A stretch of DNA of 64,000 bases from assembly GCA_902776435.1 (NCBI GenBank), contig CACYQB010000012.1, positions 1-64,000 of the forward strand. Reading direction: 5' to 3'. Source of the stretch: an uncultured Bacteroidales bacterium. GTDB lineage: Bacteria > Bacteroidota > Bacteroidia > Bacteroidales > Muribaculaceae. Shown in pieces: positions 1 through 64,000 of this stretch. The notes below the pieces were generated by a model. It did not search any database and was not told where the DNA came from. It was given only the letters and a program-made list of their open reading frames with translations. Position numbers and translations under genes: made by a program. Every line of letters starts with the position of its first letter. The stretch's first letter is position 1.

Positions 1-258
1 TTCGTCAATCCATGTCTTCAATGTCCACAGTTCTGGATGCCCGTCGAGATAAGAATTGCCGCAGCCGATCTGGTCGTATGAGATGACTTGCCGACCTGTA
101 TCGGCGATGCAGTCGAGCACCTCGAAATAGTTGTGTGTACTGCCCGGACCGCCGTGAAGCAGCAACAAGGGAGCCTTCTCTGAAGGTTCGCCTACGATAC
201 GATAGTAGGTCTGGTAACCCATAAAGGGCATATAGCCCTCAGGGATGCGATTGTTCAT
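1..258 (-). CDS. Proline iminopeptidase-like alpha/beta hydrolase (N-terminal part only)
   Basis: The window edge cuts this gene; 86 N-terminal residues are visible, beginning MNNRIPEGYMPF. The stretch LLLLHGGPGSTHNYFEVL carries the HGGPG oxyanion-hole motif that is diagnostic of the proline iminopeptidase branch of peptidase family S33, followed by SYDQIGCGNS. The catalytic Ser, Asp and His lie outside the window. No signal peptide is visible, so a cytoplasmic aminopeptidase or amidase releasing N-terminal proline or a similar residue is the expected role. The ATG at 256-258 is the only sensible start. Confidence 0.85.
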   Translation of the reverse strand, partial: MNNRIPEGYMPFMGYQTYYRIVGEPSEKAPLLLLHGGPGSTHNYFEVLDCIADTGRQVISYDQIGCGNSYLDGHPELWTLKTWIDE

Positions 259-388
259 ATTAATATTCAACTTTTAGTTATCTTCCGTTTTAGGATGCGA
301 AAATACGGAAAAGACTCCAGATCGGCAAGCTTTTAAGGGATTATTAACCTTGATTGTCTTTTTCTTGTATGTCTAAATAGACAGGTAC

Positions 389-1201
389 TTATGGCTTTCT
401 TCGGTGTGACAACACCCACTCGATCCTTTCGGGAGTGAATGCTGCAGATGTTGCTTCGTGATGGTCCAACCCTTCCAAAAGTTGGAAGACGGCATTGCCT
501 CCGAACAGGTTGATGTCATCAATCAATTGCTTCACTTGTTCGCACCTCGTTTCTAATGTACCTCGTGTACAAATTATGGGAGTACGAGCCAATTGTGAGG
601 TATTATATCCCCGATATCCTCCCGAGGCCACCATGGCAGCGGCAAAATAGTCCGGATAGTCGGCAAGCAGATACCAAACGCCTTGACCGCCCATCGATGA
701 GCCGAAAACATAGATACGCGTTGAATCGACGCCGAACTCTCTCACATAGTAATCGGCCAAAGCCTTGACATACTTGTTACAGGCCTCGCATTGCTGTGGC
801 TCACGAGGGCGACGCTCACCAGGCGATGGGCGACCGCCACGATTGCGCTGCCGAGGCACATCTCCGTTCCATGAAGCGTTGCCCGGACATTGCGGCACGA
901 GGTAATAGGCTTTGATGTTGTTCCCGTTCAGGTAATCATAAATCTTGCCCACAGCAGGCGACATCATCTGTTTCTTGTTGTCACTTCCGCCGCCGCTACC
1001 GCCATGCAGGTAAATGGCCAAAATGGGTTGAGCGGTGTCTTGCGGAGCGGTTAGCACTTCGCGATACCTTAACTTCTTGCCCTGTAATTTCGTGGCCTTG
1101 TCGCCAAAAATACCGAGTAAGTCTGACTCTGTTTGAGCGTTGGCCCTAAACAACAGTGAAGTGAATATCACCAATAATATGAGAGAAACGTTTTTAGTCA
1201 T
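389..1201 (-). CDS. Secreted alpha/beta hydrolase (feruloyl-esterase/PHB-depolymerase-like)
   Basis: 270 residues with a clear Sec signal peptide (about residues 1-22, ending RANAQ). YLHGGSGGG near residue 64 is an oxyanion-hole loop, and GSSMGG at 167-172 places the nucleophile at Ser169; a His in the LDHHEAT segment near residue 246 is the likely catalytic base. This arrangement fits esterase D / feruloyl esterase / poly-hydroxybutyrate depolymerase-like exported esterases. An insert rich in Arg, Pro and Gly (about 116-137) precedes a Cys pair (CEACN). Substrate not predictable; a plant cell-wall or other ester in the periplasm is plausible. It is oriented like its upstream neighbour but separated by about 180 bp. 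Confidence 0.8.
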   Translation of the reverse strand: MTKNVSLILLVIFTSLLFRANAQTESDLLGIFGDKATKLQGKKLRYREVLTAPQDTAQPILAIYLHGGSGGGSDNKKQMMSPAVGKIYDYLNGNNIKAYYLVPQCPGNASWNGDVPRQRNRGGRPSPGERRPREPQQCEACNKYVKALADYYVREFGVDSTRIYVFGSSMGGQGVWYLLADYPDYFAAAMVASGGYRGYNTSQLARTPIICTRGTLETRCEQVKQLIDDINLFGGNAVFQLLEGLDHHEATSAAFTPERIEWVLSHRRKP

Positions 1202-1296
1202 GTTGCAAATTTAGGTGTTTTCTTTGAGAATCAAACATTTTTTCCAGTGGTTTGCACTTGGCTCTTGTCCAGTATCATGCACGGTGGTGGCTCCTT

Positions 1297-1372
1297 CTCG
1301 CTGGGTGCGCTGTAGTTCAGCAGGTGCGGAACACGTGGCCGCCATCGCCCATGTCATAGTCAGACATGAACA
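1297..1372 (-). repeat. 76-bp direct repeat, copy A (pairs with 3392-3467)
   Basis: About 68 of 76 positions match the copy at 3392-3467 in the same orientation. The two copies bracket the whole beta-helix lipoprotein gene. The match covers the peptide tail plus roughly 20 bases beyond its stop. Confidence 0.85.
1317..1367 (-). other. Second copy of a 16-residue peptide tail, in frame after the stop of the beta-helix gene
   Basis: Directly after the TAA stop of the 600-residue lipoprotein gene, and in the same frame, the minus strand encodes MSDYDMGDGGHVFRTC and a TGA. The same 16 residues end the small ORF at 3412-3546. The two DNA copies differ inside this stretch only at two third positions, both synonymous (GGC/GGT and CGC/CGT), whereas the bases after the stop differ more. 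It may be a translated mini-peptide, a read-through tail, or the remnant of a duplicated small gene. Confidence 0.5.
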
Positions 1373-1382
1373 GCTCACGGGT

Positions 1383-3185
1383 TTACCAGTGTCCGCCGCC
1401 TCCGGGTTGGGTGTTGGTGAAATTATAGGTGGTGATCATGTTGCTCAGCGTGAGTGAGGCAAGCGTTGAGCCGCCAGTGACGCTAGCACCGGTTACCAAG
1501 CCGTCAAAATTGCTGCCACCGCTGACGGTTGCTCCCGTCGTCAAAGTGCACTTGCCACCCTTGGTCATGCCTGGAGCGCTCGCCAGCAGTGTGTAACTGC
1601 TGTAACTGCGTGGCACGGCAAAAGCAAAGAGGTTGCTGCCGTCATTGCCAGCAAGGGCGATATAAGTGCCGCTTGTCAGGCTGCTGCCGCCGACGATGGC
1701 CACGGGCTGGGTCGTGCCGCTCGTGCTGGGCGTTGAGGTCGTACCGCCGATGCCCAGAACGGTGCCGCCGGTGATGGTAAAGGTGTTCTGGTCACAGTCG
1801 ATGCCTTCCTCGGGCGAGGTGGTGCCGCAAGCGACAACCGTGCCGCCGCTGACGGCGATATTGCTGTTGCTGTCAATGCCGTCGTTGTTGATGGCATAGG
1901 CAAACACCTGGCCGCCACTGATGGCGATGTTGCCCTTGGCATTGATGGCATCGTCGTATGCATAGACCTGCACCTTGCCATCGGTGATGTAGAGTTTGCC
2001 TTTACTCTCGATGCCCTCGCTGTTTTCGCCTCCTGTTGCCCGCACCATGATGTCGCTGCCCGCCAGATGGATGTCTCCGTCGCCCTTGATGCCCTTGGGC
2101 GACGTGCTGTAGCGTCCATAGCTATAGACCGTGCCCGTGGTGATGACCTTAACAGTGCCGCCATCGAAGTGCATGGCCTGGTCGCAACTGATACCCTTGC
2201 CACCCTGGCCGGTGCTCTTCAGGCACAGCGTTCCTCCGCTGATGGTGAAGGTGCTGTCGCACTTGATGCCGGCACTGCCGTTTACGTCATTATCGTCGCT
2301 GTCCCACTCGCCAGTGCCCGTGGTGATGGCCGTGAAGCGTCCCCCATCGATCTGGATGAAACCCTCACTCTTCATGCCCTTGGCTGCCACACCGCTGCAC
2401 TCCACATTGATGACACCGCCACGCATCAGGATAGCGTCATTGGCTTTGATGCCGTTGCTGGCAGTGTTCTTGACGTAGATGTTGTTGCCCGGTCGGAACA
2501 GGATGTAGTCATCGCTGGTGATGCCGCCCTTGCAGTTGGCCAGCACCTTGAGATGGCCACTTCCGCTGAAGAGTAGTTTGCCCTCGCTGAAGAGCGTCGC
2601 CTTCATGTCCTCGTCGGCTGGCGTGTCATAGCTGCTGCCGTCCTGCAGCGTGTTCCATGTACCGTCGGCCAGTTCGATATAGCCACGCTTCTTGCATTGG
2701 CTGTTGATGGCAGCACCAGAGGAGTTGGTGATACTCACCCCGTTGAGCCGCAAGGCATACTTGCTCTCGCCATAGAGCTTGAATGAGCCGTCGCCTGTCG
2801 TGCCGCTCAGAGTATAGCGCACGCCCTTGACCGTTGACACCACTGTGACATGGCCGCCACTGACGGCGACGCTCACGCCTGTCACCTCACCGCTGACAGT
2901 GGCATTGTCGGAGCCGTTGTAATTGATCTTGATTTCGTTGTCAAACGTGTTGTTCTCAATGTAGTCCTCGTCGCTGGAGTCTATGGTCTCACTCTCAGAG
3001 AGCGCAGTGCTATCGACCGCGATCGTGAATGAGGTCAGTTCCCCTATAGAAGCAGTGGAGCCTCCACTTTGAGAGGAAGGGACCTCGCCATTCGGGTTGA
3101 AATCTGGTTCAAAGGGTGATTCCTCTGCACATGACAGCAGTCCTGCGATCAGCAATGCTGTGATTAAATACCTTGTTGTCTTCAT
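1383..3185 (-). CDS. Cthe_2159-like carbohydrate-binding beta-helix lipoprotein
   Basis: 600 residues starting with a lipoprotein signal (MKTTRYLITALLIAGLLSC, lipobox LLSC with Cys19). The rest is a run of short strands with recurring ISGGTV, ADGTW and GIKCDSTFTISGGT motifs, the hallmark of the carbohydrate-binding domain-containing protein family typified by Clostridium thermocellum Cthe_2159, a right-handed beta-helix reported to bind cellulose and pectin-like polymers. Expected location: outer membrane surface, as polysaccharide-binding protein. The protein ends PGGGGHW; an in-frame copy of a small peptide tail follows the stop, and a small ORF with the same tail lies upstream on the same strand. 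Family call is firm; ligand unknown. Confidence 0.85.
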   Translation of the reverse strand: MKTTRYLITALLIAGLLSCAEESPFEPDFNPNGEVPSSQSGGSTASIGELTSFTIAVDSTALSESETIDSSDEDYIENNTFDNEIKINYNGSDNATVSGEVTGVSVAVSGGHVTVVSTVKGVRYTLSGTTGDGSFKLYGESKYALRLNGVSITNSSGAAINSQCKKRGYIELADGTWNTLQDGSSYDTPADEDMKATLFSEGKLLFSGSGHLKVLANCKGGITSDDYILFRPGNNIYVKNTASNGIKANDAILMRGGVINVECSGVAAKGMKSEGFIQIDGGRFTAITTGTGEWDSDDNDVNGSAGIKCDSTFTISGGTLCLKSTGQGGKGISCDQAMHFDGGTVKVITTGTVYSYGRYSTSPKGIKGDGDIHLAGSDIMVRATGGENSEGIESKGKLYITDGKVQVYAYDDAINAKGNIAISGGQVFAYAINNDGIDSNSNIAVSGGTVVACGTTSPEEGIDCDQNTFTITGGTVLGIGGTTSTPSTSGTTQPVAIVGGSSLTSGTYIALAGNDGSNLFAFAVPRSYSSYTLLASAPGMTKGGKCTLTTGATVSGGSNFDGLVTGASVTGGSTLASLTLSNMITTYNFTNTQPGGGGHW

Positions 3186-3391
3186 CGTCTTGCCCTTTCT
3201 TAATGTAAATGTGTTAAACCTGAAACTATATGCGCCTATCGGCGGATGTCTATCTATTTAACGTAACAAAATACGACATCTGTGTGTAGCCCTACTGGCT
3301 TTTCAATGTACAGCGTCTTTCTTTCAACGAAACTCTCATCTGGCTCCGTTGACTTTTCGTTCCGTTCCGGCCGGGGCAAAGAAGAAGCCAC

Positions 3392-3467
3392 CTTGCTGGG
3401 TGCGCTACGGCTCAGCAGGTACGGAACACGTGACCGCCATCGCCCATGTCATAGTCAGACATGAACA
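3392..3467 (-). repeat. 76-bp direct repeat, copy B (pairs with 1297-1372)
   Basis: Same-orientation partner of the copy at 1297-1372; together they flank about 2 kb containing the beta-helix lipoprotein gene. Confidence 0.85.
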
Positions 3468-3546
3468 CCTTGCCGCTGTCGGTCTTGAAAGCGGCCGACG
3501 CGTTGAGCACCGGGATAGTTTCTACACTGTTAAAATTTAACTCCAT
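3412..3546 (-). CDS. Small 44-residue protein with conserved DMGDGGHVFRTC tail, function unknown
   Basis: ATG at 3544-3546 opens a 44-codon ORF that begins MELNFNSVETIPVLNASAAF and ends MSDYDMGDGGHVFRTC, then TGA. It lies about 230 bp upstream of the beta-helix lipoprotein gene on the same strand, so the two may share a transcript. The tail is repeated after that gene with only synonymous changes, which supports real translation. No signal peptide or membrane segment. The start codon sits inside the arm of a strong hairpin (3541-3581). The layout (charged/polar N-half, Gly-rich C-half ending in Cys) could suit a peptide precursor, but no modifying enzyme is adjacent; I do not recognise the family. 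Confidence 0.55.
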   Translation of the reverse strand: MELNFNSVETIPVLNASAAFKTDSGKVFMSDYDMGDGGHVFRTC

Positions 3547-3581
3547 AATCTTGCGGTTTTAGTTTCCGCAAAATTATGGAG
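3541..3581 (-). promoter_or_regulatory. Hairpin covering the start codon of the small peptide gene
   Basis: Arms 3541-3556 and 3566-3581 (CTCCATAATCTTGCGG and CCGCAAAATTATGGAG) pair at 15 of 16 positions around a 9-base loop. On the minus strand the 3' arm contains the ATG of the 44-residue ORF, so in RNA the start would be sequestered. Could equally be an upstream terminator-like structure. Confidence 0.5.
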
Positions 3582-3712
3582 TCTGTTCTGTTGTTCAAAA
3601 GACAGAGTTAATAGCCATTCATGGGTAGCATAATAGCATTACTCTAAACGCAGAATTGTTGAATAAGCACACTGCTTAATGATTGATCACAATGATTTGA
3701 GTTTTGGCAGGA

Positions 3713-4063
3713 TCAAATATGCGCTCGCTTACATCCGCTATAGGTTATTATGGGTATTTCATCATAAAACGCTTCAGGGTCATAGTCCAATTCAATGACA
3801 AGAGAAGAATCATTCAAGACCTCTACTTCCCTGGAAAGATATCTCACAAAAGAAAACTTAAGGGTATCACCTTTTTCAACTTCAATGCTGAAATTGCCAT
3901 CAAAATCCGCACAAACAGCGCGGTCGGTACCTTTTATCTGAACGACCGTAAAAATCAAAGGCTCTTTGTCTACTGCGTCAACTACCTTACCAGTTATCTT
4001 AAACTGTTCAGCATTTACACTACACACGAGCAATAGAAATATGTATAGCAAAAACTGTCTCAT
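3713..4063 (-). CDS. Exported CarboxypepD_reg-like (SusC-plug-type N-terminal) small protein
   Basis: Starting at the ATG at 4061-4063 (the longer frame would need a TTG), the protein has a signal peptide MRQFLLYIFLLLVCSVNA followed by EQFKITGKVVDAVDKEPL...DFDGNFSIEVEKGDTLKFSFV, the carboxypeptidase regulatory-like beta-sandwich that normally precedes TonB-dependent receptors. Here it stands alone (116 residues) and ends with a short unrelated tail. It is a close paralogue, at DNA as well as protein level, of the gene at 33142-33825, with which it shares the signal peptide and the domain but not the C-terminal part; it may be a truncated copy. Role unknown; expected in the periplasm or outer membrane. 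Confidence 0.7.
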   Translation of the reverse strand: MRQFLLYIFLLLVCSVNAEQFKITGKVVDAVDKEPLIFTVVQIKGTDRAVCADFDGNFSIEVEKGDTLKFSFVRYLSREVEVLNDSSLVIELDYDPEAFYDEIPIITYSGCKRAHI

Positions 4064-4135
4064 GATGCATTCCTCCAATTTTTATTCGCAAAGATACAAC
4101 TTTTATCCAATAATCACATAAATAATGCGACGAAA

Positions 4136-4345
4136 TTATAGATGTACTTCGAGGCCGTTGATCTCGAAGATGCAGCAGATGCGGGCCTGGCGTATCTGGT
4201 GCGAGTCGAGCAGCTTGAATTGCTGGATACCCTGGTAGAAGTTGTAGCGAAGGGGGATGCAGTTGTGCCAGCACTGGATTTCCCCACTCTTGGTCCAGAG
4301 CTTCAGGTCAACCGGGTCGCCGGCCTTGAGCAAGTCGAACGCCAT
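4136..4345 (-). CDS. Small hypothetical protein
   Basis: 69 residues beginning MAFDLLKAGDPVDLKLWTKS, with balanced composition (WTKSGEIQCWHNCIPLRYNFYQG, then IRQARICCIFEINGLEVHL). No signal or membrane segment. The antisense frame is open too, but the minus-strand product has a normal hydrophobic pattern and a sensible ATG, so I favour it. It resembles small Bacteroidales proteins of unknown function by style only; no family is assigned. Isolated between short intergenic stretches. Confidence 0.4.
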   Translation of the reverse strand: MAFDLLKAGDPVDLKLWTKSGEIQCWHNCIPLRYNFYQGIQQFKLLDSHQIRQARICCIFEINGLEVHL

Positions 4346-4464
4346 AGAGCTTGTTCTGATGGCTAAGGCGCCGCCAAGTTTAGATAATCTGCGAGGAAAA
4401 CATAAGGCTCTCCAGTTGGGTGTTCAATGTGACTGACATATTCTTCATGCGCCTTTGGCGCAGA

Positions 4465-4491
4465 TTAGTGATGAGTGGTTAGTGATGAGTG
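4465..4491 (+). repeat. Tandem 13-base repeat
   Basis: TTAGTGATGAGTG occurs at 4465-4477 and 4479-4491. Lies in the otherwise featureless gap before the promoter of the next gene. Confidence 0.6.
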
Positions 4492-4581
4492 AATTTTCTA
4501 TCGCAAAGGTAACGGATGGAGTCTCTACGGCAAAAGACAACGAAAAAGCTATCAAAATCGCAAAATGGCAATGGCATAGTT

Positions 4582-4612
4582 TTTGCTTGTATAATATTAT
4601 TATGTAACTTTG
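4582..4612 (+). promoter_or_regulatory. Bacteroidetes-type promoter
   Basis: TTTG at 4582-4585, 19 bp, then TAACTTTG at 4605-4612: an exact match to the -33/-7 consensus. It lies 22 bases upstream of the membrane protein ATG at 4635. Confidence 0.7.
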
Positions 4613-4634
4613 CAAGCATAGTGAGGAGGACAAG

Positions 4635-5036
4635 ATGTTTAAGTATATCTATTACCGGATATGTAAGGATTGGGAAAGAAAGAAGGAACTTGGACCTGCA
4701 AAGTGGCTTAGTTCTTATTTTCTTTTTCTCTTTTTACCGTTTGCATTCTTGAGCGGTATGCTCATGGACAGCGACAATAAATTGACATCCATGCTCGGTT
4801 CGTTGCCTATTTTGGCATTAGCCATGTATTTGTGTAACCGATTCGAGAAAAGGATGAAGAACTATACACCTCCAGAGCGATTCAAGAAATTTGATAACAC
4901 ACCATTGTATTGCTTTACTGGACCACTTGTTATGCTGGAGATACTGTGGGGCTTGCTTGGAACTGTGCTAATGATTTTCTGTGTTATCGAGCCTTTCCAT
5001 CTTGAAGGTTGGCTCTACAATCTTTTGGTCCAGTAG
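4635..5036 (+). CDS. Hypothetical inner-membrane protein
   Basis: 133 residues with about three membrane spans (around 27-42, 52-66 and 97-118), separated by a basic loop NRFEKRMKNYTPPERFKKF. No signal peptidase site; N-terminus basic (ICKDWERKK). A GGAGG-like run precedes the ATG by several bases, unusual for this genome, and a consensus promoter lies just upstream. No family recognised; monocistronic by spacing. Confidence 0.6.
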   Translation: MFKYIYYRICKDWERKKELGPAKWLSSYFLFLFLPFAFLSGMLMDSDNKLTSMLGSLPILALAMYLCNRFEKRMKNYTPPERFKKFDNTPLYCFTGPLVMLEILWGLLGTVLMIFCVIEPFHLEGWLYNLLVQ

Positions 5037-5070
5037 ATTTATAATCGTATCGTGGCCGCAAATGAATAAA

Positions 5071-5102
5071 GCCGGGCGTTCCCCATCGAGGGGGCGTCCG
5101 GC
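5071..5102. terminator. GC-rich hairpin, possible terminator
   Basis: GCCGGGCG...CGTCCGGC imperfect inverted repeat with an inner CCCC/GGGG pair, 35 bases after the membrane protein stop. No clear T-run. Confidence 0.45.
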
Positions 5103-5248
5103 GCTGGTTTCATGAGGAGGGGACTGCTACCCCCATCTTGTCAAAATTACTTTGCAGTCATAGGTCGTCAATAGACAAAGGTTTTGTATCTTTGCAGAAG
5201 TTTAAAGACTAATAATAATTGGATTTTTCTATCAGTTGATTGGGCACC

Positions 5249-5384
5249 TGTGTCATCATTAGCTGTTGAAACTGTTGATCGCTCTGCGCGCGAGAAATTA
5301 AACGAGAATCATAAACAAATATTTTTGTTTAATTTCTCGGCCGCTAGGCCGATTAAAAACACGATGCGGAATTATGATACGCCC
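5249..5384 (+). repeat. Intergenic element, family R, copy 1 (short, diverged)
   Basis: Contains the family's core TTTAATTTCTCGGCCGCTAGG...CCGATTAAA and ends in ATTATGATACGCC. The 5' end (TGTCATCATTAG) is diverged and the CTTTAGCTCGGCGAAGCC block is missing. The 3' end runs into the leader of the M28 peptidase gene. Confidence 0.7.
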
Positions 5385-5421
5385 ACGTCAGGGAAAAGTC
5401 CTTTTCCAACAACCTATATCT

Positions 5422-7014
5422 ATGAATATGCTGATGAGAATGAATGCTAAAGTGTTGGTGACGGTAATTGCTTTTGTCGCCATGGGGTTGGCAACTGCCA
5501 GTGCACAGATTACACAGGAACAGTTGCGAACCGGAAGTGACGAACAGCTGCTGAGGGAATGGACAAAGGTGATTTCCGGTGATGAGTTTGGCGGAAGAAA
5601 GCCCATGACACCCTATGAGGACAAGACGGTGGACTATCTTGCCAAACAGTTGGGGGTAATCGGTTTGGAGCCTGCCTTCAACGGAAATTGGTTCCAGCCC
5701 TTTGAGATGATTGCAGTCACAGCCAAGCCCGTGGGTAGCAGGCTCTCTGTGAGCGGGAAGAAGAAATCGGTGCTCCGCTATCCCGACGATTTGATCATCT
5801 GGACGACTCGCGCAACCAAGAAAATTGACCTGAAGAAGGCGGAGTACGTGTTCTGCGGTTTTGGCATCAATGCGCCTGAATTCGGCTGGAACGACTACGA
5901 GGGCATCGATGTGAAAGGCAAAATCGTGGTGGTGATGGTCAACGACCCCGGCTTTTATGACAGCCAACTCTTCCGAGGACGCAACATGACCTACTACGGT
6001 CGCTGGTTATATAAGTTTGAAGAGGCACAGCGTCAGGGTGCCGCCGGTTGTCTGGTCCTCCACCACACCGAAGCCGCCAGCTACGGGTGGCATGTCTGTG
6101 TGAATGGCCACCTGAGCGACAATCTCGCCATCTATGATCCGGATACCCGCAATGCTGGCGAGTTGGCAGTCAGGGGATGGCTGCATGAGGACGGTTGCCG
6201 GAAACTGTTTCTTGCGGCCGGCATGGATATGGACAAGGCACTGGCTGATGCCAAAAAGCCGGGCTTCAAGAGTTTTCCCCTGAATGTGAGAGGTGATGTG
6301 AAAATGAATGTGACTTACGACATCCAGAAGACGCACAATGTGGGCGGCATCCTTCGGGGGAGCGGCCAGAATGGTGAGGCCGTAGTGTTCTGCGCCCACT
6401 GGGATCATCTGGGCATCGGGAAAGCCGATGAGCGCGGCGACACGATATATAACGGTGCTGCCGACAATGCATCGGGTGTGGCTGGAGCGTTGCTCGTCGC
6501 CAAGAAGTTCAAGGAGATGCCCCAGACGCGTCGAGACCTGCTGTTTATCTTCCCGTCGTCTGAGGAGAGCGGGCTTTTTGGCTCTGCATATTACTGCGAT
6601 CACCCTGCCGTTCCGATGGCGAAGACTGTGGCTTGCCTAAATTTTGAGAGCATAGGTCCTGCCGAACTGACGCACGATGTCGTGATTCTGGGTGGTGGGG
6701 AAAGCGACCTGGACAATTATTATGTCGCTGCCGCTGCTGCCCAGGGCCGGTATATCTATTTCGACGATGACAACTCCGACGGCTGGTTTTACCGTTCCGA
6801 CCACTATAATTTCGTGAAAAAGGGAGTGCGTGCCGTGGTGTTGGAAAACGGCCAGCATCCTGTGGATGTGACCAAGCCCAATAAATATCCTATGCCGGTA
6901 TGGTATCACAAGCCCTGTGACGAGTATCGTGAGGATTGGGATGTTAGTGGCACTTTGTCCAACGTGAACCTGATCTTCAGCATAGGCCTGTCCTTGTCCA
7001 ACAATTCCCGATAA
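5422..7014 (+). CDS. Secreted M28-family zinc aminopeptidase with PA domain
   Basis: I start at ATG 5422 (530 residues) because it gives a good signal peptide ending ATASAQ; the frame is open further 5' but only through the R element. A protease-associated domain (about residues 125-235, with GWNDYEGIDVKGKIVVVMVNDPGF) is followed by the M28 catalytic core: CAHWDHLG (His326, Asp328), AADNASG (Asp348), SEESGLFGS (Glu381/382) and SDHYNF (His461), the expected two-zinc site. It would release N-terminal residues from peptides in the periplasm. Monocistronic by spacing. Assignment to the family is firm; specificity unknown. Confidence 0.92.
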   Translation: MNMLMRMNAKVLVTVIAFVAMGLATASAQITQEQLRTGSDEQLLREWTKVISGDEFGGRKPMTPYEDKTVDYLAKQLGVIGLEPAFNGNWFQPFEMIAVTAKPVGSRLSVSGKKKSVLRYPDDLIIWTTRATKKIDLKKAEYVFCGFGINAPEFGWNDYEGIDVKGKIVVVMVNDPGFYDSQLFRGRNMTYYGRWLYKFEEAQRQGAAGCLVLHHTEAASYGWHVCVNGHLSDNLAIYDPDTRNAGELAVRGWLHEDGCRKLFLAAGMDMDKALADAKKPGFKSFPLNVRGDVKMNVTYDIQKTHNVGGILRGSGQNGEAVVFCAHWDHLGIGKADERGDTIYNGAADNASGVAGALLVAKKFKEMPQTRRDLLFIFPSSEESGLFGSAYYCDHPAVPMAKTVACLNFESIGPAELTHDVVILGGGESDLDNYYVAAAAAQGRYIYFDDDNSDGWFYRSDHYNFVKKGVRAVVLENGQHPVDVTKPNKYPMPVWYHKPCDEYREDWDVSGTLSNVNLIFSIGLSLSNNSR

Positions 7015-7179
7015 GGCATTTCGTTTTCTGATTGAAGGCATTATCTGTATCTTTGACTTTAATTGGCTTCAATATATCTCATCTCTCGTTCCCGCCATTA
7101 TTGCATAGTGCTACTGGCCGGGAGCGAAGGCTTGGGGGGCATCGATCTGTTAAAGTCATGTTAAAATCGTCGTTTTCTC

Positions 7180-7212
7180 TTGACTCGTCCCTAAGGGCAC
7201 ACATTAACTTTG
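7180..7212 (+). promoter_or_regulatory. Candidate promoter of the MerR gene
   Basis: TTG at 7180-7182 and TAACTTTG at 7205-7212 with a 22-bp spacer. The long spacer is what MerR-type activators act on, but no clear dyad was seen between the boxes. Confidence 0.5.
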
Positions 7213-7248
7213 CTTTCACTTAGCAATTGCTTCATAACATCGCGCGAT

Positions 7249-8073
7249 ATGAGTAAGAAAACAAGGTTAAAAATCGGAGAGTTCTCCCAGTTGATGCAAG
7301 TCACAGTAAAAACTTTGCGTCATTATGAGCAGAAGGGTCTGCTGTTGCCTGACGAGGTAGACGAGTGGACAGGCTACCGCTACTACAGCATCGACCAGAT
7401 GCAGAAGTTGCAAGCCATCCGTGACCTGCAGCGCCTTGGATTCTCGTTGGATGAGATCAAGGACTTGTTCGTGGACAACTCGCATATCCCAAGCATCCGG
7501 CAACTGACCGAGAAAATCAAGGAAACGGAAGCGCAGTTGAAGCAGCTGATAACCCGCCGCAACCGACTGCTCGACTGGAGGAACACTCGCAAAGAGATGA
7601 AGACAATGGATAAATTCAGCATTCAGTCACTGCCCGAAATCATCGTGGCAAGTCATCGTGAAGTCCTTCCCGACTACGCCGCCATCGGCTCCATGTGCGT
7701 AGAGATAATCGCTCCCGAGATGCAGCGTCTCGGCTGCAAGTGCCCACCGCCAGGCTACTGCTTTACTGTTGAACATCACAGGGAGTACAAGCCGACGGAC
7801 GTGGACATTGAGTATTGCGAACAGGTAGAGGAGATGGGAGAGGACAGTGCCATCATCCAGTTCAAGCGTCTGCCCGCAGTGCCTAAGGCGCTCTGCATGA
7901 AGCACGTCGGCCCGTATGAAAGATTCTACGAATCGTACATAGAAGCTTTCCGTTACATAGAGGAGCATGGTTACAAGCCTGTTGGTCAGTTCCGCACCTG
8001 CTACGTTGATGGAGTCTGGAACCAGGAGGACCCCGAGAAATGGCTTTCAATCATTCAGATACCGATAGAATAG
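7249..8073 (+). CDS. MerR-family regulator with GyrI-like effector domain
   Basis: 274 residues from ATG 7249 (MSKKTRLKIGEF). Residues about 5-75 form the MerR winged helix (LMQVTVKTLRHYEQKGLL, then TGYRYYSIDQMQKLQAI), followed by a dimerisation coiled coil (about 80-115) and a GyrI-like/SOUL small-molecule-binding domain (about 120-272, ending EKWLSIIQIPIE). This is the BmrR/TipA type architecture: activation of a nearby promoter on binding a hydrophobic ligand. Two genes downstream on the same strand (methyltransferase and ZIP transporter) are natural candidate targets. No metal-binding Cys pattern of the CueR/ZntR type is present. Confidence 0.88.
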   Translation: MSKKTRLKIGEFSQLMQVTVKTLRHYEQKGLLLPDEVDEWTGYRYYSIDQMQKLQAIRDLQRLGFSLDEIKDLFVDNSHIPSIRQLTEKIKETEAQLKQLITRRNRLLDWRNTRKEMKTMDKFSIQSLPEIIVASHREVLPDYAAIGSMCVEIIAPEMQRLGCKCPPPGYCFTVEHHREYKPTDVDIEYCEQVEEMGEDSAIIQFKRLPAVPKALCMKHVGPYERFYESYIEAFRYIEEHGYKPVGQFRTCYVDGVWNQEDPEKWLSIIQIPIE

Positions 8074-8186
8074 CCGTTTATCCTAACCGCCCCCAAAAAA
8101 CGATGGGGTATCTTGTAAACTGGAGGCTGGATTGTGAGTTCCCTATTTGCGTTTTCTCCTATTTTTAGGGCAATAAGAGCAAATAA

Positions 8187-8206
8187 AATACCAAAATTTT
8201 GGTATT
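8187..8206. promoter_or_regulatory. Perfect 20-bp palindrome, candidate operator
   Basis: AATACCAAAATTTTGGTATT is a perfect palindrome ending at the -33 position of the methyltransferase promoter. A MerR, TetR or MarR type dimer is the likely binder; the adjacent MerR gene is one candidate. Confidence 0.6.
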
Positions 8207-8236
8207 GCTATGAATGTCATTCCCATTGTACATTTG
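8205..8236 (+). promoter_or_regulatory. Promoter of methyltransferase-ZIP operon
   Basis: ATTG-like -33 region at 8204-8207, about 21 bp, TACATTTG at 8229-8236. Its position implies translation starts at 8261, not at the upstream ATG 8210 which lies before the -7 box. Confidence 0.55.
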
Positions 8237-8260
8237 CAGCCAACTAAAAAGCTAAATGAT

Positions 8261-8890
8261 ATGGGAATATTAAAAACGTTCTTTACTAATTGTGCACATC
8301 CTAGAGGGATAATGGGGAGAATGATGCTCCGGTTCATGAACTTCGGTCACGCGCCGCTGACAAACTGGGGACTTGACCTTGTGGAGTTCCAGCCAGGCTG
8401 GACAATGCTTGACATTGGCTGCGGTGGCGGGGCGACATTGAAGAGACTGCTCAAGCGCAGCGACAGTGCACAGGTCTATGGCATAGACATCTCGGAGGAA
8501 AGCGTGGCAAAGGCACGCAAAGTGAATGCCGCAGTGCTCGACAAGCAGGTGTTCGTCTGCCAAGGATCTGCCGAGAAACTACCCTACGAGGACGGGAAGT
8601 TCGACCTCGTGACAGCCGTCGAGACGGTATATTTCTGGCCCAATCTGCCTGGATGCCTGCAGGAAGTACGACGCGTGCTGAAGCCGGGAGGCCGTTTCGC
8701 CATTATGGTGGAGGTGATTGAAGGTGATTCGATGTGGACTGACGTGGTGGAGGGCATGACGGCCTACTCGCCAGACCAACTGAAGAAGTTGCTTGACGAG
8801 GCAGGCTTCATTGATACTGCCATCCACCGCAAGAAACCCTCGTATGCCGCCATCACTGGAGTGAAACAGGCATCGAAGGAGCGGTCATGA
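8261..8890 (+). CDS. Class I SAM-dependent methyltransferase
   Basis: 209 residues from ATG 8261 (MGILKTFFTNCAHP), chosen because the promoter box lies between it and the earlier ATG. Motif I is LDIGCGGGATLKRLL, motif II region VYGIDISEESVAKAR, then FDLVTAVETVYFWPNL and VLKPGGRFAI: a standard Methyltransf_11 fold. The N-terminus has two Cys/His-containing segments. The stop overlaps the start of the ZIP transporter (8887), so the two are translationally coupled. Substrate unknown; arsenite, tellurite-type or small-molecule methylation would fit the metal transporter neighbour but is inference only. Confidence 0.85.
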   Translation: MGILKTFFTNCAHPRGIMGRMMLRFMNFGHAPLTNWGLDLVEFQPGWTMLDIGCGGGATLKRLLKRSDSAQVYGIDISEESVAKARKVNAAVLDKQVFVCQGSAEKLPYEDGKFDLVTAVETVYFWPNLPGCLQEVRRVLKPGGRFAIMVEVIEGDSMWTDVVEGMTAYSPDQLKKLLDEAGFIDTAIHRKKPSYAAITGVKQASKERS

Positions 8891-9666
8891 CTGTACTGGT
8901 TATCGGTTTACTCATCCCCTTGCTGGGCACCATGCTCGGGTCGGCCTTCGTCTTTATGATGAAGGGCGAGATGTCCGTGAGGCTGCAGAAGGCACTGCTG
9001 GGCTTCGCTTCGGGTGTAATGGTGGCGGCTTCGGTCTGGTCATTGCTGATTCCCGCAATGGAGATGGAAACATCAGGGAGCGCATGGGCGGTGGTGCCTG
9101 CTGCCGTGGGATTCCTCTTGGGCATAGGTTTCCTGCTGCTGATTGATGAGCTGACCCCGCACCTGCATCTCGGCAGCAGCAAGCCCGAGGGCCTTCGTTC
9201 CCACCTGTCCCGCACGGCGATGTTGGCATTGGCGGTGACCATCCACAACCTGCCCGAAGGCATGGCCGTGGGCGTTGTCTTTGCTGGTGCCGATAGCGGT
9301 ATAACAAACATTTCGCTGGCCAGCGCCATAGCGGTATCATTGGGTATTGCCATCCAGAACGTCCCCGAAGGGGCCATCATCTCAATGCCGATGCGCGCGG
9401 CGGGAAACAGCCGCTGGCGATCTTTCCTCATCGGCTCGTTGAGCGGAGCCGTTGAACCCATCGGCGCCCTTGCTGTCTTGTTACTGTCGTCCCTGGTTAT
9501 ACCCGTTCTTCCCTATATGCTCGCTTTTGCCGCGGGGGCCATGTTCTATGTGGTCGTCGAGGAACTGATACCCGAAGCCTCAAGCGGCCAGCACACCAAT
9601 GTCAGCACCATTGGCTGCGCCATCGGTTTTGTCCTGATGATGGTGCTCGACGTGGTGATGGGGTAG
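8887..9666 (+). CDS. ZIP-family divalent metal transporter
   Basis: 259 residues, about eight membrane helices. The two signature motifs are present: HNLPEGMAVGV (helix 4) and QNVPEGAIIS (helix 5), where the second His of the family's usual HxxPEG is replaced by Gln. A His-containing loop (LTPHLHLGSSKPEG) and EELIPEA near the C-terminus match ZupT/GufA proteins. It would import zinc or another divalent cation across the inner membrane. Overlaps the methyltransferase by 4 bases. Confidence 0.9.
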   Translation: MTVLVIGLLIPLLGTMLGSAFVFMMKGEMSVRLQKALLGFASGVMVAASVWSLLIPAMEMETSGSAWAVVPAAVGFLLGIGFLLLIDELTPHLHLGSSKPEGLRSHLSRTAMLALAVTIHNLPEGMAVGVVFAGADSGITNISLASAIAVSLGIAIQNVPEGAIISMPMRAAGNSRWRSFLIGSLSGAVEPIGALAVLLLSSLVIPVLPYMLAFAAGAMFYVVVEELIPEASSGQHTNVSTIGCAIGFVLMMVLDVVMG

Positions 9667-9672
9667 AAATGG

Positions 9673-9846
9673 TGTGTCATAATAAGCTTTTGGGGTTTTA
9701 ATCGGCCTTGCAGCCGAGAAATTAAACAAAATAGCATTATTATTATTTAATTTTTATTAATAATTTTGCATAATTTGGCTTCGCCGAGCTAAAGGTTCTC
9801 GCGCGAAGTGCGATTAAAATTGCAACAAATGAATTATGACACAGCC
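9673..9846 (-). repeat. Intergenic element, family R, copy 2 (full length, reverse orientation)
   Basis: Read on the minus strand it runs from CTGTGTCATAATTCATTTG through CGCGCGAGAACCTTTAGC, TCGGCGAAGCCAAAT, an AT-rich spacer and TTTAATTTCTCGGC to GCTTATTATGACACACC. The ends form an inverted repeat with core TGTCATAAT. Fills the gap between the convergent ZIP and DUF5714 genes. Confidence 0.85.
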
Positions 9847-9873
9847 TCATGGAAGATGGACTGAAAGCAGTTG

Positions 9874-10569
9874 TTAATGGTTTGCTGGAGAGAAGGGACA
9901 CCGCCTTCCAATGCACTGGTTGTTCTTACTCGAATGGCGGCAGATGACCTCGGGCCGTTCCATCTCCACGCCGAAGTGCTCCTTGACGAAATCGACGGCA
10001 GCGAGGATGGAGAGGAATGAGTCACGCTTGCAGCAGCGCGGGCCGCCGATATGGCCTATCTCTCCGAGGGATCTGGCCGTCATCTGGTGTGACAGGGCAA
10101 AAGGTTCGTCAGCCAGTGGCGTGGACTTGGAGATGATTGACACGAACATTCCCGCGCTGATGCCTGCACCGCAGGCGCCCCAGAAGCCGCATGCCCCGCC
10201 AGGAACGCTCTTGCCCCTGGACATCATCTCGTTTAGGGCCTTTGGCAAGTCAATCTCTCCCCCAGCGTTCTTGTAGGCCGTGAGCAATGCCGCACCCACC
10301 ATCACATGGTGCTCGGGGCCGTGCATGTGGCAGAAAGGCTGCGCCATCATCTTCTCTATGATTGACACAGGGTTATTGGACGTCTCGGCGAGGCACAGCC
10401 CAATGATGGTATCCAGCCCTGCTGTATGGCAGTCGTTGCACACATAGTGCCCATGGACACAACGGGTCTTGCTACTCTCCTTCTTGTGGCATATAGCGCA
10501 CTCCATGAGCTCATCGTTCTCGAGATACTCCAGTGGAGCCTTGCATATCAGACACTCTTCTTTCATCAT
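9874..10569 (-). CDS. DUF5714 domain-containing cysteine-rich protein
   Basis: 231 residues. N-terminal zinc-ribbon-like region with CLIC, CAIC, CVHGHYVCNDC (four Cys pairs in residues 7-45), then PFCHMHGPEHHVMVGAAL, GACGFWGACGAGISAGMF, GGPRCCKRDSF and a C-terminal CxxRHSSKNNQC-IGRRCPF segment. This pattern is that of DUF5714, seen in anaerobes, often near radical-SAM, methyltransferase or molybdenum-related genes. Cysteine density suggests a metal or Fe-S protein. Function not established. Followed by the fluoride channel gene on the same strand but transcribed after it (crcB is upstream). Confidence 0.75.
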   Translation of the reverse strand: MMKEECLICKAPLEYLENDELMECAICHKKESSKTRCVHGHYVCNDCHTAGLDTIIGLCLAETSNNPVSIIEKMMAQPFCHMHGPEHHVMVGAALLTAYKNAGGEIDLPKALNEMMSRGKSVPGGACGFWGACGAGISAGMFVSIISKSTPLADEPFALSHQMTARSLGEIGHIGGPRCCKRDSFLSILAAVDFVKEHFGVEMERPEVICRHSSKNNQCIGRRCPFSPANH

Positions 10570-10578
10570 CGTGATGGT

Positions 10579-10950
10579 TTACTTTGCCAATGTATAGCCC
10601 AGGGCAACGGCAATAATGCCAAGCACTACACTGCCCAGGGCGTACAGAATGAATGTGGAATAATTGCCAGCCTGCAACAGGCACAGGCTTTCCTTTGAGA
10701 ATGTGGAAAATGTGGTGAAACCGCCACAGAACCCCACAATCAACAGCAGGTTCAACTGCGAGGAGGCATTGACGCGATTGAATGCAGCCCAAAGTAAACC
10801 GATAAGCAGACAACCGACAACGTTGGCGGTCATCGTTGCCCACGGGAATGCGGCCCCCATGCCCTTCATGGCCAATGACACCAGGTACCGGGCGATGCCG
10901 CCCATAAAACTACCTGCCCCAACAAGAAGAATGTCCTTTAAGATGCTCAT
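10579..10950 (-). CDS. crcB: Fluoride channel CrcB/Fluc
   Basis: From ATG 10950 (MSILKDILLVGAGSF) the protein has 123 residues and four membrane helices. GGIARY, the Asn in MTANVVGCLLIG, and GFCGGFTTFSTFSKE are the Fluc signature; the Phe/Thr/Ser track lines the fluoride pore. It acts as a homodimeric inner-membrane F- exporter. An upstream in-frame ATG would add nine residues. No crcB-type fluoride riboswitch is recognisable upstream. DUF5714 follows 9 bp downstream, so the two genes form an operon. Confidence 0.93.
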   Translation of the reverse strand: MSILKDILLVGAGSFMGGIARYLVSLAMKGMGAAFPWATMTANVVGCLLIGLLWAAFNRVNASSQLNLLLIVGFCGGFTTFSTFSKESLCLLQAGNYSTFILYALGSVVLGIIAVALGYTLAK

Positions 10951-11034
10951 ACAAAAATCACGATTGATATCACTCAAGAGTGCAAAGATACCTATTTTTC
11001 TCTATTACATGATAGATTATGGGAATTTGCTGTA

Positions 11035-11868
11035 TCAAATGCTCTCGGGATCATATTTGAGCACATCCGACGGCCAGCCAGTGACATTCCTGCCTGTATC
11101 AAGATGCCGTATCTCAAGAAGGTCATCATCCGCCAGCGTGAAGTCAAAAAGGTCAATATTCTCGATCATCCTTTCCTTGTGGGTCGTCTTAGGGATGATG
11201 ATAACACTGGCCTGGATCAAGAACTTCAGGGCAATCTGGGCTGCAGTCTTTCCATATTTCTCACCCACTCTCTTCAGAACCGAATTCTTGAAGATGCCGT
11301 GCTTGCCTTCGGCCAACGGGCTCCATGCTTCCAGGGCCACGTTGTAGGGCTGCAGGTATTCCATCATCTTGCGCTGCTGATAGAGCACATGCGTCTCACA
11401 CTGGTTCACAACAGGCATGACTCTGGCATCTTTCACAATCATCGGGAAGGTGTTCGGATAGAAATTCGATACACCAATAGCCTTGAACAGGCCTTGTTCA
11501 TAGAGTTCTTCGAGCGCATGCCACATGACAGCAGGTTTCCCTACGGGCCAGTGAATCAGCATCAAGTCCACATAGTCCAGACCAAGCTGCCTCATCGAAT
11601 GTTCGACCGAGCGCATCGTCTCATCCCTGGTATAGCATGAATCGCAAATCTTCGTCGTGATGAACAGTTCCTCACGGGCAACGCCGCATGCCCGCACGGC
11701 ATCCCCCACCCCTCTCTCGTTGTAGTACATGGCGGCCGTGTCGATGCTCCTGTAGCCAACCGATATGGCGTCCTCCACAACCCGCTGTGTTTCCCTCTCA
11801 GGGACATCATAGACGCCGAGGCCAACCATCGGCATCCGCAATCCGTTATTCAAGGTCTTATATTCCAT
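11035..11868 (-). CDS. Aldo/keto reductase (AKR5-like)
   Basis: 278 residues from ATG 11868 (MEYKTLNNGLRMP). The catalytic tetrad is visible: Asp in IDTAAMYYNE, Tyr in the same motif, Lys in TTKICD and His in LIHWPVG; the NADPH-binding end has IIPKTTHKERMIENI. Cytosolic (beta/alpha)8 oxidoreductase for carbonyls such as glyoxals or 2,5-diketogluconate. No signal peptide. A paralogue lies at 38838-39683. Confidence 0.9.
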   Translation of the reverse strand: MEYKTLNNGLRMPMVGLGVYDVPERETQRVVEDAISVGYRSIDTAAMYYNERGVGDAVRACGVAREELFITTKICDSCYTRDETMRSVEHSMRQLGLDYVDLMLIHWPVGKPAVMWHALEELYEQGLFKAIGVSNFYPNTFPMIVKDARVMPVVNQCETHVLYQQRKMMEYLQPYNVALEAWSPLAEGKHGIFKNSVLKRVGEKYGKTAAQIALKFLIQASVIIIPKTTHKERMIENIDLFDFTLADDDLLEIRHLDTGRNVTGWPSDVLKYDPESI

Positions 11869-11995
11869 ATTACTTCTACACAATCAAAAACTCCGTTACA
11901 AAAATAGTGAAAATTAGTGCAAGTTGAATGAAATGCCGAATATATTTGAGCATTTCTGAAACGCAGCCTAATTTATCCAAATTCGGACAAAGTTC

Positions 11996-12028
11996 AGTGA
12001 GGTGGGCGAAATATTCGTCCACCTCACT
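11996..12028 (-). terminator. Hairpin terminator of the HxlR-cupin operon
   Basis: AGTGAGGTGGGCGA and TCGTCCACCTCACT pair at 13 of 14 positions around ATATT; lies about 32 bases past the cupin stop. Confidence 0.6.
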
Positions 12029-12059
12029 AACTCTTAAACCTCGTGTCTGCAAGCCGGCC

Positions 12060-12515
12060 TTACCACTTGAGGGGCTCTTGCAGGATGGTACCGTCGGTCA
12101 TGGGGCTGTCGGCCTCGGTGAACGGGGTGGCCTTGTACTGGATGCAGAGCATCGTCAAGTCCTCGTTGCCCGTGTTCTTCAACGCGCGCTTGCCGTTGGG
12201 CGACACGCGGATCACGCTACCCTCGCTCACGGGGAAAATCTCACCATCGACCTGATACTGGCCCTCGCCACGCAGGATGAAGTAGAGCTCCTCGTGCGTC
12301 TTGTGGGTGTGCAGGAAACCGCTGTCCTGTCCGGGAACGAGCGTCTGGAAAGAGAACTCGCTGGCAGCAGCGCCAACGGCCTGTCCGCCAAAGACCTTGC
12401 CCTGAATCGTGAAGTCCGGGCCCATAGGCAACTCGTGTTCAATAATCTCGCTGATGCGGCCAACGTTGATGGCGGCATAATTTGCACCCTGTGCAATTTT
12501 TTCAATCTGTTTCAT
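12060..12515 (-). CDS. Cupin-domain protein
   Basis: 151 residues. A single cupin_2 barrel with metal-ligand motif HTHKTHEELYFILRGEG (about residues 79-95) and second motif VSPNGKRALKNTGNED. No signal peptide. Lies 16 bp downstream of the HxlR regulator and is presumably co-transcribed; HxlR regulators often control such redox or detox genes. Likely binds a metal and a small molecule, enzyme activity unknown. Confidence 0.85.
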   Translation of the reverse strand: MKQIEKIAQGANYAAINVGRISEIIEHELPMGPDFTIQGKVFGGQAVGAAASEFSFQTLVPGQDSGFLHTHKTHEELYFILRGEGQYQVDGEIFPVSEGSVIRVSPNGKRALKNTGNEDLTMLCIQYKATPFTEADSPMTDGTILQEPLKW

Positions 12516-12531
12516 TGTGTAGTAAATGTGA

Positions 12532-12912
12532 TTAATGGTTTTTATTGGATGAATATTTCTTGCGGTCGTTCAAGATGTCGGCCAGGTTGGCCAGTGCCCA
12601 CTCAATCAGGCTGTTGATATGCGGCATGAGTGACTTGCCGCGCTCGGTGATGCTGTACTCCACCCGTGGCGGAATCTCAGCAAAGGCCTGCCTCGACACC
12701 AGCCCGTCAGCTTCCAGGTTGCGCAGCGCCACGGTGAGCATCTTCTGCGAGATGTCGGGGATGGCCGCGAGGATGTCCGAATACCGCATCGCCGTGTCCT
12801 TCCCGTCAAGCGTGTACAGTATCAGCATCGACCAGCGGTCGCTGATGCGCGACAGGATATTGCGTATCGGGCAATCAGGAAAGTATGGATCAACTATAAT
12901 GTCTCGTAACAT
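12532..12912 (-). CDS. HxlR-family transcriptional regulator
   Basis: 126 residues. CPIRNILSRISDRWSMLILYTL is the HxlR start, with Cys15 at the position used for aldehyde or redox sensing in HypR/YodB relatives; DISQKMLTVALRNLEADGLVSR is the recognition helix, followed by the wing PPRVEYSITERGKSL. Predicted dimeric winged-helix regulator, probably of its own operon with the downstream cupin gene. Confidence 0.92.
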   Translation of the reverse strand: MLRDIIVDPYFPDCPIRNILSRISDRWSMLILYTLDGKDTAMRYSDILAAIPDISQKMLTVALRNLEADGLVSRQAFAEIPPRVEYSITERGKSLMPHINSLIEWALANLADILNDRKKYSSNKNH

Positions 12913-12960
12913 ATTTCGTTCTGATTTTCAGTTATACTAACTTTTCTCTCGTTTCGGTTG

Positions 12961-12991
12961 CAAAGTTACTACCGTTGGTTGACATGACAAT
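12961..12991 (-). promoter_or_regulatory. Promoter of HxlR-cupin operon
   Basis: On the minus strand ATTG (12988-12991), 19 bp, TAACTTTG (12961-12968), then about 50 bases to the HxlR ATG. Confidence 0.6.
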
Positions 12992-13098
12992 GAACCGCCC
13001 GAAATGTTAGCAACGCACTTTGATGTTAGAATTGGACAAATCAACGCCTTAAAAAACTCACTTTTATACTTTGTTAAGACTTGCCCCCCGAGAAAATG

Positions 13099-13142
13099 AA
13101 CTGCACCCCAAAAGTTAGACACAAAACTTTTGGGGTGCAGTT
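13099..13142. terminator. Perfect 18-bp hairpin, IS-end-like sequence
   Basis: AACTGCACCCCAAAAGTT and its exact complement flank AGACACAA. It sits about 65 bases after the phosphatase stop and could end that transcript. The sequence resembles IS3-type transposon ends and a hairpin with the same loop occurs at 35049-35085. The rest of 12992-13208 shows nothing else. Confidence 0.6.
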
Positions 13143-13208
13143 CAGTGGTGCGGATGCCAAAAACTAAGTTGTTATCGTTGTTTGGATAACTGGAGGCCTC
13201 GCCGTGGC

Positions 13209-14075
13209 TTACGGCCTGAGCATCTTTTTTCCGTCTTGGATGATGATGCCGCGTGTTTCACTCGTGGCTGGAACACCCGTGATAGTGTAAGCCCTCGAGG
13301 TGCCGACAGGGACGATAACCTCTTTCACCCTGCTTGAACCCTGAGTCTTATCCCTAAATTCCTGCTGGGCCTTTGCCAACTGGTCACGGAAACGCTCGTT
13401 GCCTTGCAATTTAGCATAAAGCACTGATGCACCCAGGCGTCCGGCATCCACGTCGCTCTGCCAGTGATATCCGGCAATGACGCGGCTCTGGCCATACTCA
13501 TAGCCGCGAGCCAGCAGTGCATCGGCAACAGCGGGGTTGATGTCCGACATCAACAAAGCCATTGTCCAACCGAGAACGGTGTGCCCCGAAGGATAAGAGC
13601 CATTGGTGATATGTTCCTCTTCCTGCTCGGGAACGAGGGTCTGCTGGTTGTAATATACAAAGGGGCGGGTACGCATATATTTCTCTTTAGCGCGGTTGCT
13701 GATGCTGTCACATGTGGCTCCCACGTCCTGCAAGAGGGTGTACAACTCGGGCGTATCTTCCTTAGTGATCATGAGGCCCAGAATCGGGCAGAACTCCTGA
13801 ATGATGGTTTGCATCCCGTAAACGGCATCACGGATAGCCATAGCAGCGCGCTCCTCATCTTGGCGTTGACGAATGCCCCAGAGGTATTGGGTCTGGTCGG
13901 CAGCGAAACGTGATGATTCAAATTCTGGAGGGGGCGGCAGGAAATTTACCATGTTAGGCAACTCCTCCTGAGTGAAATATGCATGACCGTTAACCTCGTC
14001 TTGACCGGCAAAGGCCGTCATTGTGCCACATAATACAACGATAGTGGCAAAAATAAATCTGCTGATTTTGCTCAT
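13209..14075 (-). CDS. Secreted class A acid phosphatase (PAP2 superfamily)
   Basis: 288 residues with signal peptide (about 1-23, ending TAFAG). The phosphatase signature is complete: KEKYMRTRPF, GSYPSGH and SRVIAGYHWQSD (K-x6-RP, PSGH, SR-x5-H-x3-D), as in PhoN/PhoC nonspecific acid phosphatases. The C-terminus carries an extra beta segment, TITGVPATSETRGIIIQDGKKMLRP, resembling the RGIYIxxGKKxxx tail common on secreted Bacteroidales proteins. Periplasmic removal of phosphate from organic monoesters. Preceded by a consensus promoter about 140 bases upstream. Confidence 0.92.
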   Translation of the reverse strand: MSKISRFIFATIVVLCGTMTAFAGQDEVNGHAYFTQEELPNMVNFLPPPPEFESSRFAADQTQYLWGIRQRQDEERAAMAIRDAVYGMQTIIQEFCPILGLMITKEDTPELYTLLQDVGATCDSISNRAKEKYMRTRPFVYYNQQTLVPEQEEEHITNGSYPSGHTVLGWTMALLMSDINPAVADALLARGYEYGQSRVIAGYHWQSDVDAGRLGASVLYAKLQGNERFRDQLAKAQQEFRDKTQGSSRVKEVIVPVGTSRAYTITGVPATSETRGIIIQDGKKMLRP

Positions 14076-14212
14076 AATAATGAAAAGTTAATGTTGTTAC
14101 AAAAAAAATTAAATATCTCCCATTCAGTCTGCCGACTGTATTTGATTTCCCTCGAAGTAATCAGATGCTGGTACCACCGCGTTTCCATGGACACCACATC
14201 CAAATCTCGCTG

Positions 14213-14244
14213 CAAATTTAGCTTTTATTACCGAAAAAAGCAAA
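14213..14244 (-). promoter_or_regulatory. Promoter of the acid phosphatase gene
   Basis: Minus strand TTTG (14241-14244), 20 bp, TAAATTTG (14213-14220): exact consensus. Leaves a leader of about 130 bases. Confidence 0.65.
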
Positions 14245-14491
14245 ATCTACGCCAGGGATTTCACCACGCCCAACAATTAGACTACAACCTTCTTCTCGTT
14301 TCTAACAGCCTCCAAGTTGTTCGCATCTTCGATGATCTTGCAGGGTATTTTCCATAAAAGTCGAGTCTTTGACCCGACTTGCCTCTTCGAGGCAAAAGCC
14401 AAGCCCATGATACAGCAGAAATGCTTATTCGATTCAGATATAGTGAATTATGCCGATGTTGAAAATCTTTATCGGACACCCATAAACCTGA
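14245..14491. other. Intergenic stretch without a recognised gene
   Basis: Between the phosphatase promoter and the end of the FMN-binding protein gene. A short GAGTCTTTGACCCGACTT / CTTCGAGGC region has weak dyads; no convincing ORF. Confidence 0.5.
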
Positions 14492-14989
14492 TTACTGGGT
14501 TCTTGCTCGCGTCAGTTCGATGGCTTCTTTGCCGGAGAGGTGATCGATGTCGAGGCGGAGGAGCAGGACGTGGTCGAGGGATTTGTCGATTTCGTGTTGC
14601 AGTCCGGATTCGTCATTGGGTGAGTATCGGCGTCCCAAGAGGCGCAAGGCCTGCACCTTCTCAGCGGCATCCTCCAGGGTGTGGATGCGGCCAAACGCGA
14701 TCACGCTTCTGAAATAGGTCGTGAACTCGGCTGGCTTGATTTCGTCCTGTTCGATGACGCAAAACGAGCAACGGCTGTCTCGCTTGATGGCATCAACTTT
14801 GTGCCCTTGCACCGCCGAATGGAAAATAATCGCCCCGTCAGCATACACATAGCTGAGCGGCACGGCGTAAGGGTAGCCGCCATCACCCGTCAACGCTAGC
14901 ACGCCCGAGGTGCAACAGCCCAGGATGCGCTCACATTCTTCTCTGGATAATTGCTGCCGATTACGGCGCATGGGTCTGAATTCTGCCAT
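14492..14989 (-). CDS. Pyridoxamine 5'-phosphate oxidase-like FMN-binding protein (NimA-like)
   Basis: 165 residues. MRRNRQQLSREECERIL followed by GVLALTGDGGYPYAVPLSYVY and FHSAVQGHKVDAIKRDSRCSFCVI is the FMN-binding split barrel of the PPOX group that includes NimA-type nitroimidazole reductases. FGRIHTLEDAAEKVQALRLLGRRY is the family's second half. Cytosolic flavoprotein, reductase of nitro or other oxidants. The GNAT gene lies 20 bp upstream in the same orientation. Confidence 0.87.
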   Translation of the reverse strand: MAEFRPMRRNRQQLSREECERILGCCTSGVLALTGDGGYPYAVPLSYVYADGAIIFHSAVQGHKVDAIKRDSRCSFCVIEQDEIKPAEFTTYFRSVIAFGRIHTLEDAAEKVQALRLLGRRYSPNDESGLQHEIDKSLDHVLLLRLDIDHLSGKEAIELTRARTQ

Positions 14990-15009
14990 AACTTAAAAAG
15001 TATCAACGG

Positions 15010-15534
15010 TTATTTCATTCGTTTCTCAAACACGAACAAGCCGTCGTTGGGATCGAACTGTTCGAGCATGTTAGGGTCACGATGATGTGAGTTGAAAAAC
15101 TCGATGGCATGGAAGCCGCAGCAGTTAATGTAGAAGTGGATGTTGCGGCGATCGAAATAGGGGGTGCAGGTCTCCCACACCTCAACCTCGGGATGCATCG
15201 CCTCGATGGCCTTCCAAATGGCTTGGCCTATTCCCCCACCTTGCGCGCCCACTTTCACATAGAGGAAAGCGAGCTCGCCATGATGCTTCGCGCCGTCGAT
15301 GGTGATGATGGCACCACCCACGCGCTGGCCGTCAGCATTGACAGCCTCATAGGCCTCAGCACCCTCGGCTCGCAATACCTGATAGAAGTCCCCGTCGGGC
15401 AGCACCTGCCACTGGTTCTCACCGTCTTCCTTAATATGCCCCTGAAAGCCGCTCTCAAATGCCTCCTGCATCTCCTCCTTGAAGGCGATAGTGCGCTCCT
15501 CAGCAAGCCTGACAAGTTCAATTCCTGTTTCCAT
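15010..15534 (-). CDS. GNAT-family N-acetyltransferase
   Basis: 174 residues. GGAIITIDGAKHHGELAFLYVKVGAQGGGIGQAIWKAIE holds the acetyl-CoA motif A (QGGGIGQ) and FYINCCGFHAIEFF the motif B region. Acceptor unknown. Lies just upstream of the FMN-binding protein gene and probably co-transcribed with it. Confidence 0.85.
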   Translation of the reverse strand: METGIELVRLAEERTIAFKEEMQEAFESGFQGHIKEDGENQWQVLPDGDFYQVLRAEGAEAYEAVNADGQRVGGAIITIDGAKHHGELAFLYVKVGAQGGGIGQAIWKAIEAMHPEVEVWETCTPYFDRRNIHFYINCCGFHAIEFFNSHHRDPNMLEQFDPNDGLFVFEKRMK

Positions 15535-15593
15535 TGTATTTCGTCTTAGCTCTTAAGTGAAACTGCTTGCTCTATCAAAAACCCGGATGCTGA

Positions 15594-15965
15594 TTAGTTC
15601 GTCTTGTCTATGTAATCAAGCAAATCGATGGTGCCTGTAACGCTATCGACATCAAGAGCCGGAACCGACTCCACCATGCGTGTCTTACCACTTAATTTAT
15701 CTACATAGAAATTAACCAATGCACCCGTATAACTGCGGAATATTACCTTGTATTCAGCTTCTGTCTCCTCCCCCATCGTGACAGACATCATCGAGGGATT
15801 TTCTTCGGCAATGCTCCAGTCATATTCGCTATGGCAATAGTTGTTTACTCCTTCATAGGCCATTTCGGCCGTTATGTCAGCATGTTGTATCACTTCAGTT
15901 TTGTTCTTTTGGCACGAACAAAACAGCACGGCGATCAATAAGGATGATATGACAATAGATTTCAT
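15594..15965 (-). CDS. Hypothetical lipoprotein
   Basis: 123 residues with a lipoprotein signal (MKSIVISSLLIAVLFCSCQKN; lipobox FCSC). The mature part is acidic, with one Cys and a C-terminal VDSVTGTIDLLDYIDKTN. No family recognised; probably attached to the outer membrane. Confidence 0.65.
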   Translation of the reverse strand: MKSIVISSLLIAVLFCSCQKNKTEVIQHADITAEMAYEGVNNYCHSEYDWSIAEENPSMMSVTMGEETEAEYKVIFRSYTGALVNFYVDKLSGKTRMVESVPALDVDSVTGTIDLLDYIDKTN

Positions 15966-16098
15966 AACTCAGAATATTTTTTCCAACAGGGCAAAGATAA
16001 CGATTTTTTCGCTAATCAACTGTTTTCTGAGAAATTATGCCAGATTCTTCATCTTATCAGTATTTTTTCTTAATTTTGTGGCGTCAATCTTCATGGCG

Positions 16099-16287
16099 GT
16101 GTGTCATAATTCATTTGTCGCAAATTGAATCGCGCTTCGCGCGAGAACCTTTAGCTCGGCGAAGCCAAATCAAGCAAAATTACTAATAAAATTAAAATAA
16201 AAATTTAATTTGTTTAATTTTAATACTAAATTTTGTTTAATTTCTCGGCCGTTAGGCCGATTAAAACCCAGAGGCCTATTATACGCC
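16099..16287 (+). repeat. Intergenic element, family R, copy 3 (full length)
   Basis: Starts GTGTCATAATTCATTTGTCG, then CGCGCTTCGCGCGAGAACC, CTTTAGCTCGGCGAAGCC, an AT-rich middle, TTTAATTTCTCGGCCGTTAGG and ends CCTATTATACGCC. Occupies most of the 344-base gap between the lipoprotein gene and the next gene; the rest of the gap is AT-rich and featureless. Confidence 0.85.
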
Positions 16288-16309
16288 AACAATTCAATTA
16301 ATTCAGACT

Positions 16310-16822
16310 ATGAAGAAATCAATTTTCACCTTGATGCTGATGCTCATGTCGGCAATCGTTCTTAACGCTCAGAGCTTGACCGCCCATCAATGGGGCACGA
16401 AACTCATCTCCGATGACAACCAAGAAGTGCTCGTGGAGCTGACCTTTGAAAAAGACGGAACTTGTGGACTCCTGGTTGGGGCTGAGCATCAAATGAAGGA
16501 GGACGGTGTGCCCATCAACATCCTGGGAAGCGTGGCCGTTCCCGGCACCTACACCCTGAATGGCAAAGACTTGACAATGGACCTTAACAGAGGCCAGGCT
16601 GAGGTCGATTTTGACTATGAAATCAAGGGAATGGACGCCAAGACCAAGGCCTTGATGGACAAGCAAATCAGAGGCGAACTCAACGGCATGAAAGGCGAAT
16701 TCAAAAAGACAATGCTTGACGGAATGCCCAAGATGCACAACATGAAGATCGTTTCGCTCACCAACAAGGAACTCGTCCTCAAGATTGATAATGGACACGA
16801 AATGCCGTTCTATGCATTATAA
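16310..16822 (+). CDS. Hypothetical secreted protein
   Basis: 170 residues, Sec signal about 1-20 (ending VLNAQ). The mature part (LTAHQWGTKLISDDNQEV..., VAVPGTYTLNGKDLTMDLNRGQ, LTNKELVLKIDN) reads like a small beta-barrel or lipocalin-type fold in which a measured value is compared with a template (the pattern W..., G.Y.l.g..l.., l....L.l). Helical insert around 95-140. No named family; periplasmic or surface. Confidence 0.6.
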   Translation: MKKSIFTLMLMLMSAIVLNAQSLTAHQWGTKLISDDNQEVLVELTFEKDGTCGLLVGAEHQMKEDGVPINILGSVAVPGTYTLNGKDLTMDLNRGQAEVDFDYEIKGMDAKTKALMDKQIRGELNGMKGEFKKTMLDGMPKMHNMKIVSLTNKELVLKIDNGHEMPFYAL

Positions 16823-17066
16823 CGGGATGTACCGATAATTCGGCATCTATCTTTGGGGCAAACCGTCGAGGTCTTGGAAAAACATGAAACTGCGCTAGGT
16901 AGATTCATCTATCCTGATGGTTTCATGCGCGATACCAAGTTGCTCCAGTTCTATTGACATATCATCGCTGAGTATCAGCAACTTTATTTCATCGGGCTCA
17001 CGTTTATGAAGGATAATTTCACTCGTCTGTGTTCGATTTGCACAACTTTGTTGTAATTTTGTGGCC

Positions 17067-18284
17067 ATGAATGTGAAAGTTAAAATGCCTCATTTGGGGA
17101 AACGGAGTAAGGGCAATTCTTGGTCCAGGGAATTGCTGATGAGTATTATTGGCACTACAATCTCGATTGTGCTGACCTTTGGCACGGCTCATCTCATTGA
17201 GCAGCACCAGCGCAAGGCTGAGGGGCGGGATATAGCCATGATGGTCATTCATGACATCGACCAGTATGCCGAATCTTTCAGGGATGAAGCCGAAAACGAC
17301 GCCAAGAATCATGACTTGGCGATGTATGCGCTGGAACATATCGACAGCATCGAGAAAATCCCCTTCGACACCATCGCATCCTTGATCAGCTACATCTCAT
17401 ATATGGAAGGGAACGAATATAAATTTGACGAAAGCATCGAGAAGACATTCCAGAGCAACCAGGAAATCTGGAGGAGCATCGACGCGCCTCCGTTTATCGA
17501 CCAGGCGAGGGCTTTCTTTCATGACCGGCGCATGACCTTCCAGATGCTGAATACATCAATCAGTTTCCACAGGCCTGTCAGTCAAGAAGATATGAGACAG
17601 GTCTATGCCACAGCAATAAGTACGGGCAAGGGTATTGATTGGCATGGTTTCCTGCGCAAGAAACTGAAAGACGAGGATGTGCTGATGTATATTCAGCTCA
17701 ACAGTGAGCGCCAGAAAACGCTTAACTCCATTGCCAACAATTATCAAGACATGAGCAACCGCTGCAAGTTTATCATGAACATTACCGACGAGGAGTTGGA
17801 AGCATTCCTAGACAATCGCAAACGCACGGGCGAGAATCTGACCGACAAGAAACTGGTGGGACGTTGGTGCACGATGGACGATGAACAGCAGGTCTTTGAG
17901 TTCAACAATGACCACACCTTCAAGCAGCGGGTCGAGAAACACTATCCATCGCCCGCCTATCATGGACGCATGAAACTTACATACATCTACAGCGGGCGCT
18001 GGGAAATCAAGGGCGACTCACTCTACCGGTATTTCGATGCTGGCTGTGATTACGAGATTGACCGCTCGAACATCACCTATTCGCCCGATAAACGCGAAAC
18101 CGTCGAAGCCATGCTCAAGCAGTATGAGGAACAGGTCGCCGCGGCTGTTGAGCAGAGCAAGAACCAAACCATGAAACCTAAAGTCCGCGCTGTCTCCATC
18201 GACAAGTCGGGCAATAAGGTGGAACTCACTTTCCCCGAAGACTTGGCTGACGGTCGAATTTCCTACCTAATCAGGGAAAAATAA
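17067..18284 (+). CDS. Hypothetical membrane-anchored protein
   Basis: 405 residues from ATG 17067. Basic N-terminus, one membrane helix (about 24-44, IIGTTISIVLTFGTAHLI), then a long helical extracytoplasmic region and a C-terminal beta domain (about 260-405) with DKKLVGRWCTMDDEQQVFEFNNDHTF and YIYSGRWEIKGDSLYRYFD, a lipocalin-like read-out of the DUF-type seen in many Bacteroidales. A TAATTTTG box ends only 5 bases before the ATG, so the mRNA leader is very short if that promoter is used. Function unknown. Confidence 0.65.
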   Translation: MNVKVKMPHLGKRSKGNSWSRELLMSIIGTTISIVLTFGTAHLIEQHQRKAEGRDIAMMVIHDIDQYAESFRDEAENDAKNHDLAMYALEHIDSIEKIPFDTIASLISYISYMEGNEYKFDESIEKTFQSNQEIWRSIDAPPFIDQARAFFHDRRMTFQMLNTSISFHRPVSQEDMRQVYATAISTGKGIDWHGFLRKKLKDEDVLMYIQLNSERQKTLNSIANNYQDMSNRCKFIMNITDEELEAFLDNRKRTGENLTDKKLVGRWCTMDDEQQVFEFNNDHTFKQRVEKHYPSPAYHGRMKLTYIYSGRWEIKGDSLYRYFDAGCDYEIDRSNITYSPDKRETVEAMLKQYEEQVAAAVEQSKNQTMKPKVRAVSIDKSGNKVELTFPEDLADGRISYLIREK

Positions 18285-18309
18285 TTGACTCTGATTAAGC
18301 GACTGCAGG

Positions 18310-18798
18310 TCACAGTTGGATATAGAGGAGAATAATGTCCTCGTAGTGTCCGTCCTTCATCAGGAAGCCCTGGGGGATGCGGCCCAACCGCGTGAACCCC
18401 AGGCGCTCATACAGGTGCAGGGCATGGACGTTTGCCGCCACAACCGCGTTGAACTGCATGAGGCGGAAACCCAGCCTTGCCCCCATGGCCAACGAGTCCT
18501 TCACGAGTTGCTCGCCGATGTGCAGCCCGCGCTTGCTCGATTTGACGGCATAGCTGGTATTGGCGATGTGTCCGCAGCGGCCCACGTTATTGGGGTGAAG
18601 GATATAGAGACCGACAATCTCGCCCGTCTCGCTATCCTCGGCAATGCCTGTATAGGACTGGCTGCTGAAGAAACCCTCAGCCTCCTGCTCGGTCAGTTCC
18701 TCGACCTGCGGGAATGCCACGCCTTCGCGCACCACCTCGTTCCATATCTCCATGGCCGCAGCCACGTCTTGACTCTTGTATTCCCTAATGGTAATCAT
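18310..18798 (-). CDS. GNAT-family N-acetyltransferase
   Basis: 162 residues. ITIREYKSQDVAAAMEIWNEVV, then AVKSSKRGLHIGEQLVKDSLAM (acetyl-CoA pyrophosphate loop RGLHIGEQL) and LYERLGFTRLGRIPQGFLMKDGHYEDIILLY. Similar to phosphinothricin/L-amino acid acetyltransferase-type GNATs. Acceptor not predictable. Convergent with the preceding gene. Confidence 0.85.
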   Translation of the reverse strand: MITIREYKSQDVAAAMEIWNEVVREGVAFPQVEELTEQEAEGFFSSQSYTGIAEDSETGEIVGLYILHPNNVGRCGHIANTSYAVKSSKRGLHIGEQLVKDSLAMGARLGFRLMQFNAVVAANVHALHLYERLGFTRLGRIPQGFLMKDGHYEDIILLYIQL

Positions 18799-18953
18799 AT
18801 CGCAGAAATGAATGGCACGATAACGCTAACCTCACCCGTGCACAATACATGAATCTTGATCTTGTCCACAATTGTAGAAATCACATTTCTATCACTTCCG
18901 CAAAATTAGCTATTTTCTGCTATTAACCCAAATGTTAGTTTCCAAATTAGTAG

Positions 18954-18961
18954 TAATTTTG
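18954..18961 (+). promoter_or_regulatory. -7 box of the TonB receptor operon
   Basis: TAATTTTG 23 bases before the ATG at 18984; no good TTTG at the right distance upstream, so the promoter may need an activator. Confidence 0.4.
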
Positions 18962-18983
18962 TAGCGATATTTTGATTGCAGAG

Positions 18984-21047
18984 ATGGGCATGACATTTCG
19001 ACGAGTCATAGTAGTGCTGAGCATGGCTGTAGCCTTATTGCAGGCTAACGGTCAAGTACGCGTCGTTGGCAACGACGCCGATACCACATCGGTAAGCCAG
19101 CAGGTAGATTCGATACCCATGCAGTCTATTGGCGAGATCACAGTGACCTCTCGACGACCTGGCATGAGCCGTGTTGCCGGGGCCGAGAACGCCATGCGCA
19201 TCAACAAGGCGGAGCTGTTCAAGGCGGCATGCTGCAACTTGGGCGAGAGTTTTACAACTAACCCCTCGGTGGATGTAAACTACAGCGACGCTGCCACGGG
19301 AGCCAAGCAGATCAAGCTGCTGGGCTTGAGCGGCACTTACGTGCAGATGCTTGCCGAGAACCTGCCCGACTGGCGGGGTGCTGCCCTACCCTTCGCCCTG
19401 GGTTATGTGCCCGGGCCGTGGATGAAGAGCATCCAGGTGTCGAAGGGGGCCTCATCGGTGCGCAACGGCTATGAGGGTATCACGGGACAAATCGACGTGG
19501 AGTACCTCAAACCCGAGGATGAGCAGGGTGTGACGCTCAACTTGTACGGAAACAGTGACGGCCGCATCGAGGCCAATGCCGACGGCAATCTGCACCTGAC
19601 ATCTCGCCTCAATGCCAATCTGCTGGCCCACTACGAGGACAATCTGGCCGATATGGACCACAATCATGACCATTTTCTGGACCAACCCAATGTGCGGCAG
19701 GTTAACTTGCAGAGTCGTTGGGATTGGCTGGGCGACCGCTACATCTTCCATGGTGGCGTGGCCATGATTGACGAGAAACGCCACAGCGGGCAGACGCGTC
19801 CCCATCACCAGGGAGCGGAACTTTTTGCCATCGACTTGAGAACGCACCGCTACGAGGGATATATGAAACATGCCGTCGTGCTCAATGCTGAGCATGGCAC
19901 CAATGTCGCCCTGATGGCTTCGGTGGCCAATCACGACATGGACGGAGCCTATGGCCACAAGCGATATGACATTAACGAGACAAATGCCTATGCGCAACTC
20001 ATGTTTGAGACTCACTTGAGCGACCCGCACACCCTCTCGCTGGGCTTGAGCCTCAACCATGACCATCTGTCACAAGACTACCGTTTAATCCATGTTGCCG
20101 ACGGGCCCTTGACCCATCTGGTGGAGAAGGAGACCGTCACGGGAGCTTATGGCCAATACGCTTTCACTCCAGCCAGCGACGTTATGACCCTGATGGCAGG
20201 CGTGCGTGTGGACCACAGCAGCTTGCACGGCACGTTTGTCACACCGCGTCTGCACCTGCGCCTGCAACCTGTACAGTTCCTCACTGTGCGCTTGTCAGCA
20301 GGTAAGGGCTACCGCACGGCTCACGCCCTGGCCGAGAATCACTACATGCTGGCCAGCGGACGGCGGTTGGTATTCAACGACCTGCATCAAGAGAGCGCCT
20401 GGAACTACGGTATCACCACGGCATGGGACATCCCGTTGTGGGGCAAGCCGTTGAAAATCAATGCCGAGTACCATTACACCCACTTCTTGCACCAGATGGT
20501 CATCGACATGGACAATGACCCATTGGTTGTCAATATCCACGACTTGGACGGCAAGTCACGTTCACACACCTGGCAGGTGGACGTCTCCTATCCCGTCATC
20601 GAAGGGCTGGAATTGACCGTCGCCTATCGCCACAACGATGTCAAGACGACCTATGGCGGCGTACTGCGTGAGAAGCCTCTCACACCACGGTACAAGGGCT
20701 TGGTTGCCGCATCTTACAAGACTCCGCTGGGGCTTTGGGAGTTTGACGTGACGCTGCAACTCAACGGCAGTGGACGCATGCCCGACCCCTATTATATAGA
20801 CGACCCCACCCAGTTGTCATGGTCGCCCCGTTTCCCTGCCCATTGCCAGCTCAATGCCCAAGTCACCCGCTGGTTCAGGCATTTTTCCATCTACCTGGGT
20901 GGTGAGAACTTGACCGACTACCGCCAGCCCAATCCCATTATCGCCGCCGACCAGCCCTGGAGCCAGTTATTCGACCCGACTATGGTGTGGGGACCCGTGA
21001 GCGGCGCGATGGCCTATCTAGGCATCCGCATCAACTTGTTCAGATAA
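18984..21047 (+). CDS. TonB-dependent receptor, probably for a metal or metallophore
   Basis: 687 residues from ATG 18984, with signal peptide ending ANGQ. A plug domain (about 45-170, SIGEITVTSRRPG... IKLLGLSGTYVQMLAENLPDWRG... YEGITGQIDVEYLKP) precedes a 22-strand-type barrel ending in the aromatic terminus GIRINLFR. No carboxypeptidase-regulatory N-terminal domain. His-rich loop MDHNHDHF near residue 215 and the downstream heavy-metal-binding protein suggest copper or another metal as cargo. Followed by the HMA protein (29 bp gap) and flavin reductase in one operon. Confidence 0.9.
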   Translation: MGMTFRRVIVVLSMAVALLQANGQVRVVGNDADTTSVSQQVDSIPMQSIGEITVTSRRPGMSRVAGAENAMRINKAELFKAACCNLGESFTTNPSVDVNYSDAATGAKQIKLLGLSGTYVQMLAENLPDWRGAALPFALGYVPGPWMKSIQVSKGASSVRNGYEGITGQIDVEYLKPEDEQGVTLNLYGNSDGRIEANADGNLHLTSRLNANLLAHYEDNLADMDHNHDHFLDQPNVRQVNLQSRWDWLGDRYIFHGGVAMIDEKRHSGQTRPHHQGAELFAIDLRTHRYEGYMKHAVVLNAEHGTNVALMASVANHDMDGAYGHKRYDINETNAYAQLMFETHLSDPHTLSLGLSLNHDHLSQDYRLIHVADGPLTHLVEKETVTGAYGQYAFTPASDVMTLMAGVRVDHSSLHGTFVTPRLHLRLQPVQFLTVRLSAGKGYRTAHALAENHYMLASGRRLVFNDLHQESAWNYGITTAWDIPLWGKPLKINAEYHYTHFLHQMVIDMDNDPLVVNIHDLDGKSRSHTWQVDVSYPVIEGLELTVAYRHNDVKTTYGGVLREKPLTPRYKGLVAASYKTPLGLWEFDVTLQLNGSGRMPDPYYIDDPTQLSWSPRFPAHCQLNAQVTRWFRHFSIYLGGENLTDYRQPNPIIAADQPWSQLFDPTMVWGPVSGAMAYLGIRINLFR

Positions 21048-21076
21048 TTCAACAATAACCAATAAAGATAAGGACA

Positions 21077-21406
21077 ATGAAAAAGATTCTTTTACTGCTC
21101 ATCACTGCCTTCACCATGACCATGGCCAGCGCCAAGGACATCAAAACCGTTGTGCTCACCACTGTTCCGCAAATGCACTGCGAAAACTGCGAGAAGCGCA
21201 TCAAGGAAAACATCCGCTTTGAGAAAGGCATCAAGAAAATCGAAACCGACGTCGAGCACCAGACGGTCACTATCACCTATGACGCCGACAAGACCACCGT
21301 TGAGAACATCATCAAGGGCTTTGAGAAAATCAAATACAATGCCCGAGAAGTCAAGGACGGCGAACAGGTTGCCACCGACGAGGAAGAAGAGTGCCCCAAC
21401 ATGTAA
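21077..21406 (+). CDS. Secreted heavy-metal-associated (HMA) domain protein
   Basis: 109 residues: signal peptide (ending ASAK), then an HMA domain with the metal-binding motif MHCENC (Cys-x2-Cys), IKENIRFEKGIKKIETDVEHQTVTITYD and an acidic Cys-containing tail (DEEEECPNM). CopZ-like ferredoxin fold, here exported, so a periplasmic copper or zinc chaperone rather than a cytosolic one. Co-transcribed with the TonB receptor upstream. Confidence 0.9.
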   Translation: MKKILLLLITAFTMTMASAKDIKTVVLTTVPQMHCENCEKRIKENIRFEKGIKKIETDVEHQTVTITYDADKTTVENIIKGFEKIKYNAREVKDGEQVATDEEEECPNM

Positions 21407-21434
21407 AGAATAGAATAACCATTAATTTTGGAGT

Positions 21435-22016
21435 ATGAAGAAGTATATCATTTTAGCCATTATGTTGACCATGTTTGCGATGCAAGACGTTTTTGCCCAG
21501 TCCCTTGAGGGCTACAAGGCCATCAACCTGAAAGAGGAGTTCACCGACAATGCGTTCACGTTCTTTTCACGGGCACCCATCCTGCTGTCCGGTGACAAGA
21601 CGGCCCACAATGCCATGACCATCGGTTGGGGCAGCCTGGGCAATTATCTGGGTTACAACCGCTTGACCGTGAGCGTCTATGTAGCTCCGGCACGTTACAC
21701 CTATGAGTTCATGGAGCGCTACCCCAGGTTCACCATCATGGTATTTGACGACGAGCAGGTAGCGCGTTACATGGGCAGCCACAGTGGTCGCGATGGCGAC
21801 AAAGCCGCTGCACTCGGCCTGCATGTGGCCTACACACCCAGCGGAACGCCCTATTATACCGAAGCCAAGACCGTTATCGAGTGTGAAATCATCACCGCGT
21901 TCCACCAAGAGGCAAAGGACTTCCGCAACGACACCCCGCGCAACTTCTATGACGGTTTCAATGCAGGTATCCACGCCGTCTATATCGGCGAAATCATCGG
22001 AGCCTGGAGAAAATAA
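21435..22016 (+). CDS. Secreted flavin reductase-like protein
   Basis: 193 residues with a Sec signal (ending VFAQ). NLKEEFTDNAFTFFSRAPILLSGD and NAMTIGWGSLGNYLG, followed by VYVAPARYTYEFMERYPRFTIMVFD, are the FMN-binding split barrel of the flavin reductase family, normally cytosolic. Export is unusual and would make it a periplasmic FMN protein. Third gene of the TonB-HMA operon: reduction of a metal or of its carrier after uptake is an attractive but unproven role. Confidence 0.82.
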   Translation: MKKYIILAIMLTMFAMQDVFAQSLEGYKAINLKEEFTDNAFTFFSRAPILLSGDKTAHNAMTIGWGSLGNYLGYNRLTVSVYVAPARYTYEFMERYPRFTIMVFDDEQVARYMGSHSGRDGDKAAALGLHVAYTPSGTPYYTEAKTVIECEIITAFHQEAKDFRNDTPRNFYDGFNAGIHAVYIGEIIGAWRK

Positions 22017-22035
22017 GCCTCCACACTAGATAGCC

Positions 22036-22077
22036 AAACGGCGGCCTCACCATGCCATAGCAGTGAGGTCGCCGTTT
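22036..22077. terminator. Bidirectional hairpin terminator
   Basis: AAACGGCGGCCTCAC and GTGAGGTCGCCGTTT pair at 14 of 15 positions between the convergent flavin reductase and MBL genes. Confidence 0.7.
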
Positions 22078-22100
22078 GTTATTCTCGAAACCAGTAGAAA

Positions 22101-22847
22101 TTACAGTTTCATGACTCGTTTCATCTCCAAGTTCTCATAGCCCTCGGGGCAATGAGTAGAGAGATAGACCGTAGGATTCTGCTGGATGAATTCGCGCACG
22201 CGGTCAAGCGTCTCACGGGCTGCTGCCACGTCCTCAAAGACAATTGAGAGTTTGTTGGCCTTCAATGCGGCGTCACAATAGGTTACATCGCCATGGAACA
22301 TATAGTAGAGGCCCTCATGCTCTAGAACAGCGATGCTGTTACCCTTGGTGTGGCCTTTAGCCTCGATGAACCACAAGCCATCGACCACTTGCATCGCGTT
22401 GGGGAAGTTGTGATAGGCTTGGCCGTACTCGGCACGGACGATGTTTTCACCCTCCAGTTTCATCGCGTCGGCATCCTCGGGGGCGATATACACCTTAGCA
22501 TTGGGAAACTCGCCGATGCAGTCGCTGTGGTCAGGATGTTTGTGGGTAATCAGAATCTTCGTCACCTGCTCGGGTTTATAGCCTGTTGCAGCGAACGCTT
22601 CCATATAGTCGGCCACCTTATCGCCCATGTAGAGCGGAGCGCCATACTTCTTGGCTGGCGCCTTGAAATCGGCCTTGAAGCCCGTGTCAATCAGGATTAC
22701 CTCATTACCCGTGTCAATGAGAAAATTCTGCAAACTGCTGCGATAGATAATTTGCTCGTCGAAGGCTTCCCTACCCTCCTCACCACCGAAGGCGAACGGC
22801 TGGTTCATGAAACCGCCATCAAACATACGGATTGCTTTGATTTCCAT
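22101..22847 (-). CDS. MBL-fold metallo-hydrolase (lactonase-like)
   Basis: 248 residues. The metal-binding motif reads THKHPDHSDCIGEF (HxHxDH), followed by AKGHTKGNSIAV and MFHGDVTYCD, with final His in STHCPEGYE: the beta-lactamase fold arrangement of AHL-lactonase/glyoxalase II-like enzymes. No signal peptide. Second gene behind the NAD(P)H oxidoreductase at 22902-23417. Confidence 0.88.
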   Translation of the reverse strand: MEIKAIRMFDGGFMNQPFAFGGEEGREAFDEQIIYRSSLQNFLIDTGNEVILIDTGFKADFKAPAKKYGAPLYMGDKVADYMEAFAATGYKPEQVTKILITHKHPDHSDCIGEFPNAKVYIAPEDADAMKLEGENIVRAEYGQAYHNFPNAMQVVDGLWFIEAKGHTKGNSIAVLEHEGLYYMFHGDVTYCDAALKANKLSIVFEDVAAARETLDRVREFIQQNPTVYLSTHCPEGYENLEMKRVMKL

Positions 22848-22901
22848 AATTACCTGTATATTATTGAGTTAATTGGACTTAGAATTGTCTCACGGATGCT
22901 T

Positions 22902-23417
22902 TTACAGCTTATTGACGAGGTCTATGATCTTCTGCTTGGTGGCATCGGTCTTCTGCTCGTCAACGGTGGCAGTCACGATACCGGTGTCCTCGACTTTCCA
23001 GTAATTGCAGATGTCGCGATACTCGGCCATAGCGCCGTCATACACACCAGGCGAATAGGAGGACATGAGCAACGCCATCTTCTTCACCTTAGCGGGACTG
23101 TTCACGCAGTACATGCGCTGGATGGGCGCCTGGATCTGGGCATTCATCGTGAAGTAATAGATCGGGGCAGCCAGTACGAGCACTTCGGCTTCGGCCATCA
23201 GCGGATAGAGTTCCTGCATATCGTCCTGCTGGATGCAGGCGCCATTGCCCTTGCCGTGGCAATACTCACAGGCCCGACAGCCCGCAATCTTTTTCTTCGA
23301 CACATTCACCAGTGTCACTTCATGACCTGCTACCTCGGCAGCCTTCTTGTACTCGTCGGCCATCCAGGCAGTGTTACCGTTAGCCCTGGGTGAACTTTGT
23401 AAAATCAGGATATTCAT
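22902..23417 (-). CDS. Flavodoxin-fold NAD(P)H-dependent oxidoreductase
   Basis: 171 residues. ILQSSPRANGNTAWMADEY is the FMN phosphate loop; CRACEYCHGKGNGACIQQDDMQELYPLM and VLAAPIYYFTMNAQIQAPIQRM match the NADPH-dependent FMN reductase family whose Cys-rich loop resembles iron-sulfur flavoproteins. Cytosolic quinone or flavin reductase. Opens a two-gene operon with the MBL hydrolase and has a perfect promoter. Confidence 0.88.
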   Translation of the reverse strand: MNILILQSSPRANGNTAWMADEYKKAAEVAGHEVTLVNVSKKKIAGCRACEYCHGKGNGACIQQDDMQELYPLMAEAEVLVLAAPIYYFTMNAQIQAPIQRMYCVNSPAKVKKMALLMSSYSPGVYDGAMAEYRDICNYWKVEDTGIVTATVDEQKTDATKQKIIDLVNKL

Positions 23418-23454
23418 AATGGTTACAGTTTATTGTTAATTTGGTATTTCCCTG

Positions 23455-23486
23455 CAAAAATACTGCATTTTTCCTGATTATACAAA
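23455..23486 (-). promoter_or_regulatory. Promoter of the oxidoreductase-MBL operon
   Basis: Minus strand TTTG (23483-23486), 20 bp, TATTTTTG (23455-23462). Confidence 0.7.
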
Positions 23487-23538
23487 CATCAGGCACTCCA
23501 AGGAGGAACCAAGGATGCCAACCCATGTGGCTGTCGCA

Positions 23539-24453
23539 TTATGCCGATTGGCGGCTGCGTTTGCGGTACTCTGTCGGAGTCATTCCGGTGCAACGCTTGA
23601 AATAGCGGTTAAAGTGCTGACTGCTCTGGAATCCCAGGCTGTAGGCCAATTCGGTAATGGAAACGTCAGTCGAGTGCAAGTCTTCTTTTGCAATATCAAT
23701 AATTTTTTGCTGGATGAACTCCACGGGTGTTTTGCCGGTCTCCTTTTTCACCAAGTCGCCGAAGTAGTTAGGCGTAAGGCAACACTTATCGGCAAACATC
23801 TTGACTGAGGGCAGACCGTTCATAAAAATGGATTCCTTGTGGTGGAAATAGTCGTTCAAGGCCTGTTCAAAGGTCGCTATCACACTATGGTTTTCCAGCT
23901 CTCGTGTAATGAATTGGCGGTCATAGAACCGCAGGCAGTAGTCGAGCAACAACTCGATGTTTCGACAGATCAGTTTGCGGCTGAACTTGTCGATTGGGCG
24001 GTTGATTTCCTCCTTGATTTTTTCGATACAGTCCAAATAAATCCCGCGTTCTCGTTCCGACATGTGCAATGCCTCGTCCGACGAGTATTGGAAGAAACGA
24101 TAATCGGCCATCCCCTTGGCAAGCGAGGTGCCGCGAATCAAATCGGGGTGAAAAAGCAGTGCTACCACATCATGGTCCAAGCCAGGAATGGGAGTGGACG
24201 TCACCGTTTGCATCGGAGCGAAGCTGGTTACCGTTCCGTCGCTGTAGTCATATTCCCTGTGACCGTATGACAACAAGCAACTGCGCGTATTCTTCAAGTA
24301 CATGGCATACACTCCATATTGCCAAGTGACCTCGTTGTCAATGAGTTCACGGTTAGGCACGTCCTTGAGGTTGCACACCGTCACCAACGGGTGAACCGTC
24401 TCAATACCTAAGGCATGATTATACTGGTCGATATTGTCGAGTTTGAACATCAT
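23539..24453 (-). CDS. AraC-family regulator (paralogue of 30362-31261)
   Basis: 304 residues. N-terminal sensor part (about 1-190, HPLVTVCNLKDVPN... FHPDLIRGTSLAKGM) and C-terminal double HTH (about 200-300, LTPNYFGDLVKKETGKTP and SITELAYSLGFQSSQHFNRYFKRCTGMTPTEYR). The sensor half is clearly homologous to the AraC regulator at 30362-31261 at the other end of the island. Probably governs one of the redox operons here. TACTGAT half-sites lie just upstream. Confidence 0.92.
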   Translation of the reverse strand: MMFKLDNIDQYNHALGIETVHPLVTVCNLKDVPNRELIDNEVTWQYGVYAMYLKNTRSCLLSYGHREYDYSDGTVTSFAPMQTVTSTPIPGLDHDVVALLFHPDLIRGTSLAKGMADYRFFQYSSDEALHMSERERGIYLDCIEKIKEEINRPIDKFSRKLICRNIELLLDYCLRFYDRQFITRELENHSVIATFEQALNDYFHHKESIFMNGLPSVKMFADKCCLTPNYFGDLVKKETGKTPVEFIQQKIIDIAKEDLHSTDVSITELAYSLGFQSSQHFNRYFKRCTGMTPTEYRKRSRQSA

Positions 24454-24494
24454 CTAATATGATAACGAAAAACAAAGGTTTTTATTTGCCAATC

Positions 24495-24519
24495 ATCAGT
24501 AGTTAATGACGATACTGAT
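24495..24519. promoter_or_regulatory. Inverted TACTGAT repeat, candidate AraC site
   Basis: ATCAGTA (24495-24501), 11 bp, TACTGAT (24513-24519), in the gap upstream of the AraC gene. The same heptamer is directly repeated upstream of the paralogous AraC gene at 30300-30329. Confidence 0.45.
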
Positions 24520-24545
24520 GACCACGCGGCAGGTTCTCCACATGA

Positions 24546-25058
24546 TCAGTCCCCATTGCCACTCAACAGGTAATCAATTAATGAAGTCACATCGCTGATG
24601 GTTACGATGCCATCTCCGTTCATGTCACCGCGGGGCAATGACGTGGCCGACTTCTCAAATCTTACCGTCACATCGTCGCTGCCAAGAATCTGTGCCAGCC
24701 CTTCGGGGTTGTCCACGGCTCCGATTCGCGTATAGCTATAGCCACTAGAGAAGGTTTCATAGAACAACACGACGCATGACGAGCCATAGAGCAACAGGTC
24801 ACCCGCATTGATGGTGCCCGGGTGGTAAGATGCAGTGGGCAAGGATGAGTCAAGGTAGTAATACTTCTCATTGCCATTCAACTCGTTCATGTCAAGCGTC
24901 AACGGCAATAAAGAGACAAAAGCTCGGCCTGTCTCGGTGTCCTCAACCGTAGCAGAGAAGGAGGCCCCACCGATGATAACGTTGATTTTCATATCTTCCG
25001 CAATCAGTTGTGTCACAGCAAGTAATGCCAGCGACATGGATAAAAGTATTCGTTTCAT
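24546..25058 (-). CDS. Secreted cyclophilin-like protein with a dockerin-like repeat
   Basis: 170 residues, signal peptide ending LIAED. MKINVIIGGASFSATVEDTETGRAFVSLLPL...NGNEKYYYLDSSLP...NAGDLLLYGSSCVVLFYETF is the cyclophilin-like fold (Cyclophil_like2 type) common in anaerobes. The C-terminus is one dockerin-like calcium-binding repeat, GDMNGDGIVTISDVTSLIDY. Last gene of the 26811-24546 operon. Periplasmic or surface; no enzymatic role shown for the fold. Confidence 0.82.
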   Translation of the reverse strand: MKRILLSMSLALLAVTQLIAEDMKINVIIGGASFSATVEDTETGRAFVSLLPLTLDMNELNGNEKYYYLDSSLPTASYHPGTINAGDLLLYGSSCVVLFYETFSSGYSYTRIGAVDNPEGLAQILGSDDVTVRFEKSATSLPRGDMNGDGIVTISDVTSLIDYLLSGNGD

Positions 25059-25107
25059 TTCTATGATGTTTAAAAATTATTAGACATGATGTTGGTTTTG
25101 CTGTAAT

Positions 25108-25674
25108 TCAGTCATTGTCCGCATTTTCTTGCTCATCTTTCTTGATGGGGCGGATAATCCGTGCCGGACTTCCCGCGACGACCATGTCGGGCGGCACATC
25201 CTTGGTCACCACGCTGCCAGCAGCTACGATGGCATTTTCGCCGATGGTCACGCCTGCCAGGACCTTGACATCGGCTCCCAACCAGGCATTGCGGCCGATG
25301 GTGATAGGCTTGGTATTCAACGAATGGCGGCGGGCGGGATCTTCGGGATGGTATTCAGTAGCCAACACACAATGGGGACCGATAAAAGCACCGTCCTCAA
25401 TCGTGATACCTCCAAGAGCCAGAAAAGTGCAGCCAAAGTTGACAAAACTGTCGCGGCCAAATCGCGTGGTGAGTCCGTAGTTGATGTTGAACGGCGGGAA
25501 CACACGCACGGTGTCATCCACGTCATTACCTGTAATTCGGCTCAGATAATCTCGCACCTCAGCCTCGGTATGGTAACCGGTATTCATTTCGGCGCAGAGC
25601 CGCATGGTTTTCTGCACATTGGCATACAGCTCGTCACTGCCTACGTAGTCTTTTCCTGTGGGAGTCGCACTCAT
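25108..25674 (-). CDS. Sugar O-acetyltransferase, left-handed beta-helix (Maa/LacA type)
   Basis: 188 residues from ATG 25674 (MSATPTGKDYVGSDELYANV); the frame extends to a TTG two codons earlier. Maltose acetyltransferase N-terminal helix domain (1-60), then hexapeptide repeats (ITIEDGAFIGPHCVLAT, ITIGRNAWLGADVKVLAGVTIGENAIVAAGSVVTKDVPPDMVVAGSPARII) with catalytic His in ATEYHPEDP. Transfers acetyl from acetyl-CoA to a sugar hydroxyl. Start lies 3 bases past the stop of the upstream flavodoxin-fold gene. Confidence 0.92.
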   Translation of the reverse strand: MSATPTGKDYVGSDELYANVQKTMRLCAEMNTGYHTEAEVRDYLSRITGNDVDDTVRVFPPFNINYGLTTRFGRDSFVNFGCTFLALGGITIEDGAFIGPHCVLATEYHPEDPARRHSLNTKPITIGRNAWLGADVKVLAGVTIGENAIVAAGSVVTKDVPPDMVVAGSPARIIRPIKKDEQENADND

Positions 25675-25676
25675 TG

Positions 25677-26213
25677 TCAAATGTTTTTGCCCATTTCAAA
25701 GGCTTTTTGCAACTTGTCATTTCCAGCGATGTCGCGCGCATCGTTCACTCCACCGCAGAACAGATGCCCCTTGAGCGTGGATTTCCCGTAGCAGTCAATC
25801 CAGCCCTGCAGACCACTCTCGGCACGCTTGGGCACAAATTCCTCGTCCTCGGCGGCTGTGGTCAGCAGGTAGATGTCGCGAAAGCGGTAATCCTTGGGGT
25901 ACATGGCATTCATGCGGTCGATGAGCGTCTTCATTTGGCCCGACATCTCGTAGTAGTAAATCGGGGTTGCCCAGCACACCACGTCGGCATTGAGCACGCT
26001 GTCCATGATGGCAGGCACATCGTCCTTGAAAACACAGGCACCAGTCTTTTGGCACGACAGGCAGCCGATGCAGAACTTGATTTCTTTTCCACGCAGCGAG
26101 ATCATTTCCACTGCATGGCCAGCGGCCTCAGCACCCGCTGCAAACTGCTCAGCCATCGCGTGGCTGTTCGAGCCAGGGCGCAGGCTGGTAGAGAGAATAA
26201 CAACTTTCTTCAT
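25677..26213 (-). CDS. Flavodoxin-fold NAD(P)H oxidoreductase
   Basis: 178 residues. VVILSTSLRPGSNSHAMAEQF is the FMN loop; FCIGCLSCQKTGACVFKDDVPAIMDSVL and CWATPIYYYEMSGQMKTLIDRMNAM match the same multimeric-flavodoxin family as 22902-23417, including the Cys loop. Cytosolic reductase. Begins 4 bases after the upstream lipoprotein gene in a tight operon. Confidence 0.88.
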   Translation of the reverse strand: MKKVVILSTSLRPGSNSHAMAEQFAAGAEAAGHAVEMISLRGKEIKFCIGCLSCQKTGACVFKDDVPAIMDSVLNADVVCWATPIYYYEMSGQMKTLIDRMNAMYPKDYRFRDIYLLTTAAEDEEFVPKRAESGLQGWIDCYGKSTLKGHLFCGGVNDARDIAGNDKLQKAFEMGKNI

Positions 26214-26217
26214 AATT

Positions 26218-26811
26218 TTATAATATTACTTTTTTACCGTTCTTTATATATATGCCGTGTGAGGGATGCTCCACCTTCAGGCCACCCAGGTTATAATACT
26301 GGTCGCCTTCAGGGTGAGTGTCCCCCATCACTTGACTGATACCAGAGGATGCTGGTTCGAGCGACAACGTGACACTGATATTACTCTCACCAGCCTTTAA
26401 AAACGTTCGCAACTCGTTCTCGGACAAATTGTCGATATGTCCCAGGCGGGTGTAACTCCAAGAATTGGAACCATAGAATAGACAGATGTTGCTCCCGCTA
26501 TAAAGAATCACATCGCCAGGGCGTGCAGTGATCTGCTCATCGCTCGTGGGGAGTGAGAAACCCAGCGCGCCCCAAATCTCAAAACCACCACTGGAGTTGA
26601 GCGTTAACGTCACACTGCCTGACTGCAACTTTGCCACCAATGCCTGTGTTGCAGCATTGTTATAAAGCGTCACAGGTTGTGACACGCCGTCGATGGTAAT
26701 ATACATCTTTTGAGTCATTGTGGTTTGAGCCACTGCCTCGTTACTGTCATCGCTGCAACCCAGCAACAGTATTGCAGACATCATCATCAGAATCTTGGTG
26801 ATTGTATTCAT
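26218..26811 (-). CDS. Cyclophilin-like lipoprotein
   Basis: 197 residues; lipobox LLGC gives a lipidated Cys near residue 19. TQKMYITIDGVSQPVTLYNNAATQALVAKL... and GDVILYSGSNICLFYGSNSWSYTRLGHID repeat the cyclophilin-like fold of the gene at 24546-25058. The C-terminus YYNLGGLKVEHPSHGIYIKNGKKVIL is the classic GIYIxNGKKV tail of secreted Bacteroidales proteins. First gene of a four-gene operon; preceded by the shared 75-bp regulatory block. Confidence 0.82.
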   Translation of the reverse strand: MNTITKILMMMSAILLLGCSDDSNEAVAQTTMTQKMYITIDGVSQPVTLYNNAATQALVAKLQSGSVTLTLNSSGGFEIWGALGFSLPTSDEQITARPGDVILYSGSNICLFYGSNSWSYTRLGHIDNLSENELRTFLKAGESNISVTLSLEPASSGISQVMGDTHPEGDQYYNLGGLKVEHPSHGIYIKNGKKVIL

Positions 26812-26841
26812 CTTATTTCTGGTTTGTACTAATAACTGAAG

Positions 26842-26916
26842 TTTATCGACTGCAAAATTACAATCAATCCGTAAAAGGATTTGTGACCATTTTACGGGAA
26901 GATGTGCTCACATTAC
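26842..26916 (-). promoter_or_regulatory. Shared 75-bp upstream block, copy A, with promoter and dyad
   Basis: 67 of 75 bases match the block at 27758-27832. On the minus strand it holds TAATTTTG (26853-26860) preceded by the dyad AATCC-N6-GGATT (26866-26881) and a conserved CTTCCCGTAAAATGGT. No TTTG -33 box, so activation by a regulator is likely. Confidence 0.65.
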
Positions 26917-26973
26917 CGAAGCAGTTTTTTTCATCGAAGTCTGCTAAAAAAGCAGCAATAAAATTTAAGCGCC

Positions 26974-27744
26974 TTAGCGTGAGGTTCCCCAGGAACCTGA
27001 GAGCAGGTAGTCAATCAGGGCGGTTACATCGCCAATGGTCACCTCAGAGTCGTTATTGCAATCGGCCTGAGGATGATTGGCATCACCGCTCAACAGCATA
27101 TCGATTAATGCCGTCACGTCGCCGATGGTGACTTCGCCATCCCCGTTGATGTCACCTTTGACCTCAGCAGTCAGATTGTCATAGTCTATGGCAATGAGCC
27201 AATTCCGTATCAGCGATTCGCGATTTGGGTGATTGGCGTTGTTAATCCACAACGCGTTGCCCATCCATTCGGCCTCAGGTACGAGCCGTTGTGCATCGGC
27301 CACGACACCGCTGATGCCACTACTGTGACTTGACACAATCAGCCCCACATTCTTGCCAGCCATTTCGCTTCCATGATGGAACAGGTAGGTCTGCAAAATA
27401 GCGGCCATGTGGCTCCACCACAGCGGGGTGACGATAATATAATTGCTGTAGTCATCCAGCGAGATGGTGACAGGATCTATAGCAGGATAGCTGTCGGGGT
27501 TAGTGGGGTCGGCATAGATGGCATTTAACAACTGTGTCCCCAGGGCATAGTTGTTAGCCTCATAATGCTGCGTCTTATCAACAGGATAGATGCGCAAAGT
27601 ATCGGCATCAATCTGCGATGTCAAGGTCTGCACAATTTCATGGCAGTTACCTGTATAGCTGTAATACACAACGAGCGTCTTTGCGCTCATGTCAACACTC
27701 GCCATGGCGAGTAATAATAAAATGATAATTTGAATCTTTTTCAT
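26974..27744 (-). CDS. Exported flavodoxin with two dockerin-like repeats
   Basis: 256 residues from ATG 27744; signal peptide ends DMSAK. Residues about 25-180 are a flavodoxin: VVYYSYTGNCHEIVQTL (FMN phosphate loop), YIIVTPLWWSHMAAILQTYLF (the W-x-G-like FMN stacking loop) and VGLIVSSHSSGISGV. The C-terminus carries two dockerin-like units, GDINGDGEVTIGDVTALIDM and CNNDSEVTIGDVTALIDYLL, with Asp/Asn calcium ligands. A flavodoxin outside the cytoplasm joined to dockerin-like modules is unusual. Single gene with its own regulated promoter. Confidence 0.85.
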   Translation of the reverse strand: MKKIQIIILLLLAMASVDMSAKTLVVYYSYTGNCHEIVQTLTSQIDADTLRIYPVDKTQHYEANNYALGTQLLNAIYADPTNPDSYPAIDPVTISLDDYSNYIIVTPLWWSHMAAILQTYLFHHGSEMAGKNVGLIVSSHSSGISGVVADAQRLVPEAEWMGNALWINNANHPNRESLIRNWLIAIDYDNLTAEVKGDINGDGEVTIGDVTALIDMLLSGDANHPQADCNNDSEVTIGDVTALIDYLLSGSWGTSR

Positions 27745-27757
27745 AGACAACACTTAT

Positions 27758-27832
27758 TTTATCAACTGCAAAACTACCATCAATCCGCAATAGGATTTGT
27801 AACCATTTTACGGGAAGATGTACCCACATTAC
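27758..27832 (-). promoter_or_regulatory. Shared 75-bp upstream block, copy B, with promoter and dyad
   Basis: Minus strand: TAGTTTTG at 27769-27776, dyad AATCC-N6-GGATT at 27782-27797, and CTTCCCGTAAAATGGT. Same spacing as copy A at 26842-26916. Confidence 0.65.
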
Positions 27833-27931
27833 TGAATCTCATTTTTTCAGATTGCTAGAACGGGCAAAGTCATTGCATTCGCCGATAAAATCGGCGAACA
27901 CACAAGGATAACAACTAAAACAAACGGCGTT

Positions 27932-29275
27932 TTATTTCTTCTTGAAAATCAACGACATCGTCTCGGGGGCGAGCGGCTTCATGGTGGGGAGGCTCAATGA
28001 CTTCACCATGTGCAGCGTGCCCTGCTTGTATTTCTGGAAGTGCTCGGTCTTGAGGTGAGCCTGATAGGCGTCATCCGATGCGTAGATCTCAAGGATGCGG
28101 ATCTGCGTGGAATCCTCGGCACTCTGCATCGGGAACAGGCAGATGACACCAGGCTCACGCTCCACACTCAGGCGGTCCACCTCATTGGCAAACGCCAGAT
28201 ACTTTTCCAAATACTGCGGATACACCTCGATTTCGGCAATGCGGACAATCATTTTTGCATCAGACACCATAGCCAATGGCTTCTCCCTCGTCTGATGAAA
28301 CAGCCAAGTGGCATTCTTGTACAAGAACATCTCCTTAAACGGAGCCAGGTCGGGTTCATCAGAGAGGTACTGCTTCATCCTCGCGAGGCTCTGCATGAGC
28401 ACCTGCGGCGCCACATAGGGATAGTCCGAACCATATAACAGGTGGTCAGGCGTGGTAATCGTGAGCATCATGCGGATAGTTTCGGGCGAATGGGCCCCAG
28501 CCAGGTCATAGTAAAGCGCGGCAAGGTTGGCCTCCCAATCGATGTTACCCACCATCTTGTTGGCCTGCATGACAGGCGCGAGCGACTTCATGCGCGGCAC
28601 GGCCAGCGGCAGATAGGCTCCGCAATGAGGCACAATGACCTTCAAGTTGGGATAGCGGGCCAGCACATTGCGACTGATCATGTTGGTCACAGCGCGTGTC
28701 GTTTCCGACAGGTATTCCTGCATGGCGAGCGGCGTCTGCGCCATCACCTCGTTGTTGACGGGGTCAGGACAATGAGGATGCAGAATGATGACCGCCCGAC
28801 GCTCGTTGAGCACGGCGAAGAGCGTATCAAGTTCCGGTACACCTAAATATTGTCCCTGAACATTAGTCGCCAACTTGATGCCATCGGCGCCCAACGTATC
28901 GAGTGCATACACAGCCTCGCGGATGGCCGCATCCACATCAGGCAGCGGCAGTGCGGCACAGAACAGGAATCGGCCCGGATGCTCGTGCTTGATGCGGGCA
29001 GCCTCCTCATTAGTCGCTCTCACCACGTCAGCCGATTTCGGCTGCGGGGCAGCAAGCGTCAACACCGAGGTCTCGACACCCGCCTCATCCATCCACCTCA
29101 AGTGGCCCTCGACATCATATTTGGGCAACGGGAAGCCCTCCTCCATGAGCCGGCCTTCCTTTTCCAGCGCAGAAACGAAGCCAGGAGTGATGATGTGGCT
29201 GTGCACATCCATCACTCCCTGAGCCATCATAGTCAAGGCCATAGCCATGTAAAGAAACGTGACTCTGATTCTCAT
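27932..29275 (-). CDS. Secreted amidohydrolase (ACMSD-like) fused to an ABM domain
   Basis: 447 residues from ATG 29275, which gives a signal peptide (MRIRVTFLYMAMALTMMAQG). VMDVHSHIITPGF has the H-x-H metal motif; ADGIKLATNVQGQYLGVPELD, HPHCPD, VPHCGAYLP and LYGSDYPYVAP complete an amidohydrolase-2 barrel of the aminocarboxymuconate-semialdehyde decarboxylase/resorcylate decarboxylase type. Residues about 345-430 (IVRIAEIEVYPQYLEKYLAF... SVEREPGVICLFP) are an antibiotic biosynthesis monooxygenase (ABM) fold. Starts one base after the stop of the upstream aldo/keto reductase, hence one operon. Substrate probably an aromatic or quinone-like acid, by family only. Confidence 0.85.
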   Translation of the reverse strand: MRIRVTFLYMAMALTMMAQGVMDVHSHIITPGFVSALEKEGRLMEEGFPLPKYDVEGHLRWMDEAGVETSVLTLAAPQPKSADVVRATNEEAARIKHEHPGRFLFCAALPLPDVDAAIREAVYALDTLGADGIKLATNVQGQYLGVPELDTLFAVLNERRAVIILHPHCPDPVNNEVMAQTPLAMQEYLSETTRAVTNMISRNVLARYPNLKVIVPHCGAYLPLAVPRMKSLAPVMQANKMVGNIDWEANLAALYYDLAGAHSPETIRMMLTITTPDHLLYGSDYPYVAPQVLMQSLARMKQYLSDEPDLAPFKEMFLYKNATWLFHQTREKPLAMVSDAKMIVRIAEIEVYPQYLEKYLAFANEVDRLSVEREPGVICLFPMQSAEDSTQIRILEIYASDDAYQAHLKTEHFQKYKQGTLHMVKSLSLPTMKPLAPETMSLIFKKK

Positions 29276-29276
29276 A

Positions 29277-30221
29277 TCATTCCATACTGTGTTCCCAGCC
29301 ACCGCGCGTATCGATACCAGTGGCATCAGCCAGTTTCTCTAACCTTGCCACTTCTTCGGCTGTCAACTGAATCTTAGCGGCTTCGGCAGCTTCAATGACG
29401 TGACGTTCCTTGGTCGCACCGATAATGGGCAGCGTTCCCTTAGCGATGGCCCAAGCGATGCCGATCTGCGAACACGATGCACCATACTTCTGGCCGATTG
29501 CCGTCATCTCATTCGTCAGTTCCTCCAATTGAGGCAGCATGGGGTTGTACTTCTTGCCACGGTCACTCTCCTCGGGCAGCGGGTTCTCCTTGTTGTACTT
29601 GCCGCTGAGCGCACCTTGTTCCAGCACCATATAGGCCCAAAATTCGATGCCGTTCTTCTTGCAGTAGTCAAGCACTCCACCCTTCTCGCTGGAGCGATAC
29701 AGCAACGAGAAATGGTTCTGAACAGCCGACACTTTGAAACCTGCTTCGCCCAGGATTTCGTTAGCGCGTTCAATCTCCTGGATATTATGGTTGGATACGC
29801 CCACGCGTTTCACCTTACCACTCTTGAGCAAGGGAATCAGCCCTGGTGTCCAGCGCTCCACATCCATCGGGTTGTGAATCCAGTAAATGTCGATATAACC
29901 GCAGTCCATACGCTCGATGGATGCCTCGGCCATCTTCTCAACACTGTTCTCAAAGATCTCAGCAATCTGTGGGGTGAATTTGGTCGAAATCATCACATCG
30001 TCACGGTTCACGCCCTTGGCAAGCGAGCCGAGGATGCGCTCCGATTCGCCCATACCGTAAACCGTAGCGGTGTCCCACAGGTTCAGTCCGGACTTCATCG
30101 CTGACTCAAACACGGGTTTCAGATTCTCAACATCGGTATTGGAACCGAACACGGCATCTCCGCCAAAAGCGCCTGCGCCCCAAGCCCAGGTACCCAATGC
30201 AATCTTTGTCTCTTTCATCAT
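29277..30221 (-). CDS. Aldo/keto reductase
   Basis: 314 residues. Tetrad in LWDTATVYGMGESE (Asp, Tyr), STKFTP (Lys) and WIHNPMD (His); C-terminal IIGATKERHVIEAAEAAKI. Resembles the AKR11/12-type soluble oxidoreductases. Cytosolic, first gene of the operon with the secreted amidohydrolase-ABM protein, and divergent from an AraC regulator 140 bp away which is its likely controller. Confidence 0.9.
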   Translation of the reverse strand: MMKETKIALGTWAWGAGAFGGDAVFGSNTDVENLKPVFESAMKSGLNLWDTATVYGMGESERILGSLAKGVNRDDVMISTKFTPQIAEIFENSVEKMAEASIERMDCGYIDIYWIHNPMDVERWTPGLIPLLKSGKVKRVGVSNHNIQEIERANEILGEAGFKVSAVQNHFSLLYRSSEKGGVLDYCKKNGIEFWAYMVLEQGALSGKYNKENPLPEESDRGKKYNPMLPQLEELTNEMTAIGQKYGASCSQIGIAWAIAKGTLPIIGATKERHVIEAAEAAKIQLTAEEVARLEKLADATGIDTRGGWEHSME

Positions 30222-30261
30222 AGTGTTTCTTTATTTAAAATGAATGTTTGTTTTCTGGATG

Positions 30262-30295
30262 CAAAGGTATGGTGAAATCCAAACATAAGGCCAAA
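30262..30295 (-). promoter_or_regulatory. Promoter of the AKR-amidohydrolase operon
   Basis: Minus strand TTTG (30292-30295), 22 bp, TACCTTTG (30262-30269). Confidence 0.45.
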
Positions 30296-30299
30296 TCGA

Positions 30300-30329
30300 T
30301 TTACTGATAAATCAACCTTTTTTACTGAT
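30300..30329 (+). promoter_or_regulatory. Direct repeat of TTTACTGAT with 21-bp period, candidate AraC operator
   Basis: TTTACTGAT at 30300-30308 and 30321-30329, two helical turns apart as expected for an AraC dimer, lying between the divergent AKR and AraC promoters. Confidence 0.5.
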
Positions 30330-30345
30330 TATCAAAAATAATGAT

Positions 30346-30353
30346 TATTTTTG
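30346..30353 (+). promoter_or_regulatory. -7 box of the AraC gene
   Basis: TATTTTTG ending 8 bases before the ATG at 30362; implies a nearly leaderless mRNA if used. Confidence 0.4.
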
Positions 30354-30361
30354 CACCTGAG

Positions 30362-31261
30362 ATGGAGAAAATCTTAAAGGTCCATAATGTCAACGACTAT
30401 GCCAGGTACATCGGTGCGCCTGTGCTGCATCCGCTTGTCTCGGTCATCCACTACGACGAGCTGGAACATTGCCGGCATTCGTTGAACAATTACGACGTTT
30501 ATGGACTGTTCATTGCCGACGAAACGCTGGAGGAACTGACCTACGGCCTCACTAAGTATGACCTGCACCGCCATGCCCTGATGTGTGTCTCGCCTGGGCA
30601 AATTGGTGGAAAAGCAGACATTGGGGAAGAAATTCAGACCAAGGGTTGGGCCCTGTTGTTCGACCCCGTACTGATACATGGTACCGATCTGGAAAAGCGG
30701 ATGTCGGCCTACAGCTTTTTCACTTATAACACCAACGAGGCCCTGCTCATGGATGAAGGGCAGCGGCAGATTGTCGTCACCTTGTTAGAAGCCTTAAGAA
30801 ATGAACTGCAAGGCAATGATGACGAACATCAGCAGCACATCATCGTGTCCTATATCGAACTGGTGCTTGAACACGTGGCCCGTTTCTACGCCAAGCAACT
30901 CTCATCGCAAACGGCAAAGACCAACGACCTCCTGACAAGGTTCGAGAATCTACTGAATCGGTATTATGCCGACGGCATCTATCGAACACATGGATTACCC
31001 ACAGTAAAATACTGCGCTCAGGAACTATTCCTATCGCCTAACTATTTCGGTGACTTGATTCATCAGATAACCGATGACACTGCCAGCAATGCCATCCGTC
31101 GTTTCGTCATGCAACGTGCACAGAAACTGCTCATCGGCGGAGCAAACATCGCCCAGACAGCCGAACAACTCGGATTCGACTATCCGCAACACTTCACACG
31201 TGTGTTCAAGAAATTCTATGGCGTCTCACCCAGCGCCTATCTGAAGGAATTGTCCAAATAA
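30362..31261 (+). CDS. AraC-family regulator (paralogue of 23539-24453)
   Basis: 299 residues from ATG 30362 (MEKILKVHNVNDYARYIGAP). Sensor half HPLVSVIHYDELEHCRHSLNNYDVYGLF... LLFDPVLIHGTDLEKRM, DNA-binding half LSPNYFGDLIHQITDDTASNA and NIAQTAEQLGFDYPQHFTRVFKKFYGVSPSAYL. Divergent from the AKR-amidohydrolase operon, with 21-bp spaced direct repeats between. Inducer unknown. Confidence 0.93.
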   Translation: MEKILKVHNVNDYARYIGAPVLHPLVSVIHYDELEHCRHSLNNYDVYGLFIADETLEELTYGLTKYDLHRHALMCVSPGQIGGKADIGEEIQTKGWALLFDPVLIHGTDLEKRMSAYSFFTYNTNEALLMDEGQRQIVVTLLEALRNELQGNDDEHQQHIIVSYIELVLEHVARFYAKQLSSQTAKTNDLLTRFENLLNRYYADGIYRTHGLPTVKYCAQELFLSPNYFGDLIHQITDDTASNAIRRFVMQRAQKLLIGGANIAQTAEQLGFDYPQHFTRVFKKFYGVSPSAYLKELSK

Positions 31262-31262
31262 G

Positions 31263-32798
31263 TTACTTGCCCTTCACGATGCCGCCTATCCACTCGAAGA
31301 GTTCGTCGAGGGCATAGTCGCCGCTGTGAGGACGGTTCCATGCCAACAGGAAGTTCACGTCCTTGCCGGCATTTTGTAATTTGAGGGCGAGGTTGATGGG
31401 CACGGGGAACGAGGTGTCGCGGTCGCGGGCACCATGGCGGATATACCAGTGCGGCGCCACGTCGGTCACGCCGTCGCCGATAAAGTTCATCGGGTTCATC
31501 AGGCGAACGTTTTCACGGATTTCATCGGTCACCACCGAGCCGGTCTTGGCGGCGCTGTAATCGGTAAAGTTGACTTTGCTGCCACTCTTGTCGCCAAACT
31601 CCTCGTTCTCGCCAGACGCACGGCCGCCTGCCACGCCCTGGGTGTCAAAAGCGGGAGCGGTCTTCAGCGGCTGAGTGGAGACGACGTAGTTGAGGTAGGT
31701 TGCCATGTCGAGGTCAATAATGTAATCGCCAGGTTTGCCGCCACCACGGCCACCGCGCTGCATCATGGGAGGCATCTGTCCCCCACCCTGACGCACGCCG
31801 CCGTTGATGGGAGGCATTCCGCCCATTGCCTCCTTGTCGAACTTGAAGCCGAGGCTGTCGGGGATGTCGGCACCGGCATTCTTGGCGAGCTGTGCCGCGC
31901 GGATGAGTTCTTGCTTGATGTAATCCAGATAGTTGTCGGCGGTGAGCAGTGTGCCGTCAGGGGTGTGCAGGTTCAGGCTTGCCAGATAGGCGGAGAACTG
32001 CGCCTTGAGTTCGTTGCTCACGGCGAGCACGGCTGCATCGCCCTGCTGACGGCTGTCGGTGCCGTTATAGAGCCACTCATAGGCCATGTCGGCATGGTCA
32101 AGGTCGATAATCGGGCAATAGCACATCGATGCGAACACATCGTCACGCTGCTGGGCAGCACCCATGGCACGCAGCAGCGGCTCGTAGGCGGGGTTGTTGC
32201 CCGTGGCGCCCATCAGGCTCGACATTGCTCCACCGGCACTGGTGCCGTCGGTGATAATTTTCTCGGCATCGCCAAGCATCACGTCGTCAAACTGGCGCAG
32301 GTAGCGGATGGCGGCCTTCAGGTCCAATATGGCGGCAGGGGCACGGCCCGTGTAGATGGTCTGTCCTTTCTTGATCCCGGCCTTCTTGTCGGTTTTAGTG
32401 GCAACTACTGTCGAATTACGGCCTCGGCTGCCGGGAATGGCAACCACATAGCCCTCCTTCAAGGCCCTGCCCGTGGCATCACCAGCAACGGGCTGCTGGG
32501 CAGGCGCAGCCATATAGCCGCCCACATAGGTGCGCAGCAATATCGGCGTCTGCTGGGTTGCTCCATCGGGCACATACACGTTGATGGTCTGATAGGCCGA
32601 GTCTTCCACGTTGGTCACGAAGAACATGCCCTCATAGGCCGTGTAGTTCACCTCAATGCCATCAGGCATCGTCAAGGTCCTCGTTTCGCCGATTGACGGG
32701 TCAAATTTCAGTAGCGGCGGCGTTTTCACCGCCTTGGTCTTAGCACCAGCACCAGCCACCACAGCAAGAGCCAGCATCCATGTCAATAACCTCTTCAT
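31263..32798 (-). CDS. Secreted alpha/beta hydrolase, subtype B tannase-like
   Basis: 511 residues from ATG 32798; signal peptide ends GAGAK. IYTGRAPAAILDLKAAIRYLRQ and ITDGTSAGGAMSSLMGATGNNP (GTSAGG nucleophile elbow) match bacterial subtype B tannases, with the C-terminal LDELFEWIGG and the His of RPHSGDYAL as catalytic base. A Gly/Met/Arg-rich linker (PPMMQRGGRGGGKPGD) sits in the lid region. Would hydrolyse gallate or similar ester bonds in the periplasm. Convergent with the AraC gene, nearly touching it. Confidence 0.8.
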   Translation of the reverse strand: MKRLLTWMLALAVVAGAGAKTKAVKTPPLLKFDPSIGETRTLTMPDGIEVNYTAYEGMFFVTNVEDSAYQTINVYVPDGATQQTPILLRTYVGGYMAAPAQQPVAGDATGRALKEGYVVAIPGSRGRNSTVVATKTDKKAGIKKGQTIYTGRAPAAILDLKAAIRYLRQFDDVMLGDAEKIITDGTSAGGAMSSLMGATGNNPAYEPLLRAMGAAQQRDDVFASMCYCPIIDLDHADMAYEWLYNGTDSRQQGDAAVLAVSNELKAQFSAYLASLNLHTPDGTLLTADNYLDYIKQELIRAAQLAKNAGADIPDSLGFKFDKEAMGGMPPINGGVRQGGGQMPPMMQRGGRGGGKPGDYIIDLDMATYLNYVVSTQPLKTAPAFDTQGVAGGRASGENEEFGDKSGSKVNFTDYSAAKTGSVVTDEIRENVRLMNPMNFIGDGVTDVAPHWYIRHGARDRDTSFPVPINLALKLQNAGKDVNFLLAWNRPHSGDYALDELFEWIGGIVKGK

Positions 32799-32942
32799 GT
32801 CATTATTTAATTGATTACTTGCTCCAAAAGTAATCAAAAAAACGACATAGGCGGTTCACCGACCGCCCATTTTCTCACATTTCAGACCAATATTTTCTCA
32901 AAGAGTCTGTCCGAATTATTGAATGAATCAGATTCTATTTGC

Positions 32943-33143
32943 AACGTGAGTTCGATGAAATTATTAATTGTCAATCAGTGCGTTAGCAACTCCCCCTCTA
33001 AGATTAGAGGGGGCAGGGGGGCGTTGATACCCCAAGAGAAAGTGCTTTGATGGCAAATCATACTCCTCCGGCGCTACGCGCCACCTCCCCTATCTTAGGG
33101 GAGGAATTGAGTATCAGTAACTTATTGTCGTCGAACTCACGTT
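32943..33143. repeat. Intergenic element, family S, copy 1
   Basis: Ends AACGTGAGTTCGATGAAATTA and its inverted counterpart TCGAACTCACGTTA; inside are two GC-rich hairpins (CCCCCTCTAAGATTAGAGGGGG and CTCCCCTATCTTAGGGGAG). The right end overlaps the stop codon of the gene at 33142-33825. The rest of the gap (32799-32942) shows no gene. Confidence 0.8.
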
Positions 33144-33825
33144 ATTTGTAGTATTCAGGGTTTAACTCATAAGTTACTGAAAGGTGTTTTTGGGGCTTAT
33201 ATTGAATGTGTACGCTATATTCTGGATAGTAAAAGGTTATCTCTTTTCCTGATTTACTTTTCTTGGATGAGTCATATCCTTTAAAACTATTCACAAAACC
33301 ATGAAATACCCTTTCCAAAACTTCCTTTTTATATTTGTCTAAAGTATAATATTGCTTGCACACGATGCCATTACACACAGAGAACAAAATTGATCCTGAC
33401 TTATACGTGAGCATTTTGCTTTTATCATTGCATTGGATCAAATCAGGGAACAAAATCTGTAATTCTTTGAGTGAACTTTTCAGATGATTGTCAGGAAGAA
33501 CAAGATGCCTAATGGGACAGAAGCAGAATTCATGCCACGCTTTCATTTCAACGAAAAGAGCAGAATCATTCAAGACCTCTACTACCTTGGAATAGAATCC
33601 CACATAAGAGAACTTAAGGATTTCACCTTTTTCAACTTCAATGCTGAAATTGCCATCAAAATCAGTGTTGACAACGCGATGGGTACCCTCGACGGTAACG
33701 GCCGCGCCAATCAACTGCTGATCATTGTCTGTAGCATCAACCACCTTACCCGTTATCTTAAACTGCTCGGCACTTACACTACAGGCTAACGATATAAATA
33801 TGAATAGCAATATCTGTCTCATCAT
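33142..33825 (-). CDS. Exported CarboxypepD_reg-like protein with unknown C-terminal domain
   Basis: 227 residues; signal peptide MRQILLFIFISLACSVSA, then the carboxypeptidase-regulatory-like domain (FKITGKVVDATDNDQQLIGAAVTVEGT... DFDGNFSIEVEKGEILKFSYVGFYSKVVEVLND) and about 130 extra residues without a known family. Close paralogue of 3713-4063, which lacks the C-terminal part. Surface or periplasmic; function unknown. Its last codons coincide with the end of an S element. Confidence 0.72.
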   Translation of the reverse strand: MMRQILLFIFISLACSVSAEQFKITGKVVDATDNDQQLIGAAVTVEGTHRVVNTDFDGNFSIEVEKGEILKFSYVGFYSKVVEVLNDSALFVEMKAWHEFCFCPIRHLVLPDNHLKSSLKELQILFPDLIQCNDKSKMLTYKSGSILFSVCNGIVCKQYYTLDKYKKEVLERVFHGFVNSFKGYDSSKKSKSGKEITFYYPEYSVHIQYKPQKHLSVTYELNPEYYK

Positions 33826-33913
33826 CCATTTTTTTAATTATTACACCGCAAATATACATATTAATCGATGAAAAACAAATAAAAAGACCAGAATCCGCAA
33901 TAATGACAACGGT

Positions 33914-33948
33914 TTTGAGGGAGATTCACAGGAAATTTTGTATTTTTG
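33914..33948 (+). promoter_or_regulatory. Candidate promoter of the AKR gene
   Basis: TTTG (33914-33917), 23 bp, TATTTTTG (33941-33948). The spacer is longer than usual. Confidence 0.4.
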
Positions 33949-33977
33949 TGTCTTTCAAAAGATAAAAAATTTGGGTT

Positions 33978-35012
33978 ATGGAATACGTAAAACTGGGAAA
34001 TTCTGACTTGCGTGTATCGCGCATCTGTCTGGGCTGCATGGGATTCGGCGACCCGACCATCGGCCAGCACTCATGGACCATCGGTGAGGAGCCGACACGG
34101 GAAATCATCCGCCGCTCGCTTGACCTTGGCGTGAACTTTTTTGACACCGCCATCGCCTACCAGTTGGGCACGTCTGAGCAGTATGTGGGGCTGGCTTTGC
34201 GCGACATGGCACGGCGTGAGGACGTGGTCGTGGCCACCAAATTCCTGCCGCGTACCGACGAGGAGATTGCCAATGGCATCAACGGCCGCCAGCATGTGCT
34301 GAACAACATCGACAGCAGCCTGCAGCACCTGGGCATGGATTATGTGGACCTGTACATCTACCACATCTGGGACTACAAAACGCCCGCCGAGGAAATTCTG
34401 GAGGGTATGAACGAGGCCGTCCGTACAGGCAAGGCCCGCTATATCGGCATCGCCAACGCCTATGCCTACCAGTTGGCCAAGATGAATGCACTGGCCGAAA
34501 AGAATGGCTGGGCGAAGTTCATCAGCGTGCAGAACCACTACAACCTGATTATGCGCGAGGAAGAGCGTGAGATGCAGCCGCTGTGCCGCGAGGACAATAT
34601 CGCCCAGACTCCCTACAGTGCACTGGCCTCAGGCAAACTGGCCAAGCGTCCCGGCGAGACCTCCGCGCGACAGGAGAAAGACGCCTTCATGCACTTCAAG
34701 TATGACGCCACCGCCGAGCAGGACAACCGCATCGTGGAGCGCGTCGTGGAACTGGCCGACCGCTATGGCGTGGAGATGACGCAGATTTCGTTGGCCTGGC
34801 TGCTGACCAAGGTGGAGTCGCCCATCGTGGGAGCCACCAAACTCCACCACATCGAGGGCGCCGTCCGCTCACTCGACATTCGTCTGACAGCCGACGACAT
34901 CCGCTATCTCGAAGAGCCCTACGTGCCGCACAATCTCTCGGGCGTGATGGCCGTCAACAAACCTATCATGGACACCGATCCCGTGTGGGTATCGGCCGCA
35001 AAAAACAAATGA
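33978..35012 (+). CDS. Aldo/keto reductase (YajO/AKR11-like)
   Basis: 344 residues. EYVKLGNSDLRVSRICLGCMGFGDP start, tetrad in FFDTAIAYQLGTSEQ, ATKFLP and YIYHIW, and IVGATKLHHIEGAV near the end. Cytosolic NADPH-dependent reductase. Stands alone on the plus strand between minus-strand operons. Confidence 0.92.
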   Translation: MEYVKLGNSDLRVSRICLGCMGFGDPTIGQHSWTIGEEPTREIIRRSLDLGVNFFDTAIAYQLGTSEQYVGLALRDMARREDVVVATKFLPRTDEEIANGINGRQHVLNNIDSSLQHLGMDYVDLYIYHIWDYKTPAEEILEGMNEAVRTGKARYIGIANAYAYQLAKMNALAEKNGWAKFISVQNHYNLIMREEEREMQPLCREDNIAQTPYSALASGKLAKRPGETSARQEKDAFMHFKYDATAEQDNRIVERVVELADRYGVEMTQISLAWLLTKVESPIVGATKLHHIEGAVRSLDIRLTADDIRYLEEPYVPHNLSGVMAVNKPIMDTDPVWVSAAKNK

Positions 35013-35048
35013 GGTAAGAGATAATAGAGAAGTTGTATCGTAATGAAG

Positions 35049-35085
35049 AGAGCCCCAAAAGTATTGTGTCCAACTTTTGGGGCTC
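35049..35085. terminator. Perfect hairpin between convergent genes
   Basis: GAGCCCCAAAAGT and ACTTTTGGGGCTC pair perfectly. The loop shares its sequence with the hairpin at 13099-13142 (minus-strand reading AAAAGTTGGACACAAT). Confidence 0.7.
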
Positions 35086-35126
35086 ATTTCGATTATTTGA
35101 CAATTGATTCTATGCTTGGCCAGTTA

Positions 35127-35738
35127 TCAGTATCCCATGCCTTTCAACCACTTCTCGACTTTAGCCTTACCCGTGCGCACGTCGTGGCCGTAGATGGCAA
35201 AACCTTTGGTCACGGTGGCGTTGGGATAGGCGGCTTTCACGTCCTCGACGGTTGAGGCCAGTCCACTGCCCTCATGGGTAGCAAACGGTATGAGCGTCTT
35301 GCCATTCAGGTCATTCTCCTTGAAGAAAGTGAACATGACCTGTGGATAAGTGCCCCACCAGATGGGGCCGCCGATGAAGACGGTGTCATACTGGGACAAG
35401 TCAGGAACTTCACCCTCATAGGGAGGCAGTTCGCCTTTATTTGCCTCTTCCTGGGCAAGGTTGATCAGCGGCGTGTAAGCCATGCCGTCATACTTGTGGG
35501 TGACGATCTCAAATTGATCAGCCCCTGTGATTTCACTGATATAGTCGGCGACAATCTTGGTGTTGCCCACTTCAATGTTCCCTACTGCGTAGTTATCTCC
35601 CGCATGCGAGAAGAAAACCACCAATGCTTTGGAATTCTTTTCCATATCTTTACTCTGGTTTTTGGTCGCACTCTGCCCGTTGCACGCGGTAGCACACAAC
35701 GTGGCAAGCACAGCCATGATGATTGATTTCAGTTTCAT
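35127..35738 (-). CDS. Flavodoxin lipoprotein
   Basis: 203 residues with a lipoprotein-type signal (MKLKSIIMAVLATLCATAC, Cys19). The flavodoxin domain has VVFFSHAGDNYAVGNIEVGNT (FMN loop region), VFIGGPIWWGTYPQVMFTFF (FMN stacking WW) and IPFATHEGSGLASTVEDV, as in the flavodoxin_4 group. Attached outside the cytoplasm. Last of the six-gene operon read from 39683. Confidence 0.87.
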   Translation of the reverse strand: MKLKSIIMAVLATLCATACNGQSATKNQSKDMEKNSKALVVFFSHAGDNYAVGNIEVGNTKIVADYISEITGADQFEIVTHKYDGMAYTPLINLAQEEANKGELPPYEGEVPDLSQYDTVFIGGPIWWGTYPQVMFTFFKENDLNGKTLIPFATHEGSGLASTVEDVKAAYPNATVTKGFAIYGHDVRTGKAKVEKWLKGMGY

Positions 35739-35747
35739 ATTATATTC

Positions 35748-36752
35748 TTATAGTTGGTTGTAGATTTCATCGGTCACAGGCTCCAACCACTCATTGGAGG
35801 CTCCCTCTTGCACGTCCTTATGATAGGTCAAGTGCTGGAACCATGAGTCGCGAGCCGCGCCATGCCAGTGCTTCGCCTCGGCAGGAATAGCGATTACTGT
35901 ACCAGGAGTCATCTCAATCGGCTCCTTGCCCCATTCCTGGTACCAGCCACGGCCAGCAACACAGATCAGCACCTGCACCTGCTTGTGGTGGATGTGCCAG
36001 TTGTTGCGGCAGCGAGGCTCGAAGGTGACATTGAATATGCCGCCACCCATGTCGGCCAAGTAACTGTTGCCGATGAAGTACTGGGCATAGCCGGAATTCG
36101 GCTCACCCTTAGGCCAATTGCTTATCAGGGTATATCCCTCCTTATCGAGCCAGGCACACAGTTCGTCCACCAGTTCCTGGGAATTTCCCATATTCACTGC
36201 GCCCTGCTTGTGTGCGGCCAGTTGCGGTGCCACACCCACAAGGCCGCTCAGAGCAGCCACGGTCACGATTTCGCGGTCGGCCACATTGAGTTGGTCGCTA
36301 GCGAAAATGTCACCAAAGAGGTGTGACTTCAGGTAGTAGTCGTCCTGCGGACAGAAGGCGTAGTCAAACGGACGGCCCGAAAGTTGTGTCTGGTTCCTCA
36401 CGCCCACTTCGTAGGCCATCTGGGCATCGTCCCACTCAGCAGGACGTGTCCATGGCATGCCCTCCTGCCAATTAGGTTTCCTGTTTTCCAGCACCTTGCT
36501 CAATACACCGAGCGCATTCAGCGAGCGCGGAAATCCCGTGTAGGCATACAGTTGCGAGAATGCCTCTTTCAGTTCGTTGATGGTCACGCCACCATCGAGC
36601 GCCTGCTTCACTGCAGGTTCCAACCGTTCCATGTCACCCTGTGCCATCAAGCAGGCACATGCGGCCAATCCCTTCTGACGCTCGGTCAGCGTCTGTCCGT
36701 TCACTGTTACCATCGTCAATAATGCTATAATGATGAATGATATGGTTCTCAT
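35748..36752 (-). CDS. Secreted carboxymuconolactone decarboxylase-like protein with C-terminal cupin
   Basis: 334 residues, signal peptide ending TVNGQ. Two CMD/AhpD-like helical units (LTERQKGLAACACLMAQGDMERLEPAVKQAL and LNVADREIVTVAALSGLVGVAPQLAAHKQGAVNMG) are followed by a cupin (NNWHIHHKQVQVLICVAGRGWYQEWG, IPAEAKHWHGA). The pair ACAC could be a redox-active Cys pair as in AhpD. CMD-cupin fusions commonly sit with flavodoxin, AKR and alpha/beta hydrolase genes. Start overlaps the stop of the upstream hydrolase. Confidence 0.87.
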   Translation of the reverse strand: MRTISFIIIALLTMVTVNGQTLTERQKGLAACACLMAQGDMERLEPAVKQALDGGVTINELKEAFSQLYAYTGFPRSLNALGVLSKVLENRKPNWQEGMPWTRPAEWDDAQMAYEVGVRNQTQLSGRPFDYAFCPQDDYYLKSHLFGDIFASDQLNVADREIVTVAALSGLVGVAPQLAAHKQGAVNMGNSQELVDELCAWLDKEGYTLISNWPKGEPNSGYAQYFIGNSYLADMGGGIFNVTFEPRCRNNWHIHHKQVQVLICVAGRGWYQEWGKEPIEMTPGTVIAIPAEAKHWHGAARDSWFQHLTYHKDVQEGASNEWLEPVTDEIYNQL

Positions 36753-37858
36753 TTCAGATTATCCTTAAAAAATTGTTCCATCTTGTCATAAGGAATCTTA
36801 CCGTTCTTGTCGTCATAGAGGTCGGTATGTACCGCACCGGGAATGATGAGCAATTCCTTATTGCCCACGGTCTTGCTCACGCCTTCGACCTTGACACCCG
36901 TCATCTTCTCAAAGGCATATTCGCTGAAATAGCGCGAATGGGCTTTCTCGCCGTGAATGAGCAGCACGGGGTTCTCAATCTCGTGTGCCCAGGCCAGCAG
37001 GGGTTGGTTCATGAACGACTGGCAGCCGGTCACGTTCCATCCGTCGGTAGAGTTGCCGCTGCGCTCGTGATAGCCGCGCTTGGTCTTGTAATAGTCATAA
37101 TAGTCCTTGACAAAGAAGGGCGCGTCCTCGGGCAGAGGGTCAACGACACCACCAGCACGCTTGTAAGTTCCGGCCTTGTAATCCTCGGTACGCTGAGCGG
37201 CCATCGCCTTGCGTTTTTCCATGCGCTGCTCCTTAGTGTCCTCGCTCTTGAAATAACCTTCCACATTCACCTTGCTCATGTCGTACATAGTCGAGGCAAC
37301 GGTAGCCTTGATGCGGGGGTCGAGGGCGGCTGCATTCACTGCCATGCCTCCCCATCCGCAGATGCCGATGATACCGATACGCTCAGGATCCACGTTGTCC
37401 AGTGTAGAAAGAAAATCGACAGCTGCAAGGAAATCCTCGGTGTTGATGTCAGGCGATGCCATACGGCGAGGCTCCCCGCCGCTCTCTCCTGTAAATGAAG
37501 GGTCGAAAGCAATAGTCAGGAATCCACGCTCGGCCATGTGCTGGGCGTAAAGGCCTGAACACTGTTCCTTGACTGCGCCAAAGGGTCCACTCACTGCGAT
37601 GGCAGCCAGTTTTCCGTTGGCATCCTTCGGCATATACATATCTGCTGCCAGTTCTATGCCATAACGGTTGCGGAATGTGACCTTTTTGTGGTCAACCTTA
37701 TCACTCTTGGGGAACGTCTTGTCCCACTCTTGGGTCAAATTCAATGTCGTATTCATATTTTCTTCATCTTTGTTATTATTCTCTCCCGTAGTGCAGCCGA
37801 CCATCATCACGGCCAACAACGCTGCTGCGAATATCATTTTCTTCATGTTCGTCCTCAT
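36749..37858 (-). CDS. Dienelactone-hydrolase-like lipoprotein
   Basis: 369 residues; MKKMIFAAALLAVMMVGC is a lipoprotein signal. KVTFRNRYGIELAADMYMP and IGIIGICGWGGMAVNAA place a Cys where Ser is usual in alpha/beta hydrolases, the feature of the DLH/YcjY-like family; HGEKAHSRYFSEYAFEK and the final PGAVHTDLYDD (His) complete the triad. Hydrolyses a small ester or lactone outside the cytoplasm. Overlaps the CMD-cupin gene by 4 bases. Confidence 0.85.
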   Translation of the reverse strand: MRTNMKKMIFAAALLAVMMVGCTTGENNNKDEENMNTTLNLTQEWDKTFPKSDKVDHKKVTFRNRYGIELAADMYMPKDANGKLAAIAVSGPFGAVKEQCSGLYAQHMAERGFLTIAFDPSFTGESGGEPRRMASPDINTEDFLAAVDFLSTLDNVDPERIGIIGICGWGGMAVNAAALDPRIKATVASTMYDMSKVNVEGYFKSEDTKEQRMEKRKAMAAQRTEDYKAGTYKRAGGVVDPLPEDAPFFVKDYYDYYKTKRGYHERSGNSTDGWNVTGCQSFMNQPLLAWAHEIENPVLLIHGEKAHSRYFSEYAFEKMTGVKVEGVSKTVGNKELLIIPGAVHTDLYDDKNGKIPYDKMEQFFKDNLK

Positions 37859-37867
37859 TAATGGTTA

Positions 37868-38818
37868 TCATTCATCAAGATTCACCAGGGTGTATGTCTT
37901 TGACCCGAGGCCAATCTGTTCAGCATATTCGGTGATATATGTGCCATGCTGGCGATTGATGCGCTCAATCAGGGGCTTGTTGTCATCATCGGGTTTGCCC
38001 TTGTAGTTGAACACCTTGTCCAGACAGGCTTGGTCAACAGCAACCGGATCAAGTGATGCCATGATTCCCATGTCCTGCAATTCAGGTTTAGCAGGGTTTC
38101 CGTCACAGTCGCAGTCAACAGACATGTTGTTCATCACGTTGATGTAAATGACGTGACCGCTGAAGTAGTTGTGCACCGCTTGGGCCGCCGCAGCCATCGA
38201 CTCGAGAAATCCGTCTTGGTCATCAATGTGATTCCACAGATCAGCAGCATCTTCGGTGATACCAGCAGTATGGATATTGGCCTTTCCCGCTGTGGAGGCC
38301 ACACCGATACTGGCATTCTTCAGCACACCGCCGAAGCCGCCCATAGCGTGCCCCTTGAAGTGAGCAAGGTTAATCATGAAGTCATAGTTGGGCAGATGGT
38401 TGCCAACGATGTTGTAACGCAGGTGCTTGTGATCCTTCACAGGTATGCGTATATCTCCGTACTCATCCATCAGGTCAACGGCGAAGATACTGTCAAAGCC
38501 ATGTTCGTGGATTGTTTCCCAATGCTTTTTGGGATCCATACGCGTGCCAGGATAGGCGGTACAGCATTCCACGATGGTGCCGTTTACCTCTTCCACAAGC
38601 TGACGTATCAACTGCGGCTTCAGGTAGTGCGTATTGCCACCCTCGCCCGTTGAGATTTTCACGGCCACACGGCCAGTCGCTTCCACGCCCAGGGCCTTAT
38701 AGATTTTCACCAATGACTCGGGCGTTATCTCCTTGGTGAAATACACCTTGGGCTGCGCCATCGTTGCTACTGATGCCATCATCAGCACAGCAGCCAACAA
38801 AAATCTTACCTTTTTCAT
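37868..38818 (-). CDS. Exported DUF362 protein
   Basis: 316 residues from ATG 38818, signal peptide ending ATMAQ. KISTGEGGNTHYLKPQLIRQLVEEV, NLAHFKGHAMGGFGGVLKNASIGVAS and ASLDPVAVDQACLDKV are the DUF362 signature. Cys-containing loop SVDCDCDGNP. In other anaerobes DUF362 proteins are linked to iron-sulfur or redox functions, not clearly defined. Second gene of the operon, 10 bases before the hydrolase. Confidence 0.85.
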   Translation of the reverse strand: MKKVRFLLAAVLMMASVATMAQPKVYFTKEITPESLVKIYKALGVEATGRVAVKISTGEGGNTHYLKPQLIRQLVEEVNGTIVECCTAYPGTRMDPKKHWETIHEHGFDSIFAVDLMDEYGDIRIPVKDHKHLRYNIVGNHLPNYDFMINLAHFKGHAMGGFGGVLKNASIGVASTAGKANIHTAGITEDAADLWNHIDDQDGFLESMAAAAQAVHNYFSGHVIYINVMNNMSVDCDCDGNPAKPELQDMGIMASLDPVAVDQACLDKVFNYKGKPDDDNKPLIERINRQHGTYITEYAEQIGLGSKTYTLVNLDE

Positions 38819-38837
38819 AATAAACATGTTTATAGTT

Positions 38838-39683
38838 TTATCCGTAATTACTAATCAGGTACTTCACAAACTGCGGGTCACCAAAGTTGATGGTTCCCGT
38901 GTCGTGCTGGTTCAACTTGGCAATCTGTTCCATGTCGTCAGCCGCCAGCGTGAAGTCAAAGATGTCGAAGTTCTGCGCCATGCGCTCCTTGTGACTCGAC
39001 TTGGGGATGGCAACAATGCCGCGTTGTGTGAGCCAGCGCAAGGCAACCTGGGCTGCACTCTTATTGTACTTGGCACCAATGGCTGCAAGTTCCTCACTCT
39101 TCACGATGCCATCGACACCCTGTCCGCCCAGCGGGCCCCACGCCATCATCTTCGTGCCGAACTCAGCATGAAGCGGCTCGATACCGGTCTGCTGGATGAA
39201 CGTATTGCACTGCAGCTGGTTGACCATCGGCTTCACGTCAACATAATGTGCAAAGTCAAAGAAGCGGCCAGCCTGGAAGTTGCTCACGCCGATGGCGCGC
39301 ACCTTACCGTCGCGATAAGCCTTCTCCATCGCACGCCATGAGCCGAACACGTCGCCATAGGCCTGGTGGATGAGTAGCAGGTCGATGTACTCGGTCTGCA
39401 ATTTGCGCAGGCTCTCGTCAATGCTCCGTGCAGCCTTTTCCTCGCCAGCATTGCTGATCCACACTTTGGTCACGAGAAACAGGTCCTCACGCTTGATTCC
39501 GCTTTTGCGCCATGCATTGCCCACGCCCTCTTCGTTGGCATAGGCCTGTGCTGTGTCTATCAGTCTATAGCCCACGCTGAGCGCATCTCTCACACATCGT
39601 TCACACTCGTCCGGGCTCACCAGAAACACGCCGTAGCCCAGAGTCGGCATTTCAACGCCGTTAGATAATTTGATGTAATCCAT
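38838..39683 (-). CDS. Aldo/keto reductase (AKR5-like)
   Basis: 281 residues. IDTAQAYANE, VTKVW and LIHQAYG supply the tetrad; IPKSSHKERMAQNFDIFDF binds NADPH. Related to the AKR at 11035-11868. First gene of the six-gene operon; divergent from AraC regulator at 40081. Confidence 0.92.
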   Translation of the reverse strand: MDYIKLSNGVEMPTLGYGVFLVSPDECERCVRDALSVGYRLIDTAQAYANEEGVGNAWRKSGIKREDLFLVTKVWISNAGEEKAARSIDESLRKLQTEYIDLLLIHQAYGDVFGSWRAMEKAYRDGKVRAIGVSNFQAGRFFDFAHYVDVKPMVNQLQCNTFIQQTGIEPLHAEFGTKMMAWGPLGGQGVDGIVKSEELAAIGAKYNKSAAQVALRWLTQRGIVAIPKSSHKERMAQNFDIFDFTLAADDMEQIAKLNQHDTGTINFGDPQFVKYLISNYG

Positions 39684-39830
39684 ATGAGATATTTTGTCTT
39701 ATTATTGTCACAAGAATCTCATGAATAATGATTCTTTTTCTCGATGCAAAGTAACGACGATTTTTTGATGCCAATGTTTCACAAAAAGCATCACAATTTT
39801 CACTTTTTTCATCATTTTTTTGATTACTTG

Positions 39831-39862
39831 TTTTTTATAGTGTAATTTTGCACTATAAAAAA
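39831..39862 (+). promoter_or_regulatory. Perfect 12-bp inverted repeat around a -7 box
   Basis: TTTTTTATAGTG, the spacer TAATTTTG, then CACTATAAAAAA. The spacer is an exact TAnnTTTG box in plus orientation, so a dimeric regulator bound here would control the promoter. The nearest plus gene is the AraC regulator, beyond the S element. Confidence 0.55.
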
Positions 39863-40062
39863 CGTAAACTCGATGAAAATCGTTCGCTAAGAATCAATAC
39901 GTTAGCATCTCCCCCTCTAAATTAGAGGGGGTGCCCGAAGGGCAGGGGCGTTGATGCTACCGCGAGGGAGCATGCCTTGGGTTGCATCGACGCCCCCCAC
40001 CCCCCTCTTATCCAAGAGGGGGAGCTAAGTTTCAATAGTTTATTTTCATCGAACTCACGTTA
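39861..40062. repeat. Intergenic element, family S, copy 2
   Basis: Ends AACGTAAACTCGATGAAAAT and TTTTCATCGAACTCACGTTA, inner hairpins CCCCCTCTAAATTAGAGGGGG and CCCCCTCTTATCCAAGAGGGGG. Inserted between the palindromic promoter and the AraC gene. Confidence 0.8.
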
Positions 40063-40080
40063 AATAACAATTATTCGGCA

Positions 40081-40926
40081 ATGAAGGTAGATTTTCATTT
40101 TTCCACCGACTTCTACGGGATGAATGCCCGCGAATTGAGCCACACCTGCATGCATCTGATTTGCACTGCCGGCGAGGGCAGTTTCGTGTTCAACGAGAAG
40201 TGCTACCATATTATGAAAAACGACCTTGTCGTTATCCCATTTCCCCATCGGGTAAAGAACATTGCCGCGGCCCCCGGCATGCAACTCGAATGGTTTGCAG
40301 CAGACTACAACTTCTTGCAGAGCCTGTTGCCATCGAACAACTACAGCATCGGGGGTAGCATCAGCCTGAACCAGAATCCGGTCATATCACTCACCGACGC
40401 CCAGGCGAGCCGCTTACTGGAAGATTTCCACCGCTTGAAGGAACGAATGGCCGACCGCCACTTGCTTTTCTACCAGGAAATGATGGGCAGCCTGTGCCTG
40501 ACCATGATGTATGACATTTTTGAGCCACACTCCCAACGCGATGCAACGGCAGCCCATAGTGACCGCACCGCCTACATCGTAAAGCAGTTGATGCAACTGC
40601 TCTCCACGGGTATCAGCCTCACAGAGCGCGATGTGAGTTACTACGCCGAACGTTTGAACGTCTCTCCCAAGTATCTGTCGGCCACCGTCAAGCGTGTGAC
40701 AGGACACAGCGTGACATCCTATATCAACCGCCACACCATACCCATGTTGAAGGACCTCCTGGGAGACGAACGCTTGTCGCTGACGCAAATTGCCGAACGG
40801 ATGCATTTCACCTCCCTCTCCTACTTCAGCCGCTACTGCACCAAGCACCTGGGCCAGTCTCCCAGCGAATACCGGCAGAGCCTTCAACCCAAGGGGATAG
40901 GATTTTCTCCTGAAAGAAACCCGTAA
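40081..40926 (+). CDS. AraC-family regulator with cupin-type sensor
   Basis: 281 residues. The N-terminus reads as an AraC-binding beta barrel (about 1-100, MHLICTAGEGSFVFNEKCYHIMKNDLVVIPFPHRVKNI), then linker helices and a double HTH (NVSPKYLSATVKRVTGHSV, LTQIAERMHFTSLSYFSRYCTKHLGQSPSEY). Different subgroup from the other two AraC regulators. Divergent from the AKR-flavodoxin operon, its probable target. Confidence 0.92.
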   Translation: MKVDFHFSTDFYGMNARELSHTCMHLICTAGEGSFVFNEKCYHIMKNDLVVIPFPHRVKNIAAAPGMQLEWFAADYNFLQSLLPSNNYSIGGSISLNQNPVISLTDAQASRLLEDFHRLKERMADRHLLFYQEMMGSLCLTMMYDIFEPHSQRDATAAHSDRTAYIVKQLMQLLSTGISLTERDVSYYAERLNVSPKYLSATVKRVTGHSVTSYINRHTIPMLKDLLGDERLSLTQIAERMHFTSLSYFSRYCTKHLGQSPSEYRQSLQPKGIGFSPERNP

Positions 40927-40943
40927 TCAGATGCTTCCGCCCA

Positions 40944-41903
40944 TCACATTCTCACGGTGCTGATATCGACGAGTCCGTTGACGATGGCATAGATGGTCAA
41001 TCCGGCAGGGCTGTGAATCTGCAGTTTGCGGGCAATGTTGCGACGGTGTGTGATGACTGTATTGACCGAGATGGCCAAGTGGTCGGCTATTTCCTTATTG
41101 GCCATTCCCTGAACGAGGGCAATGATAATGTCTTTCTCACGGTCTGAAAGGGTTTCGGCCCGCTGATTCTTTCCTTTTGCCACCATTTTGTTGATGTTCC
41201 TGGTCACATCGCCATGTTTAACACGGTGTTCCAAGCGTCGAATGGCAGGGACGAAAATTTGATCCTCGACCATGGCATGCTGCCGCAGCCACACCTCGTT
41301 CTCATAGATGTCATGCAGCGTGGCTGTCAATTGGTTGTTATGTAGCCCGTCTTGTGGCAGATACTTGATGATGAGGATTTTGAGTTCATGCAGCTGTTGA
41401 TCGACAGCATCATGGTGCTTGGAGAAAGTTTCCACATTGTAGTCGCTGGCAGGTTGGCCGTCGAGCAGGGACTTGACATAAGGGAATAGAGTCTGCTGCT
41501 CATAATTCATGTGACGGCGTATTTCGCAGGCATACTCATCATAGAGCCGCATAATCAGTTGAGCCAGCGAGTTTCCTTCGATAAGCGATTCCTCCAGTTC
41601 TCGACGGATATAAGGCAACTGAAAGTCGATAAAATAGGCATGACTGGCATCAAGATATTGTAGCAACGTGGATACAGAGATCTGATTGTCGTTTTCTGTT
41701 ACTTCGATGCCGTTGATGGTATAGTTGACCACGGTCAGAAACGTATGGGTGTCCACGCCGTTGCTCTCGCAGGTCTCTCTCACCGTCTTGTCGCCAAAAC
41801 CGAGACTGATGCCGAAAGCGCCGAGCGCTTGAAGCAGGTTATAGTTATCGCCAATGAGCGATATCATCTTGTCTTCTGCTTCATATATCTTCTGCTCTTT
41901 CAT
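40944..41903 (-). CDS. Hemerythrin-like sensor fused to a LuxR-type DNA-binding domain
   Basis: 319 residues. Residues 1-75 resemble the ScdA/DUF1858-type N-terminal domain (ISLIGDNYNLLQALGAFGISLGFGDKTVRETC). Residues about 80-235 have the His/Glu-rich four-helix pattern of hemerythrin (DASHAYFIDFQLP, EIRRHMNYEQQTLFPYV, FSKHHDAVDQQL, WLRQHAMVEDQIFVPAI). The C-terminus is a LuxR HTH (TLSDREKDIIIALVQGMANKEIADHLAISVNTVITHRRNI). A di-iron centre sensing O2, NO or iron and directly controlling transcription is implied. Lies downstream of the TonB-M16 cluster and has its own promoter. Confidence 0.88.
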   Translation of the reverse strand: MKEQKIYEAEDKMISLIGDNYNLLQALGAFGISLGFGDKTVRETCESNGVDTHTFLTVVNYTINGIEVTENDNQISVSTLLQYLDASHAYFIDFQLPYIRRELEESLIEGNSLAQLIMRLYDEYACEIRRHMNYEQQTLFPYVKSLLDGQPASDYNVETFSKHHDAVDQQLHELKILIIKYLPQDGLHNNQLTATLHDIYENEVWLRQHAMVEDQIFVPAIRRLEHRVKHGDVTRNINKMVAKGKNQRAETLSDREKDIIIALVQGMANKEIADHLAISVNTVITHRRNIARKLQIHSPAGLTIYAIVNGLVDISTVRM

Positions 41904-41928
41904 CGTTGCCTGTGTTTTTATTCTGGGG

Positions 41929-41960
41929 CAAAATTAGCCATGACTATCGTGCCTTGCAAT
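41929..41960 (-). promoter_or_regulatory. Promoter of the hemerythrin-LuxR gene
   Basis: Minus strand ATTG (41957-41960), 20 bp, TAATTTTG (41929-41936). Confidence 0.55.
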
Positions 41961-41987
41961 CATCATTATTAGGTATTTATGACAAAT

Positions 41988-42014
41988 AATGCCCCCAAAA
42001 ATGATGGGGGCATT
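41988..42014 (-). terminator. Hairpin terminator after the M16 protease gene
   Basis: AATGCCCCC, 9-base loop, GGGGGCATT, about 34 bases past the M16 stop; ends the 50750-42048 operon and separates it from the regulator. Confidence 0.7.
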
Positions 42015-42047
42015 CTATTACAGTTAAACTGCTGATGCTTTCATGGG

Positions 42048-44867
42048 TTACTCTGACAGCATGGTAACCTCGATACAGCGTTTGGCGGCCAATAGACGCT
42101 GGGCCATGCGTTGCACATCACCTGCGGTCATGTTTTCAACCATTTTGCAATAGTCACGGTCAAAGTCCACATCGTCGTCCAGTTCATGCCAGATGATATA
42201 ACTCCAGTAATCGTTGGTAATCGCCATCTGGGCATACTGCTTCGTCAAGTATTGCTTAACCTTCGCCATACTGGACTCGAGAGGTCCCTTATCCGCAATA
42301 TTCTGCAACTGCTGGTAGATAATCGGGTTAAGTTCTTCGTAACGGTCGGGATCGGCATTGTACGAAATCTTAAAGGTAGCATTGGGACGGTCATCCTTGG
42401 CCAACTCAAAGTCCACACCGACGCCGTAGGTGCCACCCTTCTCCTCACGAACCGAGTCAGTATAGGCAATGGAGAGACAACGCTTCAGGAAGTCCAATTC
42501 CAGGTCACTCTGTGCGGTAAACGGCACATCGGCGGTATAGAAGATGCTGACGTTGGCCAGCGGCGTCGCCATTTTCTTGGTGAACTTGTGAACCGACTGG
42601 CCTCCGACAACCTGCGGCACATTGCTGTAATTGGTCGTCTCGTGCTTGCCTGTCGCAGGAAGAACGGCAAGGTATTGACATAGCAACCGACGCAATTCTT
42701 GCTCATCATAGTTACCGATGATAACCGTCTTGAAGTTGGAGGCATCGCTGAAGCGTTCCTGATAAATGTCCAGGATGCGGTCATAGCTCACGTGGTCAAG
42801 CGTAGATTGCACGACAGGCGCCATGCGGGGATGATGTCCGTACAGGATGGCCCTGATGGAGTCATTATAATCGACCTTGGGGGACGCATTACGGTTCGTC
42901 AAGAAAGCGCGGTTACGGCTGATGAACTCGTTAAAGGCCGTAGTGTCACGGCGAGGCGAGGTGAAGTACAGGTAGGCCAGTTCAAACATGGTTTTCATGT
43001 CCTTGATGGACGAGGAGCCGTTGATGCTTTGTCCTGTCGAGCCCACCGAGGGGCCGACGCTCACGCTCTTACCCGTGAGCATTTTGCGCAGGGTGATGGC
43101 ATCGAAGTCGCCCACGCCGGCCTCGGTCACGCAACTTGAGATAAGGCTGAAGTTGGGAATATCCTCGTCGCCATAGAGTGACGTGCCGCCATCGGCTTGC
43201 ATGCGCAGGGATACAACGTCTGCACTGTAGTCGGTCTTGCGGGCATAGACTTTCATGCCATTAGACAAGGTCAGTTCGGTGAATCCGTGTCTGTAGGGTT
43301 TCTCGCTGACGATAGTACCGGGCTGCGGCAGGTTGCTCACGAGATGATCGGCCAGTTGAGCCTCGGTGTACGGGGCGTAGGGCAGTTGCTGGGCGGCAAG
43401 GATGACCTGCTCGATCTGTCTCTCATCGGGAAGAACGACATCCTCCTTGTCGGGGGCATACATGACAACAACCTGATTTTTGTCAGTAATCAGTTCCTTT
43501 ACTTCAGCATTGACTTCGTCAAGAGTCACCTCGTCAGTCAATCGACGGGTGTTGTTCATCTCAAATTCCAGCGAAATGAGCGGTTCGCACGACAGGAAGT
43601 TGCTCACGCATTCGTTGACGTAGTGGGAATTACGGAAGTCGTCACGCATCTTGTAACGGCGCTCGGCAGCATTGAGGTAGAGGCTCTTGGCACGGTCAAG
43701 TTCACTCTGGGTAAAACCGTGTTGACGTGCCTGCTCGGCAACGCCGACAGCAGCGATGAGACCTCCCAGGATGTTATCCTGCTTGCAGCTGATGCTCATC
43801 GAGAACGCCTCCTTGGTGCGGCTGATGAAGAAGGTGGAGGCACGTCCCGTGGCGCTCTGGATGGGCGAACCAGGCTGCTGGCGCAACTCGGCGTAGCGGT
43901 CATTCAGCATGGTGCTGATGAGGTTGTCGATGTAGTCGCCACGCAGGTAAGCGAGACTGTTCTTCTCGTTGTCAGGTGTCGCGTCACGTTTCTGGTAGAT
44001 ATGGCAGAGCACGATGGGCTGCTCAGCGTCCTTCTCAATAGCGACAATCATCTTTTCATTGTCGTTTACGGGGTAGTAGATACGCTCAGCAGGCTTCTTT
44101 GGCATGGGAATGGACGAGAAAGTCTTCTTGATTTTCTTTTCCATCTTGTCCACATCAAAGTCACCCACGACTACGATAGCCTGCAGGTCGGGACGATACC
44201 ACTTCTGGTAATAGTCGCGCAAGTCCTGGTAAGGGAAATTGTCCACAATGTCCATCGAGCCGATGGGCATACAATCCTCATATTTCGTGCCCGCATAGAT
44301 TTTGGGCATGACTTGTTCCTGCATGCGCTGCACGGCCATGCCGGCACGACGGGTGCGCCACTCCTCATGGATGACGCCACGCTCTTTGTCGATTTCCCCG
44401 TCCTCGAGCAACAGGTAGTGGCTCCAGTCATGGAGTACCAGCAGACATGAATCGATGATACCCTCACGCACGAGCGGAGCCGAGCCGATGTGATAGACCG
44501 TCTGGTCTATTGAAGTATAGGCATTGAGGTTGGCACCGAACTTGACACCGATGCTCTCACACCAGGGGACAATGCCGAGTTTCCCGTTCTTGCCTGGAAA
44601 ATTCTTGGTGCCGTTAAAGGCCATGTGCTCCAGAAAATGAGCCAGGCCACGCTGACGGGGTTCCTCAAGGATTGACCCTACCCGCTGAGCGATGTAGAAG
44701 TCGGCAAGGCCGGCTTCCTTGGCATTATGGCGGATGTAGTAGGTCATGCCGTTCTTGAGTTTACCCGTGCGTACATCGGGGTCCTGAGGCAACTGGGCTG
44801 CCGCCCACAAGGGCAGCAGCACCAGTGCTATCAGGGATAAAATAGTGTGACGTTTCATCGTTCTCAT
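42048..44867 (-). CDS. Exported M16-family (pitrilysin/insulinase) zinc protease
   Basis: 939 residues; signal peptide near residues 4-25 (ending WAAAQ). The inverted zinc motif is HFLEH (His77, Glu80, His81), with the third ligand in EIDKERGVIHEEWR about 75 residues on. Two M16 repeats follow in tandem, the second without HxxEH, as in PqqL/FusC-type single-chain proteases. It would degrade small folded or unfolded proteins in the periplasm. Start ATG overlaps the TAA of the DUF4876 gene (TAATG), so it is translationally coupled; an alternative ATG lies three codons in. Confidence 0.92.
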   Translation of the reverse strand: MRTMKRHTILSLIALVLLPLWAAAQLPQDPDVRTGKLKNGMTYYIRHNAKEAGLADFYIAQRVGSILEEPRQRGLAHFLEHMAFNGTKNFPGKNGKLGIVPWCESIGVKFGANLNAYTSIDQTVYHIGSAPLVREGIIDSCLLVLHDWSHYLLLEDGEIDKERGVIHEEWRTRRAGMAVQRMQEQVMPKIYAGTKYEDCMPIGSMDIVDNFPYQDLRDYYQKWYRPDLQAIVVVGDFDVDKMEKKIKKTFSSIPMPKKPAERIYYPVNDNEKMIVAIEKDAEQPIVLCHIYQKRDATPDNEKNSLAYLRGDYIDNLISTMLNDRYAELRQQPGSPIQSATGRASTFFISRTKEAFSMSISCKQDNILGGLIAAVGVAEQARQHGFTQSELDRAKSLYLNAAERRYKMRDDFRNSHYVNECVSNFLSCEPLISLEFEMNNTRRLTDEVTLDEVNAEVKELITDKNQVVVMYAPDKEDVVLPDERQIEQVILAAQQLPYAPYTEAQLADHLVSNLPQPGTIVSEKPYRHGFTELTLSNGMKVYARKTDYSADVVSLRMQADGGTSLYGDEDIPNFSLISSCVTEAGVGDFDAITLRKMLTGKSVSVGPSVGSTGQSINGSSSIKDMKTMFELAYLYFTSPRRDTTAFNEFISRNRAFLTNRNASPKVDYNDSIRAILYGHHPRMAPVVQSTLDHVSYDRILDIYQERFSDASNFKTVIIGNYDEQELRRLLCQYLAVLPATGKHETTNYSNVPQVVGGQSVHKFTKKMATPLANVSIFYTADVPFTAQSDLELDFLKRCLSIAYTDSVREEKGGTYGVGVDFELAKDDRPNATFKISYNADPDRYEELNPIIYQQLQNIADKGPLESSMAKVKQYLTKQYAQMAITNDYWSYIIWHELDDDVDFDRDYCKMVENMTAGDVQRMAQRLLAAKRCIEVTMLSE

Positions 44868-46102
44868 TAGTTGAGCAGTGAAGCGGGTGCTTCAGGAATG
44901 AAATCATTGGTAGAATTGTTCGTGTCGATGTACTTGCCGTTGGCATCCTGCTTGCGGATAACGGACTTGTTGAAGCGGGTATCGTCACGGTCCACCTTGC
45001 CGCAGTAGGTCCAGCCAGCGTCAATCGAGGCATCAAGCACGTTCCACTCACGCACCGACTCAACGCTCAGGTTTACACCATCGAGAATCCAACCGTTGGG
45101 CACTTTATAGATACCGCTCTTGGTCATCTCCTTGGAGAAGTCGCCGAATACAAACATGTAGGTAGCGTCATAGACGTAATTCTCAAGCCAATCTTCCTTG
45201 CTGGTCTTCATCTTGGCAATCGCCATCGAGTTGAAGCCGCGGCTGTGGAACTGATAAATCGTAGCGGTATAGCAATACCACTTGTCAAGGTTGTCTGCCT
45301 CGCCGTCAGTGTCGGTGAAATTGGGGTTGGAGGTCTCGTCATAGAATTCAAAGTCTGCGTCTGTCAGATCAATGGAGTTAGGCTGTTCGATCGTGTGATT
45401 GATGGCGTTGACAGCCAGTGTGAGGCTCTCACCGGGCTCAACAGGGACACTCTTGCCATCACCGGGAATCATGTAGCATGCCTGCACCGAGAAGTGTGTT
45501 GACATGATGTCAGGGGTGTAGTCCTCCTTGGTAGTGGTCAGGAAAGCCGATTCGAGCACAGCGATACTGTCAGCATACAAGGTGACATCTGAATTGTTGG
45601 TGATGATGATGTACTGGTCACCGCTATAGGATTTTCCTTCGGCTGTCGAGGTACCCGTAAAGAAGATTTCGCTGATAACGAAACCGCCCTGGGCAGTAAA
45701 TGTTGAGACAACCATTTTCAGGTCATGCGACGTCTCCGAGAGGGTCACATTCTCAGAAGATACCTCAAAGTCCTTTTGTCCGGCAACACCATTCAGGGTG
45801 AAGTCAAGATGACCGTTCACAGTGACATTATAGGTACCGGCCTGAATGTCATTGCACATGATTTTGTAGCCATTGCCATCTTTGACAAATTTGGAGCCTT
45901 CGACCGTGATAACCTGCTTGGTTTCCACGTTGGTCAACTTGGCGTTGGCGTTGGTCAGAACGGTATTTTCCAGGTTGGCAGGAACTTCCAGGGTAACCAT
46001 TGTCGTGGGGATAACGGGAATCGGGTCATCGCCATTGCAAGATGATAAACACACGGTCAATGAGAGCATCATGATGACGCCTTTCAAGATTAACTTTTTC
46101 AT
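44867..46102 (-). CDS. DUF4876 lipoprotein
   Basis: 411 residues; lipoprotein signal ending CLSSC. N-terminal beta domain (about 30-135: ANAKLTNVETKQVITVEG... AGTYNVTVNGHLDF), then GGFVISEIFFTGTSTAEGKSYSGDQYIIITNNSDVTLYADSIAVLES, the DUF4876 core. Expected on the outer membrane surface, as the binding lipoprotein of the neighbouring TonB receptor. Same operon as DUF6850 barrel and M16 protease. Confidence 0.88.
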   Translation of the reverse strand: MKKLILKGVIMMLSLTVCLSSCNGDDPIPVIPTTMVTLEVPANLENTVLTNANAKLTNVETKQVITVEGSKFVKDGNGYKIMCNDIQAGTYNVTVNGHLDFTLNGVAGQKDFEVSSENVTLSETSHDLKMVVSTFTAQGGFVISEIFFTGTSTAEGKSYSGDQYIIITNNSDVTLYADSIAVLESAFLTTTKEDYTPDIMSTHFSVQACYMIPGDGKSVPVEPGESLTLAVNAINHTIEQPNSIDLTDADFEFYDETSNPNFTDTDGEADNLDKWYCYTATIYQFHSRGFNSMAIAKMKTSKEDWLENYVYDATYMFVFGDFSKEMTKSGIYKVPNGWILDGVNLSVESVREWNVLDASIDAGWTYCGKVDRDDTRFNKSVIRKQDANGKYIDTNNSTNDFIPEAPASLLN

Positions 46103-46145
46103 TTTCTTTGTTTGAGTTTAATTGGTTGATTATTAATTATTTGTT

Positions 46146-47639
46146 TTAAAATGTAATTCCTATTGAACTATGCAGCACCGCTTGATGTTCACTGGCAGAA
46201 CACAAGGTCATTCCGCCGCCCAACTCGGCAAAGAGTCCATAACGTGACTGCTTCCAGGCGTAATCGGCCCGCACCTTAGCGCCGACATCAGTATAGTTGG
46301 CGGTTGCGAACTTGTACTTGTGCTGTATCAATCGGGTGATTGCGGCATCCATGTTGGCAAACGGCATTTGCAACTTGTCTCCTATTTTGGCCCGGTAGGA
46401 CACATCGGCATTCATCGTCAGCAGCCATTTGCCGGACGGACGGACGAAACATTGCCCCTGTAACTTGCCGTAAAGGTGGCTGGCATCCATCTGCCGATGC
46501 GGATAGACATATTTCTCACGGCCATCTCTGTATCCCGCCGTCAGGACCACATGCCATTGCCCGTTACCGTAGAGAGCTCCGGCATAGGTATCCAGCAGAT
46601 GACCTTTATACATCGTCAGGCAAGCGATGACAGGGAAATAGCGGGCATCGGATGTACCACCCACGTGTTCATTGCCTGTACGTTTTGTATAGTCAATATG
46701 TCCGAAGATAGCCAGATTGCGCTCCTTCTCTTGTTTCCATCCTATCGTCGCTCCAACGTGCTCGTTGTAAAGGTCGGTAAGGGGCATGGAGTTGAATTCA
46801 GCGAGTTTGCGGTGGTAACGGTGATAATCGAGCGTGACATCGGCATAGGGGCCGCTGCCGTTGACGGGGGAAGCATGCAAAATGACAGCAAAGCCTCCGC
46901 CATCATAATAAAGGCTCCGCTTGTCACCCGAAAAACGGCTGTATTCTGTGCCCAAGCCTGTCATTTGGTACTCGGGGATAACACCCTCCTCACGATAGAA
47001 AGCGACACTGTTGGTCTGCTTGTAGATATTGCCTTCGATAGCGGCGCCAATGCGGTAGCGCTTGAAGTCATAACCGCCACCGATTCGCAGTGTCAAGTCC
47101 GTGACTATGCCCCTCATGCGAGGGTCACGACTCCTGTACTCCTGTTCAGCCCTGACAAGCATTTCGGCTCCTAGCGACCATCGGTTGATGGCCATGGCAT
47201 ATCCTCCGGAAATCGTATATCTTTCGCGCCGTGTATCCCCGCCCAGGGTGTCGGCAAGGATATAGGGTTGCAACAGGTCATAGTCACTGGTAGAGTTCCA
47301 CTTGACGCCGTGCTGCTTACCCGTCATGTAAGAGGCTTCACCCCAGACTGTGGAACGCTGGCCCAGGTGATGATAGGTATTCACTTCGAGATAGGGCAAG
47401 GTGTATCCATCGCCTTTCTCGGGAATGAAAGCCGTGGACTGATGTTGCCAGTCAAGGCCCAATGCCAATTGTGAAAACGGCATCTGATAGCAACTGCCAT
47501 GCAATGCGGGATTACGCAACGCCTGCTGTAGCGTCAATTTTCCCAGCGACGTATGTTCAACGAGGGCAGAATCGGCATTAGAAGCCGTTGCCGCTGTAAT
47601 CGTTATGGACAGGAGTATTAAGAAGTATAGGCGTCGCAT
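46146..47639 (-). CDS. DUF6850 outer-membrane beta-barrel protein
   Basis: 497 residues from ATG 47639 (MRRLYFLILLSITITAATA). After the signal peptide the protein is a succession of amphipathic strands ending in aromatic HSSIGITF, a barrel C-terminus. LVEHTSLGKLTLQQALRNPALHGSCYQMPFSQLALGLDW is typical of the DUF6850 family encoded with DUF4876 and TonB receptors in Bacteroidales. Its start lies just before the stop of the small lipoprotein gene, hence one operon. Possible second porin or assembly partner. Confidence 0.85.
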   Translation of the reverse strand: MRRLYFLILLSITITAATASNADSALVEHTSLGKLTLQQALRNPALHGSCYQMPFSQLALGLDWQHQSTAFIPEKGDGYTLPYLEVNTYHHLGQRSTVWGEASYMTGKQHGVKWNSTSDYDLLQPYILADTLGGDTRRERYTISGGYAMAINRWSLGAEMLVRAEQEYRSRDPRMRGIVTDLTLRIGGGYDFKRYRIGAAIEGNIYKQTNSVAFYREEGVIPEYQMTGLGTEYSRFSGDKRSLYYDGGGFAVILHASPVNGSGPYADVTLDYHRYHRKLAEFNSMPLTDLYNEHVGATIGWKQEKERNLAIFGHIDYTKRTGNEHVGGTSDARYFPVIACLTMYKGHLLDTYAGALYGNGQWHVVLTAGYRDGREKYVYPHRQMDASHLYGKLQGQCFVRPSGKWLLTMNADVSYRAKIGDKLQMPFANMDAAITRLIQHKYKFATANYTDVGAKVRADYAWKQSRYGLFAELGGGMTLCSASEHQAVLHSSIGITF

Positions 47640-47640
47640 G

Positions 47641-48024
47641 TCAATCAAGGATAATCATGTTAAGTGTAATGTCGTTCTGCCCATCCCTGACGAACTCGGT
47701 ATAGTCGCTCTGACAACGGAATTGATGCATGTGCACTCTTCCGTCGGGCGATTGACAGGTGGCGACACCTTCAATGTCGATTTGGTAGGCACCGCGCAAC
47801 ACCTCGACCGTAAGGCTCGCACCATCAAAGTCGGCCGACGTCGTCACCTGGCGGGTATTCACGTTGGTCAGTTTCACTTGCGCCTGCACACGAGTGATAA
47901 CCACTTCGTCCCCTGCCGCTACTGTGATTTGGGCGGTAGTAAAAATATCGTCCTCCACGGGAGCGCAAGCACTGATGGCTATTGCCAGTACGATTGTTAT
48001 GATGGATTGGAAAAAATGTTTCAT
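47641..48024 (-). CDS. Small lipoprotein related to the DUF4876 N-terminal domain
   Basis: 127 residues; lipobox ISAC (Cys20). The mature part (AQVKLTNVNTRQVTTSADFDGASLTVEVLRGAYQIDIEGVA) lines up by eye with the N-terminal beta domain of the DUF4876 lipoprotein downstream (AKLTNVETKQVITVEG... AGTYNVTVNG), so the two may be paralogues or a split pair. Start codon overlaps the TonB receptor stop (ATGA). Confidence 0.75.
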   Translation of the reverse strand: MKHFFQSIITIVLAIAISACAPVEDDIFTTAQITVAAGDEVVITRVQAQVKLTNVNTRQVTTSADFDGASLTVEVLRGAYQIDIEGVATCQSPDGRVHMHQFRCQSDYTEFVRDGQNDITLNMIILD

Positions 48025-50750
48025 AGCTTGATGTTCATCTCGAGTCCAAAGTAAGGGGTAACATGACGACGGATGGTCGTGCCGCGGCTGTCATAGTCGG
48101 GCGTGTAGTCCCACAACTTGTTGCAGAACATGGCAATGTGGAGCCGGTCACCAAAGAGTTTTTTGGTGACTTTCATGTTCACGTTCATGGCGAATGGCAC
48201 ACGGTTTTTCTCAAACTGCGACGGGGTGTAGTCTCTCACCAGCCAACGTAGGTACATGTCATTGGCATCGCTATCCTTCCAGTCGTGGATGCTGCCGTCC
48301 GGGGCGATGTACTGGACTGGGTAGTTGCTGATTTCCTTGCGTTGCGATGTGGTGAACCACAGGCATTGGGCGGACAGGGAGAAACCCAACTTGAGACGGG
48401 GCACATCGGTGTCGAGTGTGAAGTTCGTGTTAAACGACTCTCTCACCGAACCGTCATCGTTGGCATACAGACCCACATACTGAATCTGGCGGTTGTCGAT
48501 GACCTGGCTCGGACGGTAGGAATCCACGATAGAGTTGTTATAGGCCGTGCGGAAGTAAGCGCCATTGATGGTCAAGCGGGTCAGGATAACGGGGAAACGC
48601 ATGGTCTCAAGGGTGTATTCAATACCTTCCTTGAGCGTCATGCTGCCATTGGTGTAATTACCGTATCCCGCCAGTTCGTTGATGACGGTATAAGGCAACA
48701 CATTGATGTCTGGTTGCCCTGTAAGGCTTGCGGCATCGATCGCGCTTGCATCATACTGCTTATATTGATAAGTCTGGTATCGGGATTGCATCCTGAATCC
48801 TGATGTCATCTTCTCGCGGAAAGCCGTTACCGCCAACCTGTTGCCTCCGACATTGATATCAAACGACACCTCTTTCTTGAGGTTGCGGGCTGGCTCAAGG
48901 GCCGTATTGCGGGGATTGGCAATATAGGTCATCAGGTTGATGCGCCGATAGTCTGGATTATCATGATAGTAGTTCAACTGGATGAAGTCGATGTACAACA
49001 TGTCAGGGAAGAGTTGCTCCATGGTGGGCATTTTGGTATGCTGGCCAATACCCGCTGCAATGCGGATAAAGGTGGGCTTGCCCCATATCGACAGGCGGGG
49101 CAAGGAGTAACCGATATTGGCACGCGGATCCCAATAGAACTTGCCGTTCATCGTATAGTCATGCCCCACGTTCAGCATAGCGGTCGCGCGCACACCTGCA
49201 GTCAGTTCCCAGGTGCCGATGGCAGTCGGCCATTTCACGCTTTCCTCGGCATAGGCCGACAGGCGATGGTTAGCGGGAATATCTTTCAGGTCGCGCTGGC
49301 GGGATGACATGCTGGTATATACGGGCTTCGTGGGGTCAAATACCTGTCCTCGACCTAGGTTCTTGTCGAGGTTCCAGTCCGTACCAATCAGCAAGTTGTT
49401 GGACACGGTGTTACTTGGTATCTGCAGGCGGGCGTTGAGTTTGATGAAGACATTCGCGGGTTTGCCATCCACCTCGTGATGCCCAATGTACTTATAGGGA
49501 AGGATATAGGCGTCGTTTTCTCCTTCTACCTTTGACAAGGGTGCTACGGTCATACGAGACAGTTGCACCAGTCGGGTGCGCTCAATCAAGTCTTTCTCAA
49601 TCGAACTGGAGACGGTCAGGTCGGCCGATTTAAGCCACGAAGGGCGCTTAGTCTTGAACTGCAAAGCGGCCATCAGCGCATAGCGGTTGTAACTTGACTT
49701 ATAGGAGTCCTCGGCGCTGTAGGTCTGGTCAACATCTTCCTTGTCATTATCCAGCGACATGGAAAAGTCAATGTTCGATGAAAAGGTCAGTTGATAATTC
49801 TCCTTTTCCCAACGTTTTTGCATTCGGGTGGAGATTGTCACACGTTTGTAATTCTCCAACCGGTTACGAGGGTCGGATTTTGCATCAAGATAATCGGCAC
49901 TCAGGTTCAGGGAGAACCGTTTTTGTTCCCACTCAAAATCTTTTGCGGCATAGAAAAGTTTCGAGCCCATGTCGGCCTTGAGGCGGAACTTCATGTCATG
50001 TCCGCCACGACGACGTTCAATCTTTACCAAGCCGCTGGTCAAGTCGCCATATTCCACCGAAGGGATACCGCGGACGATTTCCACGCGCTCGATATCATCG
50101 GTTGAGATACCGCGCATGTCCACTCCGGCATTGGTATTGTCACGACTCGTAGCCATATTATCCCATGCGCCTGCGAGATACTGCATGTTGGCGTCCGTAG
50201 AAATGGGCGCACCATCGATAACAAAACTGGTACCGAGCGACGATGTGGCATAGTTGCTGTTCCCCGTTGAGATTTCGCGGATGTGGATATTGTTGGGCGT
50301 GCCCAGGGACGGGTCAATGCTGCGCCCGCCAGGTATCAACTCAAGCAAATCTGAGAAACTGGATGGCTGCAGGTGCTCCATCGCGTGTTTCTCGATGCGT
50401 GACGATGTGGTCAATCCTCGGTTTTCTTGGGCCGTAACGACGACTTCTCCTAACTGGCTCACCTCGGCTTGCAGCAGGTAGCGGCCATCGGCAACTGGAG
50501 CAGTCACCAACGGCTTATAACCGATAGAGGAAATCTTTAGCCGGACCTCATTATTTTTAGGTATGCTGAAGGTGCCGTCAGCCTGAGTGACCGTCAGGGC
50601 TTTGCCCCGTTTGGCATCGGCAATGGTGGCGCCAATGACAGGCTCCATCGTCTCGGCATCAAGCACAACGCCGCTGATGACTCCTTGAGCATCAGCGACT
50701 TGTAGAACCAGGGCAGATAAAGCCAGTATGATATATCTGATCAGTTGCAT
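48021..50750 (-). CDS. TonB-dependent receptor with CarboxypepD_reg N-terminal domain
   Basis: 909 residues from ATG 50750 (MQLIRYIILALSALVLQVADA). Residues about 22-105 form the carboxypeptidase-regulatory-like domain (GVISGVVLDAETMEPVIGATIADA), then plug (VVVTAQENRGL... FVIDGAPISTDANMQ... VEIVRGIPSVEYGDLTSGLVKIERR) and barrel ending GLEMNIKL. No adjacent SusD; instead DUF4876, DUF6850 and an M16 protease follow in the same operon. Cargo is probably a protein or an iron source rather than a glycan. Confidence 0.93.
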   Translation of the reverse strand: MQLIRYIILALSALVLQVADAQGVISGVVLDAETMEPVIGATIADAKRGKALTVTQADGTFSIPKNNEVRLKISSIGYKPLVTAPVADGRYLLQAEVSQLGEVVVTAQENRGLTTSSRIEKHAMEHLQPSSFSDLLELIPGGRSIDPSLGTPNNIHIREISTGNSNYATSSLGTSFVIDGAPISTDANMQYLAGAWDNMATSRDNTNAGVDMRGISTDDIERVEIVRGIPSVEYGDLTSGLVKIERRRGGHDMKFRLKADMGSKLFYAAKDFEWEQKRFSLNLSADYLDAKSDPRNRLENYKRVTISTRMQKRWEKENYQLTFSSNIDFSMSLDNDKEDVDQTYSAEDSYKSSYNRYALMAALQFKTKRPSWLKSADLTVSSSIEKDLIERTRLVQLSRMTVAPLSKVEGENDAYILPYKYIGHHEVDGKPANVFIKLNARLQIPSNTVSNNLLIGTDWNLDKNLGRGQVFDPTKPVYTSMSSRQRDLKDIPANHRLSAYAEESVKWPTAIGTWELTAGVRATAMLNVGHDYTMNGKFYWDPRANIGYSLPRLSIWGKPTFIRIAAGIGQHTKMPTMEQLFPDMLYIDFIQLNYYHDNPDYRRINLMTYIANPRNTALEPARNLKKEVSFDINVGGNRLAVTAFREKMTSGFRMQSRYQTYQYKQYDASAIDAASLTGQPDINVLPYTVINELAGYGNYTNGSMTLKEGIEYTLETMRFPVILTRLTINGAYFRTAYNNSIVDSYRPSQVIDNRQIQYVGLYANDDGSVRESFNTNFTLDTDVPRLKLGFSLSAQCLWFTTSQRKEISNYPVQYIAPDGSIHDWKDSDANDMYLRWLVRDYTPSQFEKNRVPFAMNVNMKVTKKLFGDRLHIAMFCNKLWDYTPDYDSRGTTIRRHVTPYFGLEMNIKL

Positions 50751-50762
50751 CTCATTGATTTT

Positions 50763-50800
50763 GGAGTATAAAATTACTCCCAATCAAAGAGACGCACAAT
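50763..50800 (-). promoter_or_regulatory. Promoter and small palindrome of the TonB-M16 operon
   Basis: Minus strand ATTG (50797-50800), 20 bp, TAATTTTA (50769-50776); the -7 region lies within the palindrome GGAGTA-N6-TACTCC (50763-50780), a candidate operator. Confidence 0.5.
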
Positions 50801-50814
50801 ACCTAAAAATGAGG

Positions 50815-51810
50815 TCAGAGAGCCAATCTCAGGCCAATACCGTAATTACTGTTGGCAGGCGACAAGCCATTGCGGAACGACACCCTGCAGAACCATGCAT
50901 CAAAGTACCAGTTGCCCCCACGATATACCCGTGTCGTTCCCGTTGAGGGCCCGGTGGGATCAGTCTGTTCACCGCTTACATAATCCCCGTACCAATCTTG
51001 ACACCACTCATGAACATTGCCGCTCATATCATACAGTTGCAATTCGTTGGGTTCACGGGTGGCCACAGCATGGGTTCCATAATATCCTGAGCCACGCGAC
51101 TCCCATGAGTCGTTAAAGGAATACCACGCGACCTCAGAGAGGGTATTGCCGCCAGCGTATTTATAACCCTGGCTATCATTGCCACCACGTGCAGCAAATT
51201 CCCACTCCGCTTCAGTCGGCAACCTGAAATTCTGATTTGTCAAGTCATTCAGCATAGCGATAAATGCTTGGCAATCGTCCCAAGATACCCGTTCTACAGG
51301 AAGCTCACCCCCGTGGAAATAGCTGGGATTGCTGCCCATGACTGCGTTCCACAATTCTTGAGTGACCTCGGTCTGCCCAATGAGATAGGAGGTCAATGTC
51401 ACCTGGTGAACAGGCTTTTCCCGGCTGCTGGCATCACTACCCTGCTCGGCTGTTGCGCCCATCGAGAACGTTCCGCCCTCAACAGGCACCATAACAAAGT
51501 TGACACCGTTCACGGTGAATGTCTGCACGGGGTCCGCGGGCCATTCTCCGCCCAGGAGGTAGTCTATCAACGATGTGACATCACTGATCGTCACATGGCC
51601 GTCACGGTTGACATCGGCACATGCCATACTCACAGATAACTCATCTCCACTCAATAGATAATCTATCAGCGCAGTGACGTCACTGATGGCCACATGACCA
51701 TCTCCATTCACGTCACCACGAGTGTTGCCGCTCGCCCAGACCTGGAACGAGAGTGCCAGCACCATCAATAGAGTAACCGCCCGACAATATTTTATTACGA
51801 CACTTTTCAT
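50815..51810 (-). CDS. Secreted SUMF1-like protein with N-terminal dockerin-like repeats
   Basis: 331 residues; signal peptide ending VWASG. Two dockerin-like units come first (GDVNGDGHVAISDVTALIDY and CADVNRDGHVTISDVTSLIDY), then a formylglycine-generating-enzyme fold (about 98-331): FVMVPVEGGTFSMGAT, FRLPTEAEWEFAARGG, MSGNVHEWCQDWYG, YRGGNWYFDAWFCRVSFRNG. The Cys pair that binds copper in true FGE is reduced to one Cys, so sulfatase maturation is unlikely. An AGGAG immediately precedes the ATG, which lies inside the upstream gene. Confidence 0.85.
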   Translation of the reverse strand: MKSVVIKYCRAVTLLMVLALSFQVWASGNTRGDVNGDGHVAISDVTALIDYLLSGDELSVSMACADVNRDGHVTISDVTSLIDYLLGGEWPADPVQTFTVNGVNFVMVPVEGGTFSMGATAEQGSDASSREKPVHQVTLTSYLIGQTEVTQELWNAVMGSNPSYFHGGELPVERVSWDDCQAFIAMLNDLTNQNFRLPTEAEWEFAARGGNDSQGYKYAGGNTLSEVAWYSFNDSWESRGSGYYGTHAVATREPNELQLYDMSGNVHEWCQDWYGDYVSGEQTDPTGPSTGTTRVYRGGNWYFDAWFCRVSFRNGLSPANSNYGIGLRLAL

Positions 51811-53920
51811 CTCCTTGGCGAGTTAGAACGTAAAATTTTCGGGCGCTACGGGTGTTGTCATTACCAGTAGTCACCTCAATATTCACGCCGTCAAAGGGGG
51901 TTCCGCTCTCATGACCATTCAGATTATAATAGCGCACCCTTCTTTTTCCGTTAGCGTCTGCAGCAGGTGCTGGCTCGACATTTACCTCATCGACAGACGT
52001 GAGAACATCGATACCCGCGTCATCGATGGGCTCCAGATAGAACGATTGCAGGGGTTCATAGCCCTTCTCCTCCATCAGTGCGCCCCATGCTGCGGGCAAT
52101 TCAACGGCAGCAGTGGACATAGCGCCTCCGGGCATGGTCTGAATCTTATTGCGGGAAGGATCACCTGTAACCAGGAAAGCAGTTTCGCCCTTGACCATCG
52201 TGGGGATTGTCATCATCTGAGCCGCGTCAGTGGCATACCACTCGGGCGTCGGCGTCATTTCGGCATTCTCCTCGTCGGTCAACTCCTCCATATATTCCTC
52301 CAGTGAGGTATGGTCTGGATTAATGGCACTGCCTGGGTTGGCATAGTAGTGGGCATAGGTGCGTTCATACAGCGGACGACGAGCGTTTGCAATCAACTGG
52401 TCTTCGAGATTGTCAACAGTGCCATACTTATCCTTGAGAATGGCAGCGACCTCCTCGGTCATGAGGATGGTACGGTGGGTGAATTGCACACCGCTGCCCA
52501 GAGCCAACTGGCAACGCTCGGTAATGTCCCATGCCAGCAACTGCATGATTTTTTCCCCATCGGTTGTTGCTGGTGGCATATTATTACCCCACAGCAGCGT
52601 AGAAGCCACCGTCACGGCGCTCTCGTTGAGGCCGATACCCTGGCGCACATGATAGGGGTTCCATCCCACGCGCAGGCAGGCTTCGTCGTCTTCGGCAAGG
52701 CACCACGACACGGGATAGCCGAAGGTTCCCATGCGGTCCTGCTTCACATAATAGCCTGCCAGATTGAGCATGGCAAGATTCATGAATCTTCCGATGGCGA
52801 CATTGGCCTGTTCATTGATCTGACCTTGCCCATGATCCAGACCCAACTGCCGTGCCACCGGGCCATTGACCCAGCAATAGGGAACCCAGGCGTGTGTACT
52901 TCCCAGCGTACGGCGGAACTCACCTGAGGTCATCGCCTTGGTCAAGGCAATCAGCAAGGGCATGTACTCAGGCTTGCAACCGGCCATGACGCCATTGACG
53001 GCGACATGCCACACCAGGCTCTGGCGATAGGACGGCGACAGGACAGCAATCGTTCGGTCCCAGCGGTAGTCGGTGTATTTCATGAACTCCTCTACTCGTT
53101 CCATGGTGGGTGGTATGATGGGCAGGCCGTCACTCCACATCATATCGTTATAGAATTCATTGACCTCATCAATCGTTCCGCTGAAGACAGGGGCCTGAGG
53201 ATCGGCAGCCTCAGGATGGGAATTCTCATCAATCTCCTCCTGGGTAATCGGGTCGCATAGCATATCGAGAATCTGAGGCCACAGCACTTCGCGGGTGTTT
53301 TGCTTGAGTTCCTCCACAGTATGTGACGCGAAAGCACCCGGATAGACAGCGACGCGCAGCACCGGGACACCGTTGTTATAGGCGGTAGTCTTGGCCTGCG
53401 TGTCAAAACCTGGGGCGGCAATCATCACCGACGGGATTCCGATATATTCGGCGGCAATGCAGTTGCCTGTCTCCTTGGGCGTACAGATACCACAGCCGCC
53501 GTTTCCCGAGATGACAGCATCCACACCATATTCCTGCAACCGCTCTTGGAAACGCTCGACCTGAGGCTTGCGTACACGAGGGCCAGGGAACAAGCCTGCT
53601 GAACCGATTTCGCTTAACACATAGACTGTTGCCGTGGGGAAATACTCCTGAATAAGCCTCTTGAGTTCATAGTGGGTGACACTAGCCATGAACGATCCGC
53701 CCACGAGGGCGATGGTCTTGCCTTCCAGGGTTTCCAATCGAGGCGCGAGTTCTATCATTTCTACTGACGACTGCCCCACGGGGGACAACACGTCATAAGT
53801 TCCCACCGTCTCATCTCCCCCGCAGTCGCCACTGGGGTCACACGTCTGCCCCTGCGCAATAAAAGCCTGTGAGACAAGGCTCAATACCAATAACAATCGT
53901 TTGAATATCCTGTGATTCAT
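51713..53920 (-). CDS. Exported UGSC-family protein fused to a large uncharacterised domain
   Basis: 735 residues; signal peptide ending IAQGQ. Residues about 40-215 match the UGSC (seleno)protein family: YDVLSPVGQSSVEMIELAPRLETLEGKTIALV and VISGNGGCGICTPKETGNCIAAEYIGIPSVMI, with CGIC in place of UGSC. The next about 400 residues (SDGLPIIPPTMERVEEFM..., GCKPEYMPLLIALTKAM, GNNMPPATTDGEKIMQLL) are a conserved-looking domain I cannot name. The tail YYNLNGHESGTPFDGVNIEVTT is of the kind found on secreted Bacteroidales proteins, after which the frame runs on for about 25 residues and overlaps the next gene by 98 bases. Confidence 0.7.
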   Translation of the reverse strand: MNHRIFKRLLLVLSLVSQAFIAQGQTCDPSGDCGGDETVGTYDVLSPVGQSSVEMIELAPRLETLEGKTIALVGGSFMASVTHYELKRLIQEYFPTATVYVLSEIGSAGLFPGPRVRKPQVERFQERLQEYGVDAVISGNGGCGICTPKETGNCIAAEYIGIPSVMIAAPGFDTQAKTTAYNNGVPVLRVAVYPGAFASHTVEELKQNTREVLWPQILDMLCDPITQEEIDENSHPEAADPQAPVFSGTIDEVNEFYNDMMWSDGLPIIPPTMERVEEFMKYTDYRWDRTIAVLSPSYRQSLVWHVAVNGVMAGCKPEYMPLLIALTKAMTSGEFRRTLGSTHAWVPYCWVNGPVARQLGLDHGQGQINEQANVAIGRFMNLAMLNLAGYYVKQDRMGTFGYPVSWCLAEDDEACLRVGWNPYHVRQGIGLNESAVTVASTLLWGNNMPPATTDGEKIMQLLAWDITERCQLALGSGVQFTHRTILMTEEVAAILKDKYGTVDNLEDQLIANARRPLYERTYAHYYANPGSAINPDHTSLEEYMEELTDEENAEMTPTPEWYATDAAQMMTIPTMVKGETAFLVTGDPSRNKIQTMPGGAMSTAAVELPAAWGALMEEKGYEPLQSFYLEPIDDAGIDVLTSVDEVNVEPAPAADANGKRRVRYYNLNGHESGTPFDGVNIEVTTGNDNTRSARKFYVLTRQGDEKCRNKILSGGYSIDGAGTLVPGLGERQHSW

Positions 53921-54028
53921 AATTTTGAAGTATTTTGAGGTTTTACAATCAAGAGATGCGCCAGAAGCCTAAAAGTTAAATCCTGAAAAGAAATTGTGCA
54001 AAATTAAGCAACCCGATTTAACTTTTTG

Positions 54029-54036
54029 TACTTTTG
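54029..54036 (+). promoter_or_regulatory. -7 box of the sigma factor operon
   Basis: TACTTTTG about 56 bases before the ATG; no clear -33 partner. Confidence 0.35.
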
Positions 54037-54092
54037 GGCATCAATAATGCGAGTATGCGGGAGCATTAAAATCCAAGACAAATATATGTAGG

Positions 54093-54647
54093 ATGGCTAT
54101 CAAGACCGATGACAACTCACTGCATCAGATGCTTACGGACCCTTCTCAACGCGAAGGGGGCTTCAGGATGCTCATGAAGTTGTATGGCCATGCCCTCTAT
54201 TGGCACATCCGCCGCATCGTCATCGGTCATGATGATGCCGAGGATGTCCTACAGGACACTTGCATCAGAGTCTTGAACAGCATCCACGCTTACAGGGGTG
54301 ACGGATCACTGGCGACATGGCTCTACCGCATAGCCACTAACGAAGCCCTGCAGCATCTGCGGCGGCAGACACACCTGTTCCAGCACATTGACGCATTGAG
54401 TGATTCCCTTGTGGAAAAGCTTAAAGCCGAAGTCCCGCTTGACGGCAATGAACTGGAAATCATGTTCCAGAAGGCGCTGCTCACCTTGCCCACGCAGCAA
54501 CGCATCGCCTTCAACCTGCGCTATTATGACGAATTGAGTTATGAGGAGATTGCCAGCATCACGGGTAAAACAGTGCAATCACTGAAGACTAATTATCATT
54601 ATGCGGCCCAAAAGATTAAGAACTACATTAAAGAACAGACAACGTGA
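54093..54647 (+). CDS. ECF-type RNA polymerase sigma factor
   Basis: 184 residues. Region 2 (ALYWHIRRIVIGHDDAEDVLQDTCIRVLNSIHAYRGDGSLATWLYRIATNEAL) and region 4 (LTLPTQQRIAFNLRYYDELSYEEIASITGKTVQSLKTNYHYAAQKI) are both intact. First of three overlapping or adjacent genes encoding an anti-sigma-like membrane protein and a CpxP-like periplasmic protein, the layout of an envelope stress operon. Confidence 0.94.
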   Translation: MAIKTDDNSLHQMLTDPSQREGGFRMLMKLYGHALYWHIRRIVIGHDDAEDVLQDTCIRVLNSIHAYRGDGSLATWLYRIATNEALQHLRRQTHLFQHIDALSDSLVEKLKAEVPLDGNELEIMFQKALLTLPTQQRIAFNLRYYDELSYEEIASITGKTVQSLKTNYHYAAQKIKNYIKEQTT

Positions 54648-54973
54648 ATAATGATTTCGATGACATAGGGAAAAGGATGCCTTTCCGGGAAACCGGGGAC
54701 TATTTGGACAACCTGATTGATGGGGCGACCGAAAAGGCCATTACCCACCATGCCACGGCCAAGAGAAGCCTACATCGCATGTTGATGATAGCCTCGGCAG
54801 CCGCTGTGGCTCTGCTCATCATCGGCTCCGGGATAGCCCTTTTCAATGCAAGAAGCACTCATCAAGTGACGATGAACGACCAGGGACCATTGGATGAGTT
54901 CTTGAACACATTAAGCGATGAGGAGGCAGCCCAGTTGACCTTCTATGAATTGGAAGAAATCCCAGAATACTAA
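54644..54973 (+). CDS. Anti-sigma-factor-like membrane protein
   Basis: 109 residues starting with GTG that overlaps the sigma factor TGA. Cytoplasmic N-terminus of about 43 residues, one helix (MLMIASAAAVALLIIGSGIALF), then a short periplasmic part rich in acidic residues. No zinc-finger HxxxCxxC. The position and topology suggest an anti-sigma factor; the sequence alone does not prove it. Confidence 0.65.
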   Translation: MNNDFDDIGKRMPFRETGDYLDNLIDGATEKAITHHATAKRSLHRMLMIASAAAVALLIIGSGIALFNARSTHQVTMNDQGPLDEFLNTLSDEEAAQLTFYELEEIPEY

Positions 54974-54994
54974 CCAAAAATTCAGAATCAGACG

Positions 54995-55426
54995 ATGAAA
55001 AAGATCATGATATTGATGGTTCTCGTGCTCCTTGGCCTTACCGCCACGGCAAACGAAGACAATAACAACTCTCTCAATGAGAGGCTGTATCAAGCCAAGG
55101 TACGTGAACTCGTTTATCGGCTGCACATCACCGCCGACCAGCAAAAGAAGTTTGAGCCCATCTATCGCAGTTACTGCGAAGAAATGAGTGCCCTGTGGGC
55201 TAGCCGCAAACGCCCCATCAAGCCCAGTACCAGCGGCGATGCCGCAGCCATGGCCAAGCGCAAGATGGAAATGCAGCAGCAGGCTCAGGGCATCAGAATG
55301 AAGTATATAGACAAATTGGCGACCGTGCTTAATGCGGAGCAGGTCGGCCGCTTCTTTGAAGTGGAAAGCATCATCCAGAAGAAACTCAAGGAAAAGCATG
55401 ACAAACATGCAGCCACAATGCACTAG
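54995..55426 (+). CDS. CpxP/Spy-like periplasmic protein
   Basis: 143 residues, signal peptide ending ATAN. The mature protein is all-helical: VYRLHITADQQKKFEPIYRSYCEEMSALW and IRMKYIDKLATVLNAEQVGRFFEVESIIQKKL, with the LT..Q.....I-type pattern of the Spy/CpxP family of ATP-independent chaperones. Third gene of the sigma operon; a plausible stress sensor or chaperone for the envelope. Confidence 0.75.
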   Translation: MKKIMILMVLVLLGLTATANEDNNNSLNERLYQAKVRELVYRLHITADQQKKFEPIYRSYCEEMSALWASRKRPIKPSTSGDAAAMAKRKMEMQQQAQGIRMKYIDKLATVLNAEQVGRFFEVESIIQKKLKEKHDKHAATMH

Positions 55427-55569
55427 ACTCCATCACACCATCATCATAACCGCTATTATTGCACTCATCTAAGAACACCCCTTGTGATGGGTTGAAACAC
55501 GCTATATAAATCTGTTTTTATTTCTCAAAAAAAATGGCCGGTTTCACACAAATTACATGAAAAATTCAC

Positions 55570-55577
55570 TATCTTTG
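55570..55577 (+). promoter_or_regulatory. -7 box of the large oxidoreductase gene
   Basis: TATCTTTG about 87 bases before the ATG; upstream TTTC at a loose spacing. Confidence 0.45.
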
Positions 55578-55663
55578 TGCACATTTAGGATTTTCGTTAG
55601 CCTCCCATCGAGGTTAAATAGCTGAGTCATAAACAATAAACATCATAAACCAATCATTACATT

Positions 55664-58600
55664 ATGTATAAAATTGAAAATCATCCTATTATTGACCTTC
55701 CAAAAGAAGAATACGTAGAATTCCAATTTGAAGGGAGAACCGTTCGCGGTCAGAAAGGCAAAACCATTGCCGCCGCCCTTCATCAGGCTGGATTTATTGT
55801 TCATAGCCACAGCACCACGGGCCGTAACCGTAGCCTGGAGTGCGGCATCGGCAAGTGCGGTGCCTGCGAAATGCTCGTTGACGGTCAGATTCGCCGCATC
55901 TGTATCACCAGCGTTGACGGCGTGAAAGAGGTGCGTGAGATTTCCAAGGATTACATGCCCGAGGGCAAAACCCGTGAGGCCCACGAGACCAAGATTTACA
56001 AGACCACGGTTGCCATCATCGGTGGCGGCCCCGCCGGACTGGCTTGCCGCGAGCAACTCACCGCAATGGGAATTCCCAACATTGTAGTGGACAACAACGC
56101 TACCGAGGGTGGTCAGTTCAATATGCAGACCCACCAATTCTTCTTCTTTGAGAAGGAGCAGAAGTTTGGTGGTATGCGCGGTTTTGACATTGCCAAAACG
56201 CTTGCTGGCGACAACCATGACGGCATCCTGCTCAACAACACTGTGTGGGACTTGCTCGAAGGCCGCCGCATCGCACTGAAAAATATCGTCACCCAGGAGG
56301 TGAGCTACATCGACGCCGACCATCTGGTAGTGGCCACGGGTGCCGTTCCATTCATGCCCGTGTTTGAGAACGATGACGTGCCCGGTGTTTACACTGCTGC
56401 CGTTTTCCAGAAAATGATGAACCAGGAGCACACCCTGTTGGGTAAACGCGTGCTCACCGTGGGTGCCGGCAACATCGGCTACCTCACCAGTTATCAGGCC
56501 ATGCAGGCAGGTGCTTCAATCAAGGCCATCATCGAGGGCATGGACCACGAGGGTGGTTTCCCCGTACAGGCCAACCGCGTTCGCCGTCTGGGCATCCCCA
56601 TCATGACTTCACACGTGCTCATCCGCGCCATCCCCAACGAGGATTACACGGGCGTTACCGGTGCGGTGATTGCCGAGTGCAAGAATTTCCAGCCCATCCC
56701 TGGCACCGAGCGTGTGATTGACGACATCGACATCATCAACATCTGCACAGGTCTGATTCCCGACAACCAACTGCTCGTAAAGGGCCGTTCAGTCTTTGGC
56801 CGCAATGTCTATGGTGCCGGCGATGCCGTTCGCATCGGTGAGGGCACCAGCGCCGTGCTGCGTGGCAAGCAGGTGGCCTATGAGGTGGCTCAGGAACTGG
56901 GCATCCGCTTCCCCTATGAAGACTATCTGGAAGTTTCCCGCCAGTATATCGACTCTCAGCAGCGTCCAGTGCGTCTGCTCGATAAGCCTAACACCCCCAC
57001 CGAGGAGCGCATGGCCCTGAAGCCCTATGTGCAGATCAACTGCCTCTACGGCTTCGCCTGCAACCCCTGTACCTTTGCTTGTCCGCAGGGTGCTATCACC
57101 AAGCCCACCACCTCGTCGGTACCGGTGGTTGATTATGACAAGTGTATCGGCTGTATGCAGTGTGTGAACCACTGCCCCGGCCTAGCCATCTTCGGCTACG
57201 ACAAGCGCAAGAACGTGGTGTTCCTGCCCGTAGAATATGAGGTAGAAGAAGGCAAAGAGGTATTCCTCGTGGATGACAATGGCGCCAAGGTGGGCGAAGG
57301 CATCATCGAGAAAGTCCTCAAGAAAGACAACAAGACCAATGTGGCCCGCGTTCAGGCCACCCAGGCAGATGACTTGAACCAAGTGAAGGGCTTCATCATC
57401 AAGGAGCGTTATCCCGAGCCTCTGAACCTGCGTCCTCTCACCAACCCCGAGGAAGGCAAGTCGTTTGTTTGCCACTGTGAGGATGTGGACGTGAAGACTC
57501 TGCTGGCTCTTGTGGGTGACCGCAAGTATATCTCGGTAGACGAACTCAAGCATACCACCCGCATGGGTATGGGTCCCTGCCGCGGCAAGCGCTGCGTGTC
57601 GCGCGCCAAGCAGATCCTGCGTGCCCACGGCATCGAAGTGACTGGCGACAGCACACCGCGTGCACCGTTGGCCAACCAGGTCACGCTGGGCGATGTGTAC
57701 AATGGTGAGGCTAAGGAAACCTTCGTGTTTGAGCACGGCTCTATCATCGAGAAGGCCGAGACCGAAATCATCGTCGCTGGCGGTGGTATGGCCGGTAGTG
57801 CGGCATTCCGTTACTTTGCCGAGGCCGGCAAGCGCGTTGTCCTGGTCAACTACGACCGCGGTTCAACGTGGCGCTGCATTGGCGGTGGACGTCCCGCATT
57901 CTCCAATCCCGACATCAGCGACATCGCCATGCACAACCTGGAAATCTTCCGTGACGACCAGCAGCATCGCAACATCGACCTGAAGATGACTCGCTATGTC
58001 AACCTCGTGCACGACGACGCCACCTATCGCTCCCTCGATGCCTCTCGCGCCTGGAGCGAGGCCTATATGATTGACCGCAAGGACTTCACCAAGGTCATCT
58101 CGCCTTATTGGAATCCCAACGATAACATCTACAGCCACGCTTTGATTTCCGAAAACTGCTGGCAGGCTACTCCCGGACGCACCATCGAGTATGTGCGCAC
58201 CGTGGGTAAGCAGCATGGCGGTGAGGTGCTCGAAGACTGCGAGGTGCTGAGCGTACAGCGCGTTGGTGACAAATACCGCGTACTGGTGCGCCGCCACGAT
58301 AAGCACTACGTGGAATATACCTGCGACCACTTTGTCAACGCCATGGGTTGGGGTTCTGAGAAGTTTGCCGACATGCTCGGTATCGACACCCAACTCTATC
58401 CTGTCAAGCACCAGGCATTCATCACCCGCCGTCTGCCCAACATGGGTGTCAACGGCGACTCGCTCGACATGATTATCGACCGCCGTCACTACAAGGGATT
58501 CAACGCCGTTTACGGCCAGCAGTTCCTGCACACCGGTCAGATCATTGGCTGCGCTTCACCCGACTGCGACGCTTACGAGGCACGCCAGAATCTGAAGTAC

Positions 58601-58885
58601 AACAGTCAGGCCTTCCTCAAGATTGTGAGCGAGATGTTTGCCCAGTGGATACCCAACCTGGCATCCGTCGGCTTCCATGCCGTATGGGCGGGCTACTACA
58701 TCGAGCCGCGTTACATCATCGATCCTGAAGTGGGCTTGCTCACTGGTCTGCGTGGCCACGGTTTCATGCTCGGCCAATACCTGGCGAAGCTCTATGTGGA
58801 TAAATATCTGGGTAAGCCTGTTCCTGCTTATATGAAGGATCTCGCCATCGGAGGCAAGGGCCTCAGCGAGAACGCCTTCCAGTAA
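55664..58885 (+). CDS. Multi-domain FAD/Fe-S amino-acid dehydrogenase-like oxidoreductase (HcnABC-type fusion)
   Basis: 1073 residues, no signal peptide. In order: a [2Fe-2S] domain (about 18-95; CGIGKCGAC with Cys60, 65, 68 and 80); a pyridine-nucleotide/FAD oxidoreductase (about 112-440, IIGGGPAGLAC, TGLIPDNQLL, YGAGDAVRIGEG); a two-cluster ferredoxin segment (about 460-515, CNPCTFACPQGAI and CIGCMQCVNHCPGLAIF); a BFD-like [2Fe-2S] domain (about 600-665, VCHCEDVDVKTL, GMGPCRGKRC); and a DAO-type FAD oxidoreductase (about 698-1040, IIVAGGGMAGSAAF, HQAFITRR). Separate proteins with these domains form hydrogen cyanide synthase, opine and hydroxyproline dehydrogenases. Here one chain holds all. 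Substrate unknown; a terminator follows. Confidence 0.85.
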   Translation: MYKIENHPIIDLPKEEYVEFQFEGRTVRGQKGKTIAAALHQAGFIVHSHSTTGRNRSLECGIGKCGACEMLVDGQIRRICITSVDGVKEVREISKDYMPEGKTREAHETKIYKTTVAIIGGGPAGLACREQLTAMGIPNIVVDNNATEGGQFNMQTHQFFFFEKEQKFGGMRGFDIAKTLAGDNHDGILLNNTVWDLLEGRRIALKNIVTQEVSYIDADHLVVATGAVPFMPVFENDDVPGVYTAAVFQKMMNQEHTLLGKRVLTVGAGNIGYLTSYQAMQAGASIKAIIEGMDHEGGFPVQANRVRRLGIPIMTSHVLIRAIPNEDYTGVTGAVIAECKNFQPIPGTERVIDDIDIINICTGLIPDNQLLVKGRSVFGRNVYGAGDAVRIGEGTSAVLRGKQVAYEVAQELGIRFPYEDYLEVSRQYIDSQQRPVRLLDKPNTPTEERMALKPYVQINCLYGFACNPCTFACPQGAITKPTTSSVPVVDYDKCIGCMQCVNHCPGLAIFGYDKRKNVVFLPVEYEVEEGKEVFLVDDNGAKVGEGIIEKVLKKDNKTNVARVQATQADDLNQVKGFIIKERYPEPLNLRPLTNPEEGKSFVCHCEDVDVKTLLALVGDRKYISVDELKHTTRMGMGPCRGKRCVSRAKQILRAHGIEVTGDSTPRAPLANQVTLGDVYNGEAKETFVFEHGSIIEKAETEIIVAGGGMAGSAAFRYFAEAGKRVVLVNYDRGSTWRCIGGGRPAFSNPDISDIAMHNLEIFRDDQQHRNIDLKMTRYVNLVHDDATYRSLDASRAWSEAYMIDRKDFTKVISPYWNPNDNIYSHALISENCWQATPGRTIEYVRTVGKQHGGEVLEDCEVLSVQRVGDKYRVLVRRHDKHYVEYTCDHFVNAMGWGSEKFADMLGIDTQLYPVKHQAFITRRLPNMGVNGDSLDMIIDRRHYKGFNAVYGQQFLHTGQIIGCASPDCDAYEARQNLKYNSQAFLKIVSEMFAQWIPNLASVGFHAVWAGYYIEPRYIIDPEVGLLTGLRGHGFMLGQYLAKLYVDKYLGKPVPAYMKDLAIGGKGLSENAFQ

Positions 58886-58909
58886 TCAAGCGCCCTCAAA
58901 CCTAAACTA

Positions 58910-58951
58910 TAGTGCCCCTGGTAGTTGGTCCAAAGACTACCAGGGGCACTA
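58910..58951. terminator. Perfect 16-bp hairpin terminator
   Basis: TAGTGCCCCTGGTAGT and its exact complement around a 10-base loop, 24 bases past the oxidoreductase stop; no T-run. Confidence 0.75.
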
Positions 58952-58955
58952 CGTT

Positions 58956-59051
58956 AACGTGAATTCGACGAAAATAAACTACTGACCATCAACTCCCCCT
59001 CTTGGATAAGAGGGGGCCGGGGGGCGTCGATGCCACCGAAGGCATACATCA
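58956..59051. repeat. Intergenic element, family S, copy 3 (partial)
   Basis: Starts AACGTGAATTCGACGAAAATAA and includes the hairpin CCCCCTCTTGGATAAGAGGGGG and GGGGGGCGTCGATGCC; the second half is missing and an R element begins within 10 bases. Confidence 0.7.
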
Positions 59052-59058
59052 ACTCGAG

Positions 59059-59174
59059 CTGTGCCATAATTCATCTGCTGCAAGTTGAATTGCGGTTCGC
59101 GCGAAAAAAAATGATTTTGTTTAATTTCTCGGCCGTTAGGCCGATTAAAAAACCAAAGTCTTATTATGACACTG
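59059..59174 (+). repeat. Intergenic element, family R, copy 4 (short)
   Basis: GTGCCATAATTCATCTGCTG at the left, TTTAATTTCTCGGCCGTTAGG core, TTATTATGACACTGC at the right; lacks the GCTCGGCGAAGCC block. Confidence 0.85.
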
Positions 59175-59179
59175 CTTCA

Positions 59180-60217
59180 CTACGTTATACGGAAATCATG
59201 GTAAATTCGCCATGCATCTTTCACTTCTTCTATGTTGTGGCCATCCTGGAAGAACGACACTTCACAACTCCCTTTGAAAGGCGCCCAGTTGCCACAGATG
59301 ATTCCGTCATAAGCAATGATGGGCTTGAAGATGCCACTGTTGTTGTGGGCGTGGTGAGTGTGCTCAGTAGGGAGCACAATGTCACGGCTTTTGTAGGCGA
59401 TGAGGTATTCGTCATAGGGAGGAATCAACAGGAATTTGCCTTTTCTGAATCCTCGTGTGCGACAATCGTTTGTCAAGTAGAATTCCCTACCCTTCCATTT
59501 CTCTAAATGTATGGTATTGCCCAAGAGCGCGATGCCTTTCCGACAGTCGCTCACGTTGAGTCCAGACCACCAGACAAAATCCTCCAGCGTCGCGGGTTGG
59601 CGACTCTGAAAGTACTTGCGGGTGAAACGCATCAGGGCTTCGTCACGGTCCATGCTGGTCTCCGGCCCCACCTTCTCGGCAGCGAGCGCATAGGTTGCCT
59701 TCATCTCCATCAAATCACCGCTACAGAGGGTTCCCGAGAGTTCTGCCATGCGAATATGATAGGACAGGCGGTGTTCGTCCATCCGCAGGTCTTTAGCAGC
59801 CAGCGCATCGATAAAATCCTCCTTGGCAACACTGCCATGGTCAGCAGCCGTCTGGACGAGAATCTCCCTAACGTGCATCAGTTCTTCGTCCGGAATGGAA
59901 ATCTTGTTGCTGTTCATCCACCCTTTGGTGACGGCGATAGCCTTTGACGAACACAGTTCTATCAGGGGCCAATAGTCTTCGGCCGACACCAACTGCCAGG
60001 TGCCTCGCATCAGGTGCAAACGGATAATCTTGCCGCTATCGAATGCCCGTTTGAAAGCCTTGGCCGACGGTTTGCGTGTCCGCATCTCCACCGCCCAACG
60101 CATCATGCGATACTCCTGTGCCTGCATGGCTCCCATATAGGACACCACCTCGGCAGGACCACTAAACTGAGGTGCAATCAGTTGCTGGTTAAGGAGTCTG
60201 ATGGAAACAGGATTCAT
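59180..60217 (-). CDS. Winged-helix DNA-binding domain protein (HTH_42/DUF1006-like)
   Basis: 345 residues from ATG 60217 (MNPVSIRLLNQQLIAPQF); the frame is open about 60 bases further but only into an R element. VVSYMGAMQAQEYRMMRWAVEMRT, GKIIRLHLMRGTWQLVSAEDYWPLI, TLEDFVWWSGLNVSDCRKGI and LLIPPYDEYLIAYKSRD match the family of winged-helix proteins related to AlkX/YcaQ DNA glycosylases (HTH_42). Function in Bacteroidales unknown; DNA repair is a possibility. Confidence 0.82.
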   Translation of the reverse strand: MNPVSIRLLNQQLIAPQFSGPAEVVSYMGAMQAQEYRMMRWAVEMRTRKPSAKAFKRAFDSGKIIRLHLMRGTWQLVSAEDYWPLIELCSSKAIAVTKGWMNSNKISIPDEELMHVREILVQTAADHGSVAKEDFIDALAAKDLRMDEHRLSYHIRMAELSGTLCSGDLMEMKATYALAAEKVGPETSMDRDEALMRFTRKYFQSRQPATLEDFVWWSGLNVSDCRKGIALLGNTIHLEKWKGREFYLTNDCRTRGFRKGKFLLIPPYDEYLIAYKSRDIVLPTEHTHHAHNNSGIFKPIIAYDGIICGNWAPFKGSCEVSFFQDGHNIEEVKDAWRIYHDFRIT

Positions 60218-60251
60218 TCTATCTACGTTATCTAATCTTAGAAGAGAAGTG

Positions 60252-60406
60252 GCTCTGTCATAATTTATTTGTCGCAAATTGAATCGCGCTTCGCGCGAGA
60301 ACCTTTAGCTCGGCGAAGCCAAATCAAACAACAATATTAATGAAATTCTGTTTAATTTCTCGGCCGCGAGGCCGATTAAAAAGACAGAGGCCTATTGTGA
60401 CACAGC
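60252..60406 (+). repeat. Intergenic element, family R, copy 5 (full length)
   Basis: CTGTCATAATTTATTTGTCG, CGCGCTTCGCGCGAGAACC, CTTTAGCTCGGCGAAGCC, TTTAATTTCTCGGCCGCGAGG, then CCTATTGTGACACAGC. Nearly identical to copy 3 in the left half. Lies between two minus-strand genes, reaching to 4 bases before the PreA stop. Confidence 0.88.
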
Positions 60407-60409
60407 TTC

Positions 60410-61885
60410 TTATTGCGATACCGATGATTTCTTCTTCACGCGTTTTGAGACACCGATTGCACCCGTCGGGCAGACAAGCCTGCAAAGGTGACATCCGACA
60501 CATTTGGTGCCAACGAGATGAGGCAAACGGTCTTCACCGAAGTTAATCGCCTGGTGCCCGCCATCCATGCAGGAGATGTAGCAGCGTCCACAACCGATGC
60601 ACTTGTCGCGGTCAAAAATGGGATAAACAACGGTTTCTCGGTCCAATTCGTTGGGCCGCACAAAATTGGGCAGTTGTTCACCGACCAGATCGGCCAATTT
60701 CTTGATGCCACGTTGAGCCATATAATACTGCAATCCCAGTGTCAAGTCATCAATGATGCGATAACCATATTGCATTACTGAAGTGCACACCTGCAGATTG
60801 CTGCAACCCAACTGGATAAACTCAAGTGCATCACGCCATGTCTCGATACCACCGATACCGCTGAGTCTCAGATTCTTCATCACAGGGTTCTGAGCCATCT
60901 CGAGGATAAAGCGCAAGGCGATGGGCTTGACAGCACGTCCTGACAGGCCCGAAACAGTCCATTTCCCTGACACCTCGGCCCGTTCATCCATGGTCACGCT
61001 CTTGATGGTGTTGATAGCACTGATGGCATCAGCGCCAGCAAAATAAGCGCCCATAGCGGGATTACTCATGAGGGTGATGTTCGGTGTCATTTTAGGAATA
61101 ACAGGGATGGAAACCGAGTGTTTGACATAGGCCGTATAGAACGTCACCAACTCCGAATCCTGGCCCACATCGCTACCCATGCCTGCAATACGCATCTGCG
61201 GGCATGAGAAATTCAGTTCGACGGCATCCACACCTGCGGCCTCGGCCATCTTGGCCAATTCAATCCACTGCTCTTCAGTAGCGCCCATAATGGAAGCCAC
61301 AACGATTTTGCTGGGATAATTCTGCTTGAGGCGATGCAGGATTTCAAAATCAACTTCGGCAGGATTCTCGCTCAACTGCTCCATATTACGCAATGCGCTG
61401 AAGTCACCCTTGGAGCCCTCTCGGTGCACAACATCAAATCGCGGCGAAACCTCTCGGATGTCATCCAGGCAGATCGTTTTGTAGAACACTCCTGCCCAAC
61501 CTGCTTCAAAGGCGCGAGCCACCATCTCATAGTTGGTGCATATCGACGAAGAAGCAAGGAAAAAAGGATTCTCGCAATGCAAGCCGCAGAATTCTATTGC
61601 CAATGAGGGCAATTCATCGACTTGCGGTACTTTGTGCAGTTGTGCCACAATGTCCCTAATGCGCACGGGGCGATCGTAGTGTATACAAGCCTGCTCGGCT
61701 TTTTCCAAATCGTCAGCACTGCATCCGTCAATCCACTTGCTGGCGATAGCCTCGTTGCCAAAACGCAAGGCCCTCAGTGCCCGCGCGACATCATACTGTC
61801 CACAAGTCTTGCTGCATGGCGCATCATTACACAACAGACAACGTGCCACCTCTTCCTGAATGTTCACTCGATTATTCTTCATCAT
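60410..61885 (-). CDS. preA: Dihydropyrimidine dehydrogenase subunit PreA-like, with N-terminal Fe-S segment
   Basis: 491 residues from ATG 61885 (the next codon is also ATG). Residues about 10-60 (RCLLCNDAPCSKTCGQYDVARALRALRFGN) are the Cys-rich helical domain normally at the N-terminus of PreT/GltD. Then the DHODH-like barrel: IEFCGLHCENPFFLASSSI, VELNFSCPQMRIAGMGSDVGQDSELV, INTIKSV, GLSGRAVKPIAL, SGIGGIETWRDALEFIQLG. The C-terminus has two 4Fe-4S motifs, CIGCGRCYISC and CVGCHLCRLVCPTGAI. Reduces uracil or thymine, or runs the reverse, with FMN. No PreT gene is adjacent, so the electron donor is unclear. Confidence 0.9.
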   Translation of the reverse strand: MMKNNRVNIQEEVARCLLCNDAPCSKTCGQYDVARALRALRFGNEAIASKWIDGCSADDLEKAEQACIHYDRPVRIRDIVAQLHKVPQVDELPSLAIEFCGLHCENPFFLASSSICTNYEMVARAFEAGWAGVFYKTICLDDIREVSPRFDVVHREGSKGDFSALRNMEQLSENPAEVDFEILHRLKQNYPSKIVVASIMGATEEQWIELAKMAEAAGVDAVELNFSCPQMRIAGMGSDVGQDSELVTFYTAYVKHSVSIPVIPKMTPNITLMSNPAMGAYFAGADAISAINTIKSVTMDERAEVSGKWTVSGLSGRAVKPIALRFILEMAQNPVMKNLRLSGIGGIETWRDALEFIQLGCSNLQVCTSVMQYGYRIIDDLTLGLQYYMAQRGIKKLADLVGEQLPNFVRPNELDRETVVYPIFDRDKCIGCGRCYISCMDGGHQAINFGEDRLPHLVGTKCVGCHLCRLVCPTGAIGVSKRVKKKSSVSQ

Positions 61886-61905
61886 ATTTATTAGAATTAG
61901 TTGCA

Positions 61906-61913
61906 CAAAGATA
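61906..61913 (-). promoter_or_regulatory. -7 box of preA
   Basis: Minus strand TATCTTTG about 20 bases before the ATG; no consensus -33. Confidence 0.45.
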
Positions 61914-62091
61914 ATGCAATTTTCTCAATTTTATTTCTTTTTTGCTGATTTATTATGGCATTATATGAGAATCTTCCCGATAAAGCCTTCAATCGTCACT
62001 TTTAATGCGGTATATTCTTCCTTTCGGTTACTCGGTAATGGTTATTCCTTAAAAACCTACTGCATAATGACCAATACTTAATATTTTTATA

Positions 62092-62099
62092 TAAATTTG
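62092..62099 (+). promoter_or_regulatory. -7 box of the Tat-type aldo/keto reductase gene
   Basis: TAAATTTG 52 bases before the ATG. The remaining gap back to preA is AT-rich with no other feature. Confidence 0.45.
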
Positions 62100-62151
62100 C
62101 ATTCAGCATATTAAACTTCTAATAGGTCATAACATTTAAAACGATACGGAT

Positions 62152-63516
62152 ATGGGTAACAAGAATTCGGATATGAATCGTCGCAAGTTCCTCCAGAAAT
62201 TGGGACTTGGTGCTGCCGTAATGGCGATGAATCCGCTGGATGTGTTGGCGGGAGAAACCCGCAAACCACAAACCATCGAAAGCGGTAACGCTCAGAATCA
62301 GATGACCTATCGGGTGAAACATGGCTCGGGCGACAAAGTCTCGCTGTTGGGCTTCGGCATGATGCGCTTGCCCGATAATCAAGAGGATATCAACCGGCTC
62401 GTGGACTATGCCATCGCTCACGGTGTGAACTATTTTGATACTGCGCCCATGTACAAGGGCGGCAAGAGCGAGGCCATGACTGGAACAGCCTTGCACCGCC
62501 ACCCGCGCGATAAGTATTTCGTGGCTACCAAGATGTCGAACCAGAAGGACGAAAGCCTCTGGCAGATTGATGAAGCCCGCAAGATGTACGAGAAATCATT
62601 CCGCGAACTGCAGGTGGATTACATCGATTACTACCTGCTCCACAGTGTGGGCGGCGGTGGCATGGATAACCTCAAAGCCCGATTCCTCGACAACGGCCTG
62701 CTCAAATTCCTGTTAAAGGAGCGCGAGGCCGGGCGCATCCGCCACTTGGGCTTCTCCTACCATGGCGATGTCAGCGTGTTTGACTTCCTGCTCGACCACC
62801 AGGATGAATACCACTGGGACTTTGCCCAGATTCAGATGAACTATCTCGACTGGCGCCACGCCTCACTCAACAAGTCGGGTTGGAAACAGGACGCTGACGC
62901 CGAGTATCTCTATGACAAGATGGAAAAGAATGGCGTGCAGACCGTTGTCATGGAGCCCCTCCGTGGCGGTGCATTGGCACGCATCGACGATGAACTCAAT
63001 CAGCGTCTCACAACCTTGCGTCCTAATGACACGCCCGCTTCTTGGGCTTTCAGGTGGGTAGGCTCCCACCCCAATATCCTTACCACACTCAGCGGCATGA
63101 ACCAGATGAGTCACTTGGAAGAGAACATCCGCACCTTCTCACCTCTCGAACCTTGCACCGAGGCCGAAAACAAGATTCTAGAAGAGGTTGCCGACGTGAT
63201 GGCCGGTTTCCCCATCATTCCGTGTACCACCTGCCGCTACTGTATGCCTTGCCCCTATGGCGTAGATATCCCCGGCAATTTCGCCTATTATAACGAGGCT
63301 GTCGCCCAGAAGATACTCCCCCTGCCCGACAAACAAGCCTCCGACTACATGACCCGCAAGGATCAGTTTGCCGAAGGCCTGCGTAAGGCTTTGCCCGATG
63401 CATCGACATGGGCCACCCAGTGCACCGATTGCGAAACCTGCCTGAAGAAGTGTCCCCAGCAGATACGCATTCCCAACCAGATGGCCAGAATCGTCGAGAC
63501 GCTAAGAAGAAGATAA
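62152..63516 (+). CDS. Exported (Tat-type) aldo/keto reductase with C-terminal ferredoxin motifs
   Basis: 454 residues. The N-terminus MNRRKFLQKLGLGAAVMAM has a twin-arginine motif (RRKFL). The AKR barrel follows (GFGMMRLP, YFDTAPMYKGGKSE, ATKMSNQ, LLHSVGG, MEPLRGGALA). Two Cys clusters lie at the C-terminus: CTTCRYCMPCPYGVDIPG and CTDCETCLKKCPQQIRIP, the 4Fe-4S ferredoxin-type of the AKR-Fe-S group. Tat export fits a cofactor-loaded protein. Redox role outside the cytoplasm, substrate unknown. Confidence 0.9.
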   Translation: MGNKNSDMNRRKFLQKLGLGAAVMAMNPLDVLAGETRKPQTIESGNAQNQMTYRVKHGSGDKVSLLGFGMMRLPDNQEDINRLVDYAIAHGVNYFDTAPMYKGGKSEAMTGTALHRHPRDKYFVATKMSNQKDESLWQIDEARKMYEKSFRELQVDYIDYYLLHSVGGGGMDNLKARFLDNGLLKFLLKEREAGRIRHLGFSYHGDVSVFDFLLDHQDEYHWDFAQIQMNYLDWRHASLNKSGWKQDADAEYLYDKMEKNGVQTVVMEPLRGGALARIDDELNQRLTTLRPNDTPASWAFRWVGSHPNILTTLSGMNQMSHLEENIRTFSPLEPCTEAENKILEEVADVMAGFPIIPCTTCRYCMPCPYGVDIPGNFAYYNEAVAQKILPLPDKQASDYMTRKDQFAEGLRKALPDASTWATQCTDCETCLKKCPQQIRIPNQMARIVETLRRR

Positions 63517-63527
63517 AATCGACTTCA

Positions 63528-64000
63528 TCATCTTTCGACCGATTGTGATGCGTCGGGGTTGATAGGCTCCATGTGAAGGGTAACGTGGGTTTCAGACCCG
63601 AAGCGCTGCTTGATAGCCCGCTCTATGGAGGTGGCACGTTCGTGCACCAAGGTGAGCGGCAGCGCACCGTCCATGCGTACGTGAGCCTCGATGGCAATGC
63701 GGTTACCGATGCGCCGTGTCCTGAGGTTGTGAGGCTGGCTGACGTCAGGAAATGAGCATATAATATTTTCAATCTCCTGCTCAACATCGGCAGGGAGGGA
63801 CGACTCAGTGAGTTCACCCATGCTGGAACGCAGCAGGGTGACAGCCACCTTGACGAGCATCAAGCCCACGACAATCGACGCGATGGGGTCAAGCACCGTC
63901 CAGCGGTCCCCCAGCAAGATAGCACCACCGATACCAATGGCCGCACCTATCGATGACAGAGCGTCACTGCGATGATGCCACGCATTAGCGACAAGGGCTT
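63528..64000 (-). CDS. Cation diffusion facilitator transporter (C-terminal part)
   Basis: The 3' end of a gene cut by the window. Visible: NAWHHRSDALSSIGAAIGIGG, the HxxxD metal site of transmembrane helix 5, one more helix (about LDPIASIVVGLMLVKVAVTLL) and the cytoplasmic domain GELTESSLPADVEQEIENII...RIGNRIAIEAHVRMDGALPL, ending in a His/Glu stretch HVTLHMEPINPDA. Zn/Fe/Mn efflux by proton antiport, of the MMT1/FieF type. Convergent with the Tat AKR gene, 11 bases apart. Confidence 0.9.
   Translation of the reverse strand, partial: ALVANAWHHRSDALSSIGAAIGIGGAILLGDRWTVLDPIASIVVGLMLVKVAVTLLRSSMGELTESSLPADVEQEIENIICSFPDVSQPHNLRTRRIGNRIAIEAHVRMDGALPLTLVHERATSIERAIKQRFGSETHVTLHMEPINPDASQSVER

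Follow-up and report, generated by a model that had tools for sequence, protein, structure and literature searches.

A gene for an exported M16 peptidase closes an operon that begins with a TonB-dependent receptor gene in a Muribaculaceae bacterium, and the locus raises the question of whether the two belong to one system that imports a protein or peptide and cuts it for its iron. We examined the operon in the window (the whole 64,000-nucleotide stretch of DNA that was analysed) and in related genomes. Our best reading is that the module would be iron-responsive and would work like the proteobacterial Fus and YddB-PqqL systems, with an unrelated receptor family.

Organization of the operon

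The five genes, all on the minus strand, lie where the initial annotation had placed them, in the order receptor, small lipoprotein, DUF6850 barrel, DUF4876 lipoprotein and M16 peptidase, and their linkage by overlaps or short gaps was confirmed by strand, coordinates and Pfam domains. Neighbouring genes overlap by 1–4 bases or are one base apart, except for the 43 bp between DUF6850 and DUF4876, and similarly tight junctions were seen again in most window-type loci. The carrier of this five-gene outer-membrane uptake operon is a gut or rumen bacterium.

On the 3' side of M16 we found a terminator-like hairpin (41988–42014, minus strand; 10 pairs, 6 GC), which is weak evidence because 12 such sites were present in the region against 9.0 expected. 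The adjoining gene, for a hemerythrin-LuxR regulator (40944–41903, minus strand; PF01814 and PF00196), also lies beside M16 in 19 of the 22 window-type loci of the genus (the window not counted); it is a neighbour kept within the genus, probably on a transcript separate from the operon. At the other end, the FGE/dockerin gene (50815–51810) was set aside as an operon member, since a promoter sits between it and the receptor and the upstream genes differ among relatives; the 103 hits of an FGE profile were disregarded, as it also drew in other dockerin proteins.

Receptor, lipoproteins and barrel

The TonB-dependent receptor (48021–50750, minus strand) contains a plug domain (PF07715, 43.7 bits) and CarbopepD_reg_2; its annotated length of 909 aa holds from the ATG at 50750, and the listed open reading frame begins at TTG 50783. 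The N-terminal CarbopepD_reg_2 and the plug similarity are shared with RagAB/SusCD, and the best PDB matches were the N-termini of SusC/RagA. In contrast to SusCD/RagAB, the operon contained no SusD domain that would indicate a SusD/RagB lipoprotein partner, and the SusC/RagA NCBIfam profile, at full length, reached 72.4 bits, far under its cut-off of 368.25. No chain named FusA or YddB was among the PDB matches of the single protein (E 0.01, 7 matches) or of the receptor profile (E 0.001, 10 matches).

The small lipoprotein (127 aa; 47641–48024, minus strand), in which an acidic segment follows the lipobox Cys, had no Pfam match. It aligned to positions 1–120 of a 409-position DUF4876 profile (E 1e-13) made from loci without the small gene; by sequence, it duplicates the N-terminal domain of DUF4876 as a free-standing protein. 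The DUF4876 lipoprotein itself (44867–46102, minus strand; PF16215, 196 bits) has a relative with a solved structure, 4q1z (BT_1938). The DUF6850 outer-membrane barrel (46146–47639, minus strand; PF21012, 319 bits; open reading frame listed from TTG 47648) gave a structure model with about 18 long strands (pLDDT 90.4); only generic barrels were recovered in a fold search with it (query TM-score ≤0.42 among the 50 matches listed), and a literature search on DUF6850 returned nothing, one on DUF4876 three papers.

The M16 peptidase

The M16 gene (42048–44867, minus strand) encodes a two-lobe peptidase of 939 aa, comprising PF00675 and two PF05193 stretches, and its HFLEH site (residues 77–81) is intact and aligned with HFVEH of PqqL. 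A signal peptide is present and a lipobox absent, as judged by eye; the protein should therefore be exported, and the export signal agrees with the exported protease of the initial annotation. Over most of its length the protein matched PqqL at 229 bits and PDB entry 6b03 at 108 bits. We take 6b03, entitled Putative zinc protease, to be FusC, so that PqqL is the nearer of the two.

In the M16 tree (37 linked and 34 unlinked rows), the copies linked to the core formed two clades of 18 (SH-aLRT 100 each) plus that of locus L076, and linkage state needed 3 changes against a shuffled mean of 24.0. In the receptor tree, the partners of one M16 clade fell in three places (row L202 of this tree is a wrong paralogue, and L055, lacking a full receptor, was left out). 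With 18 linked and 12 unlinked rows (30 in all), the AU test did not reject a single clade of linked M16s (p 0.159), and because of this result we do not regard it as shown that M16 was recruited independently two or three times. The same result, together with M16 matches that are widespread (51 of 80 genomes at the order level) and mostly unlinked, would fit a neighbourhood kept by descent only, in which protease and receptor have no working link. We regard this as very improbable, given the separation of linked from unlinked M16s and the pairing of one M16 clade with different receptor lineages.

Conservation of the M16 linkage and other partners of the core

M16 was found 3' of the core at 40 of the 60 genus sites fetched, at 6 of 20 family sites and in 42 of 81 named-locus blocks, and all 23 window-type M16 genes detected in 101 genus genomes adjoin DUF4876 (23/23). 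It also lies beside the core in Prevotella disiens, P. koreensis, P. ihumii, Segatella copri (on a contig with only DUF4876 and M16) and Hoylesella pleuritidis (where the frames of DUF6850 and M16 are split), and the distant genome G008 adds one further case by coordinates only. The M16 linkage is recurrent in the genus and in named relatives, but this conservation does not extend to the order scale: an M16 commonly unlinked from the other genes, the refutation test set beforehand, is what we found there (1 of 34 order-sample sites linked). We discarded the idea that every core includes M16, because most order-sample cores adjoin other partners or none. The conserved core is receptor-DUF4876-DUF6850, with M16 as one of several alternative 3' partners, and the unit with M16 represents one version of this modular core. 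A literature search of titles and abstract starts found nothing on an M16-DUF4876 operon.

At other loci, M16 is swapped for other processing enzymes and partners: a HEAT protein, an ABC-DUF4857 set, a di-haem peroxidase or an unknown protein occupies its slot. All 18 HEAT partners carry H-x-H-G and D-A-C-x-N-G, motifs that presumably correspond to the gingipain His/Cys dyad. Their match to Pfam C25 was 17 bits, below the cut-off of 23, with 1 of 15 members matching at E 0.1, and a PDB profile search returned HEAT-type proteins and no gingipain. A CCP_MauG relative was the partner at 5 Flavobacterium/Pedobacter loci (Pfam was run on one).

In the ABC-class loci the core is followed by an ABC ATPase, a permease and DUF4857, and a PepSY gene is present in L053, the sole ABC-class locus scanned for PepSY. 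This class of core would fit a ferric chelate at least as well as a protein. A system for a small ferric chelate (siderophore or haem), with no protein imported and with M16 in an accessory role such as trimming peptide siderophores or clearing misfolded receptor parts, also has precedents in B. thetaiotaomicron, where BT3625-33 has the ABC/DUF4857/PepSY make-up and is iron-induced, and XusABC (BT2063-65) is an iron-repressed xenosiderophore system with a TonB receptor (PMC10434189). We consider it rather unlikely for the operon studied here, as the repeated pairing with M16 and the second, unrelated peptidase-like partner elsewhere would be hard to explain. M16 might instead serve defence, destroying bacteriocins or other proteins that enter through the receptor, and antibacterial proteins are described as often targeting TonB receptors (PMC6793856). 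Defence does not explain why a di-haem peroxidase or an ABC set takes the place of M16 at other loci, and we rate it as the most improbable of the readings.

Promoter and possible iron control

By its conserved upstream sequence, the receptor has its own promoter region (50763–50808, minus strand), with the box TTTTAGGTATTG at 50808–50797 and a palindrome, GGAGTA-ATTTTA-TACTCC, at 50780–50763 over a -7-like element. All 22 aligned upstream regions, that of the window among them, keep the box, although two show one mismatch; the palindrome is present in most of these regions, not all. Box and promoter occurred ahead of 56 of 178 core receptors against 15 of 2035 other genes, and outside M16-type loci the box was seldom present (3 of 40 ABC-class receptors). 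Seven named genomes held 31 such sites and none of the reversed pattern, and the genes 3' of the box in these relatives include flavodoxin (5 of 7 genomes), TonB-receptor and TetR genes, types described as iron-starvation genes (PMC10434189). In the bacterium's own genome we rejected a box regulon, as there were two box-promoter sites (one of them that of the operon; one exact) against one for the reversed pattern; PF00258 matched this genome once, within a frame of 400 aa.

Among relatives with a DUF4876/TonB-receptor pair, PG1019-22 of P. gingivalis is reported to rise 20.8–214.5-fold and BT3625-33 of B. thetaiotaomicron 36.7–128-fold without iron (PMC10434189). For P. intermedia, PIOMA14_I_0804-08 is listed there as a TonB-dependent transport system that goes up 5.2–33.2-fold (PMC10434189, the one paper that a search on P. 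intermedia locus tags recovered). Expression under iron limitation, proposed in the initial annotation as a check, is made plausible in silico by the box and by transcriptomes of relatives with other partners (PMC10434189). In a literature search, published expression data came up for no locus verified to be of the M16 type.

RagAB-like import of peptides or proteins for amino acids, not iron, would suit an operon that includes a peptidase, and Bacteroidales live on peptides. We judge it improbable, since a SusD partner is absent from the operon, the promoter box is common to flavodoxin and TetR genes of relatives, and iron depletion induces the relatives' loci (PMC10434189).

Comparison with known uptake systems

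The initial likening to the Fus system held for an exported M16 linked to a receptor. As in the Fus and YddB-PqqL systems, where a TonB receptor gene adjoins an M16 peptidase gene under iron-linked control (PMC6793856), the two genes are in genetic linkage and the M16 is FusC/PqqL-related with the zinc motif. The likeness did not extend to the receptor, which by sequence search of the PDB is outside the FusA/YddB family, and no FusB-type TonB protein was found in the operon or in five scanned neighbours; ferredoxin as cargo was not supported. The operon further differs in its DUF4876 lipoproteins and DUF6850 barrel, and in its presence in Bacteroidota, whereas Fus-type systems are reported throughout Proteobacteria (PMC6793856). 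Exchange of partners is common to both, as proteobacterial FusA clusters are described to swap FusC for other proteases or a cytochrome c peroxidase; in the same report, PqqL/YddB failed to sustain growth in iron-limited LB (PMC6793856).

PG1019-22, BT1933-39 and BT3625-33, all higher without iron, share the receptor-DUF4876 core with the operon; the partners listed for them are ABC/PepSY/DUF4857 or HEAT (a HEAT protein is also listed for BT1933-39), with no M16 in the lists given (PMC10434189). XusABC has DUF4374 and PepSY partners and no peptidase in the same lists (PMC10434189), and neither a DUF4374 lipoprotein nor a PepSY protein was found among the operon genes.

Proposed mechanism and significance

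Our preferred reading, to which we give about an even chance, is a TonB-dependent operon induced by iron starvation that imports an iron-bearing polypeptide or peptide complex. We infer that DUF4876, its free N-terminal domain (both as surface lipoproteins) and the DUF6850 barrel would work together with the TonB receptor as an assembly that captures and imports this cargo, and that the periplasmic M16 would enclose and cut the carrier, setting the iron free.

An uptake core joined to different protein-cutting or iron-handling enzymes suggests a Bacteroidota route to iron from imported proteins or peptides. More tentatively, and with less than even confidence, the core may form a modular iron-protein import machine of Bacteroidota with interchangeable M16, gingipain-like HEAT, di-haem peroxidase and ABC/PepSY partners, each releasing iron from its own type of protein or peptide cargo, convergent with Fus and with M16 recruited more than once.

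If the proposed mechanism is true, iron piracy from proteins or peptides would not be limited to Proteobacteria and would be an intrinsic feature of Bacteroidota of the gut, rumen and mouth. DUF4876 and DUF6850 would acquire a role, and it would become possible to test, in the genetically tractable B. thetaiotaomicron (BT1933-39), which proteins act as sources of iron in the gut.

The operon and its proteins

The five-gene operon (42048-50750, minus strand) encodes a TonB receptor, a small lipoprotein, a DUF6850 barrel, a DUF4876 lipoprotein and an M16 peptidase. The M16 protein contains both M16 domain types, HFLEH at residues 77-81 and, judged by eye, a signal peptide; its closest solved structures were 9ldy (M16 family, 713 bits), PqqL (229 bits) and 6b03 (108 bits), which we take to be FusC. 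The window's own genome carries nine M16 genes (11 matches, three within one frame). One of its loci (L042, contig C4, 6937..15695) is a tandem of three stand-alone M16 genes, adjoined by a C10 peptidase with Spi inhibitor, LRR and dockerin domains.

Profile matching identifies the small lipoprotein as a stand-alone copy of the N-terminal domain of DUF4876: when a profile was built from 80 long DUF4876 proteins, from loci without the small gene, it matched 54 out of 54 small proteins, the window's included, at E 1e-3 or better (window protein: E 1e-13, profile positions 1-120 of 409). Of 193 long DUF4876 proteins, 129 had at least two acidic residues after the lipobox cysteine, as did 40 of the 53 small proteins; in these counts the pattern placed some lipoboxes wrongly, and loci with duplicates entered twice. 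Such an acidic stretch presumably resembles the Bacteroidetes surface-export signal. The DUF6850 model, a confident one (pLDDT 90.4), was a barrel with some 18 long strands, and a fold search found no close solved relative. For the DUF4876 model (pLDDT 86.6) the best structural match was 4q1z, BT_1938 of the same family (E 4e-22); the sole further match at E 0.001 or better was 3liu (9e-4, TM-score 0.14).

Upstream on the same strand lie an FGE-sulfatase domain protein with dockerin repeats (50815..51810) and, overlapping its gene, a UGSC-family protein of 735 aa (51713..53920). On the other side, a hemerythrin domain is fused to a LuxR-type HTH (40944..41903), with a terminator-like hairpin between this gene and that of the M16. 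This neighbour is conserved in the genus, where it followed the M16 in 19 of 22 window-type loci; none was labelled in the Prevotella loci shown. The part of PMC10434189 available to us describes, in P. intermedia, a hemerythrin domain fused to a CdhR-type regulator, and as far as described there the architecture is identical.

Genes directly 3' of the core

Of 295 genomes of the order, 48 had DUF4876; in the genus, 70 of 101 did. We compared the genes directly 3' of the receptor-DUF4876-DUF6850 core. Among 34 order sites, all fetched from the higher-scoring half of the DUF4876 matches, there were 1 M16, 9 C25-like, 13 ABC and 10 other genes, and 1 contig edge. In the genus (60 of 76 DUF4876 rows, window excluded; 19/22 high-, 32/32 middle- and 9/22 low-scoring) there were 40 M16, 15 X418, 4 others and 1 edge; this M16 share is biased upward, since the nine low-scoring sites fetched were without M16. 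The 20 family sites, which we chose out of DUF6850 matches, gave 6 M16, 4 C25-like, 6 ABC and 4 others. Finally, the named set (the best 80 of 501 relatives, in 81 blocks) gave 42 M16, 9 ABC, 5 CCP, 2 X418, 1 C25-like, 18 others and 4 edges; its M16 share is not an unbiased rate, because the alignment from which the set was drawn had the window's protein at its head, split or spurious blocks occur in a few cases (L267 and L287 were counted twice) and several loci are contigs also fetched unnamed. Among the loci classed as other, some had an ABC set encoded on the other strand, or an M16 upstream or further away.

The C25-like partner is a HEAT protein, so labelled by motif: H-x-H-G and D-A-C-x-N-G occur in the N-terminal region of 18 out of 18 members. 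Its Pfam C25 score stayed under the cut-off, with a match in 1 of 15 members, and the PDB entries hit in a profile search were all HEAT-type proteins. A CCP_MauG relative (di-haem cytochrome c peroxidase type; Pfam checked on one) directly followed the core in five Flavobacterium and Pedobacter loci (L283, L285, L287, L294, L297). In part of the genus (L160, L163-L170, L192, L194) the M16 slot was filled by an exported protein of 416-419 aa, with no Pfam family over cut-off. Many cores (L300, L306, L279, L286 and others) also adjoin secreted proteins of about 600 aa, some with SBBP propeller repeats, T9SS-like or DUF6383 tails, or dockerin; these are possible surface partners or cargo binders.

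Linkage and phylogeny of the M16 peptidase

A search with the window M16 recovered window-type copies (83-100% identical) in 23 of 101 genus genomes, its own included, and all 23 lay on the same contig as a DUF4876 match, less than 700 bp away; the next-best genus M16s reached at most 41% identity. M16 is widespread in the order: at E 1e-80, 51 of the 80 genomes had it, mostly away from DUF4876 when match positions were compared. The link of M16 to the core proposed in the initial annotation is borne out by the window-type genus M16s, but not at the scale of the order, where 1 of the 34 sampled cores had an M16 3'.

When 37 linked and 34 unlinked M16 rows were placed in one tree (quick method), linkage required 3 label changes against a shuffled mean of 24.0, and the linked rows formed two clades of 18 each plus L076. 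Partners of the window-side clade fell in three places of a 90-row receptor tree (quick method), and those of the other clade, a mistaken row (L202) excepted, in one. These sequence trees suggest more than one M16-receptor pairing event; a single clade of linked M16s, tested on 30 rows, was not rejected (p 0.159). A distant order genome (G008) showed a further M16-core linkage, by coordinates alone.

A promoter box and its probable link to iron starvation

All 22 aligned regions upstream of the receptor (window and 21 loci) contained TTTTAGGTATT(G), about 18 bases and then GTAATTTT, and most had a palindrome over the GTAATTTT element. With up to 2 mismatches, box and promoter preceded 56 of 178 core receptors versus 15 of 2035 other genes of the same loci. 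By class (omitting eight named window-type loci, with other named/unnamed duplicates kept), the box was found in 21/21 window-type genus, 13/29 other named M16 and 1/12 other unnamed M16 loci, and in 4/17 of genus group A, 3/40 ABC, 2/12 C25-like, 0/16 X418, 0/5 CCP and 3/17 loci with none.

A stricter pattern had 31 sites in seven named genomes with the core, versus 0 for its reverse. Thirty loci around box sites in relatives were read, 28 had a downstream ORF and 20 of those were scanned: 7 TonB receptors (L352 among them, the receptor of a DUF4876 operon itself), 5 flavodoxins (in 5 of the 7 genomes), 2 TetR, 2 SAM or leucine carboxyl methyltransferases and 4 others. In the window's own genome the pattern occurred at the operon and at only one other site, and its reverse once; it is therefore the relatives that carry the case for a regulon. 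In that genome the operon palindrome recurs with one mismatch (L331, C3:14750) just upstream of a long ORF, by eye DNA polymerase III alpha-like. The window gene at 8210..8887, by eye SAM methyltransferase-like, resembles the gene behind a box in B. fragilis (L334).

The part of PMC10434189 available to us lists flavodoxin, TetR/ABC sets, SAM methyltransferases and DUF4876/TonB loci among iron-starvation genes of P. gingivalis, P. intermedia or B. thetaiotaomicron, with fold changes of 20.8-214.5 (PG1019-22), 36.7-128 (BT3625-33) and 3.5-7.4 (BT1933-39), none of these a verified M16-type locus. A DUF4876 gene, likewise not of a verified M16-type locus, stands high in a P. gingivalis hemin list in the accessible part of PMC10470040. 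We consider iron control of the operon probable.

Comparison with Fus and proposed function

According to the available part of PMC6793856, FusC accompanies proteobacterial FusA homologues in 12 out of 24 sequence clusters; other proteases do so in some cases, and cytochrome c peroxidases repeatedly occur where FusC is missing. Processors are exchanged in a similar way here, with a receptor from another family, and this is our main argument that the operon works like Fus. In our reading the likeness to Fus drawn initially, and that to YddB-PqqL, is one of working but not of membership, as neither a FusA-family receptor nor FusB was found in the operon when tested for.

In our judgement, coupling of the M16 to the receptor is very probable and a polypeptide cargo about as likely as not. 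Since rumen MAGs are the window's nearest named relatives among the matches listed, plant ferredoxin could, speculatively, be at hand as cargo, but the operon occurs in oral Prevotella as well. The reading we put forward, with an even chance of being right, is an iron-responsive uptake operon in which the M16 would process an imported polypeptide or peptide carrier.
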